Assembly: GCF_012952295.1 (NCBI RefSeq)
Contig: NZ_JABBCH010000002.1
Coordinates: 62,001-126,000 of the forward strand
DNA: 64,000 nucleotides
DNA from: Crystallibacter degradans
GTDB taxonomy: Bacteria; Actinomycetota; Actinomycetes; Actinomycetales; Micrococcaceae
Direction of reading: 5' to 3'
Under the pieces are notes generated by a model. That model was not told the origin of the DNA and searched no databases. It was given only the letters and a program-made list of their open reading frames with translations. This document shows positions 1-64,000 of this stretch, one piece after another; the first letter of the stretch is position 1; every line of letters starts with the position of its first letter. Made by a program: the position numbers and the translations under genes.

Positions 1-108
1 GGCAGCGGCTTCCTGCTCCGGTCCCAGCGGATAGTCGGAACCGCAGGCCGTCAAGGCCAGCAGGGCAGCAGAGGTCAGGGCCAAGGTGGGGAAAAGTCGG
101 GGAGCCAT
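1..108 (-). CDS. Putative lipoprotein, N-terminal fragment (runs off left edge)
   Basis: Thirty-six codons are visible from an ATG at 108 read on the minus strand to the window edge. The product begins with a short signal peptide that ends in the lipobox LTAC, so Cys22 would be lipidated and the mature protein anchored to the outer face of the membrane. The mature part starts GSDYPLGPEQEAAA and continues outside the window. Function cannot be called. It is upstream of, and on the same strand as nothing visible; the next gene (188-1711) is also on the minus strand and would be transcribed toward it, 79 bp away. Confidence 0.6.
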   Translation of the reverse strand, partial: MAPRLFPTLALTSAALLALTACGSDYPLGPEQEAAA

Positions 109-187
109 CCTCTTTAGGGTAACCGGGAACGAATCGTGCACAAAGGTGGCTCCCTCCGACGTCGGATAGGGCAAGTGGGTTTCTTGC

Positions 188-1711
188 TTACTTCGTCTCC
201 AGATCCCGCGTGGCTGGGCCTTCCAGCACAGCGCCGTCGGCGCTGAAACGCGAGCCGTGCAGCGGACAGTCCCAGGTGCATTCGGCGTCGTTCCAGGACA
301 GCACCCCGCCCAGATGTGTGCAGACCGCACTCACCCGCCGGGTATTGCCGTCCACGGTACTCACGCCCACCGGCCGGGCATTGTCCCGGACCACCGTGCC
401 CTGGCCTTCCGGCGGTGCAGTTTCCGAGGTGCGGACCAGTCCGCCGAGCCAGCCGCTGACCAGTTCCACGCCCACGGCTGCATTGGTCTGTACCGTGGAG
501 AAGGCATCCTGCGGGGCCACCCGCGTCTTGTACAGTGCCCTGGCCCAGGGCTTGGCCCCTTCGAGGATCAGCGAGGTCAGCGACAGCGCGGCCGCCACCG
601 AATTGGTCATGCCCCATTTGTTGTAGCCTGTGGCCACGTAGATACGGTCCTCCGCAAAGGACAGCTTGCCCACATAGGGCACGGCCCCGTCCGGTTTGTA
701 GTCCTGCGCGGACCAGCTGTGCGTCAGTTCGGCGCCGGGGAACGTGTTCTGCGCCCAGCGGACCAGATCCTCCAGCTGTCCTTTGGTGTGCTGCTGCCGG
801 CCCACGCTGTGCCCGTTGCCGCCCACGATCAGGACCTGCCGGCCGGCGTTCTCGGCGGTGCGCAGGGATCTGGCGGGGGAATCGATCGAGAGGTACATGC
901 CCTCGGGAATGGAGCCGGGCACATTGAAAGCGGTGGCGTACGACCGCTGGGGCTTGAGCAAGCCGAAATGGCCGCCGCGGTTCAGGATGGGCGTGCCGGT
1001 GGCCAGGACAACGTGGTCCGCGGTCACCTGGCCGGCCTCCGCGTGGACGGTGAGTTTGCGGCCCGCGCTGCCGCCGGCAGCTCGCTTGGATCCGGACGTA
1101 GCCCGGGTGCCGGTGACGTTGGTGACGCGTACCCGTTCAACCAGGACGCCGCCGCGTTCACGTAGTTCCGCGGCCAGCCCGGCGAGCACCTGAAGCGGGT
1201 GGATCTGGGCCTGGTCAGATAGCCGGATGGCACCGGCAATCGGAAAGGGTAGCTCCGCGGACGTGTCCACGTACTCCACCCCGAGGCCGGCTTCGGCGCT
1301 GGCCTCCAACTCCTTCTTGAGGTCTTCGATCCCTTTGCCCGTGTTGGCATAGGTATAAGCGTCACGGCGCTGGTAGTCGATTCCGTGTTCCTCGGCGAAG
1401 CGCAGAAGCCAGGACTGCCCTTCGCGCTGGGCGTCCACGTAGGCACGCGCAGTCTCGGCGCCGTGGTGGGAGCTGATGCTGGACATCTGCCGGCCCTGCA
1501 ACAGGGAGACCTTCGCGGTGGTGTTACCCGTGGTGACGGCCCCGGTGCTGCGGGCCTCAAGTACGGCTACCCGGTGCCCGGCCCGCGCCAGCAGGACCGC
1601 GGTGGTCAAGCCGGTAATGCCGGCACCGACAATCACGCTGTCATATTCGGTGCCGGGCTCGTAGGAATCCGAGGCGATGTCCGGCGCCGTGTCTAGCCAA
1701 AGGGATTTCAT
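188..1711 (-). CDS. FAD-dependent oxidoreductase with C-terminal Rieske [2Fe-2S] domain
   Basis: The 507-residue protein has an N-terminal dinucleotide fold (SVIVGAGITGLTTAVLLARA, about residues 20-40) of the DAO/DadA type. A C-terminal Rieske domain carries the paired ligands CTHLGG and CPLHGSRF, the Cys-x-His and Cys-x-x-His that bind a [2Fe-2S] cluster. Family members are predicted soluble amine or amino-acid oxidoreductases that pass electrons through the Rieske centre; the substrate here is unknown. The frame stays open for 91 codons upstream, but I chose the ATG at 1711 because AAAGGATCACC precedes it and family similarity begins there. It is divergent from the isochorismatase-like gene at 1829. 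Confidence 0.88.
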   Translation of the reverse strand: MKSLWLDTAPDIASDSYEPGTEYDSVIVGAGITGLTTAVLLARAGHRVAVLEARSTGAVTTGNTTAKVSLLQGRQMSSISSHHGAETARAYVDAQREGQSWLLRFAEEHGIDYQRRDAYTYANTGKGIEDLKKELEASAEAGLGVEYVDTSAELPFPIAGAIRLSDQAQIHPLQVLAGLAAELRERGGVLVERVRVTNVTGTRATSGSKRAAGGSAGRKLTVHAEAGQVTADHVVLATGTPILNRGGHFGLLKPQRSYATAFNVPGSIPEGMYLSIDSPARSLRTAENAGRQVLIVGGNGHSVGRQQHTKGQLEDLVRWAQNTFPGAELTHSWSAQDYKPDGAVPYVGKLSFAEDRIYVATGYNKWGMTNSVAAALSLTSLILEGAKPWARALYKTRVAPQDAFSTVQTNAAVGVELVSGWLGGLVRTSETAPPEGQGTVVRDNARPVGVSTVDGNTRRVSAVCTHLGGVLSWNDAECTWDCPLHGSRFSADGAVLEGPATRDLETK

Positions 1712-1828
1712 GGTGATCCTTTCCGCTGCTAACTCCACCCCACCTTGTTGCGTGGCTTCCGTCAAGAGATCAGTAAGCTTACTTTCAATACAGACCGCAA
1801 AAGAGGTTTCGGGAGGCCGGGCTACGTT

Positions 1829-2392
1829 ATGAATACCGCTGTGCTGATCATCGACATGCAGAACGCCTATTTCGAGGATCCCGCTCTGGGAGAACGGCAG
1901 GGACAGTTGGTCGATGCCTGCAACCACCTCATCGGACAGGCGCAAAAGGCCTCGGTTCCCGTGTTGATGGTGTGCACCGAACACGAGCGGGATAAATCCA
2001 CCTGGACCGTGAGCATGCTCGAGGATGACCAGGGCTTCATCTTTTCCGGCAGTGAGCAGGCCGCGTTCCTCCCGGGGCTGCGGTATGAGAATCTGCCGCG
2101 GATGGTCAAGACGCGGGACAGTGCTTTCCAGGGCACCGACTTGCTGCTGCGGCTACGCAATTTCGGAGCGACGCAGTTGGTGCTGGCCGGGGTTTCCATC
2201 CACAACTGTGTGGCTCAGACCGCGGCCGATGCCTTCGCCAATAACTTCAAGGTGGCCTATGCCGCGGATGCCATGGCCTCGAACAGGGACGACTACGGAC
2301 ATATGGTGCGCAAGGTGCTCAGCGAGGAATACCGCCAGCCCATCCTTGATGCGGCAGGAGTGGATCGGCTGCTGGCCGGCGGAGATGTGTAG
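1829..2392 (+). CDS. Isochorismatase-like cysteine hydrolase
   Basis: A 187-residue single-domain hydrolase. The family's catalytic triad can be placed: Asp9 in LIIDMQNAYF, Lys94 in MVKTRDSAF and the nucleophile Cys127 in SIHNCVAQTAAD. This is the isochorismatase / nicotinamidase superfamily, which hydrolyses amides or vinyl ethers; the length and motifs suit either a nicotinamidase-like or an isochorismatase-like enzyme, and the substrate cannot be read from sequence. The start at ATG 1829 follows a GGGAGG about 12 bp upstream; an in-frame extension to 1745 exists but adds residues unlike the family. It is divergent from the Rieske oxidoreductase. Confidence 0.85.
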   Translation: MNTAVLIIDMQNAYFEDPALGERQGQLVDACNHLIGQAQKASVPVLMVCTEHERDKSTWTVSMLEDDQGFIFSGSEQAAFLPGLRYENLPRMVKTRDSAFQGTDLLLRLRNFGATQLVLAGVSIHNCVAQTAADAFANNFKVAYAADAMASNRDDYGHMVRKVLSEEYRQPILDAAGVDRLLAGGDV

Positions 2393-2472
2393 GTCCGCTC
2401 CCGGCTATGGCCTGCGGAGTGAATGCTCAGTAGCCTGATAGTCGACGCCAACAACTGCAGGAGGTAACGGAC

Positions 2473-2715
2473 ATGGACCAGGAAATCCACCGCCGGATCG
2501 AAGAACTCATCGAGCAGGAGCAGCAGCTCCGCGAGGGCGGAACGGTGGACAACGAGCAGGCGGAGGCACGGGCAGGGGAGCTCGCGCGGCTGGAAGAGCA
2601 GCTGGACCAGTGCTGGGATCTGCTGCGCCAGCGCCGGGCCAAGCGCCGTGCCGGGGAAGACCCCGATGAGGCCCACACCCGCCCGGTTGAGGAAGTGGAG
2701 GGTTACCGCCAGTAG
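2473..2715 (+). CDS. DUF2630 family protein
   Basis: An 80-residue, charged, mostly helical protein with the hallmark core ARLEEQLDQCWDLLRQRRAK followed by AGEDPD and a conserved VEGYRQ end. These match the actinobacterial DUF2630 family as I know it. No enzyme motif, signal peptide or membrane segment is present, so it is cytoplasmic with no known role. AGGAGG sits 8 bp before the ATG. It is followed 38 bp downstream by the MBL hydrolase and may be cotranscribed with it. Confidence 0.85.
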   Translation: MDQEIHRRIEELIEQEQQLREGGTVDNEQAEARAGELARLEEQLDQCWDLLRQRRAKRRAGEDPDEAHTRPVEEVEGYRQ

Positions 2716-2753
2716 CACTGGCCAGGGCACTCGCGGGGCGGCATGGTGGAGGT

Positions 2754-3524
2754 ATGAATAAATTAGCACTCACTCATATCGGCGGTCCCACGGCGTTTTT
2801 CAAGCTCGGCGGATGGACCTTCCTGACCGACCCGACCTTCGACCCGCCCCAGGAGTACCCCACTCCGGCCGGAACCCTCGTGAAGACCTCCGGCCCCGCC
2901 GTCGAACTCGCTGACCTGCCCGGCGTGGATGTCGTCCTGCTGTCCCATGACGAGCATGCCGACAACCTGGACAACTCCGGGCGCAAGCTGGTCGAATCGG
3001 GCGGATGCACCGTTTTTGGTACGCCTGAGGCCGCCGGGCGCATCCCGGCCGTCACCGGTATGTCGGCCTGGGAGGAAACCACGCTGCAAGCCGCCGGAAA
3101 GCAGGACCTCACCATCACGGCCGTTCCCGCCCTGCACGGTCCCGAAGGCTGCGAGCCAGTCACTGGTACAGTGACCGGGTTCGTGCTGTCCGGGGCCGAT
3201 CTGCCCACGGTTTATGTCAGCGGCGACAACGCCTCGGTGGCTGTGGTGGGGACCATCGCGGAGCGGTTCGCCCCCGTGGACGTGGCAGTGCTCTTCACCG
3301 GCGCGGCGCGGATCGGGATTTTCGACAACGCTCCGCTGACCCTCACGGCCGGGGCCGCGGCCGAGGCGGCGGCGAAGCTTCAGACACCGGCGGTCGTGCC
3401 GGTCCATGCCGAGGGATGGACGCATTTCAGCGAGGGCCACAAGGAGCTCCGCACGGAGTTCGCAGGCAAGGGACTCGGCGACTCCCTGCGCATCCCCACC
3501 CCGGGACAGGAACTCGTCCTGTAG
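2754..3524 (+). CDS. MBL-fold metallo-hydrolase
   Basis: A 256-residue metallo-beta-lactamase-fold protein. The zinc-ligand loop reads LLSHDEHADNLDN, a variant of the usual HxHxDH that is typical of an actinobacterial branch related to UlaG-like hydrolases. Later ligand positions are visible at ALHGPEG and PVHAEGWTHF. It starts at ATG 2754 directly after GGTGGAGGT. The substrate is unknown; family members hydrolyse esters, lactones or phosphodiesters. It ends just before a strong hairpin shared with the convergent ku gene. Confidence 0.82.
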   Translation: MNKLALTHIGGPTAFFKLGGWTFLTDPTFDPPQEYPTPAGTLVKTSGPAVELADLPGVDVVLLSHDEHADNLDNSGRKLVESGGCTVFGTPEAAGRIPAVTGMSAWEETTLQAAGKQDLTITAVPALHGPEGCEPVTGTVTGFVLSGADLPTVYVSGDNASVAVVGTIAERFAPVDVAVLFTGAARIGIFDNAPLTLTAGAAAEAAAKLQTPAVVPVHAEGWTHFSEGHKELRTEFAGKGLGDSLRIPTPGQELVL

Positions 3525-3540
3525 CGCAAATGATGCAAGT

Positions 3541-3599
3541 ACGACGCCGGCACCTGGATTCCGCTGCAACGGAACCCGGGTGCCGGCGTCGTTAGCTTT
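3541..3599. terminator. Bidirectional intrinsic terminator between MBL hydrolase and ku
   Basis: Arms at 3541-3563 and 3570-3592 pair over 23 bp with two wobble pairs, around a 6-nt loop, and are followed by a T-run (3597-3601). The hairpin lies between two convergent genes and can serve both. Confidence 0.85.
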
Positions 3600-3602
3600 T
3601 TG

Positions 3603-4535
3603 TTAAGCGCCCTTTTTCGCCTTGGTTTTCGAGGCGGACGTCTTGGCGGCGGACTTCGCGGCCGGTTTTTCCTTGGTGTCCTCCGATCTAGCCGAAGACT
3701 TGGAGGCGGACTTGGAGGCGGCCTTGGGCTTGGATTCCGCCGGCTGCTTGCCTTCGCGGTTCTTCTCGACGCTGCGGCGCAGGGCCTCCATCAGGTCCAG
3801 GACCTTGCCGCCTTCCTCCTCGCCCTCTTCGCCGAAGGTCGCCTCGGTATCCAGGGTTTCGCCCTGCTCGAGCTTGGCCTCGATAAGGGTGCGCAACTGC
3901 TCCTGGTATTCGTCCGTGAAGTCCTCGGGCTTGAAGTCGCTGGAAAAGGACTCCACCAGGGCCGCGGACATTTCGCGTTCCTTCGCGGAAACCCGCACGT
4001 CCTCCTCGAGCGAGGGGAAGGCAGCCTCGCGGACCTCGTCCTCCCAGAGCAGCGTCTGCAGCATCAGCACATCGCCGCGGACGCGCAGCGCTGCCAGCCG
4101 GGTCTTCTGCCGCAGCGCGAACTTCACCACCGCCGTCCGGTCCGTGTCCTCCAGCGTGCGGCGCAGCAGCACATAGGCCTTGGTCGATTTTGAATCCGGC
4201 TCCAGATAGTAGCTGCGGTCGAACATGATCGGATCGATCTGGTCGCTGGGGACAAACTCCACGACGTCGATCTCGCGGTTCTTTTCCACCGGCAGCGAGT
4301 CCAGGTCCTCGTCCGTGAGCACCACGGTCTGCTCGCCGTCGTCGTACGCCTTGTCGATGTCCTTGTACTCGACGATTTCCCCGCACACCTCGCAGCGGCG
4401 CTGGTACCGGATCCGCCCGCCGTCCTTCTCATGGACCTGGTGCAGCTTGATGTCATGGTCTTCCGTGGCGCTGTAAAGCTTGACCGGGACGTTGACCAGG
4501 CCGAAAGCGACAGCCCCTTTCCAGATGGCTCTCAT
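3603..4535 (-). CDS. ku: Non-homologous end-joining protein Ku
   Basis: A 310-residue bacterial Ku homologue starting MRAIWKGAVAFGLVNVPVKL, the hallmark Ku N-terminus. Ku forms a homodimeric ring that threads onto broken DNA ends and recruits LigD. The core beta-barrel occupies about residues 1-250, with CEVCGE near residue 50. The last 55 or so residues are a low-complexity Lys/Ser/Ala tail ending KTKAKKGA; in studied bacterial Kus such basic tails help end binding and sliding. It is divergent from ligD across 69 bp, the usual NHEJ arrangement in actinobacteria. Confidence 0.96.
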   Translation of the reverse strand: MRAIWKGAVAFGLVNVPVKLYSATEDHDIKLHQVHEKDGGRIRYQRRCEVCGEIVEYKDIDKAYDDGEQTVVLTDEDLDSLPVEKNREIDVVEFVPSDQIDPIMFDRSYYLEPDSKSTKAYVLLRRTLEDTDRTAVVKFALRQKTRLAALRVRGDVLMLQTLLWEDEVREAAFPSLEEDVRVSAKEREMSAALVESFSSDFKPEDFTDEYQEQLRTLIEAKLEQGETLDTEATFGEEGEEEGGKVLDLMEALRRSVEKNREGKQPAESKPKAASKSASKSSARSEDTKEKPAAKSAAKTSASKTKAKKGA

Positions 4536-4577
4536 GGATCAATACAACACCAAGCATGCTGGCAATTACTAGCCATC

Positions 4578-4593
4578 GGCCACAATATTGGCC
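4578..4593. promoter_or_regulatory. Inverted repeat in the ku-ligD divergent control region
   Basis: GGCCA (4578-4582) and TGGCC (4589-4593) form 5-bp arms around CAATAT. They abut a CAGACT hexamer (4593-4598) that ends 6 bp before the ligD ATG and looks like a leaderless -10. The position suits an operator or regulator site for both genes, but no known regulator motif is recognised. An 8-bp palindrome AGCATGCT is also present at 4553-4560. Confidence 0.35.
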
Positions 4594-4604
4594 AGACTAA
4601 CCCT

Positions 4605-7136
4605 ATGGCCCAGACAAGCTCCAGCCAGCGCCAGCTGGTCACGGTGGACGGACACCGGCTGAAGCTGACGAGCCTGGACAAGGTGATTTACCCCGAAACC
4701 GGCACCACCAAGGCCGAAGTGCTGGACTATTACTCGCGGATCGCGGACTACCTGATTCCGCATGCCGCGCACCGGCCGGTCACCCGCAAACGCTGGGTCA
4801 ACGGCGTGGGCACGGCGGACAAGCCGGGGGAGGTGTTCTTCCAGAAGAACCTGGAGGAACACGCCCCGTCCTGGGTCAGGAGCCACGCGATCGAGCACAA
4901 GAGCGGGACCAACGTGTACCCGATGGTCAACGATCTGGCCACGCTGACCTGGCTGGCGCAGATCTCGGCGCTGGAGATCCACGTTCCGCAGTGGAAGTTC
5001 GGGCCGCGGGGGAAGATCAACAATCCGGACCGGCTGGTGCTGGACCTGGACCCGGGGGAGGGCGCCGGGCTGGCCGAATGCGCCGAGGTGGCACGGCTGG
5101 TCCGCGCCGTGCTGGCCGGAATGGGGCTGGATCCGCGGCCGGTCACCAGCGGCTCCAAGGGCATCCATCTGTATGCCGCGCTGGACGGGAAGCAGACCTC
5201 GGAGGAGGTGTCCGCCGTCGCGCATGAACTGGCGCGCGTGCTGGAGGCGGACCACAAGGACCTGGTGGTCAGCGACATGAAAAAGACGCTGCGCAGGGGC
5301 AAGGTCCTGCTGGACTGGAGCCAGAACCACTGGAACAAGACCACCATCACCCCCTATTCGCTGCGCGGGCGCGCCCACCCGATGGTCGCCGCGCCGCGGA
5401 CGTGGGAGGAACTCGATGACCCGGACCTGGCGCACCTGGACTATCTGCAGGTGCTGGAGCGGGTCGACGAACTCGGGGACCTGCTCGAAGGCATGGGTTC
5501 CGGGACGGCGGACGAGGAATCGCTGGCCGGGGCGGTGGAGGAAGCCGGGGAGGACCCTTCAAACAACGACGGCGCGGCGCGCCGTTCCGGGGCCGCTTAC
5601 GGTTCCGACCGGCTCACCAAATACCGGTCCATGCGTGATCCGGCCAAAACGGCCGAGCCCGTCCCCGAGGCTCCGCCGGTGGACCGCGGCGGCAACACGT
5701 TTGTGATCCAGGAGCACCACGCCCGGCGGCTGCACTACGACTTCCGGCTGGAGCGTGAAGGCGTCCTGGTGTCGTGGGCCGTGCCGAAGGGCCCGCCCAC
5801 CAGCGCGGGCAAGAACCACCTGGCCGTGCAGACCGAGGACCACCCGCTGGAATACGGCAGCTTCGAGGGCACCATCGCCAAGGGCGAGTACGGGGCGGGC
5901 GAGGTCTACATCTGGGATTCGGGCACCTACGACCTGGAGAAGTGGCGGGACGGCAAGGAGGTCATCGTCATTCTGCACGGCAAGGAGGGCGGCGGGCTCA
6001 GCAAGGACGGCGGTCCCGAGGCGCCGCGACGCTACGCCCTGATCCACACCGGCGGGGAAAAGGGCGAGAACAACTGGCTGATGCACCTGATGAAGGACCA
6101 GAAGCCCGGGACGTACCGGAAAGGCACGCCGCACGGGCGCCAAGCCGATGACCTGGCCAAGGAGGTGGAGCCCACGTTCATCAAGCCCATGCTGGCAACG
6201 CAGGGCTCCGCGGCCGATATCACCGCTGAACACCAGTGGGCGTTCGAGATGAAGTGGGACGGCATCCGTGCCATCGCCATCATCGAGGACCGCGGCGTGC
6301 GGCTGATCAGCCGCAACGGCAATGACCTGACCGCCGGCTATCCCGAACTGGCGGACCTGCCGGACCGGGTGCACGCGGAGACAGCCGTGCTGGACGGGGA
6401 AATCGTGGCCCTTAACAAGGCCGGCCGCCCGGACTTCGGTCTCCTGCAGACCCGGATGAAGCTGACCAAGAAGCGCGAGATCGATCAGGCCGCGGCGCGG
6501 ACCCCGGTCCACCTGATGCTCTTCGACCTGCTGCAGCTGGACGGCAAATCGCTGCTCCCGCTGGAATACTGCCAGCGCCGCGAGATACTGGCACAGGCCG
6601 TGGATGCCGGCGGCGACGGCCACATCCAGGTGCCGCCGGACATGGACACCTCGCTGCAGGACGCCGTGGACACCAGCAAGGAACTGGGCCTTGAAGGTGT
6701 GATGGCCAAGCGGGTAGACAGTACGTACGCGGACGGACAGCGCTCAAGGAGTTGGATCAAGATCAAGAACCAGTTGACGCAGGAAGTGGTCATCGTGGGC
6801 TGGCGGCCCGGCAAGGGCAGCCGGGAACGCAAGATTGGCTCGCTGCTGGTGGCCATTCCGGACGGCGCGGACCTGCGTTACCTGGGCCGCGTCGGCTCCG
6901 GCCTGACCGAGCGGGACCTGGCGGCCGTAGGCGCGCGCCTGAAGAAGATGGCCCGCAAGACACCGCCGCTGGACGACGTTCCCGCCGCCGATGCCTCGGA
7001 CGCGCACTGGGTCAGGCCCGCCCTGGTGGGCGAGGTGCAGTTCAGCGAACGGACCGAAGCCGGCAAACTCCGCCACCCCGTCTGGCGCGGCTTCCGGCCG
7101 GACAAGAAACCATCCGACGTCGTGGTCGAGGTCTGA
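4605..7136 (+). CDS. ligD: ATP-dependent DNA ligase D, three-domain (polymerase-phosphoesterase-ligase)
   Basis: An 843-residue multifunctional NHEJ enzyme. The order is primase-polymerase domain (about 1-300, metal motif [10 protein letters not shown] near residue 146), then the 3'-phosphoesterase domain (about 365-510, [13 protein letters not shown]), then the ATP-dependent ligase with the adenylated Lys550 in MKWDGIRA. This POL-PE-LIG order is the mycobacterial one; Pseudomonas has PE first. An acidic linker joins POL and PE. I chose ATG 4605, where homology begins, although the frame is open upstream to 4431. There is no Shine-Dalgarno sequence; CAGACT lies 6 bp upstream, so the mRNA may be leaderless. 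Confidence 0.96.
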
Positions 7137-7195
7137 GCCGACGTTCCGGCACCACCGCCGCGACAACACCGCACCACCGCCCCCAAGGAGGCTCC

Positions 7196-9676
7196 ATGAC
7201 TGAGAACAATGCAGTGCTGACCACCAATCCGGGCGCGGACCAGCGGAGCCTGGACGGCGTGGACCTGTGGTGGCGCGCGGCCAACTATCTTTCCGCCGGG
7301 CAGATCTACTTGCGCGACAATCCGCTGCTGCGCCGGCCGCTGGAACCCGAGGACGTGAAGGCGCGGCTGCTCGGACACTGGGGCACAACGCCGGGGCTCA
7401 ACTTCATCTACGCTCATCTGAACCGGGTGATCGCCGAACAGGGCCAGGACGTCCTTTTCGTCACCGGCCCCGGCCACGGCGGCCCGGCCAATGTAGCCAA
7501 CGCCTGGCTGGAGGGCACCTACTCGGAGATCTACACCCATGTAGGGAAGGACGAAGACGGACTGCGGGAGCTGTTCAAGCAGTTTTCCTACCCCGGCGGC
7601 ATCCCCAGCCACGCGGCGCCGGAAACTCCCGGCTCCATTAATGAGGGCGGGGAGCTGGGCTACTCCCTGGCCCACGCCTTCGGCGCCGTGTTCGATAATC
7701 CGCAGCTGATCGCGGCCTGCGTCATCGGCGACGGCGAAGCGGAAACCGGGACGCTGGCCACCAGTTGGCACTCAAGTTCCTTCCTGGACCCGGTGCAGGA
7801 CGGCGCGGTGCTGCCCATCCTGCACCTGAACGGCTACAAGATCGCCAATCCCACGGTGCTGGCCCGGGTACCCCAGGAGCAGCTGGCCGCACTGATGACC
7901 GGCTACGGGTACGAGCCGATCTTCGTCACCGTGCAGGATCCACGGGACACCGTGCGCGCCCATGAGGAATTCGCGCACGCCCTCGAGCAGGCCCTGGACG
8001 GAATCCGGCAGATCCAGGACCAGCACCGCGGCAAGGGCGGAACAGCTAACGACGGCGGTGCTACCGCCCACGGTGGTGCGGCCACGCCGTCGAACCAGTC
8101 CCGGTCGGATCAGGCAGCGCCGTCGGAATACGCCCCGCGCTGGCCGATGATCGTGCTGCGTTCGCCCAAGGGTTGGACCGGACCGGAAGAGGTGGACGGC
8201 AAACCGGTGGAGGGGACTTGGCGGGCACACCAGGTGCCGCTGTCCGAGGTGCGGACCAACCCCGACCACCTGGCCCAGCTGCAGAGCTGGCTGCAGTCCT
8301 ACCGGCCGGACGAGCTTTTCGACGGCGAGGGCCGGTTGCGTGCGGAAATCGCCGGGCTCGCGCCGAAGGGCGACAAGCGGATGAGCGCTACAGCCTATGC
8401 CAACGGAGGCCGGCTCCTGCAGGACCTGAAGCTGCCCGCCTATGGTGGGCACGCCGTCGTCGTTAATCAGCCGGGAACCGAGCGCGTGAGCCCAATGAAG
8501 AATCTGGGTTCGTGGCTGCGCGAGGTGGTGCGGCTGAACCCGGAAAACTTCCGGATCTTCGGCCCGGACGAGACCGCGTCGAACCGGCTGCAGGACGTCT
8601 ACGAGGTCACGGACAAGGTGTGGCAACAGCGGCTCGACGAGGTGGACGAGCATCTGGGCCGGGCGGGCCGGGTGATGGAAGTGCTCAGCGAAAACCTCTG
8701 CCAGGGCTGGCTCGAGGGCTACCTGCTGACCGGGCGGCACGGCGTGTTCAACTGCTACGAAGCTTTTGTGCACATTGTCGATTCCATGTTCAACCAGCAT
8801 GCCAAATGGCTGCAGGTGCACCGTGAACTGCCCTGGCGGCAGCCGGTCGCGTCGCTGAACTACCTGCTGTCCTCGCACGTCTGGCAACAGGACCACAACG
8901 GCTTTTCGCACCAGGACCCTGGCTTCATCGACCATGTGATGAACAAAAAGCCCGAGGTGGTCCGGGTCTACCTGCCGCCGGATGCCAACACGCTGCTCTG
9001 CGTCACCGAGCACTGCCTGCGCTCCCGCGACTACGTCAACGTTATTGTCTGCGGGAAGCAGCCGTCGCTGACCTGGCTGGGCCCGGAGGAGGCCCGGAAC
9101 CACTGCGAACGCGGGATCGGGGTGTGGGATTTTGCGGGCAGCGAGCGTCCCGGCGAGGAACCGGATGTGGTCCTCGGCTGCGCCGGCGACGTGCCCACCG
9201 TGGAAGCGGTGGCTGCGGCGGCGCTGCTCCGTGAACAGATACCGGAGCTGAAGGTGCGGCTGGTCAATGTGGTGGACCTGATGCGCCTCCAGGATGCCAA
9301 GGAACATCCGCACGGCCTGGAGCACCGGGATTTCGACCGGCTGTTCACTACCGACAAGCCCATCATCTTCGCGTACCACGGCTACCCCTGGCTGCTTCAC
9401 CGGCTGACCTACCGGCGCACCAACCATGACAATCTGCACGTCCGCGGCTACGTCGAGGAAGGAACCACCACCACGCCGTTCGACATGGCCATGATGAACC
9501 GCATTGACCGCTACCAACTGGCTATCGACGTCATCGACCGGGTGCCTTCCCTGGGTGCATCCCGCACCGGACTGCGCCAGCAACTGCAGGATCTGCGCAT
9601 GCAGGCACTGCGCCACACCCGCGAATTCGGCGAGGACCCGGACACCATCACCGAATGGATCCTGCCCGCCCAATAA
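7196..9676 (+). CDS. xfp: Phosphoketolase (xylulose-5-P / fructose-6-P)
   Basis: An 826-residue thiamine-diphosphate enzyme that splits xylulose-5-phosphate or fructose-6-phosphate with phosphate to acetyl-phosphate plus a triose- or tetrose-phosphate. The family core is visible: [27 protein letters not shown], and the diphosphate-binding [16 protein letters not shown] precedes ATG 7196. A low-complexity Gly/Ala/Thr/Ser stretch at about residues 277-311 interrupts the usual sequence just before [15 protein letters not shown] and looks like a lineage-specific insertion. It starts 59 bp after ligD and is followed by a LacI-type regulator. Confidence 0.95.
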
Positions 9677-9722
9677 ATGTTAAAGGTTTCCGTAGCCTTA
9701 CCCCTGTCAAATGAACCATGAA

Positions 9723-9740
9723 TGGCTACGCTGTTAGCCA
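9723..9740. promoter_or_regulatory. Operator-like inverted repeat upstream of LacI-type regulator
   Basis: TGGCTA (9723-9728) and TAGCCA (9735-9740) are perfect 6-bp arms around CGCTGT. The dyad lies 39 bp before the regulator's start codon, a natural site for autoregulation. LacI-family operators are commonly 14-20-bp palindromes with a central CG; here the centre is not CG, so the match to the family is only positional. Confidence 0.4.
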
Positions 9741-9778
9741 GGGGATTAAATTCTGTTGGGGGAGAAGGCAGACGGACC

Positions 9779-10846
9779 ATGGGGAGTCTATTTAAGCCGA
9801 CCATCCGCGATGTCGCGGAAAAGGCCGGCGTATCACTGGCGACAGTGTCATATGTGCTGTCCGGCCGCAGCGGCGGGTCAACACGGATCAGCGAACCCAC
9901 CAAAGAGCGTGTCCTCGAGGCGGCCAAGGAACTGGGCTATGTGGCCAACAGCGCGGCACGCGGTATGCGCCGCGGACGCACGGACACCATTGCCGTGGTC
10001 ATCGAGAACATGGAGTCGCCGTGGGACCGCGCGCTGGCGGAGACCGCCAACCGGATCCTGCCGGCCCACGGCTACCGGGTGGTGATCCTGCTGGGGCAGG
10101 AGGCCTGGCGGAACTTCATGCTCTCCGGCGGAGCCGACGGCGTCATCCTCGGTTTCAGCAACGAAACGGAAGATGAAACCCGGACCATCCTGGACCTCGC
10201 CAAACGCGGGGTGGCCCAGGTTGTGGTGTCCCAGTTCCTCGAGCCGCAGGGCTTCGATGTGCTCTCGGTGGACGCCGCCGGTGGGATCGCCGAGGCGGCC
10301 GAGTACCTGGGCGGCCGGCATAAACGGATCGGCGTGATCCACCGGGGAACTTCGGCCCCGGGTCCGCGCGGCACCAGGCTGGAACTGTTCCGTACCGCCC
10401 TGGAGCAGATCGGCGTGCAGCTCGACGACTCGCTGGTCCGTGCCTCGGGCGGGTCCTGGCGCACGGCCTTCCAAGGCGCGCTGGAACTGCTCTCGCTGCC
10501 GGATCCGCCCACCGCATTCTTCACCACGGCTGATCTTGAGGCACTGTGCGTCTCCGGCGCGGCCACCTGGAAGGGGCTGGAAATCCCGGACCAGCTGGAG
10601 GTCATCGGCGTGGAGAATTCGCAGCTGGGGAAGAACTCGGATCCCGCCCTGAGCACGGTGGGCCCGGATCCCTCCGAGCACCTGGCGGTGGATCTGCTGC
10701 TGGCCCGGCTGAAGGGCGAAGCCGGCGAACAAGGACGCAAGGTTCCGGTGCCGTGGAAGATGCGCTTCCGCGGGACCACGCAGCGCCAGGACGCCGAGTC
10801 GGGCAACGGGGACAACGGAGTTGTGAGCACCACGGCCGCCACCTAG
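9779..10846 (+). CDS. LacI-family transcriptional regulator
   Basis: A 355-residue DNA-binding regulator. The N-terminal helix-turn-helix TIRDVAEKAGVSLATVSYVL is a textbook LacI head, followed by the hinge region and a periplasmic-binding-protein-like sensor domain (about residues 70-340). I chose ATG 9779 because GGGGGAGAAGG sits upstream; an ATG at 9722 would add 19 residues and lacks a ribosome site. It follows phosphoketolase by 102 bp and precedes sugar-kinase and glycerate genes, so it may control local carbon metabolism. That role is inferred only from position, and the effector is unknown. Confidence 0.9.
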   Translation: MGSLFKPTIRDVAEKAGVSLATVSYVLSGRSGGSTRISEPTKERVLEAAKELGYVANSAARGMRRGRTDTIAVVIENMESPWDRALAETANRILPAHGYRVVILLGQEAWRNFMLSGGADGVILGFSNETEDETRTILDLAKRGVAQVVVSQFLEPQGFDVLSVDAAGGIAEAAEYLGGRHKRIGVIHRGTSAPGPRGTRLELFRTALEQIGVQLDDSLVRASGGSWRTAFQGALELLSLPDPPTAFFTTADLEALCVSGAATWKGLEIPDQLEVIGVENSQLGKNSDPALSTVGPDPSEHLAVDLLLARLKGEAGEQGRKVPVPWKMRFRGTTQRQDAESGNGDNGVVSTTAAT

Positions 10847-10849
10847 AGT
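10821..10849 (+). promoter_or_regulatory. Promoter for alpha/beta hydrolase (leaderless type)
   Basis: TTGTGA (10821-10826), a 17-bp spacer and TAGAGT (10844-10849) resemble a sigma-70 promoter. The -10 ends 7 bp before ATG 10857, so transcription would start at or next to the start codon. The promoter overlaps the 3' end of the LacI-type gene. Confidence 0.55.
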
Positions 10850-10856
10850 CCTGCCT

Positions 10857-11618
10857 ATGGACTGCACCAGCTACAGCTACGGACCGGATCCCAGCCAGTA
10901 CGGCCAGCTGTACCTGCCCGCGCAACGCACACATGACGCCGTCGTGGTTATTATCCACGGGGGCTATTGGCGCTCCCGCTACGCTCTGGACCTGGGCGAG
11001 CCCGCGGCCCGCGACCTGGCCTCGCGCGGCTACGTGTGCTGGAACCTGGAATACCGCCGCGCCGGCAACGGCGGCGGCTGGCCCGAAACGTTCGACGACG
11101 TGGCGGCCGGCATAGATCTGCTCGCCGAGCTGGGCGGCAGGCTGGCGTTCCCGGTGGAGAACGTGGTGGCGCTGGGACACTCGGCCGGCGGACACCTGGC
11201 TGCGTGGGCCGGCGGCCGTGCGTCGCTGCCCGCCGGGGTGCCTGGATCGGATCCGGCGGTTGGAATCTCCGCGGTGCTGAGCCAGGCCGGTGTGCTGGAC
11301 CTGCGGCGGGCCTGGGAACTGGGTCTGAGCGATCAGGCGGTGGAAAACTTCTTGGGCTGCGGCCCGGACGATGAGCCGCAGCGGTTCCGCTGGGCCGACC
11401 CTCTCCAGCAGGTCCCGCTGGCCGTCCCGGTCTATGCGTTCCACTCGGAGGCCGACGACGCGGTGCCGGTGGAGCTGTCCGAAAACTATGTGGCCGCGGC
11501 CCAAGCAGCAGGCAGCCGCGCGGAACTGGTCAGGGTGCCCGGGGACCATTTCGACATCATCGACCCGGCTTCGGCGGCCTTCGAGAAGATCCGCACCGTG
11601 CTTCAGACATTGGCATAA
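10857..11618 (+). CDS. Alpha/beta hydrolase (esterase / kynurenine formamidase-like)
   Basis: A 253-residue alpha/beta hydrolase. The oxyanion-hole motif HGGYW is near residue 33, the nucleophile Ser109 is in GHSAGG, the acid is in the FHSEADD segment and His is in PGDHFDII near the C-terminus. The HGGxW plus GHSAGG combination is found in kynurenine-formamidase-like and carboxylesterase-like enzymes; no tryptophan-catabolic genes are nearby, so the physiological substrate is open. No Shine-Dalgarno sequence precedes the ATG; see the promoter at 10821-10849. Confidence 0.85.
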   Translation: MDCTSYSYGPDPSQYGQLYLPAQRTHDAVVVIIHGGYWRSRYALDLGEPAARDLASRGYVCWNLEYRRAGNGGGWPETFDDVAAGIDLLAELGGRLAFPVENVVALGHSAGGHLAAWAGGRASLPAGVPGSDPAVGISAVLSQAGVLDLRRAWELGLSDQAVENFLGCGPDDEPQRFRWADPLQQVPLAVPVYAFHSEADDAVPVELSENYVAAAQAAGSRAELVRVPGDHFDIIDPASAAFEKIRTVLQTLA

Positions 11619-11676
11619 TGCCCTACCTCTACCCCTACCCCTGCCGCGGACTGGCGCGCTCTGCTACGTTGACACT

Positions 11677-12594
11677 GTGCTGACAGTTATCGGTGAGGCC
11701 CTGGTCGACGTCGTCTCGAGCGATACCTCTGCCGAGCGTGTCCACGTAGGCGGCAGCCCGCTGAACGTCGCGGTTGGGCTGGCTCGGCTGGGCCAACCGG
11801 TACAGTTCGTCGGGCGGTACGGCCGTGATGACCATGGCGCCCGGATCCTCCACCACCTGCGCGCCAACTCGGTGCTCACGCCGCTGGCTGCCGACGGCGA
11901 GCCGACCAGCGTTGCCAGGGCAGCCCTGGACCGGACCGGCGCCGCGCACTACACGTTCGACCTGCTGTGGGAACTGCCGCCGCTGGAGACGGCCCTGCCG
12001 AGGCTGCTCGAGGAGACGCTCTGGCTGCACACCGGTTCGATTGCCGCCATGCTCGAGCCCGGGGCGCATACGGTGCTGGCCACGGTCCAGCGGGCGCATC
12101 CGCGGGCCCTGATCAGCTATGACCCGAACTGCCGGCCCACCCTGATCACGGACCGGGACTTCGCCCGCCGGCAGGCCGAGAAGTTCGTGGCGCTAGCCGA
12201 TCTGGTCAAGGCCTCCGAGGAAGACCTCCGGTGGCTCTACCCGGACAGCCCGGTGGAGGAATCGGCGCGTGAGTGGCTGTCCCGCGGACCGGGCATTGTC
12301 GTGGTGACCAAGGGAGCCCGGGGGCCGTGGGCCGTGGTGCGCGACGGCGCGGCCGAAGCCCCGGTACCTGAGGTCGACGTGGTGGATTCGGTCGGCGCGG
12401 GGGACTCCTTTATGGCCGCGCTTCTGGTGGCACTCATGGAGCGCGGGCTGGCAGGTTCCCGGAGCCGCGAGCATTTACAGAACCTGTCCGCCGATGCCCT
12501 GCGGGAAATCCTCGACTTCGCGGCCAGCGCCGCCGCCGTCACCGTTTCCCGCGCCGGTGCCAATCCTCCCACCCGGAACGAACTAGCCCGCTGA
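11677..12594 (+). CDS. PfkB-family carbohydrate kinase
   Basis: A 305-residue ribokinase-fold kinase that phosphorylates a sugar or nucleoside from ATP. PfkB signature 1 appears as GGSPLNVAVGLARLG near residue 28, and signature 2 with the catalytic base Asp243 as SVGAGDSF. A fructokinase- or ribokinase-like role is likely but not decided. The start is GTG 11677, beginning VLTVIGEALVD, where family similarity starts; the frame is open much further upstream. TACGTT ends 6 bp before the GTG and no ribosome site is present, suggesting a leaderless transcript. Confidence 0.88.
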   Translation: MLTVIGEALVDVVSSDTSAERVHVGGSPLNVAVGLARLGQPVQFVGRYGRDDHGARILHHLRANSVLTPLAADGEPTSVARAALDRTGAAHYTFDLLWELPPLETALPRLLEETLWLHTGSIAAMLEPGAHTVLATVQRAHPRALISYDPNCRPTLITDRDFARRQAEKFVALADLVKASEEDLRWLYPDSPVEESAREWLSRGPGIVVVTKGARGPWAVVRDGAAEAPVPEVDVVDSVGAGDSFMAALLVALMERGLAGSRSREHLQNLSADALREILDFAASAAAVTVSRAGANPPTRNELAR

Positions 12595-12623
12595 AACACC
12601 GGGTGACGCATAGACTGGGCTGT

Positions 12624-13427
12624 ATGCGCTTGATTGCCAGTGATCTGGACGGGACCATCATTGGCCGGGACGGGAAAATCAGCGCCCGCACAGTCCGGGC
12701 GTTCAAGGACGCGGCTTCTGCCGGCGTCGAAATTGTCTTTGTCACCGGCCGTCCGCCGCGCTGGCTGGATCCGCTGCGCGAGCAGATCGGCCACGAAGGC
12801 ACCGTGATTTGTTCCAACGGCGCGGTGGTTTACGACCTGGTCCGCAGCGAGGTCATCTCGGCCAAGACGCTGCCGCACACCAACATCTTCCAGACCCGCG
12901 AGATCATTCTGCGGCTGCATCCGCGCGCGACCTTCGCCGCCGAAACCACCTTCGGCTTCCAGCTGGAGCCGGGCTTCGTGGAGCAGGGGTCCGTGGAGCT
13001 GCTGGACGGAATCGAGCCGATGCTGCTGGAGCAATCCCTGACGGAAGGGGACGCGGTGGTGAAGTTCCTGGCCCGCGGCCGGGACCTGGATCCGGATGCG
13101 TTCCTGGCCGAGGTGCAGGACGCGGTGTCCCACCTCGTAGCAGTCACCCATTCGGCGCCTACCGTTGCTCTGCTGGAGATGGCGCAGCCGGGCATCAACA
13201 AGGCCGTGACCCTGGCGAGCTACGCCTCTTCGCTGAACATCGACCCGCGGGACGTGGTTGCCTTCGGCGACATGCCCAATGACATCGAGATGCTCGAGTG
13301 GGCCGGCCACGGGTACGCCATGGCATCGGGCCACCCCGAGGCGATCGGCGCCGCGCGCTACCAGGCACCGGCTTTCGCCGACGACGGCGTGGCCCAGATT
13401 CTCGAAGCCCGGCTCGCCGAGCTGTAG
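12624..13427 (+). CDS. Cof-type HAD-superfamily phosphatase
   Basis: A 267-residue haloacid-dehalogenase hydrolase of the Cof (type IIB cap) group. Motif I is ASDLDGT with nucleophile Asp7 and acid Asp9, motif II is VFVTGRPP, and motif IV is FGDMPNDIEML. Such enzymes dephosphorylate sugar phosphates or flavin and pyridoxal phosphates; specificity is not readable. The start is ATG 12624; TAGACT ends 7 bp upstream and there is no ribosome site. A paralogue lies at 35242-36120. Confidence 0.88.
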   Translation: MRLIASDLDGTIIGRDGKISARTVRAFKDAASAGVEIVFVTGRPPRWLDPLREQIGHEGTVICSNGAVVYDLVRSEVISAKTLPHTNIFQTREIILRLHPRATFAAETTFGFQLEPGFVEQGSVELLDGIEPMLLEQSLTEGDAVVKFLARGRDLDPDAFLAEVQDAVSHLVAVTHSAPTVALLEMAQPGINKAVTLASYASSLNIDPRDVVAFGDMPNDIEMLEWAGHGYAMASGHPEAIGAARYQAPAFADDGVAQILEARLAEL

Positions 13428-13440
13428 GCGGAGCCGGAAG

Positions 13441-14253
13441 GTGAGCAGGGATTTCCCGTATCTGCACAATCCGTTCGGGGCCGCGGCCGGCGCCGAACCC
13501 TGGCCGGTAGCCTTCGCGCACCGCGGCTTCTCGCCGGCCGGGCATGAGAATTCGATGGCCGCCTTCCGTGCCGCCATCGAGCTGGGTTACGGGTATGTCG
13601 AAACCGACGTGCGTACCACCGCCGACGGCGAACTGATGGTTTTCCACGACGAAACCCTGGACCGCATCACGGATGGCTCGGGGCCGATCGCGGAGCACAC
13701 CCTCGCCCAGCTGCGGCAGGTCCGGATCGGCGGCGTCGAGCCGATCCCCACCATGGAGGAACTCTTGCGGGAGTGGCCGGACCTGAAGATCAACGTGGAC
13801 GTGAAGGACCGGGCCGGCGGCCCTCTGCTGGCCCGGCTGATCGAGCAGTACAAGGCCCACGACCGCATCCTCGTCACGTCCTTCTCGGACCGGCGGCGGC
13901 TCGGGGTCTTCCGCGGCCTGACTTTGCCCGCGGCCAGTTCCGGCGGCGTCGTAGCACTGAGCGCATTGGTGGGTTTGGGCCGGGTGGGGCTGACCAGGGC
14001 CGTAGGCCGCGCGGCGCGCATGCACGCGGTGCAGGTGCCGGTGGCCTACGGGCGGTTCCGCGTGGTCACCCCCGCCTTCGTGCAGCGCTGCCATGCGGCC
14101 GGGTTGCACGTGCATGTCTGGACCATCAATGAGCGTGATGAGATGAACCGGCTGCTGGATCTGGGCGTGGACGGAATCATGACGGACCGGGCCGAGGTAC
14201 TGGCACAGGTGATGGACGAACGCGGTTTCTGGCCGCAGAGGGAGCAGGCATGA
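13441..14253 (+). CDS. Glycerophosphodiester phosphodiesterase
   Basis: A 270-residue GDPD TIM-barrel enzyme that cleaves glycerophosphodiesters to glycerol-3-phosphate and an alcohol. Visible motifs are FAHRGFSPAGHENS with His27, YVETDVRTTADG, and FHDETLDRITDGSG with the second catalytic His. There is no signal peptide, so it acts in the cytoplasm. The start is GTG 13441, preceded by GGAG. It follows the Cof phosphatase by 13 bp and overlaps the glycerate kinase start by 4 bp (ATGA), so the genes are translationally coupled. Confidence 0.92.
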   Translation: MSRDFPYLHNPFGAAAGAEPWPVAFAHRGFSPAGHENSMAAFRAAIELGYGYVETDVRTTADGELMVFHDETLDRITDGSGPIAEHTLAQLRQVRIGGVEPIPTMEELLREWPDLKINVDVKDRAGGPLLARLIEQYKAHDRILVTSFSDRRRLGVFRGLTLPAASSGGVVALSALVGLGRVGLTRAVGRAARMHAVQVPVAYGRFRVVTPAFVQRCHAAGLHVHVWTINERDEMNRLLDLGVDGIMTDRAEVLAQVMDERGFWPQREQA

Positions 14254-15371
14254 AGGTTTTGGTGGCACCGGATAAGTTCAAGGGCACGCTGTCCGCGGCG
14301 GAGGCAGCCCAGGCGATGGCGGAGGGCGTCCTGCGCGTCTACCCGGACGCCGAGGTGCGGACCCTGCCGGTGGCAGATGGCGGCGAGGGGACGTTGGAAG
14401 CAGCACTGGCCGCCGGCGCCGAGGAGCACACCAGCCGGGTACGCGGGCCGCTGGACCGCGAGGTGACCGCCTCCTGGGCCATGCTGGACCGCGGCGGCAT
14501 CAAAACAGCAGTGATCGAGACCGCCCGGGCCTCCGGGCTGCTGCTCACCGAGCCCTCCGTGCAGACCGCGCTGGCGGCGCATTCCTACGGCAGCGGGCAG
14601 CTGATCGCCGCGGCCCTCGACGCGGGCGCCCAGGAAATTGTGCTCGGGATCGGCGGTTCCGCGATGACCGACGGCGGCTCCGGTGCCTTGTGCGCGCTGG
14701 GCCTGAAGATTTACGACGACGGCGGGGCGCAGGTTCCGCTCGGCGGCGCCGGCCTGGCCACGGCACACCGGATCGATGCCTCCGGCCTGGACGCGCGGCT
14801 GGCCTCGGTGACTGTGCGGATTGCGGCGGATGTGGACAACCCGTTGCACGGCCCGGAAGGCGCCGCGCATGTCTTCGGCCGGCAGAAGGGTGCGGACGCC
14901 ACGGGCCGGCAGCTCCTGGATGAAGGACTGCAGCGGTGGGCAGAACTGCTGCGGACCGAGACCGGGGCCGAGATCAACGTTCCCGGAGCCGGTGCCGCGG
15001 GCGGTTTCCCGGCAGGCTTCCTCGGCCTGACCACGGCACGGCTGGAGCGCGGCTTCGACTTGGTGGCGGAACTGACCGGTCTCGATGCTGCCCTGGAGGG
15101 CGCGGACCTGGTGATCACCGGCGAGGGGTCCATGGACGAGCAGTCGGAATATGGCAAGGCGCCCATGGGTATCGCCGATCGTGCGCATCAGAGGGGAATT
15201 CCCGTCGTCGTTGTTGCCGGGAAAATCACCTTGACGTCGGAGCAGCTGGCCGCGCACGGTGTGGAGGCGGCGGTCAGCCTGCTGGACCTTGCCCGCACGC
15301 CGGAAGAAGCGTTCGCCCAGGCGGCCAAATACGTCACCTGGGGAACGCAGCAGGCCCTCGAGGGAGCGTAA
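14250..15371 (+). CDS. Glycerate kinase (GlxK/GarK type)
   Basis: A 373-residue glycerate kinase of the bacterial type I family, which phosphorylates D-glycerate with ATP. Diagnostic segments are VLVAPDKFKGTLSA at the N-terminus, LPVADGGEGT near residue 45, and LGIGGSAMTDGG near residue 135. It is 4-bp overlapped with the GDPD gene upstream, which releases glycerol-3-phosphate; together with the PfkB kinase and Cof phosphatase it points to C3/sugar-phosphate scavenging. That link is inferred from neighbourhood. Confidence 0.93.
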   Translation: MKVLVAPDKFKGTLSAAEAAQAMAEGVLRVYPDAEVRTLPVADGGEGTLEAALAAGAEEHTSRVRGPLDREVTASWAMLDRGGIKTAVIETARASGLLLTEPSVQTALAAHSYGSGQLIAAALDAGAQEIVLGIGGSAMTDGGSGALCALGLKIYDDGGAQVPLGGAGLATAHRIDASGLDARLASVTVRIAADVDNPLHGPEGAAHVFGRQKGADATGRQLLDEGLQRWAELLRTETGAEINVPGAGAAGGFPAGFLGLTTARLERGFDLVAELTGLDAALEGADLVITGEGSMDEQSEYGKAPMGIADRAHQRGIPVVVVAGKITLTSEQLAAHGVEAAVSLLDLARTPEEAFAQAAKYVTWGTQQALEGA

Positions 15372-15382
15372 GCGACAGGCCG

Positions 15383-15634
15383 TTAGTCCTCGGGGACGGG
15401 TTCCGGCGGGAGGAAACCGTCCTGGCCCGGATCGTCCTCACGCTCCGGATCCTGCCGTGCCTCATACTCGCCGTCCGGGCTCAGCCCCGGAACCCGCTGG
15501 CCGGCGTTGGTCAGTCCGGAGGTGAAGGTGTCGCCGTCGAACTCGGCAGCGGATTCCCGTTCGGGCACTGCAGCGTTGATGTCCTGACGGAGATGCTCGT
15601 CCTCGGGGAGGTTCTCTTCTGGTATTTGGGTCAT
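15383..15634 (-). CDS. Small acidic hypothetical protein
   Basis: An 83-residue, strongly acidic, proline-rich protein (starts MTQIPEENLPEDEHLRQD, ends PPEPVPED) with no membrane segment, Cys or enzyme motif. It is probably disordered. The frame is open upstream, but composition and the ATG at 15634 make that start most likely; no good ribosome site is visible. It is convergent with glycerate kinase (12 bp apart) and divergent from the hydrolase at 15758. A similarly acidic small protein lies at 32329-32658. Confidence 0.6.
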   Translation of the reverse strand: MTQIPEENLPEDEHLRQDINAAVPERESAAEFDGDTFTSGLTNAGQRVPGLSPDGEYEARQDPEREDDPGQDGFLPPEPVPED

Positions 15635-15757
15635 GAATCCAGCCAACCACCGCCGCCGGAAGGGCACAATGGCTTTCGCGTTCCCCGCCTGTGCTGCGGG
15701 CCAAAAATTTACTGGCGGGTCAGTGCGTGGTGTCCGCAGCTTTGGCATGCTGGGGAC

Positions 15758-16411
15758 ATGGACCAACAGATCACCGTGCTGCCCGGGGGACCGGGGCTGG
15801 ATGCTGATCTGCACCTGGCGCCCGGGGCCCGGGGGATAGTGGTTTTCGTCCACGGCAGCGGCAGCAGCCGCCGCAGCGCGCGCAATATCCTGGTGGCCAG
15901 GGAGCTGCAGCAGGCTGGACTGGGCACGCTCCTCTTCGACCTGCTGACCTCGCAGGAGGAGCGGCGTGATGCCGTCGACGCGTCCCTGCGCTTCGACATC
16001 GGGTTCCTGACGGACCGGCTGACCGCGGTCGTGGATGAGGTAGTAGCCCGTCCCCAACTGGCAGGCCTGCCCGTGGGGTTGTTCGGTGCCAGCACAGGCG
16101 CTGCAGCTGCGCTCGGCACGGCGGCGGCGCGCCCCGGCGTCGTGCTTTCGGTGGTGTCCCGGGGCGGACGGCCGGATCTGGCCGCTTCAGCGCTGTCCGG
16201 GGTGCGTGCCCCGACGCTGCTGCTGGTCGGCTCGCTCGATACGAAGGTCATTGCCTTCAACGAACAGGCAGCCGCGCAGTTGCCGGCGGAGCACCAGTTG
16301 TCCATCATCCCGGGCGCCACGCACCTCTTCTCCGAACCCGGGACGCTGGAGGAAGCCGCGCGCCAGGCCGCCGCCTGGTTCAGCCGGACCCTGCCGCCGG
16401 CCCCGGGCTAA
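15758..16411 (+). CDS. Alpha/beta hydrolase (dienelactone hydrolase-like)
   Basis: A 217-residue compact alpha/beta hydrolase. The oxyanion motif VVFVHGSGSSRRS is near residue 30, the nucleophile elbow is GASTGAAAAL, the acid lies in GSLDTKV and the His in PGATHLF. It resembles the small dienelactone-hydrolase-like proteins often linked to stress genes; the substrate is unknown. The start ATG 15758 is preceded by CATGCT at 15746-15751 and no ribosome site, consistent with a leaderless mRNA. Confidence 0.82.
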   Translation: MDQQITVLPGGPGLDADLHLAPGARGIVVFVHGSGSSRRSARNILVARELQQAGLGTLLFDLLTSQEERRDAVDASLRFDIGFLTDRLTAVVDEVVARPQLAGLPVGLFGASTGAAAALGTAAARPGVVLSVVSRGGRPDLAASALSGVRAPTLLLVGSLDTKVIAFNEQAAAQLPAEHQLSIIPGATHLFSEPGTLEEAARQAAAWFSRTLPPAPG

Positions 16412-16432
16412 GCCCTATGGAAAGCCCGGGGC
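16400..16432. terminator. Hairpin between convergent hydrolase and dodecin genes
   Basis: GCCCCGGGCT (16400-16409) and AGCCCGGGGC (16423-16432) pair perfectly over 10 bp around a 13-nt loop and overlap the hydrolase stop codon. No T-run follows, so efficiency is uncertain. Confidence 0.5.
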
Positions 16433-16449
16433 TGTCGGCGGACGTGGTC

Positions 16450-16659
16450 TCAGCCTTCGTGCCGGAAGCCCAGTTTGATGGTGACCTGCCAGTCCGCAAT
16501 GGCGCCGTCCTTCAAATGGCCGCGTGTTTCCTTGACCTCGAACCAGTCCAGATTGCGCAGCGTTTTGGACGCCTCCGCGACGGCATTGGCGACTGCTTTT
16601 TCCATGCTGTCCGGGGACGTGCCGACGATTTCGGTGACGTTGTAGACGTGGTTGGCCAT
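16450..16659 (-). CDS. Dodecin, flavin-storage protein
   Basis: A 69-residue dodecin, starting MANHVYNVTEIVGTSPDSME. Dodecins assemble into hollow dodecamers that bind and sequester flavins. The flavin-stacking Trp39 (in LDWFEVKETRG) and the Gln58 that contacts the ring (in ADWQVTIKLGF) are present. AAGGAGGAAGC precedes the start, which rules out the longer open frame. It stands alone between convergent and codirectional neighbours; no riboflavin gene is adjacent. Confidence 0.93.
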   Translation of the reverse strand: MANHVYNVTEIVGTSPDSMEKAVANAVAEASKTLRNLDWFEVKETRGHLKDGAIADWQVTIKLGFRHEG

Positions 16660-16758
16660 GCTTCCTCCTTGAAGATGGCCCCAGGACCGGACCCTGAGGC
16701 GCGATGTCTGCAACGCTAGTCGCCTAGCCCGAATCGGTCTAGGGCTCCGGCCGCACGG

Positions 16759-18087
16759 TCAGCCGAGCTTGGACGGTTTTACCCCGGAATCTTCGGCCGA
16801 ATCCAGCGGTTCCGTGCCCCGCCACCGGGCGATCGCGCGCATGCCGTGGAAGATCAGCAACGCGGCGCCCGTGCCCAGGGCGATGCCCTCGAAGGTCAGT
16901 GCGCCGACGCTCCAGGTGAAATTGGCGATGCCGACCACTAGCGAGACCCCGGCGACGGAGAGGTTGATGGGGTTGGCGAAGTTCACGCGGTTCTGCACCC
17001 AGATGCGCACGCCCAGAATGCCGATCATGCCGTAGAGCACGACGCCGGCCCCGCCCAGCACTCCCGGCGGCACGGTTGCGATGGCCGCGCCGAATTTGGG
17101 GAGCAGGCTCAGCAGCACAGCGATGATTCCGGCCACCCAATAGGCAGCAGTGGAGTAGACCTTCGAGGCAGCCATGACACCGATGTTTTCCGCGTAGGTG
17201 GTGGTTCCGGACCCGCCGCCGGAACCAGCCAGGACAGTGGCCAAACCGTCGGCCATCAGCGCACGTCCGGTGTAGGGGTCCAGATCATCTCCGGTCATCG
17301 CCGCTACAGACTTCACATGCCCGATGTTCTCGGCGACCAGCACCAGCACGACGGGGATGAAGAGCCCGACGACGGAAAGGTGGAACTCGGGTGCATGGAA
17401 GTCCGGCAGGCCGAACCAGGCGGCATCGTTAATCGAGGAGAAGTCCACCTCGCCGCGGAAGATCGCCGTGACATAGCCCGCCAGGACGCCGATCAGGATG
17501 GACAGCCGTCCCAGCAAGCCGCGGAAGAGGACGGTGGTCAGCAGGATGGCGACGACGGTGACCAGCCCGGTGATGACGCCCTGCTCAAAGTTCAGCTTCG
17601 CGGTGGGCGCCAGATTGAGGCCAATGAGCGCCACGATGGAACCGGTGACTACCGGCGGCATGACCACGTGGATCCAGTGCGTGCCGGCCTTATGCACGAT
17701 CAGGCCGATGACGAACAGCACGGCGCCGGCCATGACGAGGCCGCCCAGCGCGCCGCCCATCCCGTGCTGGTTCATGGCGGCGGAGATCGGCGCGATGAAG
17801 GCGAAGCTTGAGCCGAGGTAGCTCGGAACGCGGCCGGCGGTGATGAGCAGGAACAGGATGGTGCCGACCCCGGAGAACAACAGGGTGGTCGACGGCGGAA
17901 AACCGGTCAGCAACGGAACCAGGAACGTCGCGCCGAACATCGCCACCACATGCTGGGCGCCGATGCCGATGGTCCGCGGCCAGCTCAAGCGTTCCTGCGG
18001 AGAAACTACTGACCTCGGGCCGATGTGCTTGCCATCGCCGTGCATCGTCCAGCCGAGGCCGAGTTTGGTGGAACCGAGCGTACCCAT
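16759..18087 (-). CDS. uraA: Uracil/xanthine permease (NCS2 family)
   Basis: A 442-residue integral membrane transporter of the nucleobase-cation symporter-2 family, with about 14 hydrophobic segments. The QHVVAMFGATFLVP motif in TM1 and the signature GSGGGSGTTTYAENIGVMA in the substrate loop identify it; these fit a proton-coupled uracil importer best, though xanthine or uric acid is possible. AGGAGACTCTCC precedes the ATG. It is divergent from a malonic-semialdehyde-reductase-like enzyme across 223 bp, which suggests a pyrimidine-related unit. Confidence 0.93.
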   Translation of the reverse strand: MGTLGSTKLGLGWTMHGDGKHIGPRSVVSPQERLSWPRTIGIGAQHVVAMFGATFLVPLLTGFPPSTTLLFSGVGTILFLLITAGRVPSYLGSSFAFIAPISAAMNQHGMGGALGGLVMAGAVLFVIGLIVHKAGTHWIHVVMPPVVTGSIVALIGLNLAPTAKLNFEQGVITGLVTVVAILLTTVLFRGLLGRLSILIGVLAGYVTAIFRGEVDFSSINDAAWFGLPDFHAPEFHLSVVGLFIPVVLVLVAENIGHVKSVAAMTGDDLDPYTGRALMADGLATVLAGSGGGSGTTTYAENIGVMAASKVYSTAAYWVAGIIAVLLSLLPKFGAAIATVPPGVLGGAGVVLYGMIGILGVRIWVQNRVNFANPINLSVAGVSLVVGIANFTWSVGALTFEGIALGTGAALLIFHGMRAIARWRGTEPLDSAEDSGVKPSKLG

Positions 18088-18279
18088 GGAGAGTCTCCTG
18101 CAGATAAGGGGATTTTCTGAGCAAACTTTACCGCCAGCCGCGATACCGGGCTTCCACGGCGCAGCTGCTCAAGCGGGTTTGCTGACGCCCGGCAGCAGTG
18201 TGGCGGAAATCGTGACACAGATCATGCCGGATGCCGGACGGTTCAGCGGCGAAAAGGCGTTGGCACCTTTGAATGCTGT

Positions 18280-18303
18280 ATTCCTACGAAAATTCCTACG
18301 AAA
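18280..18303 (+). repeat. Perfect 12-bp tandem duplication at the ribosome-binding region
   Basis: ATTCCTACGAAA occurs twice in tandem, at 18280-18291 and 18292-18303. The second copy runs into AAAGG, the probable Shine-Dalgarno sequence of the gene at 18311. The 223-bp divergent region (18088-18310) otherwise shows no recognised motif. Confidence 0.8.
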
Positions 18304-18310
18304 GGTCCCC

Positions 18311-18940
18311 ATGAGCGCCCAGAGCACTGCCGAACCAAACCTTCAGGACGAACTGGTCCTCGACGCCGCGGCCACCGACGCGCTGTTCCTTGAGGGACGC
18401 TCGGCCAACACCTTCACCGACGAGCCGGTCACCGACGCGCAGCTGCACGCCATCTACGGGCTGGCCAAAATGGGCCCGACGGCGATGAACATCCAGCCGC
18501 TGCGCATCACCTGGGTCCGCTCCGCCGAAGCGCGCGAGCGGCTGGTCAAGCACATGGCGGCGGGCAACCAGGCCAAGACCGCCGCGGCTCCGCTGGTGGC
18601 CGTGCTGAGCTTCGATACCGAATGGCACGAGCAGTTCCCCACGTTCTTCCCGCACGCGGCCGAGCGCAAGGCCATGTTCGACGGCAACGAAGAACTCCGC
18701 GCGGTGATGGGCAACAACAACGGCCACATGCAGGCCGCCTACTTCATCATGGCCGTCCGCGCTGTCGGCCTGGCCGCCGGCCCCATGGGCGGGTTCGACG
18801 CCGCCGGTATCGACGCCGAATTCCACGAGGGCCTGAACCGCAAGACCTTCATGGTGGTCAATGTCGGCAAGCCGGGCGAGGACGCATGGTTCCCGCGGCT
18901 GCCCCGCCTGGACTACGACTTCGCCACCGCCACGGTCTAA
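18311..18940 (+). CDS. Malonic semialdehyde reductase-like nitroreductase (RutE/HadB family)
   Basis: A 209-residue FMN-dependent nitroreductase-fold protein. The segment LFLEGRSANTFTDEPVTD and the MGPTAMNIQPLRI FMN-binding region match the RutE-like branch, which reduces malonic semialdehyde to 3-hydroxypropionate during uracil breakdown. The adjacent divergent uracil permease supports that reading, but no other rut genes are in the window, and the family also contains general nitroreductases. The start ATG 18311 is preceded by GAAAGG; the open frame upstream overlaps uraA and is not used. Confidence 0.8.
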   Translation: MSAQSTAEPNLQDELVLDAAATDALFLEGRSANTFTDEPVTDAQLHAIYGLAKMGPTAMNIQPLRITWVRSAEARERLVKHMAAGNQAKTAAAPLVAVLSFDTEWHEQFPTFFPHAAERKAMFDGNEELRAVMGNNNGHMQAAYFIMAVRAVGLAAGPMGGFDAAGIDAEFHEGLNRKTFMVVNVGKPGEDAWFPRLPRLDYDFATATV

Positions 18941-18989
18941 GCCCGAACGCCGGATCTCCAACGCACGCAGTCCCGGCTCCGGCACCGGA

Positions 18990-20636
<1,647 letters not shown>

Positions 20637-20724
20637 TGCACCAGCATGCCAAACATCGGGCCAGCCTAGTGACTTGGGTTACCGGAAATTCATCAGATTA
20701 CGACGGCGGCGGCTCACCTCCGCG

Positions 20725-20733
20725 TTATCCACA
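20725..20733 (+). promoter_or_regulatory. Isolated perfect DnaA box
   Basis: TTATCCACA, the exact E. coli high-affinity DnaA box, lies in the 175-bp region between pgm and the DUF4190 gene. No second box, AT-rich unwinding element or dnaA/dnaN gene is nearby, so this is not an origin. It could be a DnaA-controlled promoter or a titration site, or chance. Confidence 0.45.
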
Positions 20734-20811
20734 ACAAAGTTCTAAACTAGTAGCGGCGGGCGGCCCGCAGGTAGGCTGTACTGAGCTAAGCGGATCAAGG
20801 GGAGCAGGACC

Positions 20812-21276
20812 ATGTCAGGTACGGACCACGGGCAACAGCCACCGTTCAACGACCCCAAGCACCCCAGCTGGTACACGGAGCCGGGTGCCGGAGGCGGCAG
20901 TCCGGTCCCGCCATCGTCGCCCGAGGTCGCCCCGAATCCCTACGCGTTCCAGCCCGGCCCGGGTGCCCAGCCTGCACCGCAGTACAACCCGTACGGCGGG
21001 CCCGGCTACAACCAGCAGATGTACTACCAGCCGCAGCCTCAGCCCAAGGGCTTGAGCATCGGCGCACTGGTCTGCGGGATTGTAGGCGTGGTGACCTTTG
21101 GTTTCCTTTTCCTGCCCCAGATTGCCGCCATCGTGCTGGGCCACATCGGCCTGTCCAAAGAGCCGGCCGGACGGGGACTGGCCATCGGCGGCCTGGTGAT
21201 GGGCTATCTGGTAGCCGGGCTCTGGGCCATTCTGCTGTTCTTCGGGTTCATCGGCGCGGCCAGCAGCGGTTTCTGA
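20812..21276 (+). CDS. DUF4190 membrane protein
   Basis: A 154-residue protein. The first 75 residues are Pro/Gly/Tyr/Gln-rich and probably disordered in the cytoplasm. Two transmembrane helices follow (about 80-105 and 125-150), separated by AAIVLGHIGLSKEPAGRGLA, the typical DUF4190 loop. The function is unknown. GGGAGCAG precedes the ATG. It is convergent with arsR across 63 bp. Confidence 0.8.
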   Translation: MSGTDHGQQPPFNDPKHPSWYTEPGAGGGSPVPPSSPEVAPNPYAFQPGPGAQPAPQYNPYGGPGYNQQMYYQPQPQPKGLSIGALVCGIVGVVTFGFLFLPQIAAIVLGHIGLSKEPAGRGLAIGGLVMGYLVAGLWAILLFFGFIGAASSGF

Positions 21277-21297
21277 CGCGTCCCGCTCCGGCCTCCC

Positions 21298-21310
21298 GGG
21301 CGGTCCGCCC
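21298..21310. terminator. Short GC hairpin between DUF4190 gene and arsR
   Basis: GGGCG and CGCCC pair around GTC. It is short, lacks a T-run, and is listed only because it lies between convergent stop codons. Confidence 0.25.
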
Positions 21311-21339
21311 CTAACTGCTACTTCCTGCTACCGGCGTTG

Positions 21340-21714
21340 CTACTTGGGTTCGGCCAGCACTCCGGCCAGGTTGTCCAACGCTCCCGGCACAAGCGAGAAG
21401 TAGGCCCAGACGCCGCGCTTCTCCCGGCGGAGGATGCCCGCATCGACCAGGACCTTCAGGTGGTGGGACACCGTGGGCTGGCCAAGGTCCAGCGGCTCGA
21501 TCAGGTCGCAGACGCAGGCTTCCGCCCCTTCGCTGGCCGAGATGATCGAGATCAGGCGCAGCCGGTTTGGATCAGCCACTGCCTTGAACTGTGCCGCCAG
21601 CGCGGCGGCGCGCTCGGTACTCATGACCGGCGCTCCGGCCGGGGTGCAGCAGGCAGCCTCGGGCTCGATTGGGCCGCTTGCCGGAGCAGCCGGCAGTTCA
21701 GTAGTGGACGTCAT
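21340..21714 (-). CDS. arsR: ArsR/SmtB-family arsenic-responsive repressor
   Basis: A 124-residue winged-helix repressor. The recognition helix is QPTVSHHLKVLVDAG. Two thiol clusters could bind As(III): a vicinal Cys22-Cys23 in the N-terminal arm and Cys67/Cys69 in EACVCDL, the canonical ArsR metal motif. The N-terminal Cys pair recalls the Corynebacterium glutamicum ArsR site. Metal binding would release the operator and switch on the divergent acr3-arsC genes. I chose ATG 21714; ATG 21723 (MVGM) is an equally possible start. Confidence 0.93.
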   Translation of the reverse strand: MTSTTELPAAPASGPIEPEAACCTPAGAPVMSTERAAALAAQFKAVADPNRLRLISIISASEGAEACVCDLIEPLDLGQPTVSHHLKVLVDAGILRREKRGVWAYFSLVPGALDNLAGVLAEPK

Positions 21715-21735
21715 GCCAACCATTATGCACAGAGA

Positions 21736-21765
21736 TTGACACTCGTCGATATTTCCGGCCATACT
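21736..21765 (+). promoter_or_regulatory. Promoter of acr3-arsC operon
   Basis: A perfect -35 TTGACA (21736-21741), an 18-bp spacer and CATACT (21760-21765) as -10. The start site would fall near 21772, just before the operator dyad. Confidence 0.65.
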
Positions 21766-21777
21766 CGGAACCGATAA

Positions 21778-21797
21778 ACATCGATTCCCTTCGATGT
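21778..21797. promoter_or_regulatory. Probable ArsR operator
   Basis: ACATCGA (21778-21784) and TCGATGT (21791-21797) are perfect 7-bp arms around a 6-bp spacer. The dyad lies just downstream of the acr3 -10, where a bound repressor would block transcription. ArsR-family operators are imperfect dyads of this size, so the assignment rests on position and symmetry. Confidence 0.6.
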
Positions 21798-21852
21798 CTG
21801 CGCACCGGCAAGCCCGGCGCCGCAGCCAGCCGCATTCATGCCGAGGAGCTAC

Positions 21853-22965
21853 GTGAGCACCCCTGTCGCAACACCCGAAACCCGTCAGGTCAGCGCCCGG
21901 CTCTCCACGCTGGATCGCTTCCTCCCCGTCTGGATCATCGCCGCCATGGCGGCAGGCCTGTTGCTGGGCCGTTTCATCCCCGGGCTGGCCGGCGCGCTGG
22001 ATGCGGTCCAGGTAGCGGATGTCTCGCTGCCTATCGCCGTCGGGCTGCTGGTGATGATGTACCCTGTGCTGGCCAAAGTCCGCTACGACGAAACCCACCG
22101 CGTGATGGCGGACAAAAAGCTCATGGTCAGCTCGCTGGTGATCAACTGGCTCGCCGCCCCGGCCTTCATGTTCGTCCTGGCCTGGATCTTCCTGCCCGAC
22201 CTGCCCGAATACCGCACCGGCCTGATCATCGTGGGGCTCGCCCGCTGCATCGCCATGGTCATGATCTGGAACGACCTGGCCTGCGGCGACCGCGAAGCCG
22301 CGGCGGTGCTGGTGGCGATCAACTCCGTCTTCCAGGTCATCGCGTTCGGCGCGCTGGGCTGGTTCTACCTGCAGCTGCTGCCCTCCTGGTTGGGACTGCC
22401 CACCACCAGCGCCGAATTCTCCTTCTGGGCCATCACCGCCAGTGTCCTGGTCTTCCTCGGGATCCCGCTGCTGGCCGGCTTCCTAACCCGTACCGTCGGT
22501 GAAAAGGCCAAGGGCCGCGACTGGTACGAGAATAAGTTCCTGCCCAAGCTCGGCCCCTGGGCACTCTACGGCCTGCTGTTCACGATCGTGCTGCTGTTCG
22601 CCCTGCAGGGCGACGAAATCACCTCCAACCCGCTGGACGTCGCCCGGATCGCGCTGCCGCTGCTGGTCTACTTCTCCGTGGTCTTCGGAGCCGGCATGGT
22701 GATCGGCAAACTCCTGAACATGGGCTACGCACGAACCACCACGCTGGCGTTCACCGCAGCCGGGAACAACTTCGAACTGGCCATTGCCGTGGCGATCGGC
22801 ACCTACGGCGTCACCTCCGGGCAGGCGCTGGCCGGCGTCGTCGGTCCGCTGATCGAGGTTCCGGTCCTGGTGGCCCTGGTCTACGTAGCGCTTTGGGCAC
22901 AGAAGAAATACTGGCCAGCAGCCACCCCCGCACTTTCCGCGCCTATCGAAGGACAGACGAAGTAA
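21853..22965 (+). CDS. acr3: Arsenite efflux transporter, ACR3 family
   Basis: A 370-residue, ten-helix membrane carrier that exports arsenite using the membrane potential. Family segments include GLARCIAMVMIWNDLACGD with the essential conserved Cys and TAAGNNFELAIAVAIG. An ATG at 21838 is in frame, but GAGGAG lies 4 bp before GTG 21853, so I chose the GTG. The gene is head-to-head with arsR and its stop overlaps the arsC start (TAATG), so both are cotranscribed. Confidence 0.94.
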   Translation: MSTPVATPETRQVSARLSTLDRFLPVWIIAAMAAGLLLGRFIPGLAGALDAVQVADVSLPIAVGLLVMMYPVLAKVRYDETHRVMADKKLMVSSLVINWLAAPAFMFVLAWIFLPDLPEYRTGLIIVGLARCIAMVMIWNDLACGDREAAAVLVAINSVFQVIAFGALGWFYLQLLPSWLGLPTTSAEFSFWAITASVLVFLGIPLLAGFLTRTVGEKAKGRDWYENKFLPKLGPWALYGLLFTIVLLFALQGDEITSNPLDVARIALPLLVYFSVVFGAGMVIGKLLNMGYARTTTLAFTAAGNNFELAIAVAIGTYGVTSGQALAGVVGPLIEVPVLVALVYVALWAQKKYWPAATPALSAPIEGQTK

Positions 22966-23408
22966 TGACCACAGACGCAGAATCCACTGCTAAGAAGCCG
23001 TCCGTCCTCTTCGTCTGCGTCCACAATGCGGGACGTTCGCAGATGGCCGCTGCCTACCTGACGCATCTGGCCAAGGGCGCCATCGACGTCCGTTCCGCCG
23101 GATCCCAGCCCGCGGACCAGGTGAACCCTGCCGCCGTCGAGGCGATGCGCGAAGAGGGCATCGACATCTCGGCCGAACTTCCCAAGGTTCTCACCACCGC
23201 GGCCGTCAAGGACTCCGACGTCGTTGTCACCATGGGCTGCGGCGACGAGTGCCCCTACTTCCCTGGCAAGCGCTACGAAGACTGGGTGCTGGAGGATCCG
23301 GCCGGCAAGGGCGTGGACTCCGTCCGCCCGATCCGGGACGAGATCAAGGGCCGCATTGAAATGCTGATCTCCGAGTTGCTGCCCGCAGCTCATCCCGACG
23401 CGAGCTAG
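22965..23408 (+). CDS. arsC: Arsenate reductase, low-molecular-weight phosphatase type
   Basis: A 147-residue enzyme that reduces arsenate to arsenite for export by Acr3. The P-loop Cys18-x5-Arg24 reads VCVHNAGRS, and the general-acid loop is WVLEDPAGK. Additional Cys92 and Cys96 in MGCGDECPYFPG match the resolving-cysteine region of thioredoxin-linked ArsC, while many actinobacterial homologues use mycothiol; which reductant applies here cannot be told. The ATG overlaps the acr3 stop by one base. Confidence 0.95.
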   Translation: MTTDAESTAKKPSVLFVCVHNAGRSQMAAAYLTHLAKGAIDVRSAGSQPADQVNPAAVEAMREEGIDISAELPKVLTTAAVKDSDVVVTMGCGDECPYFPGKRYEDWVLEDPAGKGVDSVRPIRDEIKGRIEMLISELLPAAHPDAS

Positions 23409-23419
23409 AGGAGGAAGCC

Positions 23420-24835
23420 ATGCCTGACAAGGCCGTTCCCACCGCTGTAGCGGAACTTCCCGTAGTCGTCATCGGGGCTGGGCCGGTGGGCCTGGCTGCC
23501 GCGGCCCACTTGCTGGAGCGCGGACTGAGGCCGGTCATCTTCGAAGCAGGAACCGTGCCCGGTGCGGCTATCCAAGCCTGGCGCCATATCCGGCTCTTCT
23601 CGCCGTGGCGGTTCAATATCGACGCCGCCTCCCGCCGGCTGCTCGAGGCCACCGGCTGGGAGGAACCGCGGCCGACCTCGCTGCCTTACGGTGCGGATCT
23701 CATCGAGCGGTACCTCGAGCCGCTGGCAGCTGTCCCGGCCATCCGGGATGCCCTGCACACCTCCTCCCGGGTGATCGCCGTCAGCCGGGCAGGCCTGGAT
23801 AAAACCCATTCCCGCCGCAGGGACGAGACGCCGTTCCTGGTCAGGGTGCAGGACGCTTCCGGCACGGTGGCCGACCACCTCGCCCGCGCGGTGATCGATG
23901 CCTCCGGCGCCTGGGACCGGCCCAACCCGCTCGGCCAGGCCGGACTGCCCGCACCCGGCGAAGCGGAGGCCATCGCCACCGGACACATTACCGAGCCGCT
24001 GCCCGATGTTACCGGCGGAGACCGTGCGCGGTTCGCCGGAAAACACATCCTCGTGGTGGGGGCCGGTCATTCGGCTGCCAACACTCTGCTCAACCTCGGC
24101 CAGCTGGCCAGGAACGAACCCGGCACTAGAATCAGCTGGGCAGTGCGCGGTGCCGACGTAACCCGGCTCTATGGCGGCGGCGACCTGGACGGGCTCCCCG
24201 CCCGCGGCCAGCTCGGCACCAGGCTGCGCAAACTGGTGGAAGACGGCCACATCGAGCTGCACGCCTCGTTCACCATCACGGGCTTCAAGACCGCGGACAC
24301 CCTCGCCGTTTTCGGGACCACGCCCGACGGCGACGCGCAGCTGGACGTGGACGTGCTGATCCCGGCCACGGGCTTCCGGCCCGACCTGGACATGCTGCGC
24401 GAACTCCGGCTCGAGCTCGATCCCGCCGTGGAGGCGCCCCGCCAGCTGGGCCCGCTGATCGATCCGGAGTTCCACAGCTGCGGTACGGTGCCGCCGCATG
24501 GCGCCAAACTGCTGGCCCACCCCGAGAAGGACTTTTACCTCGCCGGAATGAAATCCTACGGCCGGGCGCCGACCTTCCTGCTGGCCACCGGCTACGAACA
24601 GGTCCGCTCCGTCGCAGGCGCCATCGCCGGGGACCGGGAAGCTGCTGACAAGCTGCACCTGGAGCTGCCCGAAACCGGCGTCTGCACCACGGACCTGGCG
24701 GGGAGCTGCGACGCACCCGCGGCCGTTACCACCTCTGGCGCGGAAGAAGAAGCCTGCTGCGCGGCTCCCGAACCGGCCTTCCTCGGCATCCCCACCGGCC
24801 TGGTCCACGGACGCTCCGTAACGCCAGGGGGGTGA
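23420..24835 (+). CDS. FAD-dependent oxidoreductase of arsenic operon, Cys-rich C-terminal tail
   Basis: A 471-residue flavoprotein with two dinucleotide folds: VVVIGAGPVGLAAAAHL at the N-terminus for FAD and HILVVGAGHSAANTLLNLG near residue 210 for NAD(P)H. Fold and layout resemble flavin monooxygenase/thioredoxin-reductase-like proteins frequent in actinobacterial ars operons (ArsO/ArsT-like); the reaction is not established. The last 50 residues carry a Cys-rich tail (CTTDLAGSC, then EEEACCAAPEPAF) that could bind trivalent arsenic. AGAGGAGGAAG precedes the ATG, 11 bp after arsC, so it is the third gene of the operon. Confidence 0.85.
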   Translation: MPDKAVPTAVAELPVVVIGAGPVGLAAAAHLLERGLRPVIFEAGTVPGAAIQAWRHIRLFSPWRFNIDAASRRLLEATGWEEPRPTSLPYGADLIERYLEPLAAVPAIRDALHTSSRVIAVSRAGLDKTHSRRRDETPFLVRVQDASGTVADHLARAVIDASGAWDRPNPLGQAGLPAPGEAEAIATGHITEPLPDVTGGDRARFAGKHILVVGAGHSAANTLLNLGQLARNEPGTRISWAVRGADVTRLYGGGDLDGLPARGQLGTRLRKLVEDGHIELHASFTITGFKTADTLAVFGTTPDGDAQLDVDVLIPATGFRPDLDMLRELRLELDPAVEAPRQLGPLIDPEFHSCGTVPPHGAKLLAHPEKDFYLAGMKSYGRAPTFLLATGYEQVRSVAGAIAGDREAADKLHLELPETGVCTTDLAGSCDAPAAVTTSGAEEEACCAAPEPAFLGIPTGLVHGRSVTPGG

Positions 24836-24865
24836 GCGTAGCGGCCACCCGAAGAGCTTGAACGG

Positions 24866-24919
24866 ACGACGGCGCCGCTCGAGGTGAGTTGGAAAACCCA
24901 CCTCGAGCGGCGCCGTCGT
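24866..24919. terminator. Long hairpin terminator closing the ars operon
   Basis: Perfect 21-bp arms at 24866-24886 and 24899-24919 around a 12-nt loop, between convergent genes. The following TTAGTTGGTTG is only weakly T-rich. It probably serves both the ars flavoprotein and the peptide transporter. Confidence 0.75.
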
Positions 24920-24970
24920 TAGTTGGTTGCAGTTGCAGAACCGGCGCGAGGCCGGCGAATCAGGTTGGGG

Positions 24971-26446
24971 TCAGCGTACGCCGCCCATGATTTTCTTCAG
25001 GGACGGTGCTGCGATGGCCAGGGCAACGCCCAGGATGATCGCGGTGACGCCGATGAAGCCGAAGTACGGGGCCTCGTTCGCCGGGTCGTAGTAGCCGGCG
25101 AGGATGCCGGCCAGCGTGGTGCCCAGCGAGATGGAGAGCAGGAACAGCGCCACCATCTGCGTCTGGAACGCCTTCGGCGCCAGCTTGGTGGAGACGGAGC
25201 TGCCGGTGGGGGAGAGGAACAGCTCCGCCATGGTGAACAGGAACAGGATGCCCACCATCGCCAGCAGCGGGGTGCTGTTGGTGCCGCCGCCGGCCAGCGG
25301 GATGAAGGCCAGGAAAGCCAGTCCCATCACGGCCAGTCCGATCGCGAACTTCAGCGGGGAGCCGGGCTGCTTGGGGCCGAGCTTGGTCCAGACGGTGGCG
25401 AAGATGCCGGCGAAAATGATGATGAACACCGGGTTGATGGACTGCACCCAGGTGGCAGGCATTTCCCAGCCGAAGAGGCTGCGGTCCAGCTGCTTGTCCG
25501 CGTACAGCGCCACCACGGTGAACTGCTGCTGGAACAGTGCCCAGAACGCCGCGGAGCCGATAAACAACGGGATGAAGGCGTAGACGCGGCCGCGCTCCAG
25601 CGGTGTGACCTTCTTGCTGGAAAGAATCACCGCGAAGTAGGCTACGGCGGCAAGAATCGCCAGCCAGGCCATGATCGGGGCGAGGTTCTCGGCGGTGACC
25701 AGGCCCAGTGCCACGGCCAGCACCACGACCACCAGTCCGGCGATGCCGATTCCGGCGACCTTGCCGAAGTGGGTGCGCGGCAGCGGGTTGGCCACGTAGT
25801 GGGATTCCTCGGGCAGGTTCTTGCGGGTCAGCGCGTACTGCGTCAGGCCGATGGCCATACCGATGGCGGCCAGGCCGAAACCGTAGTGGAAGCCGAGCTG
25901 GACGTGGGCGAGGCCGGTCAGCAGCGGGCCCAGCAGCCCGCCGATGTTCACGCCCATGTAGAAGATGGAGAAGCCCGCATCGCGGCGCTCGTCCTTCTCC
26001 CCGTAGAGGGAGCCGACCAGCGAGGTGGCGGTGGCTTTCAGCCCGCCGGAACCGACGGCCACCAGGATCAGGCCGACGGCGAGACCAACGGTGCCCGGGA
26101 TCAGGGCCAGCGCGATATGGCCGAACATGATCATGATGCCGGAGTAGAAGAGGACCTTTTCGGAACCGAGGAGGCGGTCCGAGACCCAGGCGCCGAGGAT
26201 GCTGGAGAGGTAGACACCGCCGCCGTAGGCGCCCACCAGCCCGGTGGCGATGCCTTCGTCGATGCCCAGGCCGCCCTCGGCGACCGAGAAGTACATGTAG
26301 TAGAGGAGGATGCCCTGCATGCCGTAGAAGGAGAAACGCTCCCACAGTTCTACGGAAAAGAGGTTGGCGAGCATTCGGGGGTGCCCGAAAAATGTCTTAC
26401 CGCCGGTAGCTTGTGGCCGAGTAGCCGATTGTGAGGTTTGGCTCAT
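24971..26446 (-). CDS. Peptide MFS transporter (POT/PTR family)
   Basis: A 491-residue proton-coupled di/tripeptide importer with about 14 transmembrane helices. Signature segments are ELWERFSFYGMQGILLYYM in TM1, which holds the ExxERFxxY proton-coupling motif, and GSGGLKATATSLVGSLYGEK in the middle. The closest named relatives are DtpT-like. The region upstream of the ATG at 26446 has no clear ribosome site; an inverted repeat lies 44 bp upstream. It is the last gene of a minus-strand run with an amidase and a peptidase. Confidence 0.93.
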   Translation of the reverse strand: MSQTSQSATRPQATGGKTFFGHPRMLANLFSVELWERFSFYGMQGILLYYMYFSVAEGGLGIDEGIATGLVGAYGGGVYLSSILGAWVSDRLLGSEKVLFYSGIMIMFGHIALALIPGTVGLAVGLILVAVGSGGLKATATSLVGSLYGEKDERRDAGFSIFYMGVNIGGLLGPLLTGLAHVQLGFHYGFGLAAIGMAIGLTQYALTRKNLPEESHYVANPLPRTHFGKVAGIGIAGLVVVVLAVALGLVTAENLAPIMAWLAILAAVAYFAVILSSKKVTPLERGRVYAFIPLFIGSAAFWALFQQQFTVVALYADKQLDRSLFGWEMPATWVQSINPVFIIIFAGIFATVWTKLGPKQPGSPLKFAIGLAVMGLAFLAFIPLAGGGTNSTPLLAMVGILFLFTMAELFLSPTGSSVSTKLAPKAFQTQMVALFLLSISLGTTLAGILAGYYDPANEAPYFGFIGVTAIILGVALAIAAPSLKKIMGGVR

Positions 26447-26489
26447 TTACGCCATTTTGCCACCGCGCTTTATGCATTGTCATATTCTT

Positions 26490-26506
26490 GGTTGCCTGCT
26501 GCAACC
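26490..26506. promoter_or_regulatory. Operator-like inverted repeat upstream of peptide transporter
   Basis: GGTTGC (26490-26495) and GCAACC (26501-26506) are perfect arms around CTGCT in the 117-bp, relatively AT-rich gap between the amidase and transporter genes. It could be an operator or a small hairpin; no known regulator motif is recognised. Confidence 0.35.
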
Positions 26507-26563
26507 GATGATATTGCGAAAGCCCGGGATCCGGTCGGGGTTCTGCCTGGGTATCCGCCCCGG

Positions 26564-27946
26564 TCAGCGCACGTTTTCGAGCTGCGCGGCGACCGCCAGC
26601 AGCTCGGCTTCCGAACCGGGTTTTCCCACCAGCTGGATGCCCATGGAATGCCCGCGCGAGGTGGTCAGCACGGGCACGGAGATGGCCGGCAGCCCGCACA
26701 CGTTGATCATGGAGGTGTAGGGCGAGTACTGGCACTGGCGCATGTAGTCCACCTCCGCGCTGGTGGCGGTGTACCAGCCGACCGGGCGCGGCGTCATGGC
26801 CAGCGCCGGCGTGAGCACCAGGTCGTAGGCCCCGAACTGCGCCACGGTGTCCTCCTGGAACCGCGCCAGGATCCCCAGCGCAGCTGCCAGCTCGGCCGGG
26901 GATTTTTTCAAAGCACGACGGCGGAAGGCCCGGGTGAGCGGCATCAGTTGCGGTTCGCGGCTGGCCGGCATCCGCAGTTGGGCCAGCGAAGAGGTCCACA
27001 CCGTGGTGAAGGCGTCCGGATAGCGGTTGTCATAACGGAAGTCTGCGTCCATCACGTCGTGGCCAAGGCCGCCGAGCAGCCGGATGCCCAGGTCGAAGGC
27101 GGCCCGGGCATCGGGTTCGAGCCAGAGCGGGTAGCTGGCGGCGAACGGCGAGAGCGTGCTGGCACCGATCCGGAACCTGCCCTCCGCCCGCAGCGCGGCA
27201 CCGAGGAAATCGGGCTTCGTCCCGAAGGCGGCGCGGGCGAGCGGCTCGTCCACCATCGCGTCCATCAGCAGGCCGGCGTCCGCCGCGGTCCGGGCCAGCG
27301 GCCCTGCCACCACCAGCCGCCCGGCGTCCTCCCCCGAGGAACCGGCCGGCACCCGGGCCCGTCCCGGCTTGAGCCCGACCAGTCCGGTGGCCGCGGCCGG
27401 GATCCGGATGGAGCCGCCGCCGTCGGAACCCGGTGCGAACGGCAGCATGCCTGCCGCAACGGCCGCCGCGCTGCCGCCCGAGGAGCCGCCCGGACTGGTG
27501 GCAGGATCCAGCGGGTTGCGGGCCGGCTGGGCAACCCGGTTTTCGCTGTAGGAGGTCAGCCCGAATTCGGGGACTTGGGTCTTGCCCAGGCTGATGGCAC
27601 CGGCGGCCTGCAGGACGTCCACCAGCGTGTGGTTGGCCGGCGCCGGCACGTGGTCAACGGCTGAACTACCGTGGGTGGTGTGCACACCGGCCACGTCGGT
27701 CAGGTCTTTAAAGGCCAGCGGCAGCCCGTGCAGCCGGGGGAGCTGGTGGCCGTGGGCCTGACGCTCGTCTGCCTCGTGCGCGGCGGCGAGGGCTTGCTCC
27801 GCAGTGACCGTGATGAAGGCGCCCAGCTGGGGGTTCACCGCCTCGATCCGGGTCAGGTAGTGCTCGGTGAGCTCTCTTGAGCCGACCTCCCCGCGGCGGA
27901 TGGCGTCCCGCTGCTGCAGTGCCGAGAGTTCGTGCAGCTCGCTCAT
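26564..27946 (-). CDS. Amidase (amidase-signature family)
   Basis: A 460-residue amidase-signature hydrolase. The Ser-cisSer-Lys triad is covered by LAFKDLTDV (Lys), GGSSGGSAAAVAAG (structural and cis Ser) and the SDGGGSIRIPAA stretch with the nucleophile. It is not GatA, since no gatB/gatC is near; substrates of such stand-alone amidases vary widely. I chose the ATG at 27946 (MSELHEL); the frame opens 12 codons earlier. It sits between the ABC1 kinase (57 bp) and the POT transporter (117 bp). Confidence 0.92.
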   Translation of the reverse strand: MSELHELSALQQRDAIRRGEVGSRELTEHYLTRIEAVNPQLGAFITVTAEQALAAAHEADERQAHGHQLPRLHGLPLAFKDLTDVAGVHTTHGSSAVDHVPAPANHTLVDVLQAAGAISLGKTQVPEFGLTSYSENRVAQPARNPLDPATSPGGSSGGSAAAVAAGMLPFAPGSDGGGSIRIPAAATGLVGLKPGRARVPAGSSGEDAGRLVVAGPLARTAADAGLLMDAMVDEPLARAAFGTKPDFLGAALRAEGRFRIGASTLSPFAASYPLWLEPDARAAFDLGIRLLGGLGHDVMDADFRYDNRYPDAFTTVWTSSLAQLRMPASREPQLMPLTRAFRRRALKKSPAELAAALGILARFQEDTVAQFGAYDLVLTPALAMTPRPVGWYTATSAEVDYMRQCQYSPYTSMINVCGLPAISVPVLTTSRGHSMGIQLVGKPGSEAELLAVAAQLENVR

Positions 27947-28003
27947 AAAATTCAGAAGCCCTTCGGTAGCCCGAACCACCATGCTACGACGGCGGACACC
28001 CGA

Positions 28004-30061
28004 TCAGACGTCCCGGTTGGCGCTTTCGGGATGCCGGCGGAACACCAGGGCCACGGCCCGCAGCGAAAGGACAAAGCCGGCAAAGAGCAGCGTGTAGCCG
28101 AAGAACGCGTGCATCCTGACGTTCTCGGTGAGCATCGGGCCGGTGTCGCTGGCAATGAGCACAATCGCGCCCAGTGTCGCCGCGCTGGCCAGCAGCGCCA
28201 CCACCACCTGCTGCACCAGGGTGTCCAGGAAATGCCGGTCGCGGTTGTCGGCCAGCATCCGCACATTCATCGAGAAGCGGCCCTGTTCCAGGTCTTCGGT
28301 CAGCTTGTTGATGCGGCGCGGCATGCGGTCCAGCAGCGGCAGCAGCTGCAGCATCCGGCTTTCCAGCTGGTCCTTGAGGTTGCCCGGTTTGAACTGCCGG
28401 CCCATGATGCGCTTGCCTTCGGTGCGGGCGGCGGCAACGACGTCGAAATCCGGGCTGATCTGCCCCAGCGTGCCTTCCAGCGCGGCCAGGGCTCGGAAGG
28501 CCGCGGCAATCTGCGGCGGCACGGCGAAACCGTGCTGCACCAGGAGGTTGAGCAGCACCGAGAACATGCTGCGGCTGCCATGCGCGCCGAATCCGGTGCG
28601 GTAGCGGGTCAGCAGCTGGCCGACGCCGCGCTCCAGCGCGCGTTCATCGAGTTCGTCCGGGCGGTCCAGCAGCTCGATGAGGGCGTCCGTGGCCGAAACG
28701 CCGTCGTCCTTTTCCACCGCATACAGCAGCGTCCCCAGCGACTGGCGGGTGGCAGGATCCAGCCGCCCAACGGAACCGAAATCCAGCAGGCCGATGCCGC
28801 CGTCGTCGCGCAGGAAGATGTTGCCAGGGTGCAGGTCCGCGTGGAACACCCCGGTGTCCACAATCTGGCTCAGCGTGGCCTTGACCAGCTTCTCGGCGAC
28901 CCCATGCCGTTGCCCCGGCTGCATTGCAGCCAGCAGCTTATGGGCGTGCGAGATGGGCAGGCCGTCCAGTTTGTCCATGACCAGCAGGCGGCTGCCGGAA
29001 AACTCCTCGTAGGCATGCGGGACCAGGACGTCCGCGATCCCGGACTCGGCCAGGGCGGCCGCCACGCTGCGCATGTTCTCCAGCTCCACGCGGTAGTTCA
29101 GCTCCTCCCGCAGCGAGTCCGCGAATCCCTGCGCGAGGTTGTTGATGCCCAGCGAGCGGGCCCAGGGCGCGGTGCGGTCCAGCCAGCGGGCCATCCGCAG
29201 CACAATGTCCATGTCCCGGCGGACCTGCCGCAACGCGGAGGGCCGCTGCACCTTCAGGACTACTACCTGCCCGGAGAGCAGCGTGCCCTCGTGGACCTGG
29301 GCAACGGACGCCGAAGCGAGCGGTTCCGGATTGACCCAGGAGAAGACTTCGTCCAGGTCCCGGCCGAGGTATTTGCCGATGGCAGGCCGGATCGCCGACC
29401 ACGGTTCGGGCTCGGCGTGGGTCTGCAGTTTGGAGAGTTCCCGGATGTAGGGCTCGGACAGGACGTCGCGGCGGGTCGAGAGCATTTGGCCCAGCTTCAC
29501 GAACGTTACGCCCGCTTCGTTCAGGGCCAGCCGCAGGTGCAGCGCCGTTTCTTCCTCATCCGCGCTCCGGGCGTTGCGGGTGAGCCCGCGAAGCTGCGAA
29601 CCGAGCCCGTGCTTGAAGGCAATCCGCACCACGTCGGTGTAGCGCTTGGCGCGCTGCCGCCGGGCGCGCCAGCCGGAGAAGAAGCTGGTGAGCTTCGGCA
29701 GCGAACCGGTGGGAAAGGCGACCTCCAGCCCCACCAGCACGGCGACGCCGATCGCGAAGACCCACGCCACGGCGAGCACCAAAAACATCAGTACGACGGC
29801 GGCAGGAACGTTCAGATCGGTGCCGCCTACGCCGCCCAGGTCCGCCGCGTCGTAGAGGTACCTGGACATGGCGGAGAAGGACAGGATCATGAACACGCCC
29901 ACCACCATGGAGCGCGGCCAGCCCACGGGCACCCCGAGCACACGGCGCGCAATAGTGGCAGCCAGCCACGCCAGCAAGAGCAGCGTCAGGGCGGCGGCAA
30001 TGAGCGCGACGGCGGCTCCGAACCCGGACACAAAACCATCGCGTAGCAGCTGCAAATCCAT
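28004..30061 (-). CDS. ABC1/AarF-UbiB family atypical kinase, membrane-bound
   Basis: A 685-residue protein. About four N-terminal transmembrane helices occupy residues 1-130. The ABC1 kinase-like domain follows, with KLGQMLSTRRDVLSEPYI (KxGQ motif), the ATP Lys in VVLKVQRP, HADLHPGNIFL as catalytic loop and LLDFGSVGRL as DFG. Two more helices lie near the C-terminus. Family members support quinone and isoprenoid-lipid metabolism; a menaquinone-related role is a reasonable inference. Canonical UbiB has its membrane helices at the C-terminus, so the added N-terminal set is notable. Confidence 0.9.
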   Translation of the reverse strand: MDLQLLRDGFVSGFGAAVALIAAALTLLLLAWLAATIARRVLGVPVGWPRSMVVGVFMILSFSAMSRYLYDAADLGGVGGTDLNVPAAVVLMFLVLAVAWVFAIGVAVLVGLEVAFPTGSLPKLTSFFSGWRARRQRAKRYTDVVRIAFKHGLGSQLRGLTRNARSADEEETALHLRLALNEAGVTFVKLGQMLSTRRDVLSEPYIRELSKLQTHAEPEPWSAIRPAIGKYLGRDLDEVFSWVNPEPLASASVAQVHEGTLLSGQVVVLKVQRPSALRQVRRDMDIVLRMARWLDRTAPWARSLGINNLAQGFADSLREELNYRVELENMRSVAAALAESGIADVLVPHAYEEFSGSRLLVMDKLDGLPISHAHKLLAAMQPGQRHGVAEKLVKATLSQIVDTGVFHADLHPGNIFLRDDGGIGLLDFGSVGRLDPATRQSLGTLLYAVEKDDGVSATDALIELLDRPDELDERALERGVGQLLTRYRTGFGAHGSRSMFSVLLNLLVQHGFAVPPQIAAAFRALAALEGTLGQISPDFDVVAAARTEGKRIMGRQFKPGNLKDQLESRMLQLLPLLDRMPRRINKLTEDLEQGRFSMNVRMLADNRDRHFLDTLVQQVVVALLASAATLGAIVLIASDTGPMLTENVRMHAFFGYTLLFAGFVLSLRAVALVFRRHPESANRDV

Positions 30062-30135
30062 ATATCCCCCGTCAGTTCCGCGGCCGGCGATTCCCGCCTC
30101 TCATCCGGCAGGCAGCCGGAACCGCGGTGTGTGCA

Positions 30136-30879
30136 TCAGCCCAGGTAGCGCGGCTCGATCGGTTCCTCTACCGCCACGGCTTCCGGGCCGTCCCCGGCCT
30201 TGGCCGTAACCCGGTACGCCAGCTTGCCCTTGACCTCGGTGACTGCCTCCGCCAGCTGGGTGCCGTGATAAACCAGCCCCACGCCGTCGTCGGTGCAGTG
30301 GGTCTCGCCAAGGGTGCCGTTGCTGACCAGCTGGTGGACCAGGGGCCGGCGTTCAGCTTCGGAGTCGTAGTGGACGCCGTTGTCATAGGGCAACAGCGCC
30401 AGGCCGTTGGTGACGGCACGCAGCTCCGGGCCGAACGAATCCGTGGTGCCGCCGCGGAACCAGCAGATGGAGCCGGCGGACACACCCGCCAGCACCACGC
30501 CCGCCTCCCAGACCTGCCGGAAGATCGCGTCCAGGCCGTGCACTCGCCACACGGCCAGGAGGTTGGCCACCGACCCGCCGTTAACCCACACCACATCCTG
30601 GCCCAGCAGGTGCTCCTCGATGTTGCCGACGTTGGGCATGCTGAACAGGTTCAGATGGGACAGCTCAAAGCCGGCGACCCGGGCGGCCTCGTCCAGCTCG
30701 GCGGCGTACCAGCGCTGGTCTCCGCCGGCTGTTCCCAGATGGGTGATTTTCGGTGCCCGTCCGCTGGCGCCGGAGAGCGCGACGGCGTGGTGGACCAGGT
30801 GGTTGAACTCCAGCCGGGTGCGGGATCCGGCTTTGTAGCCACCGGAAGTGGCCAGAATGGTGGGCTGTTCAGCGGCCAT
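30136..30879 (-). CDS. Peptidase E-like protein (S51 family)
   Basis: A 247-residue class-I-glutamine-amidotransferase-fold serine peptidase of family S51. The nucleophile elbow GVSAGSICWF and the upstream VNGGSVANLL match the family, whose studied members cleave Asp-Xaa dipeptides or cyanophycin peptides. There is no signal peptide, so it is cytoplasmic. AGAGG precedes the ATG. It begins a minus-strand series with the ABC1 kinase, amidase and peptide transporter, and is divergent from the rhodanese gene. Confidence 0.88.
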   Translation of the reverse strand: MAAEQPTILATSGGYKAGSRTRLEFNHLVHHAVALSGASGRAPKITHLGTAGGDQRWYAAELDEAARVAGFELSHLNLFSMPNVGNIEEHLLGQDVVWVNGGSVANLLAVWRVHGLDAIFRQVWEAGVVLAGVSAGSICWFRGGTTDSFGPELRAVTNGLALLPYDNGVHYDSEAERRPLVHQLVSNGTLGETHCTDDGVGLVYHGTQLAEAVTEVKGKLAYRVTAKAGDGPEAVAVEEPIEPRYLG

Positions 30880-30989
30880 CAGTACCTCTGTCTGGAAGTC
30901 TTGTTAAGGTGCACAGCGTGATCCCACTATAGGCTGGAGAGGACGGCAAGCAGTCCGTCTTACGACTGATTTCTGCGGAGGATTCCCCG

Positions 30990-31316
30990 ATGAGCGACTT
31001 CGAGAACGTTGATGTGGACAGCATCGGCGCCGACGCCAAAGTGCTGGACGTGCGAGAAGATTACGAGTGGGAAGCGGGCCATATCGACGGCGCGCTGCAC
31101 ATCCCGCTGGACCAGCTGCCCGAACGGCTCGACGAACTGGATCCGGACGAGGACCTGCACGTGATCTGCCGGACGGGTGGGCGCTCCTACCGCGCCACGG
31201 CCTGGCTGGTCGGCAACGGCTACTCGGCCGTTAATGTCGACGGCGGCATGGGTGCCTGGCTTGAGGCCGGCAAGCCGATGGTTTCCGATAACGGACAGGA
31301 GCCGACGGTCAAGTAA
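30990..31316 (+). CDS. Rhodanese-like domain protein
   Basis: A 108-residue single rhodanese domain with active-site loop VICRTGGRSYRA, giving a Cys persulfide site. The opening LDVREDYEWEAGHIDGALHI is the classic CH2-A segment. Probable roles are sulfur transfer or thiosulfate handling. GGAGG lies upstream of the ATG. Its stop codon overlaps the pheA start by one base, which links the two genes in one transcript without a clear functional tie. Confidence 0.92.
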   Translation: MSDFENVDVDSIGADAKVLDVREDYEWEAGHIDGALHIPLDQLPERLDELDPDEDLHVICRTGGRSYRATAWLVGNGYSAVNVDGGMGAWLEAGKPMVSDNGQEPTVK

Positions 31317-32242
31317 TGGGCGGCACCTATACGTTCCTAGGTCCCGAGGGCACTTTCACCGAAGCCGCCCTGCTGCAGGTCCCGGGCGCCGCCGCGGCAC
31401 AGCGCGTACCGGCGGCCAATGTCAGCGGCGCCCTCGAACTGATCCGCAACGGCACAGCAGATGCCGCGATGGTGCCGATCGAAAACTCCGTAGAGGGCGG
31501 CGTCAGCGCAACGCTGGATGCCATTGCCACCGGGGAACCACTGCAGATCCTGCGCGAAGAGCTGGTTCCCATCCGCTTCGTTTTGGTGGCCCGTCCGGGT
31601 CTGGCGCTTGCCGATATCAAGGCTGTTTCCACCCATACCCATGCCTGGGCCCAGTGCCGCAGGTGGAGCGAAGCAAATATTCCTGTGGCAGCATATCTCC
31701 CGGGATCCTCTACCGCCGCTGCTGCTGTGGGGCTGCTCGACGACAACTGCCCGTACGACGCGGCCATCTGTTCGCCGTTGGTGGCAGAACAGCGGGGCCT
31801 CCACGTGCTGGCCGAGGATATCGGCGACATTTCCGATGCCGTCACGCGCTTCATCCTGGTCAGCCGGCCCAACGGGCTGCCTGAGCCTACCGGGTCCGAT
31901 AAGACCACGCTGGTGGTTCCGCTGCCCGAGGACCGCCCGGGAGCCCTGATGGAAATTCTGGAACAGTTCGGCACCCGGGGAGTGAACCTGAGCCGCATCG
32001 AGTCACGGCCTACCGGCCAGTTCCTGGGCGACTACTTCTTCAGCTTCGACGTTGACGGGCACCTCGCCGAGCAGCGCGTGGCCGACGCCGTCCGCGGCCT
32101 GCATCGGATCAGTCCGGATACCCGCTTCCTGGGCTCCTATCCCCGTGCCGACGGCCGAGCTCATAAAGTGCCCGGGCACAATCAGGACAAAGCATTCCGC
32201 GAGGCGCATGAATGGGTCCAGCGCCTGCTGCAGCCTGCCTGA
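31316..32242 (+). CDS. pheA: Prephenate dehydratase
   Basis: A 308-residue monofunctional prephenate dehydratase that makes phenylpyruvate for phenylalanine synthesis. The catalytic domain (about 1-185) carries FLGPEGTFTEAAL, IENSVEGGVSATLD and the TRF motif in AVTRFILVS. The C-terminal ACT domain (about 200-280) has the GALMEIL and SRIESRPT motifs that bind phenylalanine for feedback inhibition. There is no chorismate mutase domain. It overlaps the rhodanese gene by one base. Confidence 0.95.
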   Translation: MGGTYTFLGPEGTFTEAALLQVPGAAAAQRVPAANVSGALELIRNGTADAAMVPIENSVEGGVSATLDAIATGEPLQILREELVPIRFVLVARPGLALADIKAVSTHTHAWAQCRRWSEANIPVAAYLPGSSTAAAAVGLLDDNCPYDAAICSPLVAEQRGLHVLAEDIGDISDAVTRFILVSRPNGLPEPTGSDKTTLVVPLPEDRPGALMEILEQFGTRGVNLSRIESRPTGQFLGDYFFSFDVDGHLAEQRVADAVRGLHRISPDTRFLGSYPRADGRAHKVPGHNQDKAFREAHEWVQRLLQPA

Positions 32243-32328
32243 GAAGCCGTCGAGCTTTCGCTGGCACGACTTGCTAAGTAAGCTGATCGAAGTTGGAGCC
32301 GAGCAATACTGAACGGAAGGTGCCTACG

Positions 32329-32658
32329 ATGACCGAAAGCAACGAGGAACTGCACAGTGAGACCGGCGCCGACGGCGGCCAGTATGACGAGCAGCTGCAG
32401 CAGACCAATAGCGAGTTTCGTTCCGGCGATGCCGGTGACCTCGGCAATGACCTGCGCTTGGCTGAAGAGCAGGAAATGATCAAGCACCAGGCCAAGGGCG
32501 AATTTCCGAATCCGGAAGACGAGAGCGAAAACCTCGAGGACGTGCCGCCGCTGGACGCAGAGCGCGAAGCCCTTGATGTTCCGGGCGACGATCTGCACAA
32601 CACGGACGAGGCGGACTCCAGCGACGATCCGTACAACCTCGGCGGCCAGGACACGTAG
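32329..32658 (+). CDS. Small acidic hypothetical protein
   Basis: A 109-residue, very acidic, Cys-free protein (starts MTESNEELHSETGADGGQYD) with no predicted membrane segment. It is likely disordered. GGAAGG upstream of ATG 32329 supports the start. It lies 86 bp after pheA and is convergent with the diacylglycerol-kinase-like gene. I do not recognise a family. Confidence 0.7.
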   Translation: MTESNEELHSETGADGGQYDEQLQQTNSEFRSGDAGDLGNDLRLAEEQEMIKHQAKGEFPNPEDESENLEDVPPLDAEREALDVPGDDLHNTDEADSSDDPYNLGGQDT

Positions 32659-32691
32659 GACTAGTCCGGCCCGGTGGAACGGCGCCGCAGC

Positions 32692-33801
32692 TTAGGCCAG
32701 GTCCGTCCGGCGGTTCTGGCCTGCTGCGGCGCCGACAGCCGCCAGGGTCTGTGGATCCACCCGCACGCTGAGCGCGGAGGGCCGGACCTGGACGGTCAGT
32801 GACGTCACGTCGCCCGAGAGGTCCCCGTCCAGCTGCGTGCCCATCGGTTCATGGGCCGTCACCGTGACCTTGCGCCCTCGGTAATAATCGATGACCGGGA
32901 TGCGGGCGTTGTGCCGCAACAGTGTCTTGGCGGCAATCCGGATCCAGCCCAACGCGTTACGTGGACTCATCACCACGATGTCCAGTTCGCCGTCGTCCAC
33001 CGTGGCGGACGGGATGAAATCGATGCCTGCCGGCAGTTTGCCGCAGTTGGCAAACAGGATGCTGCGGATGCTGCGGGTCTGGGCTGGACCGTCGTCGATA
33101 CAGATGGTCACTTTTTTGCGTTTGCCCGGCAGGTTCCGCACGCCCGCCTCGGAGTAGGCCAGCCAGCCGTACCTGCGTTTGAGATCGTCCTTGGTGTCCG
33201 CGAGAACCTGGGCGTCGAGCCCGATGCCGGCGATCACCAGGAAACTCTCCGTGATGCTGCTGCCGGTCACCGAATTCTTCAGCGTGATGGTCGCGGTGTC
33301 GATCCGGCGGTCCGCACCGTGCAGGGCCGTGAGGATGTTCGCGTCCAGTTGTCCGGGGTTGATGCCGAGGTTGCGGGCCAGCAGGTTTCCGGTGCCCAGC
33401 GGCACCAGGCCGAAGGGTATGTTCGTGCCAGCCAGCTCGCCGGTGACCACGCGGACCGTTCCGTCGCCGCCGCCGGCCAGGACAACGTCGGCGCCGGCTT
33501 GCAGCGCCCGTCTTGTCTGCGTGTGCCCCGGATCGTCCCGGGTCGTCTCGAAGACCATCGGCTCGGGCCACCCGGCCGCGGTGCAGGCCAGCCGGATCTT
33601 CTCCCGGGCTAAGTCGGCGTCGTTCTTCACGGGGTTGAGGATCACGGCCACCCGCTGCGCCCTGGCATCAAGGACTTCCACCGGCACGCCGGGCACCGCG
33701 GCTGCCCGCCGGGCCGGAAGATGGCGCACACTGAGCCAGCTCACGATAAAAACCACCGCGGCGATAACAACAACGAGGCCAACCATCCACTGAGTCTCCA
33801 T
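32692..33801 (-). CDS. Diacylglycerol kinase-family lipid kinase
   Basis: A 369-residue protein with one N-terminal transmembrane helix (about 6-25) and a DAGK catalytic domain containing VVLAGGGDGTVRVV and LVPLGTGNLLARNLGI. Such enzymes phosphorylate diacylglycerol or related lipids using ATP. The anchor would hold the active site at the inner membrane face. It is divergent from serS across 73 bp. Confidence 0.9.
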   Translation of the reverse strand: METQWMVGLVVVIAAVVFIVSWLSVRHLPARRAAAVPGVPVEVLDARAQRVAVILNPVKNDADLAREKIRLACTAAGWPEPMVFETTRDDPGHTQTRRALQAGADVVLAGGGDGTVRVVTGELAGTNIPFGLVPLGTGNLLARNLGINPGQLDANILTALHGADRRIDTATITLKNSVTGSSITESFLVIAGIGLDAQVLADTKDDLKRRYGWLAYSEAGVRNLPGKRKKVTICIDDGPAQTRSIRSILFANCGKLPAGIDFIPSATVDDGELDIVVMSPRNALGWIRIAAKTLLRHNARIPVIDYYRGRKVTVTAHEPMGTQLDGDLSGDVTSLTVQVRPSALSVRVDPQTLAAVGAAAGQNRRTDLA

Positions 33802-33874
33802 GATGCTCTTAGAATAGCCGCACCACCGGGGCGCGAAATCGAGGTGGCAGCCGGTTGTTCGGTACCCTTAGCAG

Positions 33875-35158
33875 GTGATCGATGTAAATGAACTCCGCGC
33901 CAATCCTGAGATTTTCCGAGCCTCGCAGCGTGCCCGGGGAGCCGATGATTCCCTGGTTGATGCAGTCATTTCCGCAGACTCCGCCCGCCGCGAAGCCATT
34001 ACCCGCTACGAATCGCTGCGCGCCGAGCAGAACGCTTTCGGCAAGAAGGTCGCCCAGGCCAAGGGTCAGGAAAAGCAAACCCTGCTGGCTGAGGTGAAGG
34101 AACTTGCCGCGTCGGTCAAGGCGGCCCAGGCCGAATCGGACGCTGCCCAAACGGAGCAGGAGTCGCTGCTGCGGCGCATCCCGAACCTCATCGAGGATGG
34201 CGTGCCCGCCGGCGGCGAGGACGATTTCGAGGTCATCAAGACCGTCGGCAAGCCCCGCGATTTCGGTCCGGACGGGTTCGAGCCCCGGGACCACCTGGAG
34301 ATCGGCGAGCTGCTGGGCGCCATCGACATGGAGCGCGGCGCGAAAGTTTCCGGCGCGCGGTTCTACTTCCTCAAGGGCGTCGGCGCCCGGCTGGAGCTGG
34401 CGCTGCTGAACATGGCCATGGACCAGGCCATCGCGGCCGGCTTTACCCCGATGATCACCCCCACGCTGGTCCGCCCGGAGACCATGCAGGGCACCGGGTT
34501 CGATGTGGCGCACGACGAAGAAATCTACCGTCTGGCCGAAGACGACCTGTACCTGGTGGGCACCTCCGAGGTGCCGCTGGCGGGCTACCACGGGGACGAA
34601 ATCCTGGATCTGGCCGGCGGTCCGCTGCGCTATGCGGGCTGGTCCTCTTGCTACCGCCGTGAAGCGGGCTCGCACGGCAAGGATACGCGCGGGATCATCC
34701 GGGTCCACCAGTTCAACAAGGTGGAAATGTTCATCTACACCACGGTCGAGAACGCCGCCGAAGAGCATGCCCGGCTGCTGGCCTGGGAAGAGGAGATGCT
34801 CGCCAAGGTGGAACTTCCCTACCGGGTGATCGATACTGCCGCCGGCGACCTCGGCATGAGCGCCGCGCGCAAATTCGATTGCGAAGCCTGGGTGCCGACG
34901 CAGAATGCCTACCGCGAGCTGACCTCCACCTCCAACTGCACGACCTTCCAGGCCCGACGCCTGAATGTGCGCGAACGCATCACTGGCGAGGAAAAGAAGG
35001 GCACCCGTGCCGTGGCCACCCTGAACGGCACCCTCGCCACCACGCGCTGGATCGTAGCCATCCTTGAACACCACCAGAATGCAGACGGATCGGTGACCGT
35101 GCCCGCGGCACTGCGCCCGTACCTGGGCGGCCTTGAGGTCCTGCCCGTACTCAGCTAG
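33875..35158 (+). CDS. serS: Serine-tRNA ligase
   Basis: A 427-residue class II synthetase that charges tRNA-Ser. An N-terminal coiled-coil arm (about 25-100) grips the tRNA. Motif 2 appears as [17 protein letters not shown], and motif 3 as [18 protein letters not shown]. The start is GTG 33875, [20 protein letters not shown] at 33863-33868 ends 6 bp upstream and there is no ribosome site, so the message looks leaderless. Confidence 0.97.
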
Positions 35159-35241
35159 TTCGGCCGGTATTCATCAACCGTTAATTCCCAATGTGAGCGC
35201 CGCCCTACCGTTTCGGGGCTTGCCTCTGATTCACTGGAACA

Positions 35242-36120
35242 ATGACAACTACAGCTGATAATGCGATTGCTGGCATCGAAGACCAGCAAAAGAACACAGG
35301 CCGGAATTCACTGGAGACGGACAGCCAGGTGCGGAAAATGGTCTGCCTGGATGTGGACGGCACACTGGTGAACCATGACGGCCACATGAGCGATGCCGTC
35401 CGCGAGGCTGCGCAGGCAGTGGTCGATTCCGGCCATGAAGTGGTGGTCTCGACCGGTCGCTCGCTGAACGCCACGCTGCCGATTATCGAACTCATCGGCC
35501 TAACCAAAGGGTACGCAGTCTGCTCCAACGGCGGTGTGACCCTGCGGATCGATACCGGCTTGGAGAATGGCTACGAGGTCATCGACCGCGTCACCTTCGA
35601 ACCCGGTCCGGCACTGCGTGCCCTGCGCACGAAGCTGCCCACTGCCAAGTTCGCCCTTGAGGACGATGAGGGCAAATTCCTCTCGACCGAGCGCTTCCAG
35701 GACGCCAGTTTCGGGGTGGAGGCTGTCGGCGTGGACTTCGAAACCATGCTGGAAGCCTCGGCCGTGCGCGTGGTGGTGTTCAGTACCGAGAACACGCCGG
35801 AAGAGTTCAAGGAAGCCATCGACAATGCGGGTCTGCACGGTGTGGCCTACTCGGTGGGCTGGACCGCCTGGCTGGATATTGCGGCGAACGGCGTTACCAA
35901 GGCCAGCGCGCTGGAGACCCTGCGCCGCAAGCTCAAGGTGGACCCGGCACGGACCGTGGCCATGGGGGACGGCCGCAACGATATCGAAATGCTCGACTGG
36001 GCCGCCCGCGGTGTTGCCATGGGGCAGGCGCCGGAGGAAGTCATCGCCGTCGCCCACGAAGTGACCGGAACCGTAGACGAAGACGGCGCGGCCCCCATCC
36101 TGCGCAGCCTGCTCGCCTAG
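35242..36120 (+). CDS. HAD-superfamily (Cof-like) hydrolase
   Basis: A 292-residue HAD phosphatase. Motif I is CLDVDGTLVNHDG, motif II VVSTGRSLN and motif IV MGDGRNDIEMLDW. About 32 residues precede the HAD domain, longer than the Cof paralogue at 12624; if the ATG at 35338 (MVCLDVDG) were used, the protein would be of standard length. I keep ATG 35242 because no better ribosome site distinguishes them. The substrate is unknown. Confidence 0.85.
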   Translation: MTTTADNAIAGIEDQQKNTGRNSLETDSQVRKMVCLDVDGTLVNHDGHMSDAVREAAQAVVDSGHEVVVSTGRSLNATLPIIELIGLTKGYAVCSNGGVTLRIDTGLENGYEVIDRVTFEPGPALRALRTKLPTAKFALEDDEGKFLSTERFQDASFGVEAVGVDFETMLEASAVRVVVFSTENTPEEFKEAIDNAGLHGVAYSVGWTAWLDIAANGVTKASALETLRRKLKVDPARTVAMGDGRNDIEMLDWAARGVAMGQAPEEVIAVAHEVTGTVDEDGAAPILRSLLA

Positions 36121-36147
36121 TTCTTTTCGGCCGAAACCGCCCAGGTC

Positions 36148-36340
36148 GTGGTATCAGATTTGAGAAGACTCCGCGCGCCTGAAGGCGCGGGCAGAGTCCG
36201 AAGGTGTTTCGATGCAGGAAGTGGCACTTACTGCACTCCGGCAATATTTGGACGGCGCAACCAGGGCAAAACTGATCGACGAAGCGTTGCAGGATGCGTT
36301 GGGCCGCTATGCCACTACATTACGGCGCCTGGGCGAGTGA
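36148..36340 (+). pseudogene. Doc-associated antitoxin with disrupted 5' end
   Basis: An intact frame from ATG 36212 to the TGA at 36338-36340 gives a 42-residue peptide starting MQEVALTALRQYLDGATRA and ending ATTLRRLGE. The same frame upstream reads EDSARLKARAESEGVS, which looks like the ribbon-helix-helix antitoxin helix, but a TGA at 36161-36163 blocks it and the preceding VVSDL lies in another frame. I infer a one-base frameshift that removes the native start. The stop overlaps the doc GTG by 4 bp. Confidence 0.6.
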
Positions 36341-36705
36341 CCATTTATTTGACTCTGGAGGAAGCCCTAGTCATCGCCCGCGGAGCCGTGGGAGGTGAAG
36401 TTCAAGTCCGCGACTACGGGCTGCTGGAATCTGCCCTGGCGCGACCACGGACGCAATTGTTTGGCGAAGAGACCTACACCACCTTGGGACTGAAGGCGGC
36501 GCCGCTATTACAGTCATTGGTGGGGAATTACCCTCTGCTCGATGGAAACAAGCGATTGGGTTTCGCTTGCACCGCCGTCTTTTTGCACATCAATGGCCAT
36601 CCGCTCAAGCTGAACGAAGACGAGGCGTATGACCTGACCATGGACGTGGCAGCAGGGCGGGCCGGAGATTTAGCGGAAATCAGCGAAAGGCTGCTTCGCA
36701 GCTAG
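36337..36705 (+). CDS. doc: Doc-family (death on curing) toxin with His-to-Tyr catalytic change
   Basis: A 122-residue Fic/Doc-fold protein. Doc toxins phosphorylate elongation factor EF-Tu. The family's active-site motif HxFx(D/E)xNKR is seen here as YPLLDGNKR with Tyr65 (TAC 36529-36531) at the catalytic His position, so kinase activity is probably lost; Asn71, Lys72 and Arg73 remain. The start is GTG 36337, overlapping the antitoxin stop in GTGA. The stop overlaps the convergent DUF1761 stop by 4 bp. Length is close to P1 Doc (126 residues). Confidence 0.85.
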   Translation: MTIYLTLEEALVIARGAVGGEVQVRDYGLLESALARPRTQLFGEETYTTLGLKAAPLLQSLVGNYPLLDGNKRLGFACTAVFLHINGHPLKLNEDEAYDLTMDVAAGRAGDLAEISERLLRS

Positions 36706-37130
36706 GCAGCGCTGATGCCGAAGAGGCCGATGATCAGCGCCATGATCAAATAGGTGACCAGCTCGTGGGCGCAGTTCAGGACCGTCAGCCCGGCGGGCCG
36801 GCCCTCAAAGGCATCGTGGGTGATGAACCGTGCGGCGGTGAAACCGGCCCACAGGATCACCGCGGTGAGCACGGTATTCCAGAGGAAGCTGCCGCCGTAA
36901 AACTCCTGCGCGATGGCCGCCGCGCCCGCGAGCACCCAGGCGCTGATGAAGCTGACCACCAGCGTGATCAGGATCGGTTTGACCGCGTCCTTGGCGTCGC
37001 CGCTGGGGCTGACCTTGGCCACGCGCATCCAATAGTTGCCGAACACCTTGGGCGTGTACCAGATGGACCCGACCACCATGGTGGACAGCGTTGCCACCAG
37101 CACCGCCCAGAAATTGATCTCCGGAATCAT
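36702..37130 (-). CDS. DUF1761 membrane protein
   Basis: A 142-residue integral membrane protein with four hydrophobic segments at about 8-28, 50-75, 85-105 and 120-140. The GSIWYTPKVFGNYWM loop is typical of DUF1761. No function is known. Its stop codon lies inside a CTAG shared with the doc stop. The 60-bp gap to the HTH gene shows no clear promoter. Confidence 0.8.
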   Translation of the reverse strand: MIPEINFWAVLVATLSTMVVGSIWYTPKVFGNYWMRVAKVSPSGDAKDAVKPILITLVVSFISAWVLAGAAAIAQEFYGGSFLWNTVLTAVILWAGFTAARFITHDAFEGRPAGLTVLNCAHELVTYLIMALIIGLFGISAA

Positions 37131-37190
37131 CGTCAGCTCCTATTGCTTGTCGGTGTACTCCTTTCTCGGAGTCTAGGCCCCAGCCGCAGG

Positions 37191-37820
37191 TCAGCGGTAT
37201 GGAAGGCTCGCCGCGGGCAGCGATCTGGGTCCGTAAACCAGGTCGAGCAGGCGCGCCGCGGCCGGACGGCAGGCCCATTCCTCCACCCAGTGCGAGCGGA
37301 CCACGGCCTTGCTGACCGCCTGCGTGGTGATGCCGAGTTCCTCGGCGATGAATTTCTGCTGTCCCCGGGCGCCGGGGGTCATCAGGTCCAGCACCTTCCA
37401 CTCGGCGTCGGTGCGGGTAGAGACGATCTGGCCGATCAGCCGCAGCACGGCCTCGGCCTCGGCGGCGATGTCGGCGTCCGGCCCGGAGACCGCCAGCGGC
37501 ACCCTTTCGCCGGTCTTTTGGGCCCGCTCCACCGCGCGCCGCGCATAGACCAGCCCGAATCCCTGGGCCTCGTTAACGTCCTCGGGCAGCGGTACCAACA
37601 GTTCGCCCACGCCGATCCCGACATGCCAACGCCGGCTCCGCAGGGCGATCATGGCGGCGTCGATGGCAGTCTTCGGGTCTTCCAGCACGCCGATCGCTTC
37701 GTCCCCGACCGACCGCCGGAAGGCGATGGCGGTAGGCAGGTGCCGCAGCGATTTGATCAGCTCCGGAACCAGGTCGCCTACCTCGCGGGAGTCGCGCTGA
37801 TTGATGGTGAGCACGTACAT
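37191..37820 (-). CDS. SatD-like protein with C-terminal winged helix
   Basis: A 209-residue cytoplasmic protein. The N-terminal half (about 1-135) opens MYVLTINQRDSREVGDLVPE, resembling the poorly characterised SatD family. A C-terminal helix-turn-helix reads FIAEELGITTQAVSKAVVRS. The fusion suggests a DNA-binding regulator, but ligand and target are unknown. A promoter with -10 six bases before the ATG implies a leaderless mRNA. Confidence 0.6.
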   Translation of the reverse strand: MYVLTINQRDSREVGDLVPELIKSLRHLPTAIAFRRSVGDEAIGVLEDPKTAIDAAMIALRSRRWHVGIGVGELLVPLPEDVNEAQGFGLVYARRAVERAQKTGERVPLAVSGPDADIAAEAEAVLRLIGQIVSTRTDAEWKVLDLMTPGARGQQKFIAEELGITTQAVSKAVVRSHWVEEWACRPAAARLLDLVYGPRSLPAASLPYR

Positions 37821-37826
37821 GCCCTA

Positions 37827-37854
37827 AGTATTGCGGACAAATAGGCCGAATCAA
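37827..37854 (-). promoter_or_regulatory. Leaderless promoter of SatD-like gene
   Basis: Read on the minus strand: TTGATT (37854-37849), a 16-bp spacer and AATACT (37832-37827), ending 6 bp before the ATG at 37820. Confidence 0.6.
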
Positions 37855-37869
37855 CTGATTTCGGTTGGC

Positions 37870-37908
37870 AAAAAGGGCGGCCCGGTCTGAAAACAGCCCG
37901 GACCGCCC
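37870..37908 (-). terminator. Intrinsic terminator of ppa
   Basis: On the minus strand an 11-bp stem (37908-37898 with 37885-37875, one G-U pair) is followed by TTTTT (37874-37870). It lies 17 bp beyond the ppa stop. Confidence 0.85.
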
Positions 37909-37925
37909 TCGAAGCAGCGTCAGAT

Positions 37926-38489
37926 CTAGCGGCCCTGTGCTTCCGAACCGCTGGTGGTGCCTTCCTCGACGTCGCGGCCCTGGGGCTCGTCCGGTGCGGA
38001 CTCCTCGCCCAGCGCGGCAAAGCGCTTGATCGAGGCTTCCAGCTCGGCCTCTGCGGCTGCACGGTCGGACCAGCCCTCGGCCTTGACCCACTTGCCCGGT
38101 TCAAGATCCTTGTAGCGGGTGAAGAAGTGCTCGATCTCCTTGACCAGGAACTCCGGGACGTCGGAGAGTTCCTGGATGTGGTCGAAGCGCTTGTCGGAGG
38201 GCACGCACAGCACCTTGGCGTCCCCGCCGCCGTCGTCGGTCATGTTGAACACGGCGATCGGGCGGGACTCGACCAGCACGCCCGGCAGCAGATCGAAATC
38301 CTGCAGCATGACCAGCGCGTCCAGCGGATCGCCGTCTTCACCCAGGGTGTCCTCGAAGTAGCCGTAGTGCGTGGGGTACTGCATGGAGGTGAAAAGGACG
38401 CGGTCCAGGCGGAGGCGGTGCGTCTCGTGGTCGATCTCGTACTTGACGCGCGATCCCTTGGGGATCTCGATGGTCACATCGTGCTGCAT
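37926..38489 (-). CDS. ppa: Inorganic pyrophosphatase
   Basis: A 187-residue soluble family-I pyrophosphatase that hydrolyses PPi and pulls biosynthetic reactions forward. Motifs: [20 protein letters not shown] with metal-binding acids and the later [16 protein letters not shown]. The conserved domain ends near residue 165, and an acidic Ser/Glu/Gly tail of about 25 residues follows. AGGAGACTTCC precedes the ATG; the long open frame upstream overlaps nothing homologous. It is divergent from dacB. Confidence 0.95.
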
Positions 38490-38674
38490 GGAAGTCTCCT
38501 TGGTGTTTGGTCTCACTGGCGCGGTGGACAGGGCAGGGCCCGGCGCCGGTCTACGCTTAACGATATAGGTCTTGGCTGCCCGGCCCGACATCAACCGGAG
38601 CGGCCGATTCACAAACCGCGTTCCGTCCCGCTGCCGGGCCGGTGACGCGCACGTGCAAACAGGGGGAGGGCAGG

Positions 38675-40099
38675 ATGAACCGTGGCTTCCGGCTGCTGAC
38701 ATCCTGGCTGCTGGCCGCGGCCTTCGCCGTGCTCGCGATTCCCGCCGCCTGGCACCTGGCCCCCGCCCTTGACTGGAATCCCGGGGCGGCCAAACCGGTG
38801 GTCACCACGCCGGAGGCCCAGCTGCCGCCGACGAAACTGGCCGCCGCCGAACTCCTGGCCGGCTCGCCGGAGACCGCGCCAACGCCGGATCCGAAAGTGC
38901 TGGGCGAGGCGCTCGATAAAGCATTGAAGTACGACGGCGCCGGGGACTTCGCGGCGCTGGTCGCCGATGCGCAGAGCGGCGACGTACTGTATGAGCGCAA
39001 CGGTTCGGAGCCGCGCATTCCGGCGTCCAACATGAAGCTGCTGACCGGGGCGGCGGCCCTGCTGACCCTCGGCGCGGAGGCACGGTTCTCCACCGAGGTC
39101 ATCCAGGGCAACGTGCCGGGGACCCTGGTGCTGCGCGGCGGGGGAGATGCCCTGCTGGGTGCTGGCGAGTCGGAGCGGGAGGACGTCCTCGGGCATGCGG
39201 GGCTGGCCACGCTGGCACAGGCCGCCGCCGAACGGCTGGCCACCGTCAACTTCACCGGGGAACTGCGGGTGCTGCTGGACGACACCGCCTATGCCGGCCC
39301 AACGCTGAGCGCCGCGTGGGATCCGGCCGACATCCAGGCGGGAGAGATCGCGCCGATCTATCCGTTGGCGCTCTCGGGCGGCAGGGAAAACGCGGACGGC
39401 AGCGGAGAGCTGGTCGATGATGCGGCCCTCACGGCGGCACGAGCCTTCCGCGCGGCGCTGGCGGAGGAAATGTCCCAGCGCGGCGTCAAGGTGGCGCCCG
39501 ATGTGGTCCGCGGCGCCGCGCCCAAGGACGGCATAGTGCTCGCCTCCGTTGAATCCGCCACCGTGGCCGAGCACGTCAACTACATGCTGCAGGAATCCGA
39601 TAACTACGTTGCCGAGGTCATGGCCCGCAACACGGCGCTGGCCAGCGGCAAGCCGGGGTCCTTCGGCGGCGGCACCGAGGCGATCAAGGAGGCCATGGAG
39701 AAGCTCGATATTCCCACCTCCGGCCTGCTGATCAGCGATGCCAGCGGGCTGGCCCTCGGCAACGAGGTTTCGGCGGAACAGCTCTCCGCAGTGCTCCGCG
39801 AGATCACCAGCGGTTCCAACGAGGACCTGCGGGCGGCCATCGACGGACTGCCCGTGGCGGGATTGACCGGGACTCTTCAGGAACGCTTCGCCGGAAAGAC
39901 TGCCGGCGGTGCCGGGCTGGTGCGGGCCAAGACCGGCACATTGCACACGGTCACCTCGCTCAGCGGCTACGCGGTGACGGCGGACGGGCGGACACTGGTC
40001 TTTGCCTTCGTGGCCAACGGTTTGCAAAACTCCACTCCGCAGGCCCGCGAGGCGGCCGACCGCGCGGCCACCGTCCTTGCCGGCTGCGGCTGCCGCTGA
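38675..40099 (+). CDS. dacB: D-alanyl-D-alanine carboxypeptidase (PBP4 / S13 family)
   Basis: A 474-residue penicillin-binding protein that trims peptidoglycan stem peptides outside the membrane. An N-terminal uncleaved or signal helix (about 9-30) directs export. Active-site motifs are Ser118-x-x-Lys121 ([11 protein letters not shown]), Ser308-Asp-Asn310 and Lys419-Thr-Gly, so it is a complete enzyme. GGGGGAGGG supports ATG 38675. It opens the conserved dacB-metalloprotease-tilS-hpt series. Confidence 0.94.
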
Positions 40100-40206
40100 C
40101 ACCCGGCTGTTGGCGCGGGCTCCTGCGGCGCAGGCTGGCCCGCCGTCGAAATTTCCTTCACCGTTGGGCGAACGGCCGGTGACCTGCCGGGCTCCGGTGT
40201 GATCTG

Positions 40207-41394
40207 ATGGTCACCATGGACAGCACCGCAAGCACCGGCAGCGCCGGAAACACCCCGTCCGCTCCGGAAACCCCGCCGCGCCTGATCAACTGGGACCTGG
40301 CGGCGGCCACCGCGGCCAAGCTCACGCCGGCCGGGCCCAAGATGCCGCAGGCGCAGATCCGTGCAGCCGTGGCCAATCTGCGCGAACTCTCGGAAGTTTC
40401 CGTGGACCACGTGCACCGGATCACCGGGCTGGAGGCGGCACGGGACCTGCGGGATTCGCAGGTGCTGATCGTGGACCGGGCCGAGTGGTCAAAGGCCAAC
40501 GCGCGCAGTTTCGAAGCGCTCCTGCAGCCCGCCCTCACCGAGCTCGCCCGGAAAAAGCCCGAGCAGGTCAAGAGCGCTGCCACGGGCCTGAGCAGCTCGC
40601 TCACGGGAACCCAGATGGGCGCCATCCTCTCCTTCCTCTCCAGCAAGGTGCTGGGCCAGTATGACCCGTTCTGCTCGCTGCTGCCCGGCGGCCCGGCGGG
40701 CGGCCGGCTGATGCTGGTGGCGCCGAACATCATCGCCGTCGAGCAGGAACTCAACGTCGAACCCGAGGACTTCCGGCTGTGGGTCTGCCTGCACGAGCAG
40801 ACGCACCGGGTGCAGTTCGCGGCGGCACCATGGCTGCGGGACCACATGATGGAGCAGATCGGCAAGCTCTCCTCGGGCCTGGTGGACAAGGCCGACACGT
40901 TCGGGGAGCGGCTGCAGCAGGCGGCCAAGGCCCTGATGTCCGGCAAAGACAAGAACGACGACGGCGCCGGCACCGGCGGCGGGACGGTCGCCGTCGGCGC
41001 CACCGGCACCATCATGGACCTGTTCCAGGACCCGGAAGAGAAGGCAATCTTCTCCCACGTCACCGCGGTCATGAGCCTGCTCGAGGGCCATGCCAACGTG
41101 GTGATGGACGAGGTGGACGCCAGCGTTGTGCCCACGGTGAAGACCATCCGCCAGCGCTTCAACGCACGCGCCAAGACCCGCGGCGCGCTGGAGTCCTGGA
41201 TCCGCAAAATCATGGGCCTGGATGCCAAGGCACGCCAGTACACGGACGGGGCGAAGTTTGTGCGCGCCGTGGTGAAGCAAGTGGGCATGGAAGGCTTCAA
41301 CCAGGTGTGGATCCGGGCTGAAAACCTGCCCACCGAAGAAGAGATCCACAACGCCGACCTGTGGATCAGCCGCATGGACCTCAGCCGTCCATGA
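40207..41394 (+). CDS. Zinc-dependent metalloprotease, DUF2342 family
   Basis: A 395-residue protein of an actinobacterial family sometimes named F420-biosynthesis-associated. The zincin motif HEQTH (His196, Glu197, His200) lies in VCLHEQTHRVQFAAAPW. A distal Glu in LLEGHANVVMDEVD is a likely third ligand. It has no signal peptide. It lies between dacB and tilS in most actinobacteria; the role is unknown. The tilS start overlaps its stop by 4 bp. ATG 40216 is an alternative start. Confidence 0.88.
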   Translation: MVTMDSTASTGSAGNTPSAPETPPRLINWDLAAATAAKLTPAGPKMPQAQIRAAVANLRELSEVSVDHVHRITGLEAARDLRDSQVLIVDRAEWSKANARSFEALLQPALTELARKKPEQVKSAATGLSSSLTGTQMGAILSFLSSKVLGQYDPFCSLLPGGPAGGRLMLVAPNIIAVEQELNVEPEDFRLWVCLHEQTHRVQFAAAPWLRDHMMEQIGKLSSGLVDKADTFGERLQQAAKALMSGKDKNDDGAGTGGGTVAVGATGTIMDLFQDPEEKAIFSHVTAVMSLLEGHANVVMDEVDASVVPTVKTIRQRFNARAKTRGALESWIRKIMGLDAKARQYTDGAKFVRAVVKQVGMEGFNQVWIRAENLPTEEEIHNADLWISRMDLSRP

Positions 41395-42578
41395 CCGATC
41401 CGTCCACCGCATCCGCAGTCGGCATGCCACGGCGCAAGCAACGGCTGCATCCGCTGGTCGGCACGGCCCGGAACCACATCAAGGCGGCGCTGGAGCTGCT
41501 GGATGCGCCGCAGGACAAAGCTGCCGGCACCACAGCCACCGGCGCCGCAGATCCAGCATCGGGCCGGGGCGAACCGCCCTTGCTGCTGGTGGCCTGCAGC
41601 GGCGGGCCGGACTCTCTGGCCTTGGCCGCCGTGGCAACCTACTTTGCCCGGCCGTTGCGGGACGGTAGCCGGCGTTACCGGGTGGGCGCCGTCGTCGTCG
41701 ATCACGCCCTCCAGCCCGGCAGCGCCGAGGTGGCCGAACGAGCCCGCGACCAGCTTGTGAATCTCGGGCTGGCGCCGGTGGAAGTCCGCCGGGTCAGCGT
41801 CGGCCAGTCCGGCATGGGGCCGGAAGCCGCCGCCCGGGTGGCGCGCTACGATGCCCTCGACGACGCCGCTGCCGAACATGGAGCCGCCGCCGTGCTGCTG
41901 GGCCACACCCTCGATGACCAGGCCGAACAGGTGCTGCTTGGTCTCGGCCGGGGCTCCGGGACGCGTTCGCTGGCCGGCATGGCGCCGCGCCGCGGGAACT
42001 ATCTGCGGCCGTTCCTGGGGCTGCGCCGGAAGCATACCGAAGAGCTGTGTGCCCTCGCCGGCCTGGAACCATGGCATGATCCGACAAACGCGGATCCTAA
42101 ATTTCTACGCTCACGCGTACGGGCCGAGGTGCTGCCATTCCTGGAGCAGCAGCTGGGCCCGGGCGTCGCCGAGGCGCTGTGGCGGTCGGCGCAAATTCTG
42201 CGGGCGGATGCCGATTACCTGGACGGCCGGGCACGGAGCGAATACCTGCGGCTGAGGATCGATACCGCGCACGGCATAGAACTGGAGCGGACCGGCCTCG
42301 AAGCGCTGCCGGCAGCGATGAAACACCGGGTCATCGCGTTGGCGGCGGCCGAAATGGGCGGCGAGAACCCTAGTTACGAGCGGCTCATCGCTGCCGAATC
42401 GCTGCTGGCGAGGCAGGGGTCCGCCGGACCGGTGCAGCTGGCCGGAATGGTCAGCGTGTACCGCCGGGTGCGGCGGGAACCGGACGAACAAACAGGCCCG
42501 GTTGCGCAAGAGCGCGGCGGCTATGGCAATCTTGTCTTTAGAACAACTGGCTCGCGCCCAGTGACGCCACATCATTAA
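41391..42578 (+). CDS. tilS: tRNA(Ile)-lysidine synthase
   Basis: A 395-residue ATP-pyrophosphatase that converts C34 of the AUA-reading tRNA-Ile to lysidine, an essential modification. The PP-loop SGGPDS is at residues 70-75 (LLVACSGGPDSLALA), and the later LLGHTLDDQAEQVLLGLGRG and LAGMAPRRG segments are family marks. About 60 loosely conserved residues precede the domain. It overlaps the metalloprotease by ATGA and is followed by hpt after 15 bp. Confidence 0.95.
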   Translation: MTDPSTASAVGMPRRKQRLHPLVGTARNHIKAALELLDAPQDKAAGTTATGAADPASGRGEPPLLLVACSGGPDSLALAAVATYFARPLRDGSRRYRVGAVVVDHALQPGSAEVAERARDQLVNLGLAPVEVRRVSVGQSGMGPEAAARVARYDALDDAAAEHGAAAVLLGHTLDDQAEQVLLGLGRGSGTRSLAGMAPRRGNYLRPFLGLRRKHTEELCALAGLEPWHDPTNADPKFLRSRVRAEVLPFLEQQLGPGVAEALWRSAQILRADADYLDGRARSEYLRLRIDTAHGIELERTGLEALPAAMKHRVIALAAAEMGGENPSYERLIAAESLLARQGSAGPVQLAGMVSVYRRVRREPDEQTGPVAQERGGYGNLVFRTTGSRPVTPHH

Positions 42579-42593
42579 TTACGGGAGTATCTG

Positions 42594-43145
<552 letters not shown>

Positions 43146-43307
43146 AACGCACATTTCCGTCTCCAGCTGGAGCCAAAGGCTTGCTTGTACGCCGAGAGGG
43201 AACTAATCTTTGCCGCCGTGCGTGAATTATTGCGGACGGTGTATAGCTATATGGGTGACACCACGGGCTGATCAGCAGGAGGGACGGGGCATTGTGCCCT
43301 TAGACGC

Positions 43308-45377
43308 ATGAAATTGAAGAACATTTTCAAGGGACCAATCATCTGGATTGTGCTGGTCCTGGCAATCCTGCTTATCGTGGTGCCCAATCTTGCCGGCCCG
43401 CAGGCCTCCCGTGTGGACACCAGCGTCGGGCTGCAACTGCTCACCGATGACAAGGTTGAGCAGGCCCGCATCAATGACGGCAACCAGAGCGTTGAACTGA
43501 CCCTGCGTGAAGACTTCATCCAGGACGGCGCCAACGAAGGCAAGAGCATCACCTTCTTCTACAGCACCGCCCGTGCCGAAGATGTGGTCGATGCCATCAG
43601 CGCCTCCAACGTGGACGTGTTCACGGACCAGCCGGTGGAAAACAACTGGTTCACGGGCTTCATCAGCCTGATCCTGCCGATCCTGATCATCGGCATCATC
43701 TTCTGGTTCCTGCTCTCGCGCATGCAGGGCGGCGGGTCCAAGGTCATGCAGTTCGGCAAGTCCAAAGCCAAGCTGATCACCAAGGACATGCCCCAGGTCA
43801 CCTTCGCCGACGTCGCCGGCGCGGACGAGGCCGTGGAAGAACTCCACGAAATCAAGGAGTTCCTGCAGGAACCGGGCAAGTTCCAGGCGCTCGGCGCCAA
43901 GATCCCCAAGGGCGTGCTGCTCTACGGTCCGCCCGGAACGGGCAAGACCCTGCTGGCCCGCGCGGTTGCCGGTGAAGCCGGCGTGCCCTTCTACTCCATC
44001 TCCGGCTCGGACTTCGTTGAAATGTTCGTCGGTGTGGGCGCCTCCCGTGTCCGCGACCTGTTCGAGCAGGCGAAGAACAACGCTCCGGCCATCATCTTCG
44101 TCGACGAGATCGACGCCGTTGGCCGCCACCGCGGGGCCGGTGTGGGCGGCGGCAACGACGAGCGTGAGCAGACGCTGAACCAGCTCCTGGTCGAAATGGA
44201 CGGGTTCGACGTCAAGACCAACGTCATCCTGATTGCCGCCACCAACCGCCCGGACGTCCTGGACCCCGCACTGCTGCGGCCCGGACGTTTCGACCGCCAG
44301 ATCGCGGTGGAGGCGCCGGACCTGCAGGGCCGCCACCAAATTCTGCAGGTGCACGCGGCCGGCAAGCCGATGGCTCCGGACGTGGATCTGCGTGCGCTGG
44401 CCAAGCGCGCCCCGGGCTTCACCGGTGCGGACCTGGCCAACGTGCTCAACGAGGCAGCGCTGCTGACTGCCCGCTCCAACGCGCAGCTGATCGACGACCG
44501 CGCCCTGGATGAGGCGATCGACCGCGTCATGGCCGGTCCACAGAAGCGTTCCCGCGTCATGAAGGAACACGAGCGCAAGATCACCGCCTACCACGAAGGC
44601 GGCCACGCCCTGGTGGCGGCGGCCCTGCGCTACACCGCGCCGGTCACCAAGGTCACCATCCTGCCGCGCGGGCGTGCCCTCGGCTACACCATGGTGGTGC
44701 CGGAAGACGACAAATACTCGGTCACCCGCAATGAACTGCTGGACCAGCTGGCCTATGCCATGGGCGGTCGGGTTGCGGAAGAAATCGTCTTCCACGATCC
44801 GTCCACCGGCGCCTCCAACGACATTGAGAAGGCCACCAGCACCGCGCGTCAGATGGTGACGCAGTACGGCATGAGCGAACGCGTCGGCGCCGTGAAGCTG
44901 GGCCAGGGCGGCGGAGAACCGTTCCTGGGCCGCGACATGTCGCACGAACGCAACTACTCCGACCACGTGGCTTTCGTGGTCGACGAGGAAGTGCGGCGCC
45001 TGATCGACACCGCGCACGACGAGGCCTATGCCGTGCTGACCGAAAACCGCGATGTGCTGGACCGGCTGGCGCTGGCCCTCCTCGAGCGGGAGACGCTGAA
45101 CCAGCGCGAGATCGCCGAGGTCTTCGAGGACATCCGCAAGCGCGAGTACCGCGACGTGTGGCTGTCCAAGGAATCGCGTCCGGTCCACAACATTCCGCCG
45201 GTCATGAGTGCCAAGGAACGTGCCGAGGCCGCCTCGGTCCAGAGCCCGGACGAAGAAGAGGGCCATTCGGCCGTCATCGTTGATCCGGATCCGGCGCTGC
45301 CCGAACTGCCCGTCGAAAACCCTCCCGGCAGCACCCCCGGAACCAACCCGGGCGGGACCGCCGGCGGCAACGGCTAG
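43308..45377 (+). CDS. ftsH: ATP-dependent zinc metalloprotease FtsH
   Basis: A 689-residue membrane AAA+ protease that degrades misfolded membrane proteins. Two transmembrane helices (about 8-28 and 110-132) flank an extracytoplasmic domain. Walker A GPPGTGKT is at 207-214, followed by the [13 protein letters not shown] Walker B, the SRH region and the zinc site HEGGH (His429-His433). A Pro/Gly/Glu-rich tail ends the protein. The only purine-rich ribosome-like site is about 25 bp from the ATG; TATAGCT at 43241 may be part of its promoter. Confidence 0.97.
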
Positions 45378-45386
45378 GATTCACAA

Positions 45387-45995
45387 GTGACCGAATACGA
45401 CGATGTAATCGCCGAGCTGGAAATCGACCGCTCGATAGACCTGCCCCGGATCGAGCGCGCAGTGCGCGAAATCCTTATTGCTGTGGGCGAAGACCCTGAC
45501 CGCGAGGGGCTGGTGGAGACACCCCGGCGGGTGGCCAAGTCCTACGCCGAAGTCTTCGCCGGCCTGCACCAGGACCCGGCGGACCTGCTGGCCACCACCT
45601 TCGATATTGATCATGAAGAAATGGTGCTGGTCAAGGACATTCCGTTCTACTCCACCTGCGAGCACCATCTGGTTCCGTTCCACGGCACCGCCCATATTGG
45701 CTACATTCCTTCCCATGAAGGTAAGGTGACGGGGCTGAGCAAACTGGCCCGGCTGGTGGAGGTCTATGCCCGCCGCCCGCAGGTCCAGGAACGGCTCACC
45801 ACGCAGATTGTTGATGCCCTGATGGAGCATCTCGAGCCCAAGGGTGCCATCGTCGTCATCGAGTGCGAGCACATGTGCATGTCCATGCGCGGTGTCCGCA
45901 AGCCGGGCGCCAAGACGGTAACGTCCGCAGTCCGCGGTCAGCTCAGGGAAACTGCCACCAGGGCAGAGGCCATGAGCTTGATCATCGGGCGATAA
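45387..45995 (+). CDS. folE: GTP cyclohydrolase I
   Basis: A 202-residue homodecameric enzyme making 7,8-dihydroneopterin triphosphate, the first step of folate synthesis. Zinc and catalytic residues lie in [19 protein letters not shown], and the downstream [19 protein letters not shown] and [15 protein letters not shown] are family signatures. The start is GTG 45387, 9 bp after ftsH. AGGA at 45376-45379 serves as ribosome site or, as part of TAGGAT, as a -10. Confidence 0.96.
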
Positions 45996-46023
45996 GCGAA
46001 ACAAGCAGAAACGGTAGACATTT

Positions 46024-46929
46024 ATGGATTCACTCGCAGCAGTGCCCGGAACCGGGCCCGCAACTTCCCCGCTGCCCGTCGTCCGCAAGGTGCGCGCACC
46101 CCGAAAGTTTTCGGATCTGCCCACCGACCGCGCCGTGGTGATGGCGATCCTGAACGTCACTCCGGATTCCTTCAGCGACGGCGGCAAGTTCGTCTCCCCG
46201 GACAAGGCCATCGCCCAGGGCCTGAAGCTCTTCTACGGCGGAGCAGACATCATCGACGTTGGCGGTGAGTCCACCCGTCCGGGTGCGGAGACCATCACTC
46301 CCGAAGAGGAACAGGCCCGCATCCTGCCCGTGATCGAGACGCTGGCGAAGGCCGGTGCCCTGGTCAGCGTGGACACCATGCACGTGGATACCGCGGCCAA
46401 GGCGATCGACGCCGGCGCGGGCATCATCAACGACGTCTCCGGCATGACCTTCAGCCCGGAAATGCCGGGCCTGATTGCCGAACGCAAGGTGCCCTATGTG
46501 CTGATGCACCGCCGCGGCGATGCGCGCAATGTGGATCCCGCCGCCAAGTACGACGACGTGGTGGCCGAGGTTGTGGCCGAACTCGCCGAGTTGCGGGACA
46601 AGTTTGTGGCCGCCGGGGTGGCCGAAGACCAGATCATCCTCGATCCGGGACTGGGCTTCTCCAAGAACGCCGAGCACAACTGGGCGCTGCTGCGCGGGCT
46701 GCCGGAGTTCACCAAGCTCGGCCACAAGGTCCTCATCGGGGCATCCCGCAAGCGCTTCCTCGGCACCCTGTTGTCTTCCGCCGGCAAGGTTGCCGCGCCG
46801 GCAGAGCGCGACCACGCCACGCTGGCCATCAGCGCCCTGGCCGTTGCGAACGGAGCATGGGGCGTGCGCGTGCACGATTCCGGTGCAAGCCTGGACGCGG
46901 TCAAGGTCGCCGCAGCCTGGGCCGGGTAG
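46024..46929 (+). CDS. folP: Dihydropteroate synthase
   Basis: A 301-residue TIM-barrel enzyme that condenses dihydropterin pyrophosphate with p-aminobenzoate; the sulfonamide target. Motifs: MAILNVTPDSFSDGGKF, IDVGGESTRPGAE and LDPGLGFSKNAEHNW. About 35 residues precede the barrel. It follows folE by 28 bp and is followed closely by folB. Confidence 0.96.
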   Translation: MDSLAAVPGTGPATSPLPVVRKVRAPRKFSDLPTDRAVVMAILNVTPDSFSDGGKFVSPDKAIAQGLKLFYGGADIIDVGGESTRPGAETITPEEEQARILPVIETLAKAGALVSVDTMHVDTAAKAIDAGAGIINDVSGMTFSPEMPGLIAERKVPYVLMHRRGDARNVDPAAKYDDVVAEVVAELAELRDKFVAAGVAEDQIILDPGLGFSKNAEHNWALLRGLPEFTKLGHKVLIGASRKRFLGTLLSSAGKVAAPAERDHATLAISALAVANGAWGVRVHDSGASLDAVKVAAAWAG

Positions 46930-46964
46930 AACCGGTGCAGACGGGCACAGCCCGGTCCGGCCGC

Positions 46965-47324
46965 ATGGACGTCATCAAACTCTCCGGCATCACCGCCCTC
47001 GGTTACCACGGAGTGTTTGACCATGAACGCCGGGACGGCCAGCCCTTCACCATCGACGTCGCCCTGCACACGGACATCCGTGCCGCGGCCGCCGCCGATG
47101 ACCTGGCCCTGACCGCGCACTACGGCGAGCTGGCCGAGGGTGTCAAAGAGATCATCACGGGCGAGCCGGTGAACCTGATCGAGACGCTTGCGGAGCGGAT
47201 CGCCGGTTTCGTTCTGGCCACCTTCAGCATTGCCGCCGTGGAAGTGACGGTCCACAAGCCCCAGGCGCCCATCGAAGTGCCGTTCGGCGACGTCACCATC
47301 ACTATCTACCGGGAGAATTCATGA
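46965..47324 (+). CDS. folB: Dihydroneopterin aldolase
   Basis: A 119-residue aldolase that converts dihydroneopterin to 6-hydroxymethyl-dihydropterin. The segments LGYHGVFDHERRDGQPF and HYGELAEGVKEIITGEPVNL carry the Glu and Tyr typical of the family. I chose ATG 46965 to match family length; GTG 46935 adds ten residues and cannot be excluded. The stop overlaps the folK ATG by 4 bp. Confidence 0.93.
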   Translation: MDVIKLSGITALGYHGVFDHERRDGQPFTIDVALHTDIRAAAAADDLALTAHYGELAEGVKEIITGEPVNLIETLAERIAGFVLATFSIAAVEVTVHKPQAPIEVPFGDVTITIYRENS

Positions 47325-47815
47325 GTGTACGCGCGGTTTTGGCCCTTGGCAGCAATCTCGGCGAACGCAGCGACACGCTCTCCCACGCCGTCGCGGATCT
47401 GGTGGACACACCCAACGTCCGCCTCTGCGCGGTATCCCCGGTTGTGCAGACCAAGTCGGTGGGCGGTCCCGAGAACCAGCCTGATTACCTGAACATGGTG
47501 ATCGAGGTGGAGACGGACCTGGAACCCCATCGGCTGCTGGAACACTGCCAGAGCGTGGAAAATAAGCACCACCGGACCCGCGAGGTGCGCTGGGGACCGC
47601 GGACCCTGGACGTGGACATCATTACCTACGGCGACCTCAAGCTCGACGACGAGGCATTGACCGTCCCGCACCCGCGTGCCCATGAGCGGGCCTTCGTGCT
47701 GCAGCCCTGGGCCTGGATGGACGCGCACGCAACCCTCAACGGCGTCCCGGTCGGCGAACTGGCCGAAGCCGCAGGGGACCTGGACGGCCTGGCGCCTTTC
47801 GAACCAGGGCACTGA
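47321..47815 (+). CDS. folK: HPPK, 2-amino-4-hydroxy-6-hydroxymethyldihydropteridine diphosphokinase
   Basis: A 164-residue pyrophosphokinase that activates hydroxymethyl-dihydropterin for FolP. Signature VRWGPRTLDVDIITYGDL holds the metal-binding aspartates; ALGSNLGERSDTLSHAV opens the protein. It overlaps folB by ATGA, completing folE-folP-folB-folK as one transcription unit. Confidence 0.95.
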   Translation: MSVRAVLALGSNLGERSDTLSHAVADLVDTPNVRLCAVSPVVQTKSVGGPENQPDYLNMVIEVETDLEPHRLLEHCQSVENKHHRTREVRWGPRTLDVDIITYGDLKLDDEALTVPHPRAHERAFVLQPWAWMDAHATLNGVPVGELAEAAGDLDGLAPFEPGH

Positions 47816-47834
47816 GCCGGATGGGCGCGGCATC

Positions 47835-48332
47835 GTGAGGACCATCAAGTACAGCTGGCTGGGGGCGATCGCCGTCGTCACCGCGGTGCTGGGCTGGCTG
47901 GCCAACCTCGTGACCGCGCGCGGCGGCCTTCCGGTTCCCGTTCTGCATCTGAGCTCACTGGCCACCATGGGCGCCATCATGGTGTTCACGCTGGTCCTCG
48001 GCCTACGCGTGCGCAGCTGGCGCAACGGCAAGCGCGAGAAGCCGCTGGATCCCATCCTTGCCGCCCGTACGCTGGTGCTAGCGCAGGCCTGCGCCTACGC
48101 CGGTGCGCTGCTGCTCGGCTGGCATGCCGGCATTCTGGTTGACCAGCTGGTACTGCTGACCTACCGGCCGGCCGGCAGCATCCTGCTGCAGGTGCTGGCT
48201 ATGATGGGCGGTGGCCTGGTCATGGTCATAATTGGTCTGATGGTGGAACGGTTCTGCAAGCTCCCGCCGGAGGATCCGGAATCGGCCGAACGCGAAGACG
48301 GTTCGACCGAGGGCGAGGGGGAGTATGCGTAG
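47835..48332 (+). CDS. DUF3180 membrane protein
   Basis: A 165-residue protein with four transmembrane segments (about 7-27, 37-57, 80-103 and 115-140) and an acidic C-terminal tail. It matches DUF3180, which follows folK across actinobacteria (the M. tuberculosis Rv3605c position). No function is known. The start is GTG 47835, 19 bp after folK. It overlaps the PH-domain gene start by 8 bp. Confidence 0.85.
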   Translation: MRTIKYSWLGAIAVVTAVLGWLANLVTARGGLPVPVLHLSSLATMGAIMVFTLVLGLRVRSWRNGKREKPLDPILAARTLVLAQACAYAGALLLGWHAGILVDQLVLLTYRPAGSILLQVLAMMGGGLVMVIIGLMVERFCKLPPEDPESAEREDGSTEGEGEYA

Positions 48333-48837
48333 CGAGCCGATAGATCCGCCGGACATCAGCTGGATCCGGGTGGCGCCGAAGTACATCACGGTGCGGCTGA
48401 TCGGCTGGGCCGTGTCCGCGCTGATCAGCCTGGCCATCCTCAGCGTCCCGCTGATCCTGCTGCTCACGGGCGTCTGGCCTGGCTTTCCGGCCTGGCTCGC
48501 CTGGCTGCTGGCCGGCGGCACGCTGGTCATCCAAGTCTGGATCGGCCTGCTCATTCCGCGTCAGGTCAAGGCCATCGGCTATGCGGAGCGGGACGAGGAC
48601 CTGCTGATCCGGCAGGGCATCTTCTTCCAGCGCCTCATGGTGGTTCCCTACGGCCGCATGCAGTATGTCGACGTCGCGGTCGGCCCGCTGGAGCGCGCCT
48701 TCAAACTGGCCTCGGTCAAACTGCACACCGCCTCCCCGCAGACCAATGCCTCCATTCCCGGACTCCCCGCAGAAGAAGCCGCACGGCTGCGTGAGCAGCT
48801 TTCCGCGCGCGGGCAGGCAAGGCTGGCCGGGCTGTGA
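48325..48837 (+). CDS. bPH2 (DUF304) PH-domain membrane protein, short
   Basis: A 170-residue membrane protein with two N-terminal helices (about 30-75) followed by one bacterial PH-like domain (bPH2), seen as EDLLIRQGIFFQRLMVVPYG and RMQYVDVAVGPLERAF. It is usually paired with a longer three-domain partner, as here. It is read from ATG 48325 and overlaps both DUF3180 (8 bp) and the partner gene (4 bp). Confidence 0.85.
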   Translation: MRSEPIDPPDISWIRVAPKYITVRLIGWAVSALISLAILSVPLILLLTGVWPGFPAWLAWLLAGGTLVIQVWIGLLIPRQVKAIGYAERDEDLLIRQGIFFQRLMVVPYGRMQYVDVAVGPLERAFKLASVKLHTASPQTNASIPGLPAEEAARLREQLSARGQARLAGL

Positions 48838-50366
48838 CCATTCCGGAGGGCAACGGCCCGGTTTCCCCCTCGCGCGAGGTGCCGCTGACTCCGGACCGCG
48901 CGGAAAACTGGCACCGGGTCCACCCCGTTTCCCCGTTTGTCCGGGGCTGGATCGCCCTGGCCGCTATGGCCTACTTCTTCGGGCGCGACTGGTTCGAAGC
49001 GATGTTCCGCGGCGAGCCCCTGTGGTTCCTGACCGAGGGCCGGGGCATCTGGGCCGTCGTCGTACTGCTGGTTGTGGTGCTGCTGCTGGTGGGCGCCTTC
49101 GTGCTGTCCTGGTGGTTCACCCGGTACCAGGTCACCGAGGAACACGTCCGCGTCAATTCCGGCATCCTGTTCCGCCAGCACCGCCAGGCCAGGCTGGACC
49201 GGGTCCAGGCGATCGACGTTATCCAGCCGCTGCTGGGCCGGATCTTCGGTCTCGCCGAGCTGAAGTTCGAAGTGGCGGACGCCGGCGAATCCGCGGTGCG
49301 GCTGGCCTACCTCCCGCTGGCTTCCGCGCAGCAACTCCGTGCGACCATCCTGGCCCGGGCCTCCGGCGTCGAGCTGGACCCCGAGCATCCGGACGAGGCG
49401 CCCGAGGCCCCCGAGCACCCGATCGTCCAGCTTTCGCCGCAGCGGGTCGTCGGCGCCACGGTGCTTTCGGGCGCCACGGTGGCGCTGGCCGTCGTCGTCG
49501 TTGTTATTGGCGTCGCCGCAACGGTGGGCTTCGTGGCGGACTGGGGCGGCCTGCCGGTGCTGCTGTCGGCGCTGGTGCCCGGCATGATCGCGGTGGCCGC
49601 CGGCTACTGGAGCGTTTTCAGCACCGCCTATAACTTCCGCGCGGCCGTGTCCCCGGACGGCATCCGGTTGCGCTACGGGTTGCTGGAGACGCGGGCCCAA
49701 ACCGTACCGCCCGGGCGGGTGCAGGCCGTGGCGGTGACCCAGCCGCTGCTCTGGCGGACCAAGGACTGGTACCGGATCAAGATCAACGTGGCCGGCTACG
49801 GCGTGAGCGCAGAAAACTCCGGCGCGCGCACCACCCTGCTCCCGGTGGGCACTCGGGACGAGGTCATGCAGATGCTGGCCTTGGTGCTCCCGGACCCCGG
49901 CACCGAGGACCCGTTCGGCGTTTTCACCGCCGGGCTGGCGGGACAGAACAACGACGGCGGCTTCGTCACCTCCCCGCCCCGGGTGCGGTGGCTGTCCTTC
50001 CTCACCTGGCGGCGCAACGGCTTCGCCGTGACGGAGACGGCGCTGCTGGCCCGCTCCGGCAGGTTCGTACGGAACCTGGCCGTGGTCCCGCACGAACGCA
50101 CCCAGTCGATGGCCCTGCACCAGGGACCGGTTGCGCGGAAGCTGCGGGTGGCGGATCTGCAGCTGCAGACCACGGTGGGGCCGGTCAGCCCGGTGGTCTA
50201 CCAGATGGACATCGACGTGGCCCGCCGCCTGTTCAACGAACAGTCGGCCCGCGCCGCGGCGGCTCGGCGGCACAGCGTGCCGGAGCGTTGGCTGGAACGC
50301 CGGCAGGAGATCGTGCCGGAGCAGGCCGGCGGAGAGCATGGAAAGGCCGAGGATGAACAGCGTTAG
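48834..50366 (+). CDS. bPH2 (DUF304) PH-domain membrane protein, long (YdbT-like)
   Basis: A 510-residue membrane protein with pairs of transmembrane helices (about 35-95 and 215-270) alternating with bPH2 repeats. Repeated phrases such as RQHRQARLDRVQAIDVIQPL and PPGRVQAVAVTQPLLWR mark successive domains. Bacillus YdbS/YdbT pairs of this type affect antimicrobial resistance; function here is unproven. The start is GTG 48834 overlapping the short partner by GTGA. Confidence 0.85.
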   Translation: MTIPEGNGPVSPSREVPLTPDRAENWHRVHPVSPFVRGWIALAAMAYFFGRDWFEAMFRGEPLWFLTEGRGIWAVVVLLVVVLLLVGAFVLSWWFTRYQVTEEHVRVNSGILFRQHRQARLDRVQAIDVIQPLLGRIFGLAELKFEVADAGESAVRLAYLPLASAQQLRATILARASGVELDPEHPDEAPEAPEHPIVQLSPQRVVGATVLSGATVALAVVVVVIGVAATVGFVADWGGLPVLLSALVPGMIAVAAGYWSVFSTAYNFRAAVSPDGIRLRYGLLETRAQTVPPGRVQAVAVTQPLLWRTKDWYRIKINVAGYGVSAENSGARTTLLPVGTRDEVMQMLALVLPDPGTEDPFGVFTAGLAGQNNDGGFVTSPPRVRWLSFLTWRRNGFAVTETALLARSGRFVRNLAVVPHERTQSMALHQGPVARKLRVADLQLQTTVGPVSPVVYQMDIDVARRLFNEQSARAAAARRHSVPERWLERRQEIVPEQAGGEHGKAEDEQR

Positions 50367-51270
50367 ACCGGGCAGGCTTGGCATCGGCGTGATCGGCGCC
50401 GGCAAGGTGGGCGCCGTGCTGGGGGCGGCCCTACGCGCGGCCCAGCACGCCGTCGTCGGTGTTTCCGCCGTGTCCGAGGCCAGCCGGGAGCGGGCCGAAA
50501 TGCTGCTGCCCGGTGTGCCGGTGCTGGAGATCCCCGCGATCATCGAGCGGGCCGAACTTGTGCTGCTGGCCGTGCCCGATGATGCCCTGCCGGAACTGGT
50601 AGCCGGCCTTGCCGAGACCGGTGCCTGGCAGCCGGGCCAGCTGGTGGCCCATACTTCCGGCCGGCATGGCGTGAGCGTGCTCGCGCCGGCGCAGGCCAAG
50701 GGTGCCATCGGTCTGGCCATCCATCCGGCCATGACGTTCACCGGCATGAGCCTGGACCTGACCCGGCTCACGGACTGCGCGTTCGGGGTGACCGCGGCGC
50801 GCACGGTGCTCCCCATTGCGCAGGCCCTGGTGGTCGAGATGGGCGCCGAGCCCATCGTGATTGAGGAGCGGGACCGGCCGCTTTACCACGCAGCCCTGGC
50901 GCACGCCTCGAACCACCTGGTCACCATTGCCGCGCAGGCCGCGCAAATGCTCAGCTCCGCCGGCGTGGACCAGCCGGACCGCCTGCTGGGTCCGCTGATG
51001 CGGGCCTCGCTGGAAAACGCGCTGGCGTCCGGCGAAGGCGCGTTGACCGGACCGGTGGCCCGCGGCGACGCCGGCACCGTCCGCGTCCACCGCGAGGCGC
51101 TGCTGGGGTACGAACTCGAGCACGGCAGCACCGACATCCGGCAGGCGTATGAGGAGCTGGCCCGCGCCACGGCCAAGCGGGCGTTCGAACGCGGCCTGCT
51201 CAAAGACGCCCAGGCCACCGAAATTCTGGATATTCTCAGTACCCGTTCCACTCCGGAGGACCCTCAGTGA
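50338..51270 (+). CDS. Rossmann-fold and DUF2520 domain protein
   Basis: A 310-residue protein: an NAD(P)-binding N-terminal domain ([20 protein letters not shown]) and a C-terminal helical DUF2520 domain ([16 protein letters not shown]). It resembles ketopantoate reductase and 6-phosphogluconate dehydrogenase folds and lies next to panC in many actinobacteria, so a role near pantothenate is often guessed but not shown. GGAG supports ATG 50338, inside the previous gene; ATG 50353 is an alternative. It overlaps panC by 4 bp. Confidence 0.85.
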
Positions 51271-52172
51271 GTAACCGCCCCCAGCTGGCCACCACGTACG
51301 CCGAGCTCAACGCCGCCAGCGCGGAGCTGCTGCGCGAGGCCGCCGGCAGGCACCATGCCGGCCACGCGAGCCAGGGCCTGGTCCCGACCATGGGCGGCCT
51401 GCATGCCGGCCACGCCGCCCTGGCCACCGCTGCACGCCAGGCGAACGACGTCGTTATTGCCACCATCTTCGTCAACCCGCTGCAGTTCGGCGACGCGGCG
51501 GATCTGGAGCGGTACCCGCGTACGGTGGATGCGGACCTGGACCTGTTGGGCTCCTGCGGGGTGGACATCGTTTTCGCGCCGGCCGTGGGAGAGGTCTACC
51601 CCGGCGGCGAACCGATGGTGCGGGTTGCGTCGGGTCCACTGGGTGGGAAACTCGAAGGCGCCTCGCGGCCCGGGCATTTCGACGGCGCCCTGACGGTGGT
51701 TGCGAAACTGCTGCATTACGGCATGCCGCCCATCCCGGCGGACTACCGCGCCTACTTCGGCAAGAAGGACGCCCAGCAGCTGGCTCTGGTCCGGCGGATG
51801 GCCGCGGACCTGAATTTCCCCGTCGAAATCGTCGGGGTGCCAATCGTGCGGGACAAGGACGGGCTGGCGCTGTCCAGCCGCAACCGCTTCCTCTCCGCCG
51901 AGGAACACGAGGCCGCCCTGGTCCTGCCGCGCAGCCTGCGCTACCTGAAGGAACAGGCGGACCGGCACGAGCCGCTGGACATCGAGGGTGCCCTGGCCAT
52001 GATCAAGTCCGCCCGGCTGGTGGAGCTGGACTACCTTGAAGTGGTCGATCCGGTCTCTTTGGAGCCGCTGGCTTTCAACTGCCAGGACACCCCGTTTACC
52101 GGCGAAGCGCTGGCACTGATCGCCGCCAAAGTAGGCCCGGTGCGGCTGATCGACAACGTCGACTTGGGCTAG
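51267..52172 (+). CDS. panC: Pantothenate synthetase
   Basis: A 301-residue enzyme that joins pantoate and beta-alanine with ATP. Motifs: [29 protein letters not shown] and [12 protein letters not shown]. The start is GTG 51267, overlapping the previous stop and preceded by GGAGGA. Unlike mycobacteria, no panD or coaX lies between it and lysS (61-bp gap), so beta-alanine supply must come from elsewhere. Confidence 0.95.
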
Positions 52173-52233
52173 CCGGAGCACCCGGGAAGATCGAATAGGA
52201 GCCACCGGAGCACAACCGGTAACCTTAACTACC

Positions 52234-53745
52234 GTGACCACACATAAAACCCCCACCCCTTCCCCGGAACCTTCGGACGTCTCCGAGCAGATGCGCGTGC
52301 GCATGGACAAGCGCGCCAAACTGCTTGAGAGCGGTGTGGAGCCCTATCCGGTGGGTGTTGACCGGACCCACACTCTCAGTGAGGTCCGCGAGAAGTACGG
52401 TCACCTTGCGGCCGATGAGACCACCGGTGAAACCGTCGGCGTCTCCGGCCGAGTGGTTTTCGTCCGCAACACAGGCAAGCTGTGCTTCGCCACCCTGCAG
52501 GAGGGCAACGGCACCCGGCTGCAGGCCATGCTGAGCCTTGCCAACGTCGGAGAGGATGCGCTGGCCGGCTGGAAGTCCCTGGTGGATCTGGGCGACCATG
52601 TGTTTGTGCGCGGCGAGGTCATCTCCTCGAAGCGCGGTGAACTCTCGGTCATGGCCGATTCCTGGTCGATGGTCTCCAAGGCGCTGCGCCCGCTGCCCGT
52701 CCTGCACGCCGGCCTGAACGAAGAGACCCGGGTGCGCCAGCGCTACGTCGACCTGATGGTCCGCGACGAGGCGCGCCAGATGGTCTACACCCGCGCGGCG
52801 ATCATCCGTTCCATCCGGGAAACGCTGCACAACCGCGACTACGTGGAGGTGGAGACCCCGATGCTCCAGCTCATCCACGGCGGTGCAGCCGCCCGGCCGT
52901 TCCAGACCCACTTGAACGCCTTCGACCAGAACATGACGTTGCGCATCGCCACCGAGCTCTTCCTGAAGCGCGCCGTGGTTGGCGGTATTGACCGGGTGTT
53001 CGAGATCGGGCGCATCTTCCGCAATGAAGGCGTGGATTCGACGCATAGCCCCGAATTCACCACGCTGGAAAGCTACGAGGCTTACGCCGACCAGTTCGTG
53101 ATGGCCGAGCGCATGAAGGAAATGATCCTCAACGCAGCGGACGTTGTGGGCAGCCGCGTCATCGAGACCGACGCCGGCACCATAGACCTTAACGGTGAAT
53201 GGCGTTGGTTGGCCGTTTACCCGGGACTTTCCGAAGCCGTGGGTGAGGAGATCACGCCCGAAACCCATGGCAGTACCTTGCGGGCCATCGCCGAAAAGCA
53301 TGGCGTCAAGGTGGAACCCCAGTGGGACACCGAAAAGACCGTTATCGAACTTTTCGGTGAAATCGTGGAACCGACGCTGCTGCAGCCGACCTTCGTGTAC
53401 GACTACCCGCCGGCCGCCCAGCCGCTGGCCCGAGCACACCGGAGCAAGCCCGGGCTCATCGAAGCCTGGGACTTGATCATCGGCGGCATGGAGCGCGGTA
53501 CCGCCTTCTCCGAGCTCATCGACCCTGTTGTGCAGCGTGAACGGCTCACCGAACAGTCGCGCAAGGCGGCCTCGGGTGACCATGAAGCGATGCAGTTGGA
53601 CGAAGACTTTCTCCGTGCGCTGGAATATGGTGCGCCGCCCATGGGCGGCATTGGCCTGGGTATTGACCGGCTGGTCATGCTCTTCACCCAGACGGGAATC
53701 CGGGAGACCATTCTCTTCCCGCTCTTGAAACCTGAATTGGGATAA
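52234..53745 (+). CDS. lysS: Lysine-tRNA ligase, class II
   Basis: A 503-residue class II synthetase: an OB-fold anticodon domain (about 60-160), then the catalytic core with motif 2 EIGRIFRNEGVDSTHSPEFT and motif 3 GGIGLGIDRLVMLFT. The start is GTG 52234; TAACCT (52220-52225) lies 8 bp upstream with no ribosome site. The small membrane gene at 53748 begins 2 bp after its stop. Confidence 0.97.
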   Translation: MTTHKTPTPSPEPSDVSEQMRVRMDKRAKLLESGVEPYPVGVDRTHTLSEVREKYGHLAADETTGETVGVSGRVVFVRNTGKLCFATLQEGNGTRLQAMLSLANVGEDALAGWKSLVDLGDHVFVRGEVISSKRGELSVMADSWSMVSKALRPLPVLHAGLNEETRVRQRYVDLMVRDEARQMVYTRAAIIRSIRETLHNRDYVEVETPMLQLIHGGAAARPFQTHLNAFDQNMTLRIATELFLKRAVVGGIDRVFEIGRIFRNEGVDSTHSPEFTTLESYEAYADQFVMAERMKEMILNAADVVGSRVIETDAGTIDLNGEWRWLAVYPGLSEAVGEEITPETHGSTLRAIAEKHGVKVEPQWDTEKTVIELFGEIVEPTLLQPTFVYDYPPAAQPLARAHRSKPGLIEAWDLIIGGMERGTAFSELIDPVVQRERLTEQSRKAASGDHEAMQLDEDFLRALEYGAPPMGGIGLGIDRLVMLFTQTGIRETILFPLLKPELG

Positions 53746-53747
53746 TC

Positions 53748-53900
53748 ATGTTGGAATATTTGTGGGTATTGGCTCCTTCAACCGGTGTCGGCCTGATTTT
53801 TTACTTCGCTATGAAAGCCGTGTTCAACGCTGACCGCCGGGAGCGTGAAGCCCTGGCTCAAGCCGAGTACGAGGCCGATCAGCAGGGGCACAGTAATTAG
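53748..53900 (+). CDS. Small single-pass membrane protein linked to lysS
   Basis: A 50-residue protein (starts MLEYLWVLAPSTGVGLIFYF) with one hydrophobic helix (about 4-25) and a charged cytoplasmic tail. It starts 2 bp after the lysS stop and is surely cotranscribed. It falls below usual ORF length cut-offs. Similar tiny genes occur after lysS in related genomes as far as I recall; function unknown. Confidence 0.7.
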   Translation: MLEYLWVLAPSTGVGLIFYFAMKAVFNADRREREALAQAEYEADQQGHSN

Positions 53901-53954
53901 CTTCACCCTCTACATGTCTGTCTCGGCGTATTGAACTGCCCGTTGACAGTCATG

Positions 53955-53988
53955 GCCAGGCCCGCGATCGAGTCACCGCTGGCCTGGC
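53955..53988. terminator. Hairpin after the lysS unit
   Basis: GCCAGGCC (53955-53962) and GGCCTGGC (53981-53988) pair over 8 bp around an 18-nt loop, followed by AATAATTCTTCT. The loop is long, so efficiency is uncertain. Confidence 0.5.
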
Positions 53989-54386
53989 AATAATTCTTCT
54001 ACCGGTGTCTGTCGCCTAGACATGATCGGCAGGACCGATATTTACCTGTGCCGTGGCTGATATTCTTCGCCGCAGGGCTAATCATTTAGCAGTGGGTAAT
54101 GACGGTCCTCTGCGGCCGTGCAACCCCGGCTACCGCTCCGTGTGCTCTAAGGCAGCCGCTATCCCTGGCGCCGAACAGGATTGTGATGGGAGACTTCAGC
54201 GTCGCCCGCCGCCTCCCGGAACGTAAAGCAACATCGATAATACTAATTATCCGGGCTATGCAGCGTCGGCCTTCAATTACCTGTGGGAAGCGGATTAGCG
54301 GGATTCGCTGAAATCGGCGCGGCTTCCATTTGGGATCGATTCGCATAATCACGAGACTCTTTAGTGCACAGCAGAAACATCCCGTG

Positions 54387-54415
54387 TTGCCAGCTATTCA
54401 TTGATAGGCAATAAT
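54387..54415 (+). promoter_or_regulatory. Near-consensus promoter of lsr2
   Basis: TTGCCA (54387-54392), a 17-bp spacer and AATAAT (54410-54415), 5 of 6 matches to each consensus hexamer. A TTGAT/ATCAA dyad (54401-54405, 54413-54417) overlaps the -10 and may be an operator. Confidence 0.65.
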
Positions 54416-54473
54416 CAAATTGGTTTTGGGGAAGCCAATGGGATTACTAAAACTTCAATATTGAGGAGCTCCT

Positions 54474-54803
54474 GTGGCACAGGAAGTGAAAATCATTCTG
54501 GTTGATGACCTGGATGGTGGCAGTGCCGATGAAACGGTGCGTTTTGCGCTGGATGCAATCAATTACGAGATTGATCTTTCATCGAAGAATGCTGAAGCGC
54601 TGAGAGATGCGATGAAGACTTATGTCGAGAAGGCCAGAAAGGTTCCCACCCGCGCCGGAAAGGTCAAGCCGGCTTCTGCAGGCCGGAGCCAGGACGCATC
54701 GGCCGTGCGGGCCTGGGCACGGGAGAACGGCTACACCGTCAGTGAGCGCGGCCGCGTACAGTCCGAGATCATCGAGGCTTACCGCCGGGCCCACGGCGGC
54801 TAG
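54474..54803 (+). CDS. lsr2: Lsr2 nucleoid-associated H-NS-like protein
   Basis: A 109-residue xenogeneic silencer. The N-terminal oligomerisation domain (about 1-60) starts MAQEVKIILVDDLDGG, and the C-terminal DNA-binding domain contains the AT-hook-like Arg92-Gly93-Arg94 that inserts in the minor groove of AT-rich DNA. GAGGAG precedes GTG 54474. It lies between lysS and clpC as in most actinobacteria. Confidence 0.96.
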   Translation: MAQEVKIILVDDLDGGSADETVRFALDAINYEIDLSSKNAEALRDAMKTYVEKARKVPTRAGKVKPASAGRSQDASAVRAWARENGYTVSERGRVQSEIIEAYRRAHGG

Positions 54804-54860
54804 CAGCACAGTCCGCCGCCATCACCAGCGTGGGCGCAAGTAGATTTTTATAACTCTTCC

Positions 54861-54892
54861 ATAAAGGGCGGACCCGCAGGTCCGCCCTTTAT
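54861..54892 (+). terminator. Intrinsic terminator of lsr2
   Basis: A perfect 14-bp stem (54861-54874 and 54879-54892) with a 4-nt loop. The stem itself ends in CTTTAT on the + strand and ATAAAG on the minus strand. Confidence 0.85.
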
Positions 54893-54937
54893 CCATACGG
54901 CAGGCGGGCCTGTCCCGGATCTGGTTTACGGTCGGCC

Positions 54938-54955
54938 ATTATCCCTAGGGCGAAC
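54938..54955 (+). promoter_or_regulatory. Candidate ClgR box upstream of clpC
   Basis: ATTATCCCTAGGGCGAAC resembles the Corynebacterium ClgR consensus (WNNWCGCYNANRGCGWWS), with two mismatches in the left CGC half. The likely clpC -10 TAGCAT (54983-54988) lies about 30 bp downstream with a poor -35, as expected for an activated promoter. The match is by eye. Confidence 0.35.
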
Positions 54956-55018
54956 AGACCCCAAAATCGTCTTTCGGCCACGTAGCATCAAAGTACGCAG
55001 TAGCTAGGAGTGTGCGAG

Positions 55019-57520
55019 ATGTTTGAGAGATTTACCGACCGTGCCCGTCGCGTTGTCGTGCTGGCTCAAGAAGAAGCCCGCATGCTCAACCACAATTACA
55101 TTGGTACCGAACATATCCTTCTTGGATTGATCCATGAGGGTGAAGGTGTTGCCGCGAAGGCGCTGGAATTCCTCGGTGTCTCCCTCAATGGGGTGCGCGA
55201 GCAGGTGCAGGAGATTATCGGCCAGGGCCAGCAGGCTCCCAGCGGCCACATTCCCTTCACGCCGCGCGCCAAGAAAGTACTGGAGCTCTCCCTCCGTGAA
55301 GCTCTGCAGCTAGGCCACAACTACATTGGCACCGAGCACATTCTGCTCGGCCTCATCCGCGAGGGTGAAGGCGTCGCCACCCAGGTTCTGGTCAAGCTCG
55401 GCGCGGACCTGAACCGTGTGCGCCAGCAGGTCATCCAGCTGCTCTCCGGCTACCAGGGCAAGGAGCCCGTCTCCGCCAGCGGCCAGCAGCAGGAAGGTAC
55501 TCCGGCTGGTTCCGTAGTGCTGGACCAGTTCGGCCGCAACCTGACCCAGGCGGCCCGCGAGTCCAAGCTTGACCCTGTTATTGGGCGCGAGCATGAGATG
55601 GAACGCGTCATGCAGGTTCTCTCCCGCCGCACCAAGAACAACCCTGTCCTGATCGGCGAACCCGGCGTTGGCAAGACGGCAGTGGTTGAAGGTCTGGCCC
55701 AGGCCATTGTCCGCGGCGACGTCCCCGAAACCATCAAGGACAAGCAGCTGTACACCCTTGATCTGGGTTCGCTCGTTGCAGGATCCCGCTACCGCGGTGA
55801 TTTCGAAGAACGCCTGAAGAAGGTACTGAAGGAAATCCGCACGCGCGGGGACATCATTCTGTTCATCGATGAGATCCACACTCTCGTCGGCGCGGGTGCC
55901 GCCGAAGGCGCCATCGATGCAGCCTCGATCCTTAAGCCGATGCTGGCCCGCGGCGAACTGCAGACCATCGGTGCCACCACTCTTGATGAGTACCGCAAGC
56001 ACATCGAAAAGGATGCTGCACTGGAACGCCGCTTCCAGCCCATCCAGGTGAACGAGCCTTCGGTGGAGCATTCGATTCTGATCCTCAAGGGTCTGCGCGA
56101 CCGCTATGAGGCACACCACCGTGTGTCCATCACGGATGGTGCCCTGGATGCTGCTGCCCATCTGTCGCACCGCTACGTTTCGGACCGCTTCCTTCCGGAC
56201 AAGGCCATCGACCTGATCGACGAGGCCGGCGCGCGGCTCCGTATTCGGCGGATGACGGCGCCGCCGGAACTGAAGGAAATCGATGAGCGCATCGCGCAGC
56301 TGAAGAAGCAGAAGGAATCTGCCATCGATGCCCAGGACTTCGAAGGTGCTGCCTCGCTCCGCGACAAGGAAAGCAAGCTCCAGGATGAGCGTGCCGACAA
56401 GGAACGCGCCTGGAAGACAGGTGACCTGGACGAGATCGCGGAGGTTGACGAGGACCTGATTGCCGAGGTTCTGGCGAACTCGACTGGCATCCCGGTCTTC
56501 AAGCTCACCGAAGAAGAGTCCAGCCGGCTTATGCACATGGAAGACGAGCTGCACAAGCGGGTCATCGGCCAGGATGAGGCCATTAAGTCGATTTCGCAGG
56601 CTATCCGCCGTACGCGTGCCGGCCTGAAGGACCCCAACCGCCCCAGCGGCTCGTTCATCTTCGCCGGTCCCACCGGTGTTGGTAAGACGGAGTTGGCCAA
56701 GGCGCTGGCAGAGTTCCTCTTCGGCGAAGAGGATGCACTGATCACGCTGGACATGTCGGAATACTCGGAGAAGCACACCGTGTCCCGGCTCTTCGGTGCC
56801 CCTCCCGGCTACGTCGGCTATGAGGAAGGCGGCCAGCTGACCGAAAAGGTCCGGCGCCGTCCGTTCTCGGTGGTGCTGTTCGACGAGGTAGAGAAGGCCC
56901 ACGCGGACCTGTTCAACTCGTTGCTGCAGATCCTGGAAGACGGCCGTCTGACCGACAGCCAGGGACGTGTGGTGGACTTCAAGAACACCGTCATCATCAT
57001 GACCACCAACCTCGGTACCCGTGACATCTCCAAGGGCGTCATGACCGGCTTCCAATCCGGTACGGATACCAAGACCGGTTATGAGCGGATGCGGGCCCGG
57101 GTCCAGGATGAGCTCAAGCAGCACTTCCGTCCGGAGTTCCTCAACCGTGTCGATGACACCGTGGTCTTCCCGCAGTTGACGCAGGAAGAGATCGTCCAGA
57201 TCGTGGACCTGTTCGTCACACGGCTGGAGAAGCGCCTGGCCGAGAAGAACATGACCATCGAGCTGACGCCGGCGGCCAAGGTTCTGCTGGCAACCCGCGG
57301 CTACGATCCGACCATGGGCGCGCGGCCGCTGCGCCGCACCATCCAGCGCGAGGTCGAGGACCAGCTCTCCGAGAAGATCCTCTTTGGCGAGATCCTGCCC
57401 GGCGAACTCATCAGCGTGGACGTCGACGGCGAAGGCGAGGACGCAAAGTTCACCTTCTCCAGCGCCGGCGCCCCCAAGGCGATCGAGGAAGTACCGGACA
57501 CCCCGGCACTCTCCCAGTAG
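55019..57520 (+). CDS. clpC: ATP-dependent Clp protease ATP-binding subunit ClpC
   Basis: An 833-residue AAA+ unfoldase that feeds proteins to ClpP. Two N-terminal Clp repeats (about 1-145), AAA1 with Walker A GEPGVGKT at 213-220, a coiled middle/UVR region (about 420-460), AAA2 with GPTGVGKT at 550-557 and a C-terminal ClpP-docking domain are all present. AGGAG lies 8 bp before ATG 55019; GTG 55010 is less likely. Confidence 0.97.
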
Positions 57521-57561
57521 GGTCCGCCCGCACGGGCTCCTGAGCAACTAACGCGTCGAAT

Positions 57562-57592
57562 CGGCGGGTCCTGGACATTCCAGGGCCCGCCG
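57562..57592. terminator. Hairpin downstream of clpC
   Basis: A 13-bp stem with one G-U pair (57562-57574 and 57580-57592) and a 5-nt loop, 42 bp after the clpC stop. No T-run follows. Confidence 0.6.
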
Positions 57593-57625
57593 GTCGCGTA
57601 AACGCTTGGTGCAGCAAGCTGTCCA

Positions 57626-57654
57626 CTGTCAGGCTGCGGACGCGTGCCTATAGT
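57626..57654 (+). promoter_or_regulatory. Leaderless promoter of the MocA-like gene
   Basis: CTGTCA (57626-57631), a 17-bp spacer and TATAGT (57649-57654), which ends 6 bp before ATG 57661. No Shine-Dalgarno is present. Confidence 0.6.
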
Positions 57655-57660
57655 GAGGGC

Positions 57661-58266
57661 ATGACATCTCCCTCGCAGCCGACCGCCGCAGTGCTGCTCG
57701 CGGCCGGAGCAGGCACACGGCTGGGCCGCGGACCGAAGGCGCTGCTGGAATACCGCCAGGAACCGCTCGTCGCCCACGTGGCATCTGTGCTGCGGGACGG
57801 CGGATGCGCCGAAATCGTGGTGGTCCTCGGAGCAGGCTCCGACCAGGTCCGTCGGCAGGCCGATTTGTCCGGCTGCCTTGTCCTGGACAATCCCGGCTGG
57901 TCCGGCGGAATGGGCAGCTCCTTCCGGTTGGGCGCGGCCGCGGTACCATCGGGATTCCATATGCTGGCCGCATTGGTGGACCAGCCCGGCGTCACGTCTG
58001 CAATCGTCAGGAGGCTGCGGGACAGTCATAAGCCCGGCCGCGTCACCGCGGCAGCCTATCGGGGAGCGGATGGCGAACTGCAGCGCGGCCATCCGGTGTT
58101 GTTCGACGCGGCGCTCGTGGCGCAGGCTGCAGAGGCAGCGAGCGGCGATAGCGGGGCGCGCGGCTTTCTGCAGGACCACACGCATCTGATCGATCTCGTG
58201 GACTGCTCGGATGAGTCCGACGGCGGCGACGTCGACACCGTCGCCGACCTTTACCGTCTGGATTGA
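57661..58266 (+). CDS. MocA-like nucleotidyltransferase (NTP_transf_3)
   Basis: A 201-residue nucleotidyltransferase with the GT-A start AAVLLAAGAGTRLGRGPKALL and the metal Asp in LVDQPGV. Closest is MocA/CTP:molybdopterin cytidylyltransferase, or the MobA-like group used with xanthine-dehydrogenase-type molybdoenzymes; no such enzyme is in the window, so specificity is uncertain. The Lys in GPKALL is the nucleotide-binding one. Confidence 0.82.
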   Translation: MTSPSQPTAAVLLAAGAGTRLGRGPKALLEYRQEPLVAHVASVLRDGGCAEIVVVLGAGSDQVRRQADLSGCLVLDNPGWSGGMGSSFRLGAAAVPSGFHMLAALVDQPGVTSAIVRRLRDSHKPGRVTAAAYRGADGELQRGHPVLFDAALVAQAAEAASGDSGARGFLQDHTHLIDLVDCSDESDGGDVDTVADLYRLD

Positions 58267-58348
58267 CAACCCGGCCCCGTAAGCAGTGTCGTGGGCCGCT
58301 GAAGCCCCGGCGGCAGGTTCGACCGGAAACGGGCCCTAAACTTGCACC

Positions 58349-58858
58349 ATGACTCCATCCTTCACGATCCGGCCCGCGCGTACGTCCGATGTTGCCGAGA
58401 TCCGCCGTCTGGTGAAGCCGCTCGCCGACAAGCGTGTGCTGCTGGAGAAGGAAGCCGTGGCCTATTTTGAGAGCATCCAGGAGTTTAGGATTGCGGAAGC
58501 TTCCAACGGCGAAGTAATTGGCTGCGGGGCACTGCACGTGATGTGGGAAGACATCGCCGAGGTACGCACTCTTGCCACCTCATCGAACTGGCAGGGCCAG
58601 GGGGTGGGCCGGGCGCTGCTCGAGGCCCTGCTGGCCGGGGCAGTCAACCTGGGCGTCAACCGGGTCTTCTGCCTGACCTTCGAAGTGGACTTCTTTACCC
58701 ACCACGGCTTCGAGGTCATGGCCGACCAGTCCGCAGTTGACCCCGAGGTTTATTCGGAACTGCTGCGTTCGCAGGATGAAGGTGTCGCCGAATTTCTGGA
58801 CCTGGCCCGGGTCAAACCGAATACTTTGGGAAACACCCGGATGATTCGGGCGGTCTAA
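58349..58858 (+). CDS. argA: Single-domain amino-acid (glutamate) N-acetyltransferase
   Basis: A 169-residue GNAT acetyltransferase with acetyl-CoA loop SSNWQGQGVGRALLEALL. It matches the short stand-alone N-acetylglutamate synthase of actinobacteria (Rv2747-like), which starts arginine synthesis and is feedback inhibited by arginine; glutamine may also be a substrate. It has no amino-acid kinase domain. TAAACT ends 6 bp before the ATG, again suggesting a leaderless mRNA. Confidence 0.85.
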   Translation: MTPSFTIRPARTSDVAEIRRLVKPLADKRVLLEKEAVAYFESIQEFRIAEASNGEVIGCGALHVMWEDIAEVRTLATSSNWQGQGVGRALLEALLAGAVNLGVNRVFCLTFEVDFFTHHGFEVMADQSAVDPEVYSELLRSQDEGVAEFLDLARVKPNTLGNTRMIRAV

Positions 58859-58979
58859 CCGCCACGAGGGGTGGACATCCGAAAGCTGCCTGTGCCACGG
58901 TGAAGATGTTGGGAATGACCAGCAAGCGGACGGGCCGATCTCCCGGTCGGTATGTATCTCGATCGAAAGTGAGAACGCT

Positions 58980-59198
58980 ATGGGTATTGACGACATCACC
59001 AACGCAGCCAAGGGTGCCTTCGGAAATGAGGGCGGCGACGAACAGGGCGGCGGCCTCGCAGACCGCGCCAACGACGCAGTGGACAACGCGCAGGAGCAGC
59101 ACGGCGAAAAGCTCGGCGGCTTCGGCGATCAGGCAAACGAAGCTGTCGACGGGGCCCAGGAGCGCTTCGGCGGCGGCCAGCAGGAAGAAGGGCAGTAG
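58980..59198 (+). CDS. Small Gly/Gln/Glu-rich protein paired with CsbD
   Basis: A 72-residue hydrophilic protein (starts MGIDDITNAAKGAFGNEGGD) with two related blocks around LADRANDAVDNAQEQHGEK and GDQANEAVDGAQERFGG. It is likely disordered, with no membrane segment. It resembles small actinobacterial stress-linked proteins, sometimes named antitoxin-like (Rv0909 type), but that name is weakly supported. It ends 2 bp before the CsbD gene. Confidence 0.7.
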   Translation: MGIDDITNAAKGAFGNEGGDEQGGGLADRANDAVDNAQEQHGEKLGGFGDQANEAVDGAQERFGGGQQEEGQ

Positions 59199-59200
59199 CC

Positions 59201-59386
59201 ATGGGTCTGGGCGACAGGATCGAGAACAAGGCACAGGAAGCCAGCGGCAAGATCAAGGAAAAGGCCGGCGACGCTACCGATAACCGCGATCTGGAGGCTG
59301 AGGGCCAGCTGGATCAGGCCGAGGCCAAAATCAAGGATGTCGGTGAAGACGTGAAGGACCGCCTGGACGGCGATCCGAACCGCTGA
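59201..59386 (+). CDS. CsbD-family stress protein
   Basis: A 61-residue, highly charged helical protein with the CsbD core NKAQEASGKIKEKAGDATD and EAEGQLDQAEAKIKD. CsbD homologues are general-stress proteins of unknown mechanism. It is 2 bp downstream of the small Gly/Gln-rich gene and is followed by a strong terminator, so the two form an operon. Confidence 0.9.
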   Translation: MGLGDRIENKAQEASGKIKEKAGDATDNRDLEAEGQLDQAEAKIKDVGEDVKDRLDGDPNR

Positions 59387-59410
59387 ACCTGGAGATCACC
59401 CCAGAGAGGG

Positions 59411-59441
59411 AAAGGGAGGGACGGCATGTCCCTCCCTTTTT
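59411..59441. terminator. Terminator after CsbD operon
   Basis: An 11-bp stem (59411-59421 and 59429-59439), a 7-nt loop and a T-run (59437-59441). On the minus strand the AAAGGGAGGGA arm may also end the convergent lipoprotein gene. Confidence 0.85.
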
Positions 59442-59455
59442 CCTGCCGTGTGTAT

Positions 59456-59980
59456 CTACCGTTGATGCAGTCCCGACGCGTCAAGGATCAACGCCAGCTG
59501 CTGTGCTTCACCCGGGCAGTCTTCGCCGTTGGGAAACACTGTTTCGGTAGCGACGGAAAGCGGCTCCGTTTCGACACGCGAGCCATCGTGGCGCGTGGTG
59601 TGGGCTCGGACCTGAACTTCGCCCGCAGGCAGCGAGTCGAGCTGGGCGAAGCCGGTCAGCGTGCCATCCGGCGTGGAGGTCGCCGAGCACACTGCGTCAG
59701 GTTGCTCCGACCCGCACCCAAGGTCCACCATGCGTTCGCCTGGGTGCAGCTCAAGCGGGGCCGGTTCGCAGGTGCCGTCCCAGCAGATCTGTAGCTCCAC
59801 GTCGCGGACCTTGTCGGCGAGCTCCTGATCAACGGTGAGGCCGATTCCGGATACGGCGCCGATTTCCGTACACGCGTAGCCGCCGGAGCCTGTGGAGGCA
59901 CCGCAGCCGGTAACCAGTACCAGCAAGGCGGCTACCGCCGTCGTTGTTAGGGAGCTTCCCTCCCTGCGGTTCAGGCGCAT
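59456..59980 (-). CDS. Hypothetical lipoprotein
   Basis: A 174-residue exported lipoprotein. Signal helix TTTAVAALLVLVTG precedes Cys26 in the lipobox VTGC. The mature part has several cysteines (CWDGTCEP, LGCGSE, AVCSA) that could form disulfides outside the cell. No domain is recognised. It is convergent with the CsbD operon and follows mutY on the same strand by 38 bp. Confidence 0.75.
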   Translation of the reverse strand: MRLNRREGSSLTTTAVAALLVLVTGCGASTGSGGYACTEIGAVSGIGLTVDQELADKVRDVELQICWDGTCEPAPLELHPGERMVDLGCGSEQPDAVCSATSTPDGTLTGFAQLDSLPAGEVQVRAHTTRHDGSRVETEPLSVATETVFPNGEDCPGEAQQLALILDASGLHQR

Positions 59981-60018
59981 ACCCGAAGCTTAGGAGCGGT
60001 AACTGCTGGAGCCAAGGC

Positions 60019-60993
60019 TCAATTTGGTAACCGCACGCCGCTGCCGGCCGTTTCGGCGAGGCCGTCAGCGAGTAGGCCGTCCAAGGAACGTGCCAGCTGC
60101 TCGTCGCTGGCCCCGAGCGATCGCAGCTTGGTCAGGGGGAGCGCATGCCCCGTGCCGTGGTCCACGAGGTCCACCGTGCCTAGCAGCACCTCGCGCAGGA
60201 CGGGCGTTTCCGCCTCGCGGAGCACGGCCATCATCGCGCCGCGTACCTGCCGGTCGGTACCGGCCCAAGCCTGTCCCTTGGGCAGGTAATGCGGTTCGGG
60301 TTGGCCTGCGGCTACCCAGGCGCACTGCTCCCGTACCGGGCATGAGCCGCATTTGGGGGAGCGCGCGGTGCAGACTAATGCTCCGAGTTCCATCACGGCG
60401 GCATTCCATGCCTTGGTCTCCTGGCGAGGCATGAGCGCGGCCGCCAGTTTCATCTCTGCAGACGTCAGGGACGGAGCGGGAAGGGCGTGGCCCGTGACCG
60501 CGCGGGCGTGGACCCGGCGGATGTTGGTATCCACCACGGTTTCCGGGTGTTCGAAGGCGAAGGAGGCGATCGCGGCGGCGGTATAGGTGCCAACGCCCGG
60601 CAACTGCAGGAGTTCCTCCCGGGTATCGGGAACCTGCCCGCCGTGCCGGTCCACAATCGCTGCGGCGGCCGAGTGCAGCCGCAGCGCCCGACGCGGATAT
60701 CCCAGCCGGCCCCAGGCACGAAGCGCTTCCCCGCTGGGTTCGGCGGCCAGGGCTGCAGGGGTCGGCCACCGCTGCATCCACTGCTCCCAGACCGGGAGAA
60801 CGCGAACGACCGGAGTCTGCTGGAGCATGAATTCGCTGACCATGATGCCCCACGGGCTGCACTGGGGCTCCCGCCACGGCAGCTCGCGCGCATTGTCGAC
60901 GAACCAGGACGTGATCTGTTCATGCAGATACCGCGTCTGACCGGGCGCCGGAACCGGTTTTGCGTGCATAATCGTGTGGTTGGGCAATGGCAT
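60019..60993 (-). CDS. mutY: A/G-specific adenine DNA glycosylase
   Basis: A 324-residue base-excision enzyme that removes A opposite 8-oxoG. The catalytic Glu lies in VSEFMLQQT, the helix-hairpin-helix is LPGVGTYTAAAIASFAF with the following VVDTNIRR Asp, and the [4Fe-4S] ligands are Cys-x6-Cys-x2-Cys-x5-Cys in CTARSPKCGSCPVREQC. The Nudix-like C-terminal 8-oxoG domain is short. ATG 60969 (MHAKPV) is an alternative start. Confidence 0.94.
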   Translation of the reverse strand: MPLPNHTIMHAKPVPAPGQTRYLHEQITSWFVDNARELPWREPQCSPWGIMVSEFMLQQTPVVRVLPVWEQWMQRWPTPAALAAEPSGEALRAWGRLGYPRRALRLHSAAAAIVDRHGGQVPDTREELLQLPGVGTYTAAAIASFAFEHPETVVDTNIRRVHARAVTGHALPAPSLTSAEMKLAAALMPRQETKAWNAAVMELGALVCTARSPKCGSCPVREQCAWVAAGQPEPHYLPKGQAWAGTDRQVRGAMMAVLREAETPVLREVLLGTVDLVDHGTGHALPLTKLRSLGASDEQLARSLDGLLADGLAETAGSGVRLPN

Positions 60994-61075
60994 TCCTTGT
61001 CTGTGACCACCAATACCTTACTGCCTCGGCGTGGTGTTACCGCTTCGGCCGCGGAACTGTCTCTAGCCTTAAGGT

Positions 61076-61738
61076 ATGGCAGGTACAGGCAGTGGATCAT
61101 CGCGTGGCGGCGGTGCCTCGGCGACCCGCAATACCCCAGGTTCCGGCCGCAAGCCGAGCCCGGCCGTCTACCGCAGACGCAGGCTGGCGCTTCTGATCGC
61201 AGCCTTGGTAGTGATGGCTCTGCTTGTTGCTATCGGGTTCTGGATCGCCAGCCTCTTCGGCGGGGGCCAGCCCGCAGCGGACAGCGACGACGGCGGCGGC
61301 AGCGTTCCGGTGGTGTCCTCGCCGGCTGCTTCCCCCAGTCCGATGGCCAGCGCAGCCTGCGATGAGTCCAAGATTTCAGTGACCGCATCGACGGATGCCC
61401 CTGCCTATGCGGCCGGTGAGAATCCGACCCTGATCCTCGAAGTCGCCAACAAAGGCAACTCGGCTTGCGAGGTCAACGTGGGCACGGATGCCATGGAGTT
61501 TCTGGTGACCAGTGGCGAAGACCGCATCTTCTCGTCCAAGGACTGCGCCGTGGACACCAGCGAACTGATGCGGACCATCGAGCCGGGCGAAAGCGAGCGG
61601 GCGCAGTTCACCTGGGAACGCAACCGGAGCGCCCCGGGATGTAAGGCGGTCAATGCCAATCCGCAGCCGGGGACGTACGTCCTGACGGCGAAACTGGGGC
61701 CATGGACCAGCGACAAAATCGTGTTCGACCTGCAGTGA
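61076..61738 (+). CDS. Membrane-anchored hypothetical protein
   Basis: A 220-residue protein. A basic Gly/Ser-rich cytoplasmic start (about 1-35), one transmembrane helix (about 37-60), a Ser/Pro/Ala linker and an extracytoplasmic domain (about 95-220) with a beta-sandwich-like pattern and Cys residues that may pair. No family is assigned with confidence. TAGCCT (61064-61069) ends 6 bp before ATG 61076 and no ribosome site is present. Confidence 0.75.
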   Translation: MAGTGSGSSRGGGASATRNTPGSGRKPSPAVYRRRRLALLIAALVVMALLVAIGFWIASLFGGGQPAADSDDGGGSVPVVSSPAASPSPMASAACDESKISVTASTDAPAYAAGENPTLILEVANKGNSACEVNVGTDAMEFLVTSGEDRIFSSKDCAVDTSELMRTIEPGESERAQFTWERNRSAPGCKAVNANPQPGTYVLTAKLGPWTSDKIVFDLQ

Positions 61739-61785
61739 GCCAAGCAGGCCCTTTGCCCAGGAGCCGAAGCGGGCGGCTTCCGCTC

Positions 61786-62859
61786 CTACATAAAGCGGTC
61801 GAGGAGACTGGTCTCGGCGATTCGGGACAGTCCCTCGCGGATGACACGGGCGCGTTGCTCTCCGATGCCGTCCACGGCCATCAGGTCATCGATGTTTGCC
61901 GCCATCAGGTTCTGCAGGCCGCCGAAGTGGTCCACAAGCCGGTCGGCCACGGCCCGGGGAACGGATTTCACTGCCGAGAGCAGCCGATAGCCGCGCGGCT
62001 GGACAACCGCTTCGAGTGAGTCCACGCCGGGCTGGAAGCCCAGGACGCTGGCAATCCGGCCCAGATCGATCAGGTCGGTGGAGCTGAACGTGCGCAGGGA
62101 TTCCAGGGCGGGCTCGACCTCGATGCCACCCTTGACCTCGGCGTAGTCACGCAGAATCATTTCGCTGTCGGGGCCGAGCCCGGAGGTGAGCTCATCGAGT
62201 TGCAGGGACAGCAGACGCCCGTCGACGCCGAGCTCCAGAACGTACTGGGAGATTTCCTCCGAGATGCGCCGGACCATTTCCTGGCGCTGCAGCGTCACGG
62301 CGACGTCCCGCAGCGTGACCATGGCTTCGATTTCCAGGGCCGAAAGCGAGCTGGTCACCTGGTCCAGGCGTGCGCGGTAGCGTTCCAAGGTGGCCAGGGC
62401 CTGGTTTGCGCGGGCCAGCACTGGCTCCGAACCTTCGAGCACATGCCGGATTCCGTCGACATACAGGGCAATGATCTGCATGGATTGGCTGACCGAAATC
62501 ACCGGCAGCCCGGTCTGGATGGCCACTCGTTCGGCCGTGCGGTGCCGGGTGCCGGATTCCTGCGTGGGGATGGACGGGTCCGGAACCAGCTGTACGGCGG
62601 CTTTGATGATGTTCGCCGCGTCCTGGTCGCAGACAATGGCGCCGTCCATTTTGGCCAGCTCCCGCAGGCCTGTGGGCGAGAAGCCGATGCCGATGTCGAA
62701 CCCGCCGCTGCTGATGGACTCCACCTGCTTGTCATAGCCGAGGACGATCAGGGCGCCCGTGCGACCGCGGAGAATCCGTTCCAGTCCGTCGCGCAGCTGA
62801 GTGCCCGGAGCGACACGTGCCAAGGTAGCCTTCAAGGCGTCCTCGGGGCTCTTAGCCAT
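61786..62859 (-). CDS. disA: DNA integrity scanning diadenylate cyclase
   Basis: A 357-residue octameric enzyme that makes c-di-AMP from ATP and stops on branched DNA. The N-terminal DAC domain carries the active motifs KMDGAIVCD (DGA) and SGTRHRTAERVA (RHR). A linker and a C-terminal helix-hairpin-helix domain (LMAVDGIGEQRARVIREGL) bind DNA. AAAGGAAAC precedes the ATG. It follows radA on the same strand, as in many actinobacteria and firmicutes. Confidence 0.96.
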   Translation of the reverse strand: MAKSPEDALKATLARVAPGTQLRDGLERILRGRTGALIVLGYDKQVESISSGGFDIGIGFSPTGLRELAKMDGAIVCDQDAANIIKAAVQLVPDPSIPTQESGTRHRTAERVAIQTGLPVISVSQSMQIIALYVDGIRHVLEGSEPVLARANQALATLERYRARLDQVTSSLSALEIEAMVTLRDVAVTLQRQEMVRRISEEISQYVLELGVDGRLLSLQLDELTSGLGPDSEMILRDYAEVKGGIEVEPALESLRTFSSTDLIDLGRIASVLGFQPGVDSLEAVVQPRGYRLLSAVKSVPRAVADRLVDHFGGLQNLMAANIDDLMAVDGIGEQRARVIREGLSRIAETSLLDRFM

Positions 62860-63037
62860 GAAGTTTCCTTTGATCAGTCGGTCGCAGTGCAGTCGGGCGG
62901 GAGCCCGCTGCCTCCTGTTTCGGAAGGCTGCGGGAAACAGCCATTAGGCACCATAATAGGCTGACGAGGCGCGCGCCGCCGCCGCGGTTGTGCAGGACTG
63001 GTGCTAAGGCGGCGGCTGTGCGCGGGCTGTGGTGCGC

Positions 63038-64000
63038 CTAATTGGAGCTGGCAGTGCCTGCGCCGAAGAGAAGATCCAGGGCCTCGGCCACGGTGCCGAC
63101 CTCCTTGACCCGGAAGCCCTTGGGCACCTGCCCGGGCCCGCCGTGGGAAGCAGGGACAACGGCATGGGTGAAGCCCAGCCGTTCCGCTTCCTGGATGCGC
63201 CGGGCGATTCCGGGGACGGGCCGGACCTCCCCGGCCAGGCCAACCTCGCCGAAAGCGATCAGGCCCTTGGGCAGCGGCTTGTTGCTCTTGGCCGAGGCGA
63301 TGGCCAGGGCCGTGGCCAGATCCGTGGCCGGCTCCGTCAGTTTCACGCCGCCAACGGTGGCCACGTAGCTGTCATCTTTGTGCAGCGACATGGCTGCCCG
63401 GCGCTGCAGCACGGCCATCATCATGGCCACCCGGGAGGAATCAAGGCCGCTGGTGGCCCGGCGCGGCTGTGCGTTGGAAGTCTCGGCGAGCAGCGCCTGC
63501 ACTTCGGCCAGCAGCGGCCTGCGGCCCTCCAAGGTCACAGTGATGCAGGTACCGGAAACCGGCTCCGCCGCCGTGGACATAAACAGCCCGCTGGGGTCAG
63601 CCAGTCCCTCGATCCCCTCTTCGGTCAGATCGAAGCAGCCCACTTCATCCGTGGGGCCGTAGCGGTTCTTGATCGCACGAAGCAGCCGCAGCCTGGAGTG
63701 CCGGTCCCCCTCGAACTGGCAGACCACATCCACCAGATGCTCCAGCAACCGGGGCCCGGCAATGGAACCGTCCTTGGTGACATGGCCAACCAGAATGGTG
63801 GTCATGTTCCTGGTTTTCGCCGCGTTGATCAGCGAGGCAGCCACTTCGCGGACCTGGGTGACGCCGCCGGCGCTGCCTTCAACTGCGGAGCTGCTCAAGG
63901 TCTGGACGGAATCCACGATGAGCAGCGAAGGATCCGTCTTTTCGATCTGCCCCAGCGCGATGCCCAGATCAGATTCCGCGGTCAGGTACAGGGAATCCGC
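63038..64000 (-). CDS. radA: DNA repair protein RadA, C-terminal part (cut by right edge)
   Basis: 321 codons reach the window edge; the start lies beyond 64000. The Walker B segment LLIVDSVQT is near the visible start, then the RadA-specific KNRYGPTDEVG motif and a C-terminal LonP-like domain (LPKGLIAFGEVGLAGEVRPV). RadA is a hexameric helicase that drives branch migration in recombination. The zinc finger and Walker A are outside the window. A 178-bp gap separates it from disA, holding a 7-bp dyad (62915-62940) that may be a terminator. Confidence 0.95.
   Translation of the reverse strand, partial: ADSLYLTAESDLGIALGQIEKTDPSLLIVDSVQTLSSSAVEGSAGGVTQVREVAASLINAAKTRNMTTILVGHVTKDGSIAGPRLLEHLVDVVCQFEGDRHSRLRLLRAIKNRYGPTDEVGCFDLTEEGIEGLADPSGLFMSTAAEPVSGTCITVTLEGRRPLLAEVQALLAETSNAQPRRATSGLDSSRVAMMMAVLQRRAAMSLHKDDSYVATVGGVKLTEPATDLATALAIASAKSNKPLPKGLIAFGEVGLAGEVRPVPGIARRIQEAERLGFTHAVVPASHGGPGQVPKGFRVKEVGTVAEALDLLFGAGTASSN

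Follow-up and report, generated by a model that had tools for sequence, protein, structure and literature searches.

Two proteins of one arsenic-resistance (ars) cluster carry a vicinal cysteine pair: the repressor ArsR in its N-terminal arm (EAACCTPAGAP) and a flavoprotein in its C-terminal tail (EEEACCAAPEPAF). The cluster lies in the window, the whole stretch of 64,000 nucleotides analysed here, and it raises the question of whether the two pairs form a common As(III)-binding or relay element, as the first-pass annotation had suggested, or are separate uses of the same residues, and what the tail pair is for.

A divergent ars cluster with two cysteine pairs

The cluster is divergent, with arsR on the minus strand and acr3, arsC and the flavoprotein gene following one another on the plus strand (Table 1). 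Both motifs are present as originally described, and the two proteins are indeed unrelated: ArsR is a winged-helix protein of the ArsR/SmtB type (NF033788, 84.8 bits over a cut-off of 55; PF01022 also matched), whereas its neighbour is a two-Rossmann flavoprotein with PF13738 and PF07992 above cut-off. The arsC product scores under the cut-offs of all three NCBIfam ArsC models that it matched. Among the 48 genes called in the window, the flavoprotein gene alone encodes a Cys-Cys pair; this gene set omitted arsR, so it yields no rate.

Table 1. Positions of the genes, cysteines and candidate operator of the ars cluster in the window
Feature	Position	Strand	Basis or remark
arsR, ArsR/SmtB repressor	21340..21720	-	start GTG 21720 or ATG 21714; NF033788
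ArsR Cys-Cys codons, C24-C25 counted from the GTG start	21646..21651	-	kept in 153/164 and 160/164 (distinct ArsRs, 80 bits or more)
ArsR CVC (C69, C71), likely further As(III) ligand(s)	21508..21516	-	kept in 164/164 each; role inferred
inverted repeat ACATCGATTCCCTTCGATGT, arsR-acr3 gap, candidate ArsR operator	21778..21797	none	function inferred from position alone
acr3, As(III) efflux permease	21838..22965	+	TIGR00832, 430.6 bits, cut-off 282.8
arsC, LMWP-fold arsenate reductase	22965..23408	+	PF01451, 1.7e-21
probable ArsV-like FAD/NAD(P)-binding flavoprotein, 471 aa	23420..24835	+	PF13738, PF07992; fold matches
core cysteine C354 (HSCGTV), invariant	24479..24481	+	67/67 aligned sequences
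C422 (LPETGVC), invariant, end of folded core	24683..24685	+	67/67 aligned sequences
C-terminal tail, residues 423-471, predicted disordered	24686..24832	+	pLDDT under 50
tail pair C446-C447, within EEEACCAAPEPAF	24755..24760	+	60/67 and 61/67; CC in 175/189 distinct tails

The repressor pair resembles a known arsenic sensor

The closest solved relative of the window ArsR is 6j0e, the arsenic-responsive ArsR of C. glutamicum (CgArsR; 8.4e-13), a repressor with a type 3 site whose N-terminal vicinal pair occupies the same place in the alignment. In that protein Cys15 and Cys16 bind As(III) together with Cys55 from the other subunit, according to excerpts of PMC11868830, so the sensor half of the earlier proposal is sound. 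The two repressors differ in the third ligand: in the alignment to 6j0e, the window ArsR has no cysteine at the Cys55 position, the CgArsR cysteine in GGCG (taken as Cys55) being replaced by glycine, and has its CVCDL motif a few residues further on. The inducer site of the window repressor would then consist of the vicinal pair plus one cysteine of CVCDL.

The flavoprotein combines a conserved core with a tail predicted to be disordered

The FAD/NAD(P)H motifs of the flavoprotein, GAGPVG (from residue 19), GAGHSA (from 214) and ATGFRPD (from 316), are largely invariant. A VIA-align fold comparison, which spans about residues 8-424 and so excludes the tail, placed the protein nearest to YpdA/Bdr (Z 29.5, 2.9 A over 319 residues), followed by flavin monooxygenases at Z about 24-25, with thioredoxin reductases also among the matches. 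The structural model has a mean pLDDT of 86.4, and the tail is its sole segment under 50. In an alignment of 67 flavoproteins, all but one of which share 51-72% identity with the window protein, C354 and C422 were the only conserved cysteines ahead of the tail, and no CXXC or CXXXXC pair was conserved in the core. We therefore rejected a redox core of the MerA or class I disulfide reductase kind.

Relatives of the gene occupy a range of ars loci. It is accompanied by acr3 and arsC in many of the family loci listed, and by arsN1/arsD/arsA in Pseudomonas; arsI follows it directly in L154, L156 and L160 (the L154 product, the one tested, scored 203.6 bits against a cut-off of 116).

The tail pair is conserved beyond chance

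At least one CC was present in 175 of 189 distinct orthologue tails (the wide set), spread over Actinomycetota, Proteobacteria, Chloroflexota, Gemmatimonadota and Verrucomicrobiota; among 80 named loci, all ten tails that were non-actinobacterial by record title held the pair. The search across relatives that the first-pass annotation called for thus found the tail cysteines in most orthologues, and their absence from most, which it had named as a refutation, was not what we saw. In a smaller first set, 105 of 116 tails held CC; when these tails were shuffled 2000 times, the count averaged 22.5 and never exceeded 36, under a null in which relatedness among the tails remains. Aligned, C446 and C447 form the most conserved part of the tail, the other tail columns having a mean top-residue frequency of 0.37 against 0.68 for the core. 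TGYTGY is commonplace in the window (178 observed, 130 expected), so the DNA word by itself says little. We rejected an origin of the pair by DNA repeat or slippage, given the absence of any CCC run in first-set tails (149 CC, 106 single C) and the TGT codons at one or both positions in 53 of 252 CC pairs of the wide set. As far as sequence conservation can tell, the tail pair is no accident.

The remainder of the tail is loosely built. Its length varied from 2 to 116 residues and its CC number from 0 to 3 in the first set, and an HG motif occurred in 97/189 tails of the wide set. Two or three pairs were present in 58/189 tails, which fits a binding arm better than a fixed relay. CC was absent from 14/189, and a few members (L124, L137, L138, L226) nearly lack the tail; the pair must therefore be dispensable in some of them.

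The tail may be a capture arm for trivalent arsenic

The tail pair has most likely been kept to catch toxic trivalent arsenic. On balance we lean towards a reading in which the flavoprotein would be an ArsV-like oxidiser, its tail an arm whose thiols capture the metalloid for the flavin site, and the ArsR pair a convergent sensor. As an NAD(P)H/FAD enzyme, the flavoprotein would convert trivalent MAs(III), Sb(III) and perhaps As(III) to a less toxic pentavalent form; C446 and C447, together with C422 at the root of the tail and perhaps C354, would bind the trivalent metalloid and hold it at the flavin site. We favour a capture arm because C354 and C422 never vary in the alignment, because C446/C447 are near-invariant within a tail that is predicted disordered and otherwise variable, because the gene lies in ars loci, and because in SpArsR a vicinal pair by itself binds MAs(III) (excerpts of PMC11868830 and PMC13236881). 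The sequences, their conservation, the predicted disorder and the operon context are observed. From them we infer the substrate, arsenic binding by the tail, the order of hand-over and the use of NAD(P)H.

The closest fold match, YpdA/Bdr, reduces disulfides of thiols and is no monooxygenase, which counts against this reading, as do the tails without CC, in which the pair cannot be essential. If the tail does act as a capture arm, it would show how a cytosolic flavoenzyme can gain access to a metalloid that cell thiols would otherwise keep bound, and would offer a residue-level test at C422, C446 and C447.

Other possible roles for the tail

The tail could instead be a redox relay: a tail disulfide would accept electrons from FADH2, and the dithiol so formed would reduce a partner such as ArsC in its oxidised form or a thiol-arsenate adduct. 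High-Mr thioredoxin reductase uses its C-terminal pair in this way, and both the YpdA/Bdr fold and the thioredoxin reductases among the matches would suit such a relay, as would the position of arsC, which immediately precedes the flavoprotein gene in the window and lies within about 95 bases of it in 86/211 loci. However, the core offers only C354 and C422 and no conserved CXXC or CXXXXC, the tail is rather loose in length and CC number for a relay, and in the Ensifer, Rhizobium, Nitrobacter, Hydrogenophaga, Rhodococcus and FR-008 records the gene next downstream encodes an MFS transporter, with no arsC immediately upstream. We consider a relay of this kind unlikely.

Similarly, the multiplied and loosely spaced CC units, and the CC tails that neighbouring ArsI and ArsD also bear, could point to a passive sink for trivalent metalloid or metal, or to protection of the enzyme, without hand-over to the flavin. 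Such a role leaves unexplained why C422 and C354, which belong to the folded part, never vary, and we regard it as improbable.

A broader and doubtful proposal is that vicinal-cysteine modules form a portable code for capturing trivalent arsenic, comprising the flavoprotein and ArsI tails, the ArsR arms, the N-terminal extension with vicinal cysteines found in an Actinomadura flavoprotein, and the products of a micro-ORF as diffusible carriers for the flavoprotein. This micro-ORF, which is unannotated and encodes a cysteine pair, precedes the flavoprotein gene in 26 related loci, directly so in Arthrobacter-type bacteria, and its acidic products have 12 to 23 residues. Its codon differences (62 synonymous, 186 non-synonymous) are about those expected without selection; its cysteine codons and Shine-Dalgarno sequence stand out, yet both belonged to the search pattern. 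When we checked for a leader peptide, three of 12 downstream stretches (L213, L284, L285) folded under -50 kcal/mol in 100 nt, and none of the 12 contained a clear terminator with a T run. The cysteine-pair microprotein may be a metalloid carrier.

The repressor and tail pairs also occur apart

If ArsR and the flavoprotein shared one element that passes arsenic between them, their pairs should go together. Both were present in 139/189 tail entries, and two loci, L138 and L173, lack both. However, each pair also exists without the other. ArsR with CC but no flavoprotein was found at 9 of 12 ArsR loci, drawn from 20 of the 51 family genomes that lack the flavoprotein at E 1e-40; conversely, of the 175 CC tails, 18 lie beside an ArsR with a C-terminal pair, six beside an ArsR without a pair, and a further 12 had no ArsR found within 5 kb. 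The pairs also sit in different protein contexts, and the ArsRs beside the Nitrobacter, Rhizobium and Ensifer flavoproteins carry a C-terminal ECC in place of the N-terminal pair.

Across the wide set, tail CC and ArsR CC were not associated (Fisher p = 0.35), even though any ArsR with an N-arm CC within 5 kb took priority in the count, a choice that favours association. The first set had given p = 0.024, a value resting on the close relatives L138 and L173; it counted ArsRs on the opposite strand only, at 60 bits or more and within 4.5 kb, and entered as 'none' the ArsR-like ORFs beside L153, L159 and L162 (31 to 44 bits, N region shown without CC). Given pairs that are found apart and show no association, we reject the single shared relay, which we regard as very improbable. 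The best reading is that the two motifs arrived at the same chemistry by convergence, with the ArsR pair a separate sensor.

We give almost no credence to chance or neutral retention of the tail pair in a low-complexity Ala/Pro/Ser/Gly tail: the rest of the tail does vary and TGYTGY is frequent in the window DNA, but the pair far exceeds the shuffle maximum, is kept across phyla and stays Cys-Cys while TGC and TGT are swapped.

Comparison with known systems

MerA and high-Mr thioredoxin reductase use a flexible C-terminal cysteine pair to present substrate or relay electrons. They share with the window protein the flavoprotein type and the flexible C-terminal pair; unlike them, it has no conserved redox-active pair in its core, and its long disordered tail varies in CC number. 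YpdA/Bdr, the bacillithiol disulfide reductase that is its top fold match, also differs: the flavoprotein scores 49.9 bits with TIGR04018, below the cut-off of 339.9, and has a long extra tail.

ArsO is likewise an FAD/NAD(P) protein of ars clusters, and we rejected identity with it (NF040505, 56.4 bits against a cut-off of 425). On the Streptomyces FR-008 plasmid, ArsO (554.1 bits) is encoded by its own gene 1.7 kb from a member of the flavoprotein family (51.9 bits), and its C-terminus has no CC. The family is thereby set apart from ArsO, though both can occupy one cluster.

ArsV probably originates from Ensifer adhaerens ST2. Like the flavoprotein family, it is an arsenic-resistance flavin enzyme common in soil bacteria, and a family member is present in E. 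adhaerens M8 and E-60 in the order arsR-flavoprotein-arsK. The MFS pumps adjoining the Ensifer and Rhizobium genes exceed the ArsK cut-off of 400 (515 and 636 bits); by locus, the pumps of L196 and L199 reach this model and those of L191, L192, L193 and L195 fall short of it (152 to 228 bits). Compared with the E. adhaerens loci, the window flavoprotein has acr3 and arsC as its partners and no MFS pump. In the excerpts of PMC11719878 ArsV is cited as oxidising organoarsenicals, the source title naming a novel flavin monooxygenase, organoarsenicals and antimonite, and wide occurrence in soil bacteria; an excerpt of PMC10080717 cites it as a methylarsenite oxidase, and a table there lists arsV with Paracoccus sp. 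SY and E. coli but E. adhaerens ST2 with arsK only, which makes the identification with ArsV somewhat less secure. The flavoprotein family is probably ArsV, judged by locus context and by titles and secondary mentions (Zhang et al. 2022; Chen et al. 2021). Consistent with this, the window protein combines FAD and NAD(P)H motifs, and family loci have the ArsV-type setting, an ars operon with ArsR and often an efflux pump.

Cysteine pairs in the ars cluster

Both vicinal Cys-Cys pairs that the first-pass annotation had described, one in the N-terminal arm of ArsR and one in the tail (residues 423-471) of the ArsV-like flavoprotein, were confirmed in place. They belong to a compact cluster within a 4.96 Mb assembly of 124 contigs: the arsC start overlaps the acr3 stop by one base (TAATG), and 11 bases separate arsC from the flavoprotein gene, whose start is preceded by GAGGAGG. 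A 20-base inverted repeat between arsR and acr3 may be the ArsR operator. The flavoprotein contains five cysteines, at 354, 422, 430, 446 and 447.

Positions of features discussed in the text (window coordinates except for L154)
Feature	Position	Strand	Remark
arsR	21340-21720	minus	arm pair C24-C25
acr3		plus	
arsC		plus	
Flavoprotein	23420-24835	plus	471 residues
Second tail element	24785-24811		G-x-x-TG-x-x-HG
ArsI/CadI gene, L154	7871-8350		immediately 3' of flavoprotein
Putative micro-ORF			L063, L113, L206, L208, L212-L214, L283-L286, L288, L290-L293, L295, L296, L298, L301, L302, L305, L306, L310-L312

Tail cysteines are kept in most relatives

Of 149 genomes in the family, 98 hold a flavoprotein match at E 1e-40, as do 25 of 396 across the phylum; both counts include the window's own genome. 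Using tblastn at E 1e-30, we found the family on 125 plasmid records from genera named as Streptomyces, Rhodococcus, Cytobacillus, Rhizobium, Sinorhizobium, Paenibacillus and others. On GTDB contigs, 581 of 590 stretches among the matches listed encode a relative; the best 80 of these at least 581 relatives formed our named loci.

To the window we added 120 retrieved regions, giving a first set of 121 loci. The anchor preceding the tail, LPxTGVC or a near form, was present in 116 flavoproteins; that of L141 stops short of it, and those of L169-L172 are remote homologues (34-38% identity) without it. The 116 tails range from 2 to 116 residues, and 105 hold at least one Cys-Cys pair (shuffled tails: mean 22.5, maximum 36). 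The 80 named loci and ten plasmid records then extended this to a wide set; because the first and named sets overlap in genomes, identical tails were merged. The anchor was found in 206 of its loci, with 189 distinct tails, and 175 of these carry one (117), two (39) or three (19) pairs and 14 carry none, so that tail cysteines are indeed found in most orthologues. The last pair lies within 4 residues of the C-terminus in 49 of the 175, and most proteobacterial tails examined show a richer pattern that combines CCGGPA and ACC with GCGC or GCSC. A second conserved element follows the pair in 97 of the 189 distinct tails.

In an alignment of 67 flavoproteins, C354 and C422 are invariant, and C446, C447 and C430 are kept in 60, 61 and 21 sequences. 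In a smaller alignment of 30, all sequences keep C354, C422 and C447, and at least 90% keep C446. The AlphaFold model has a mean pLDDT of 86.4 and falls below 50 only at 423-471; C422 is therefore predicted to close the ordered part.

The ArsR pair is independent of the flavoprotein

An ArsR on the opposite strand, scoring at least 60 bits and lying within 4.5 kb of the flavoprotein, was found at 101 of the 121 first-set loci, and 97 of the 101 have the arm pair; the exceptions are L060 (CSC), L148, L138 and L173. Across the wide set, tails with a pair accompany an ArsR with an N-arm pair (139 cases), a C-terminal pair (18) or no pair (6), or no ArsR was found (12); for tails lacking a pair, the corresponding numbers are 6, 0, 2 and 6. 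The co-occurrence of tail motif and Cys-pair ArsR raised by the first-pass annotation did not hold up as an association in the wide set, among loci with an ArsR (Fisher p = 0.35, uncorrected for kinship). The first-set value (p = 0.024, likewise uncorrected) is driven by two relatives in which both pairs are absent.

At E 1e-40, 51 genomes of the family lack the flavoprotein. ArsR matches turned up in 11 of the 20 that we looked at, at 12 places in total; nine of these (L179-L187) show the arm pair, and the remaining three score below 50 bits. The ArsR pair is thus independent of the flavoprotein.

At L153, L159, L162 and L195, long ArsR ORFs of 284-306 residues (L195: 294, annotated) adjoin the flavoprotein. 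They have two Cys-Cys pairs C-terminal to the HTH, and their second half resembles an N-acetyltransferase as judged by eye.

Further putative cysteine-pair peptides beside the flavoprotein

A putative micro-ORF of 12-23 residues, with Cys-Cys pairs, acidic residues and a strong Shine-Dalgarno sequence, lies on the same strand upstream of the flavoprotein at 26 loci, ending 34-132 bases before the flavoprotein start as set in our scans. Seven loci came from the first scans and 19 from 33 further loci, namely 16 of 30 in one genus (61 genomes searched, 53 with a match, of which the best 30 were taken) and all three Arthrobacter plasmid records examined. All 21 distinct predicted peptides, for example MTNGCCGDSGCCDDEDCC, have Cys-Cys at the C-terminus. 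In three plasmid records the micro-ORF has no listed CDS, in a gene table known to be incomplete; in the window, no micro-ORF was found. At L213, L284 and L285, very strong palindromes (predicted below -50 kcal/mol in a 100-nt stretch), perhaps mobile repeats, separate micro-ORF and flavoprotein.

Three Actinomadura loci (L231, L233, L234) share a possible in-frame N-terminal extension of the flavoprotein with CC...CC (for example GSCCGVSACC), situated about 96-120 nt upstream of the start used. The L154 ArsI/CadI protein (203.6 bits; cut-off 116) has a C-terminal CC...CC tail of its own, and similar ORFs directly follow the flavoprotein at L156 and L160; all three loci come from large genomes.

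Discussion

The closest solved structures to the flavoprotein are YpdA/Bdr (Z 29.5, 2.9 A, 319 residues), followed by flavin monooxygenases at Z 24.7; thioredoxin reductases score 24.2 and N-hydroxylating monooxygenases about 23. This fold alone does not distinguish oxidase from reductase. Identity with ArsO was rejected (56.4 bits; cut-off 425). Streptomyces sp. FR-008 plasmid pSSFR1 has a true ArsO (554.1 bits) and, as a separate gene of a single ars cluster, a flavoprotein-family member that bears the tail (51.9 bits); the cluster also includes a further FAD oxidoreductase.

The family is probably ArsV. Ensifer adhaerens ST2 is reportedly the source of the first ArsV description. In E. adhaerens M8 and E-60 the gene order is arsR-flavoprotein-arsK, and a nearby gene carries the annotation of an azurin-type arsenic oxidoreductase large subunit. 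PMC10080717 has methylarsenite oxidised by arsV; Paracoccus sp. SY and E. coli appear beside arsV in its table, and E. adhaerens ST2 beside arsK.

Most economically, the tail is read as an arm by which an ArsV-like oxidase would capture its substrate. In SpArsR a vicinal cysteine pair suffices for MAs(III), according to PMC11868830 and PMC13236881; by analogy, the tail pair would be enough for MAs(III), and for As(III) or Sb(III) C422 could add a third thiol.

The arm pair of the window ArsR aligns with that of C. glutamicum ArsR (structure 6j0e), but the window protein has a glycine where the third ligand would be. A CVCDL motif comes after it, with both cysteines kept in all 164 distinct ArsRs that score at least 80 bits. 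The window ArsR site is therefore type-3-like rather than type 3.
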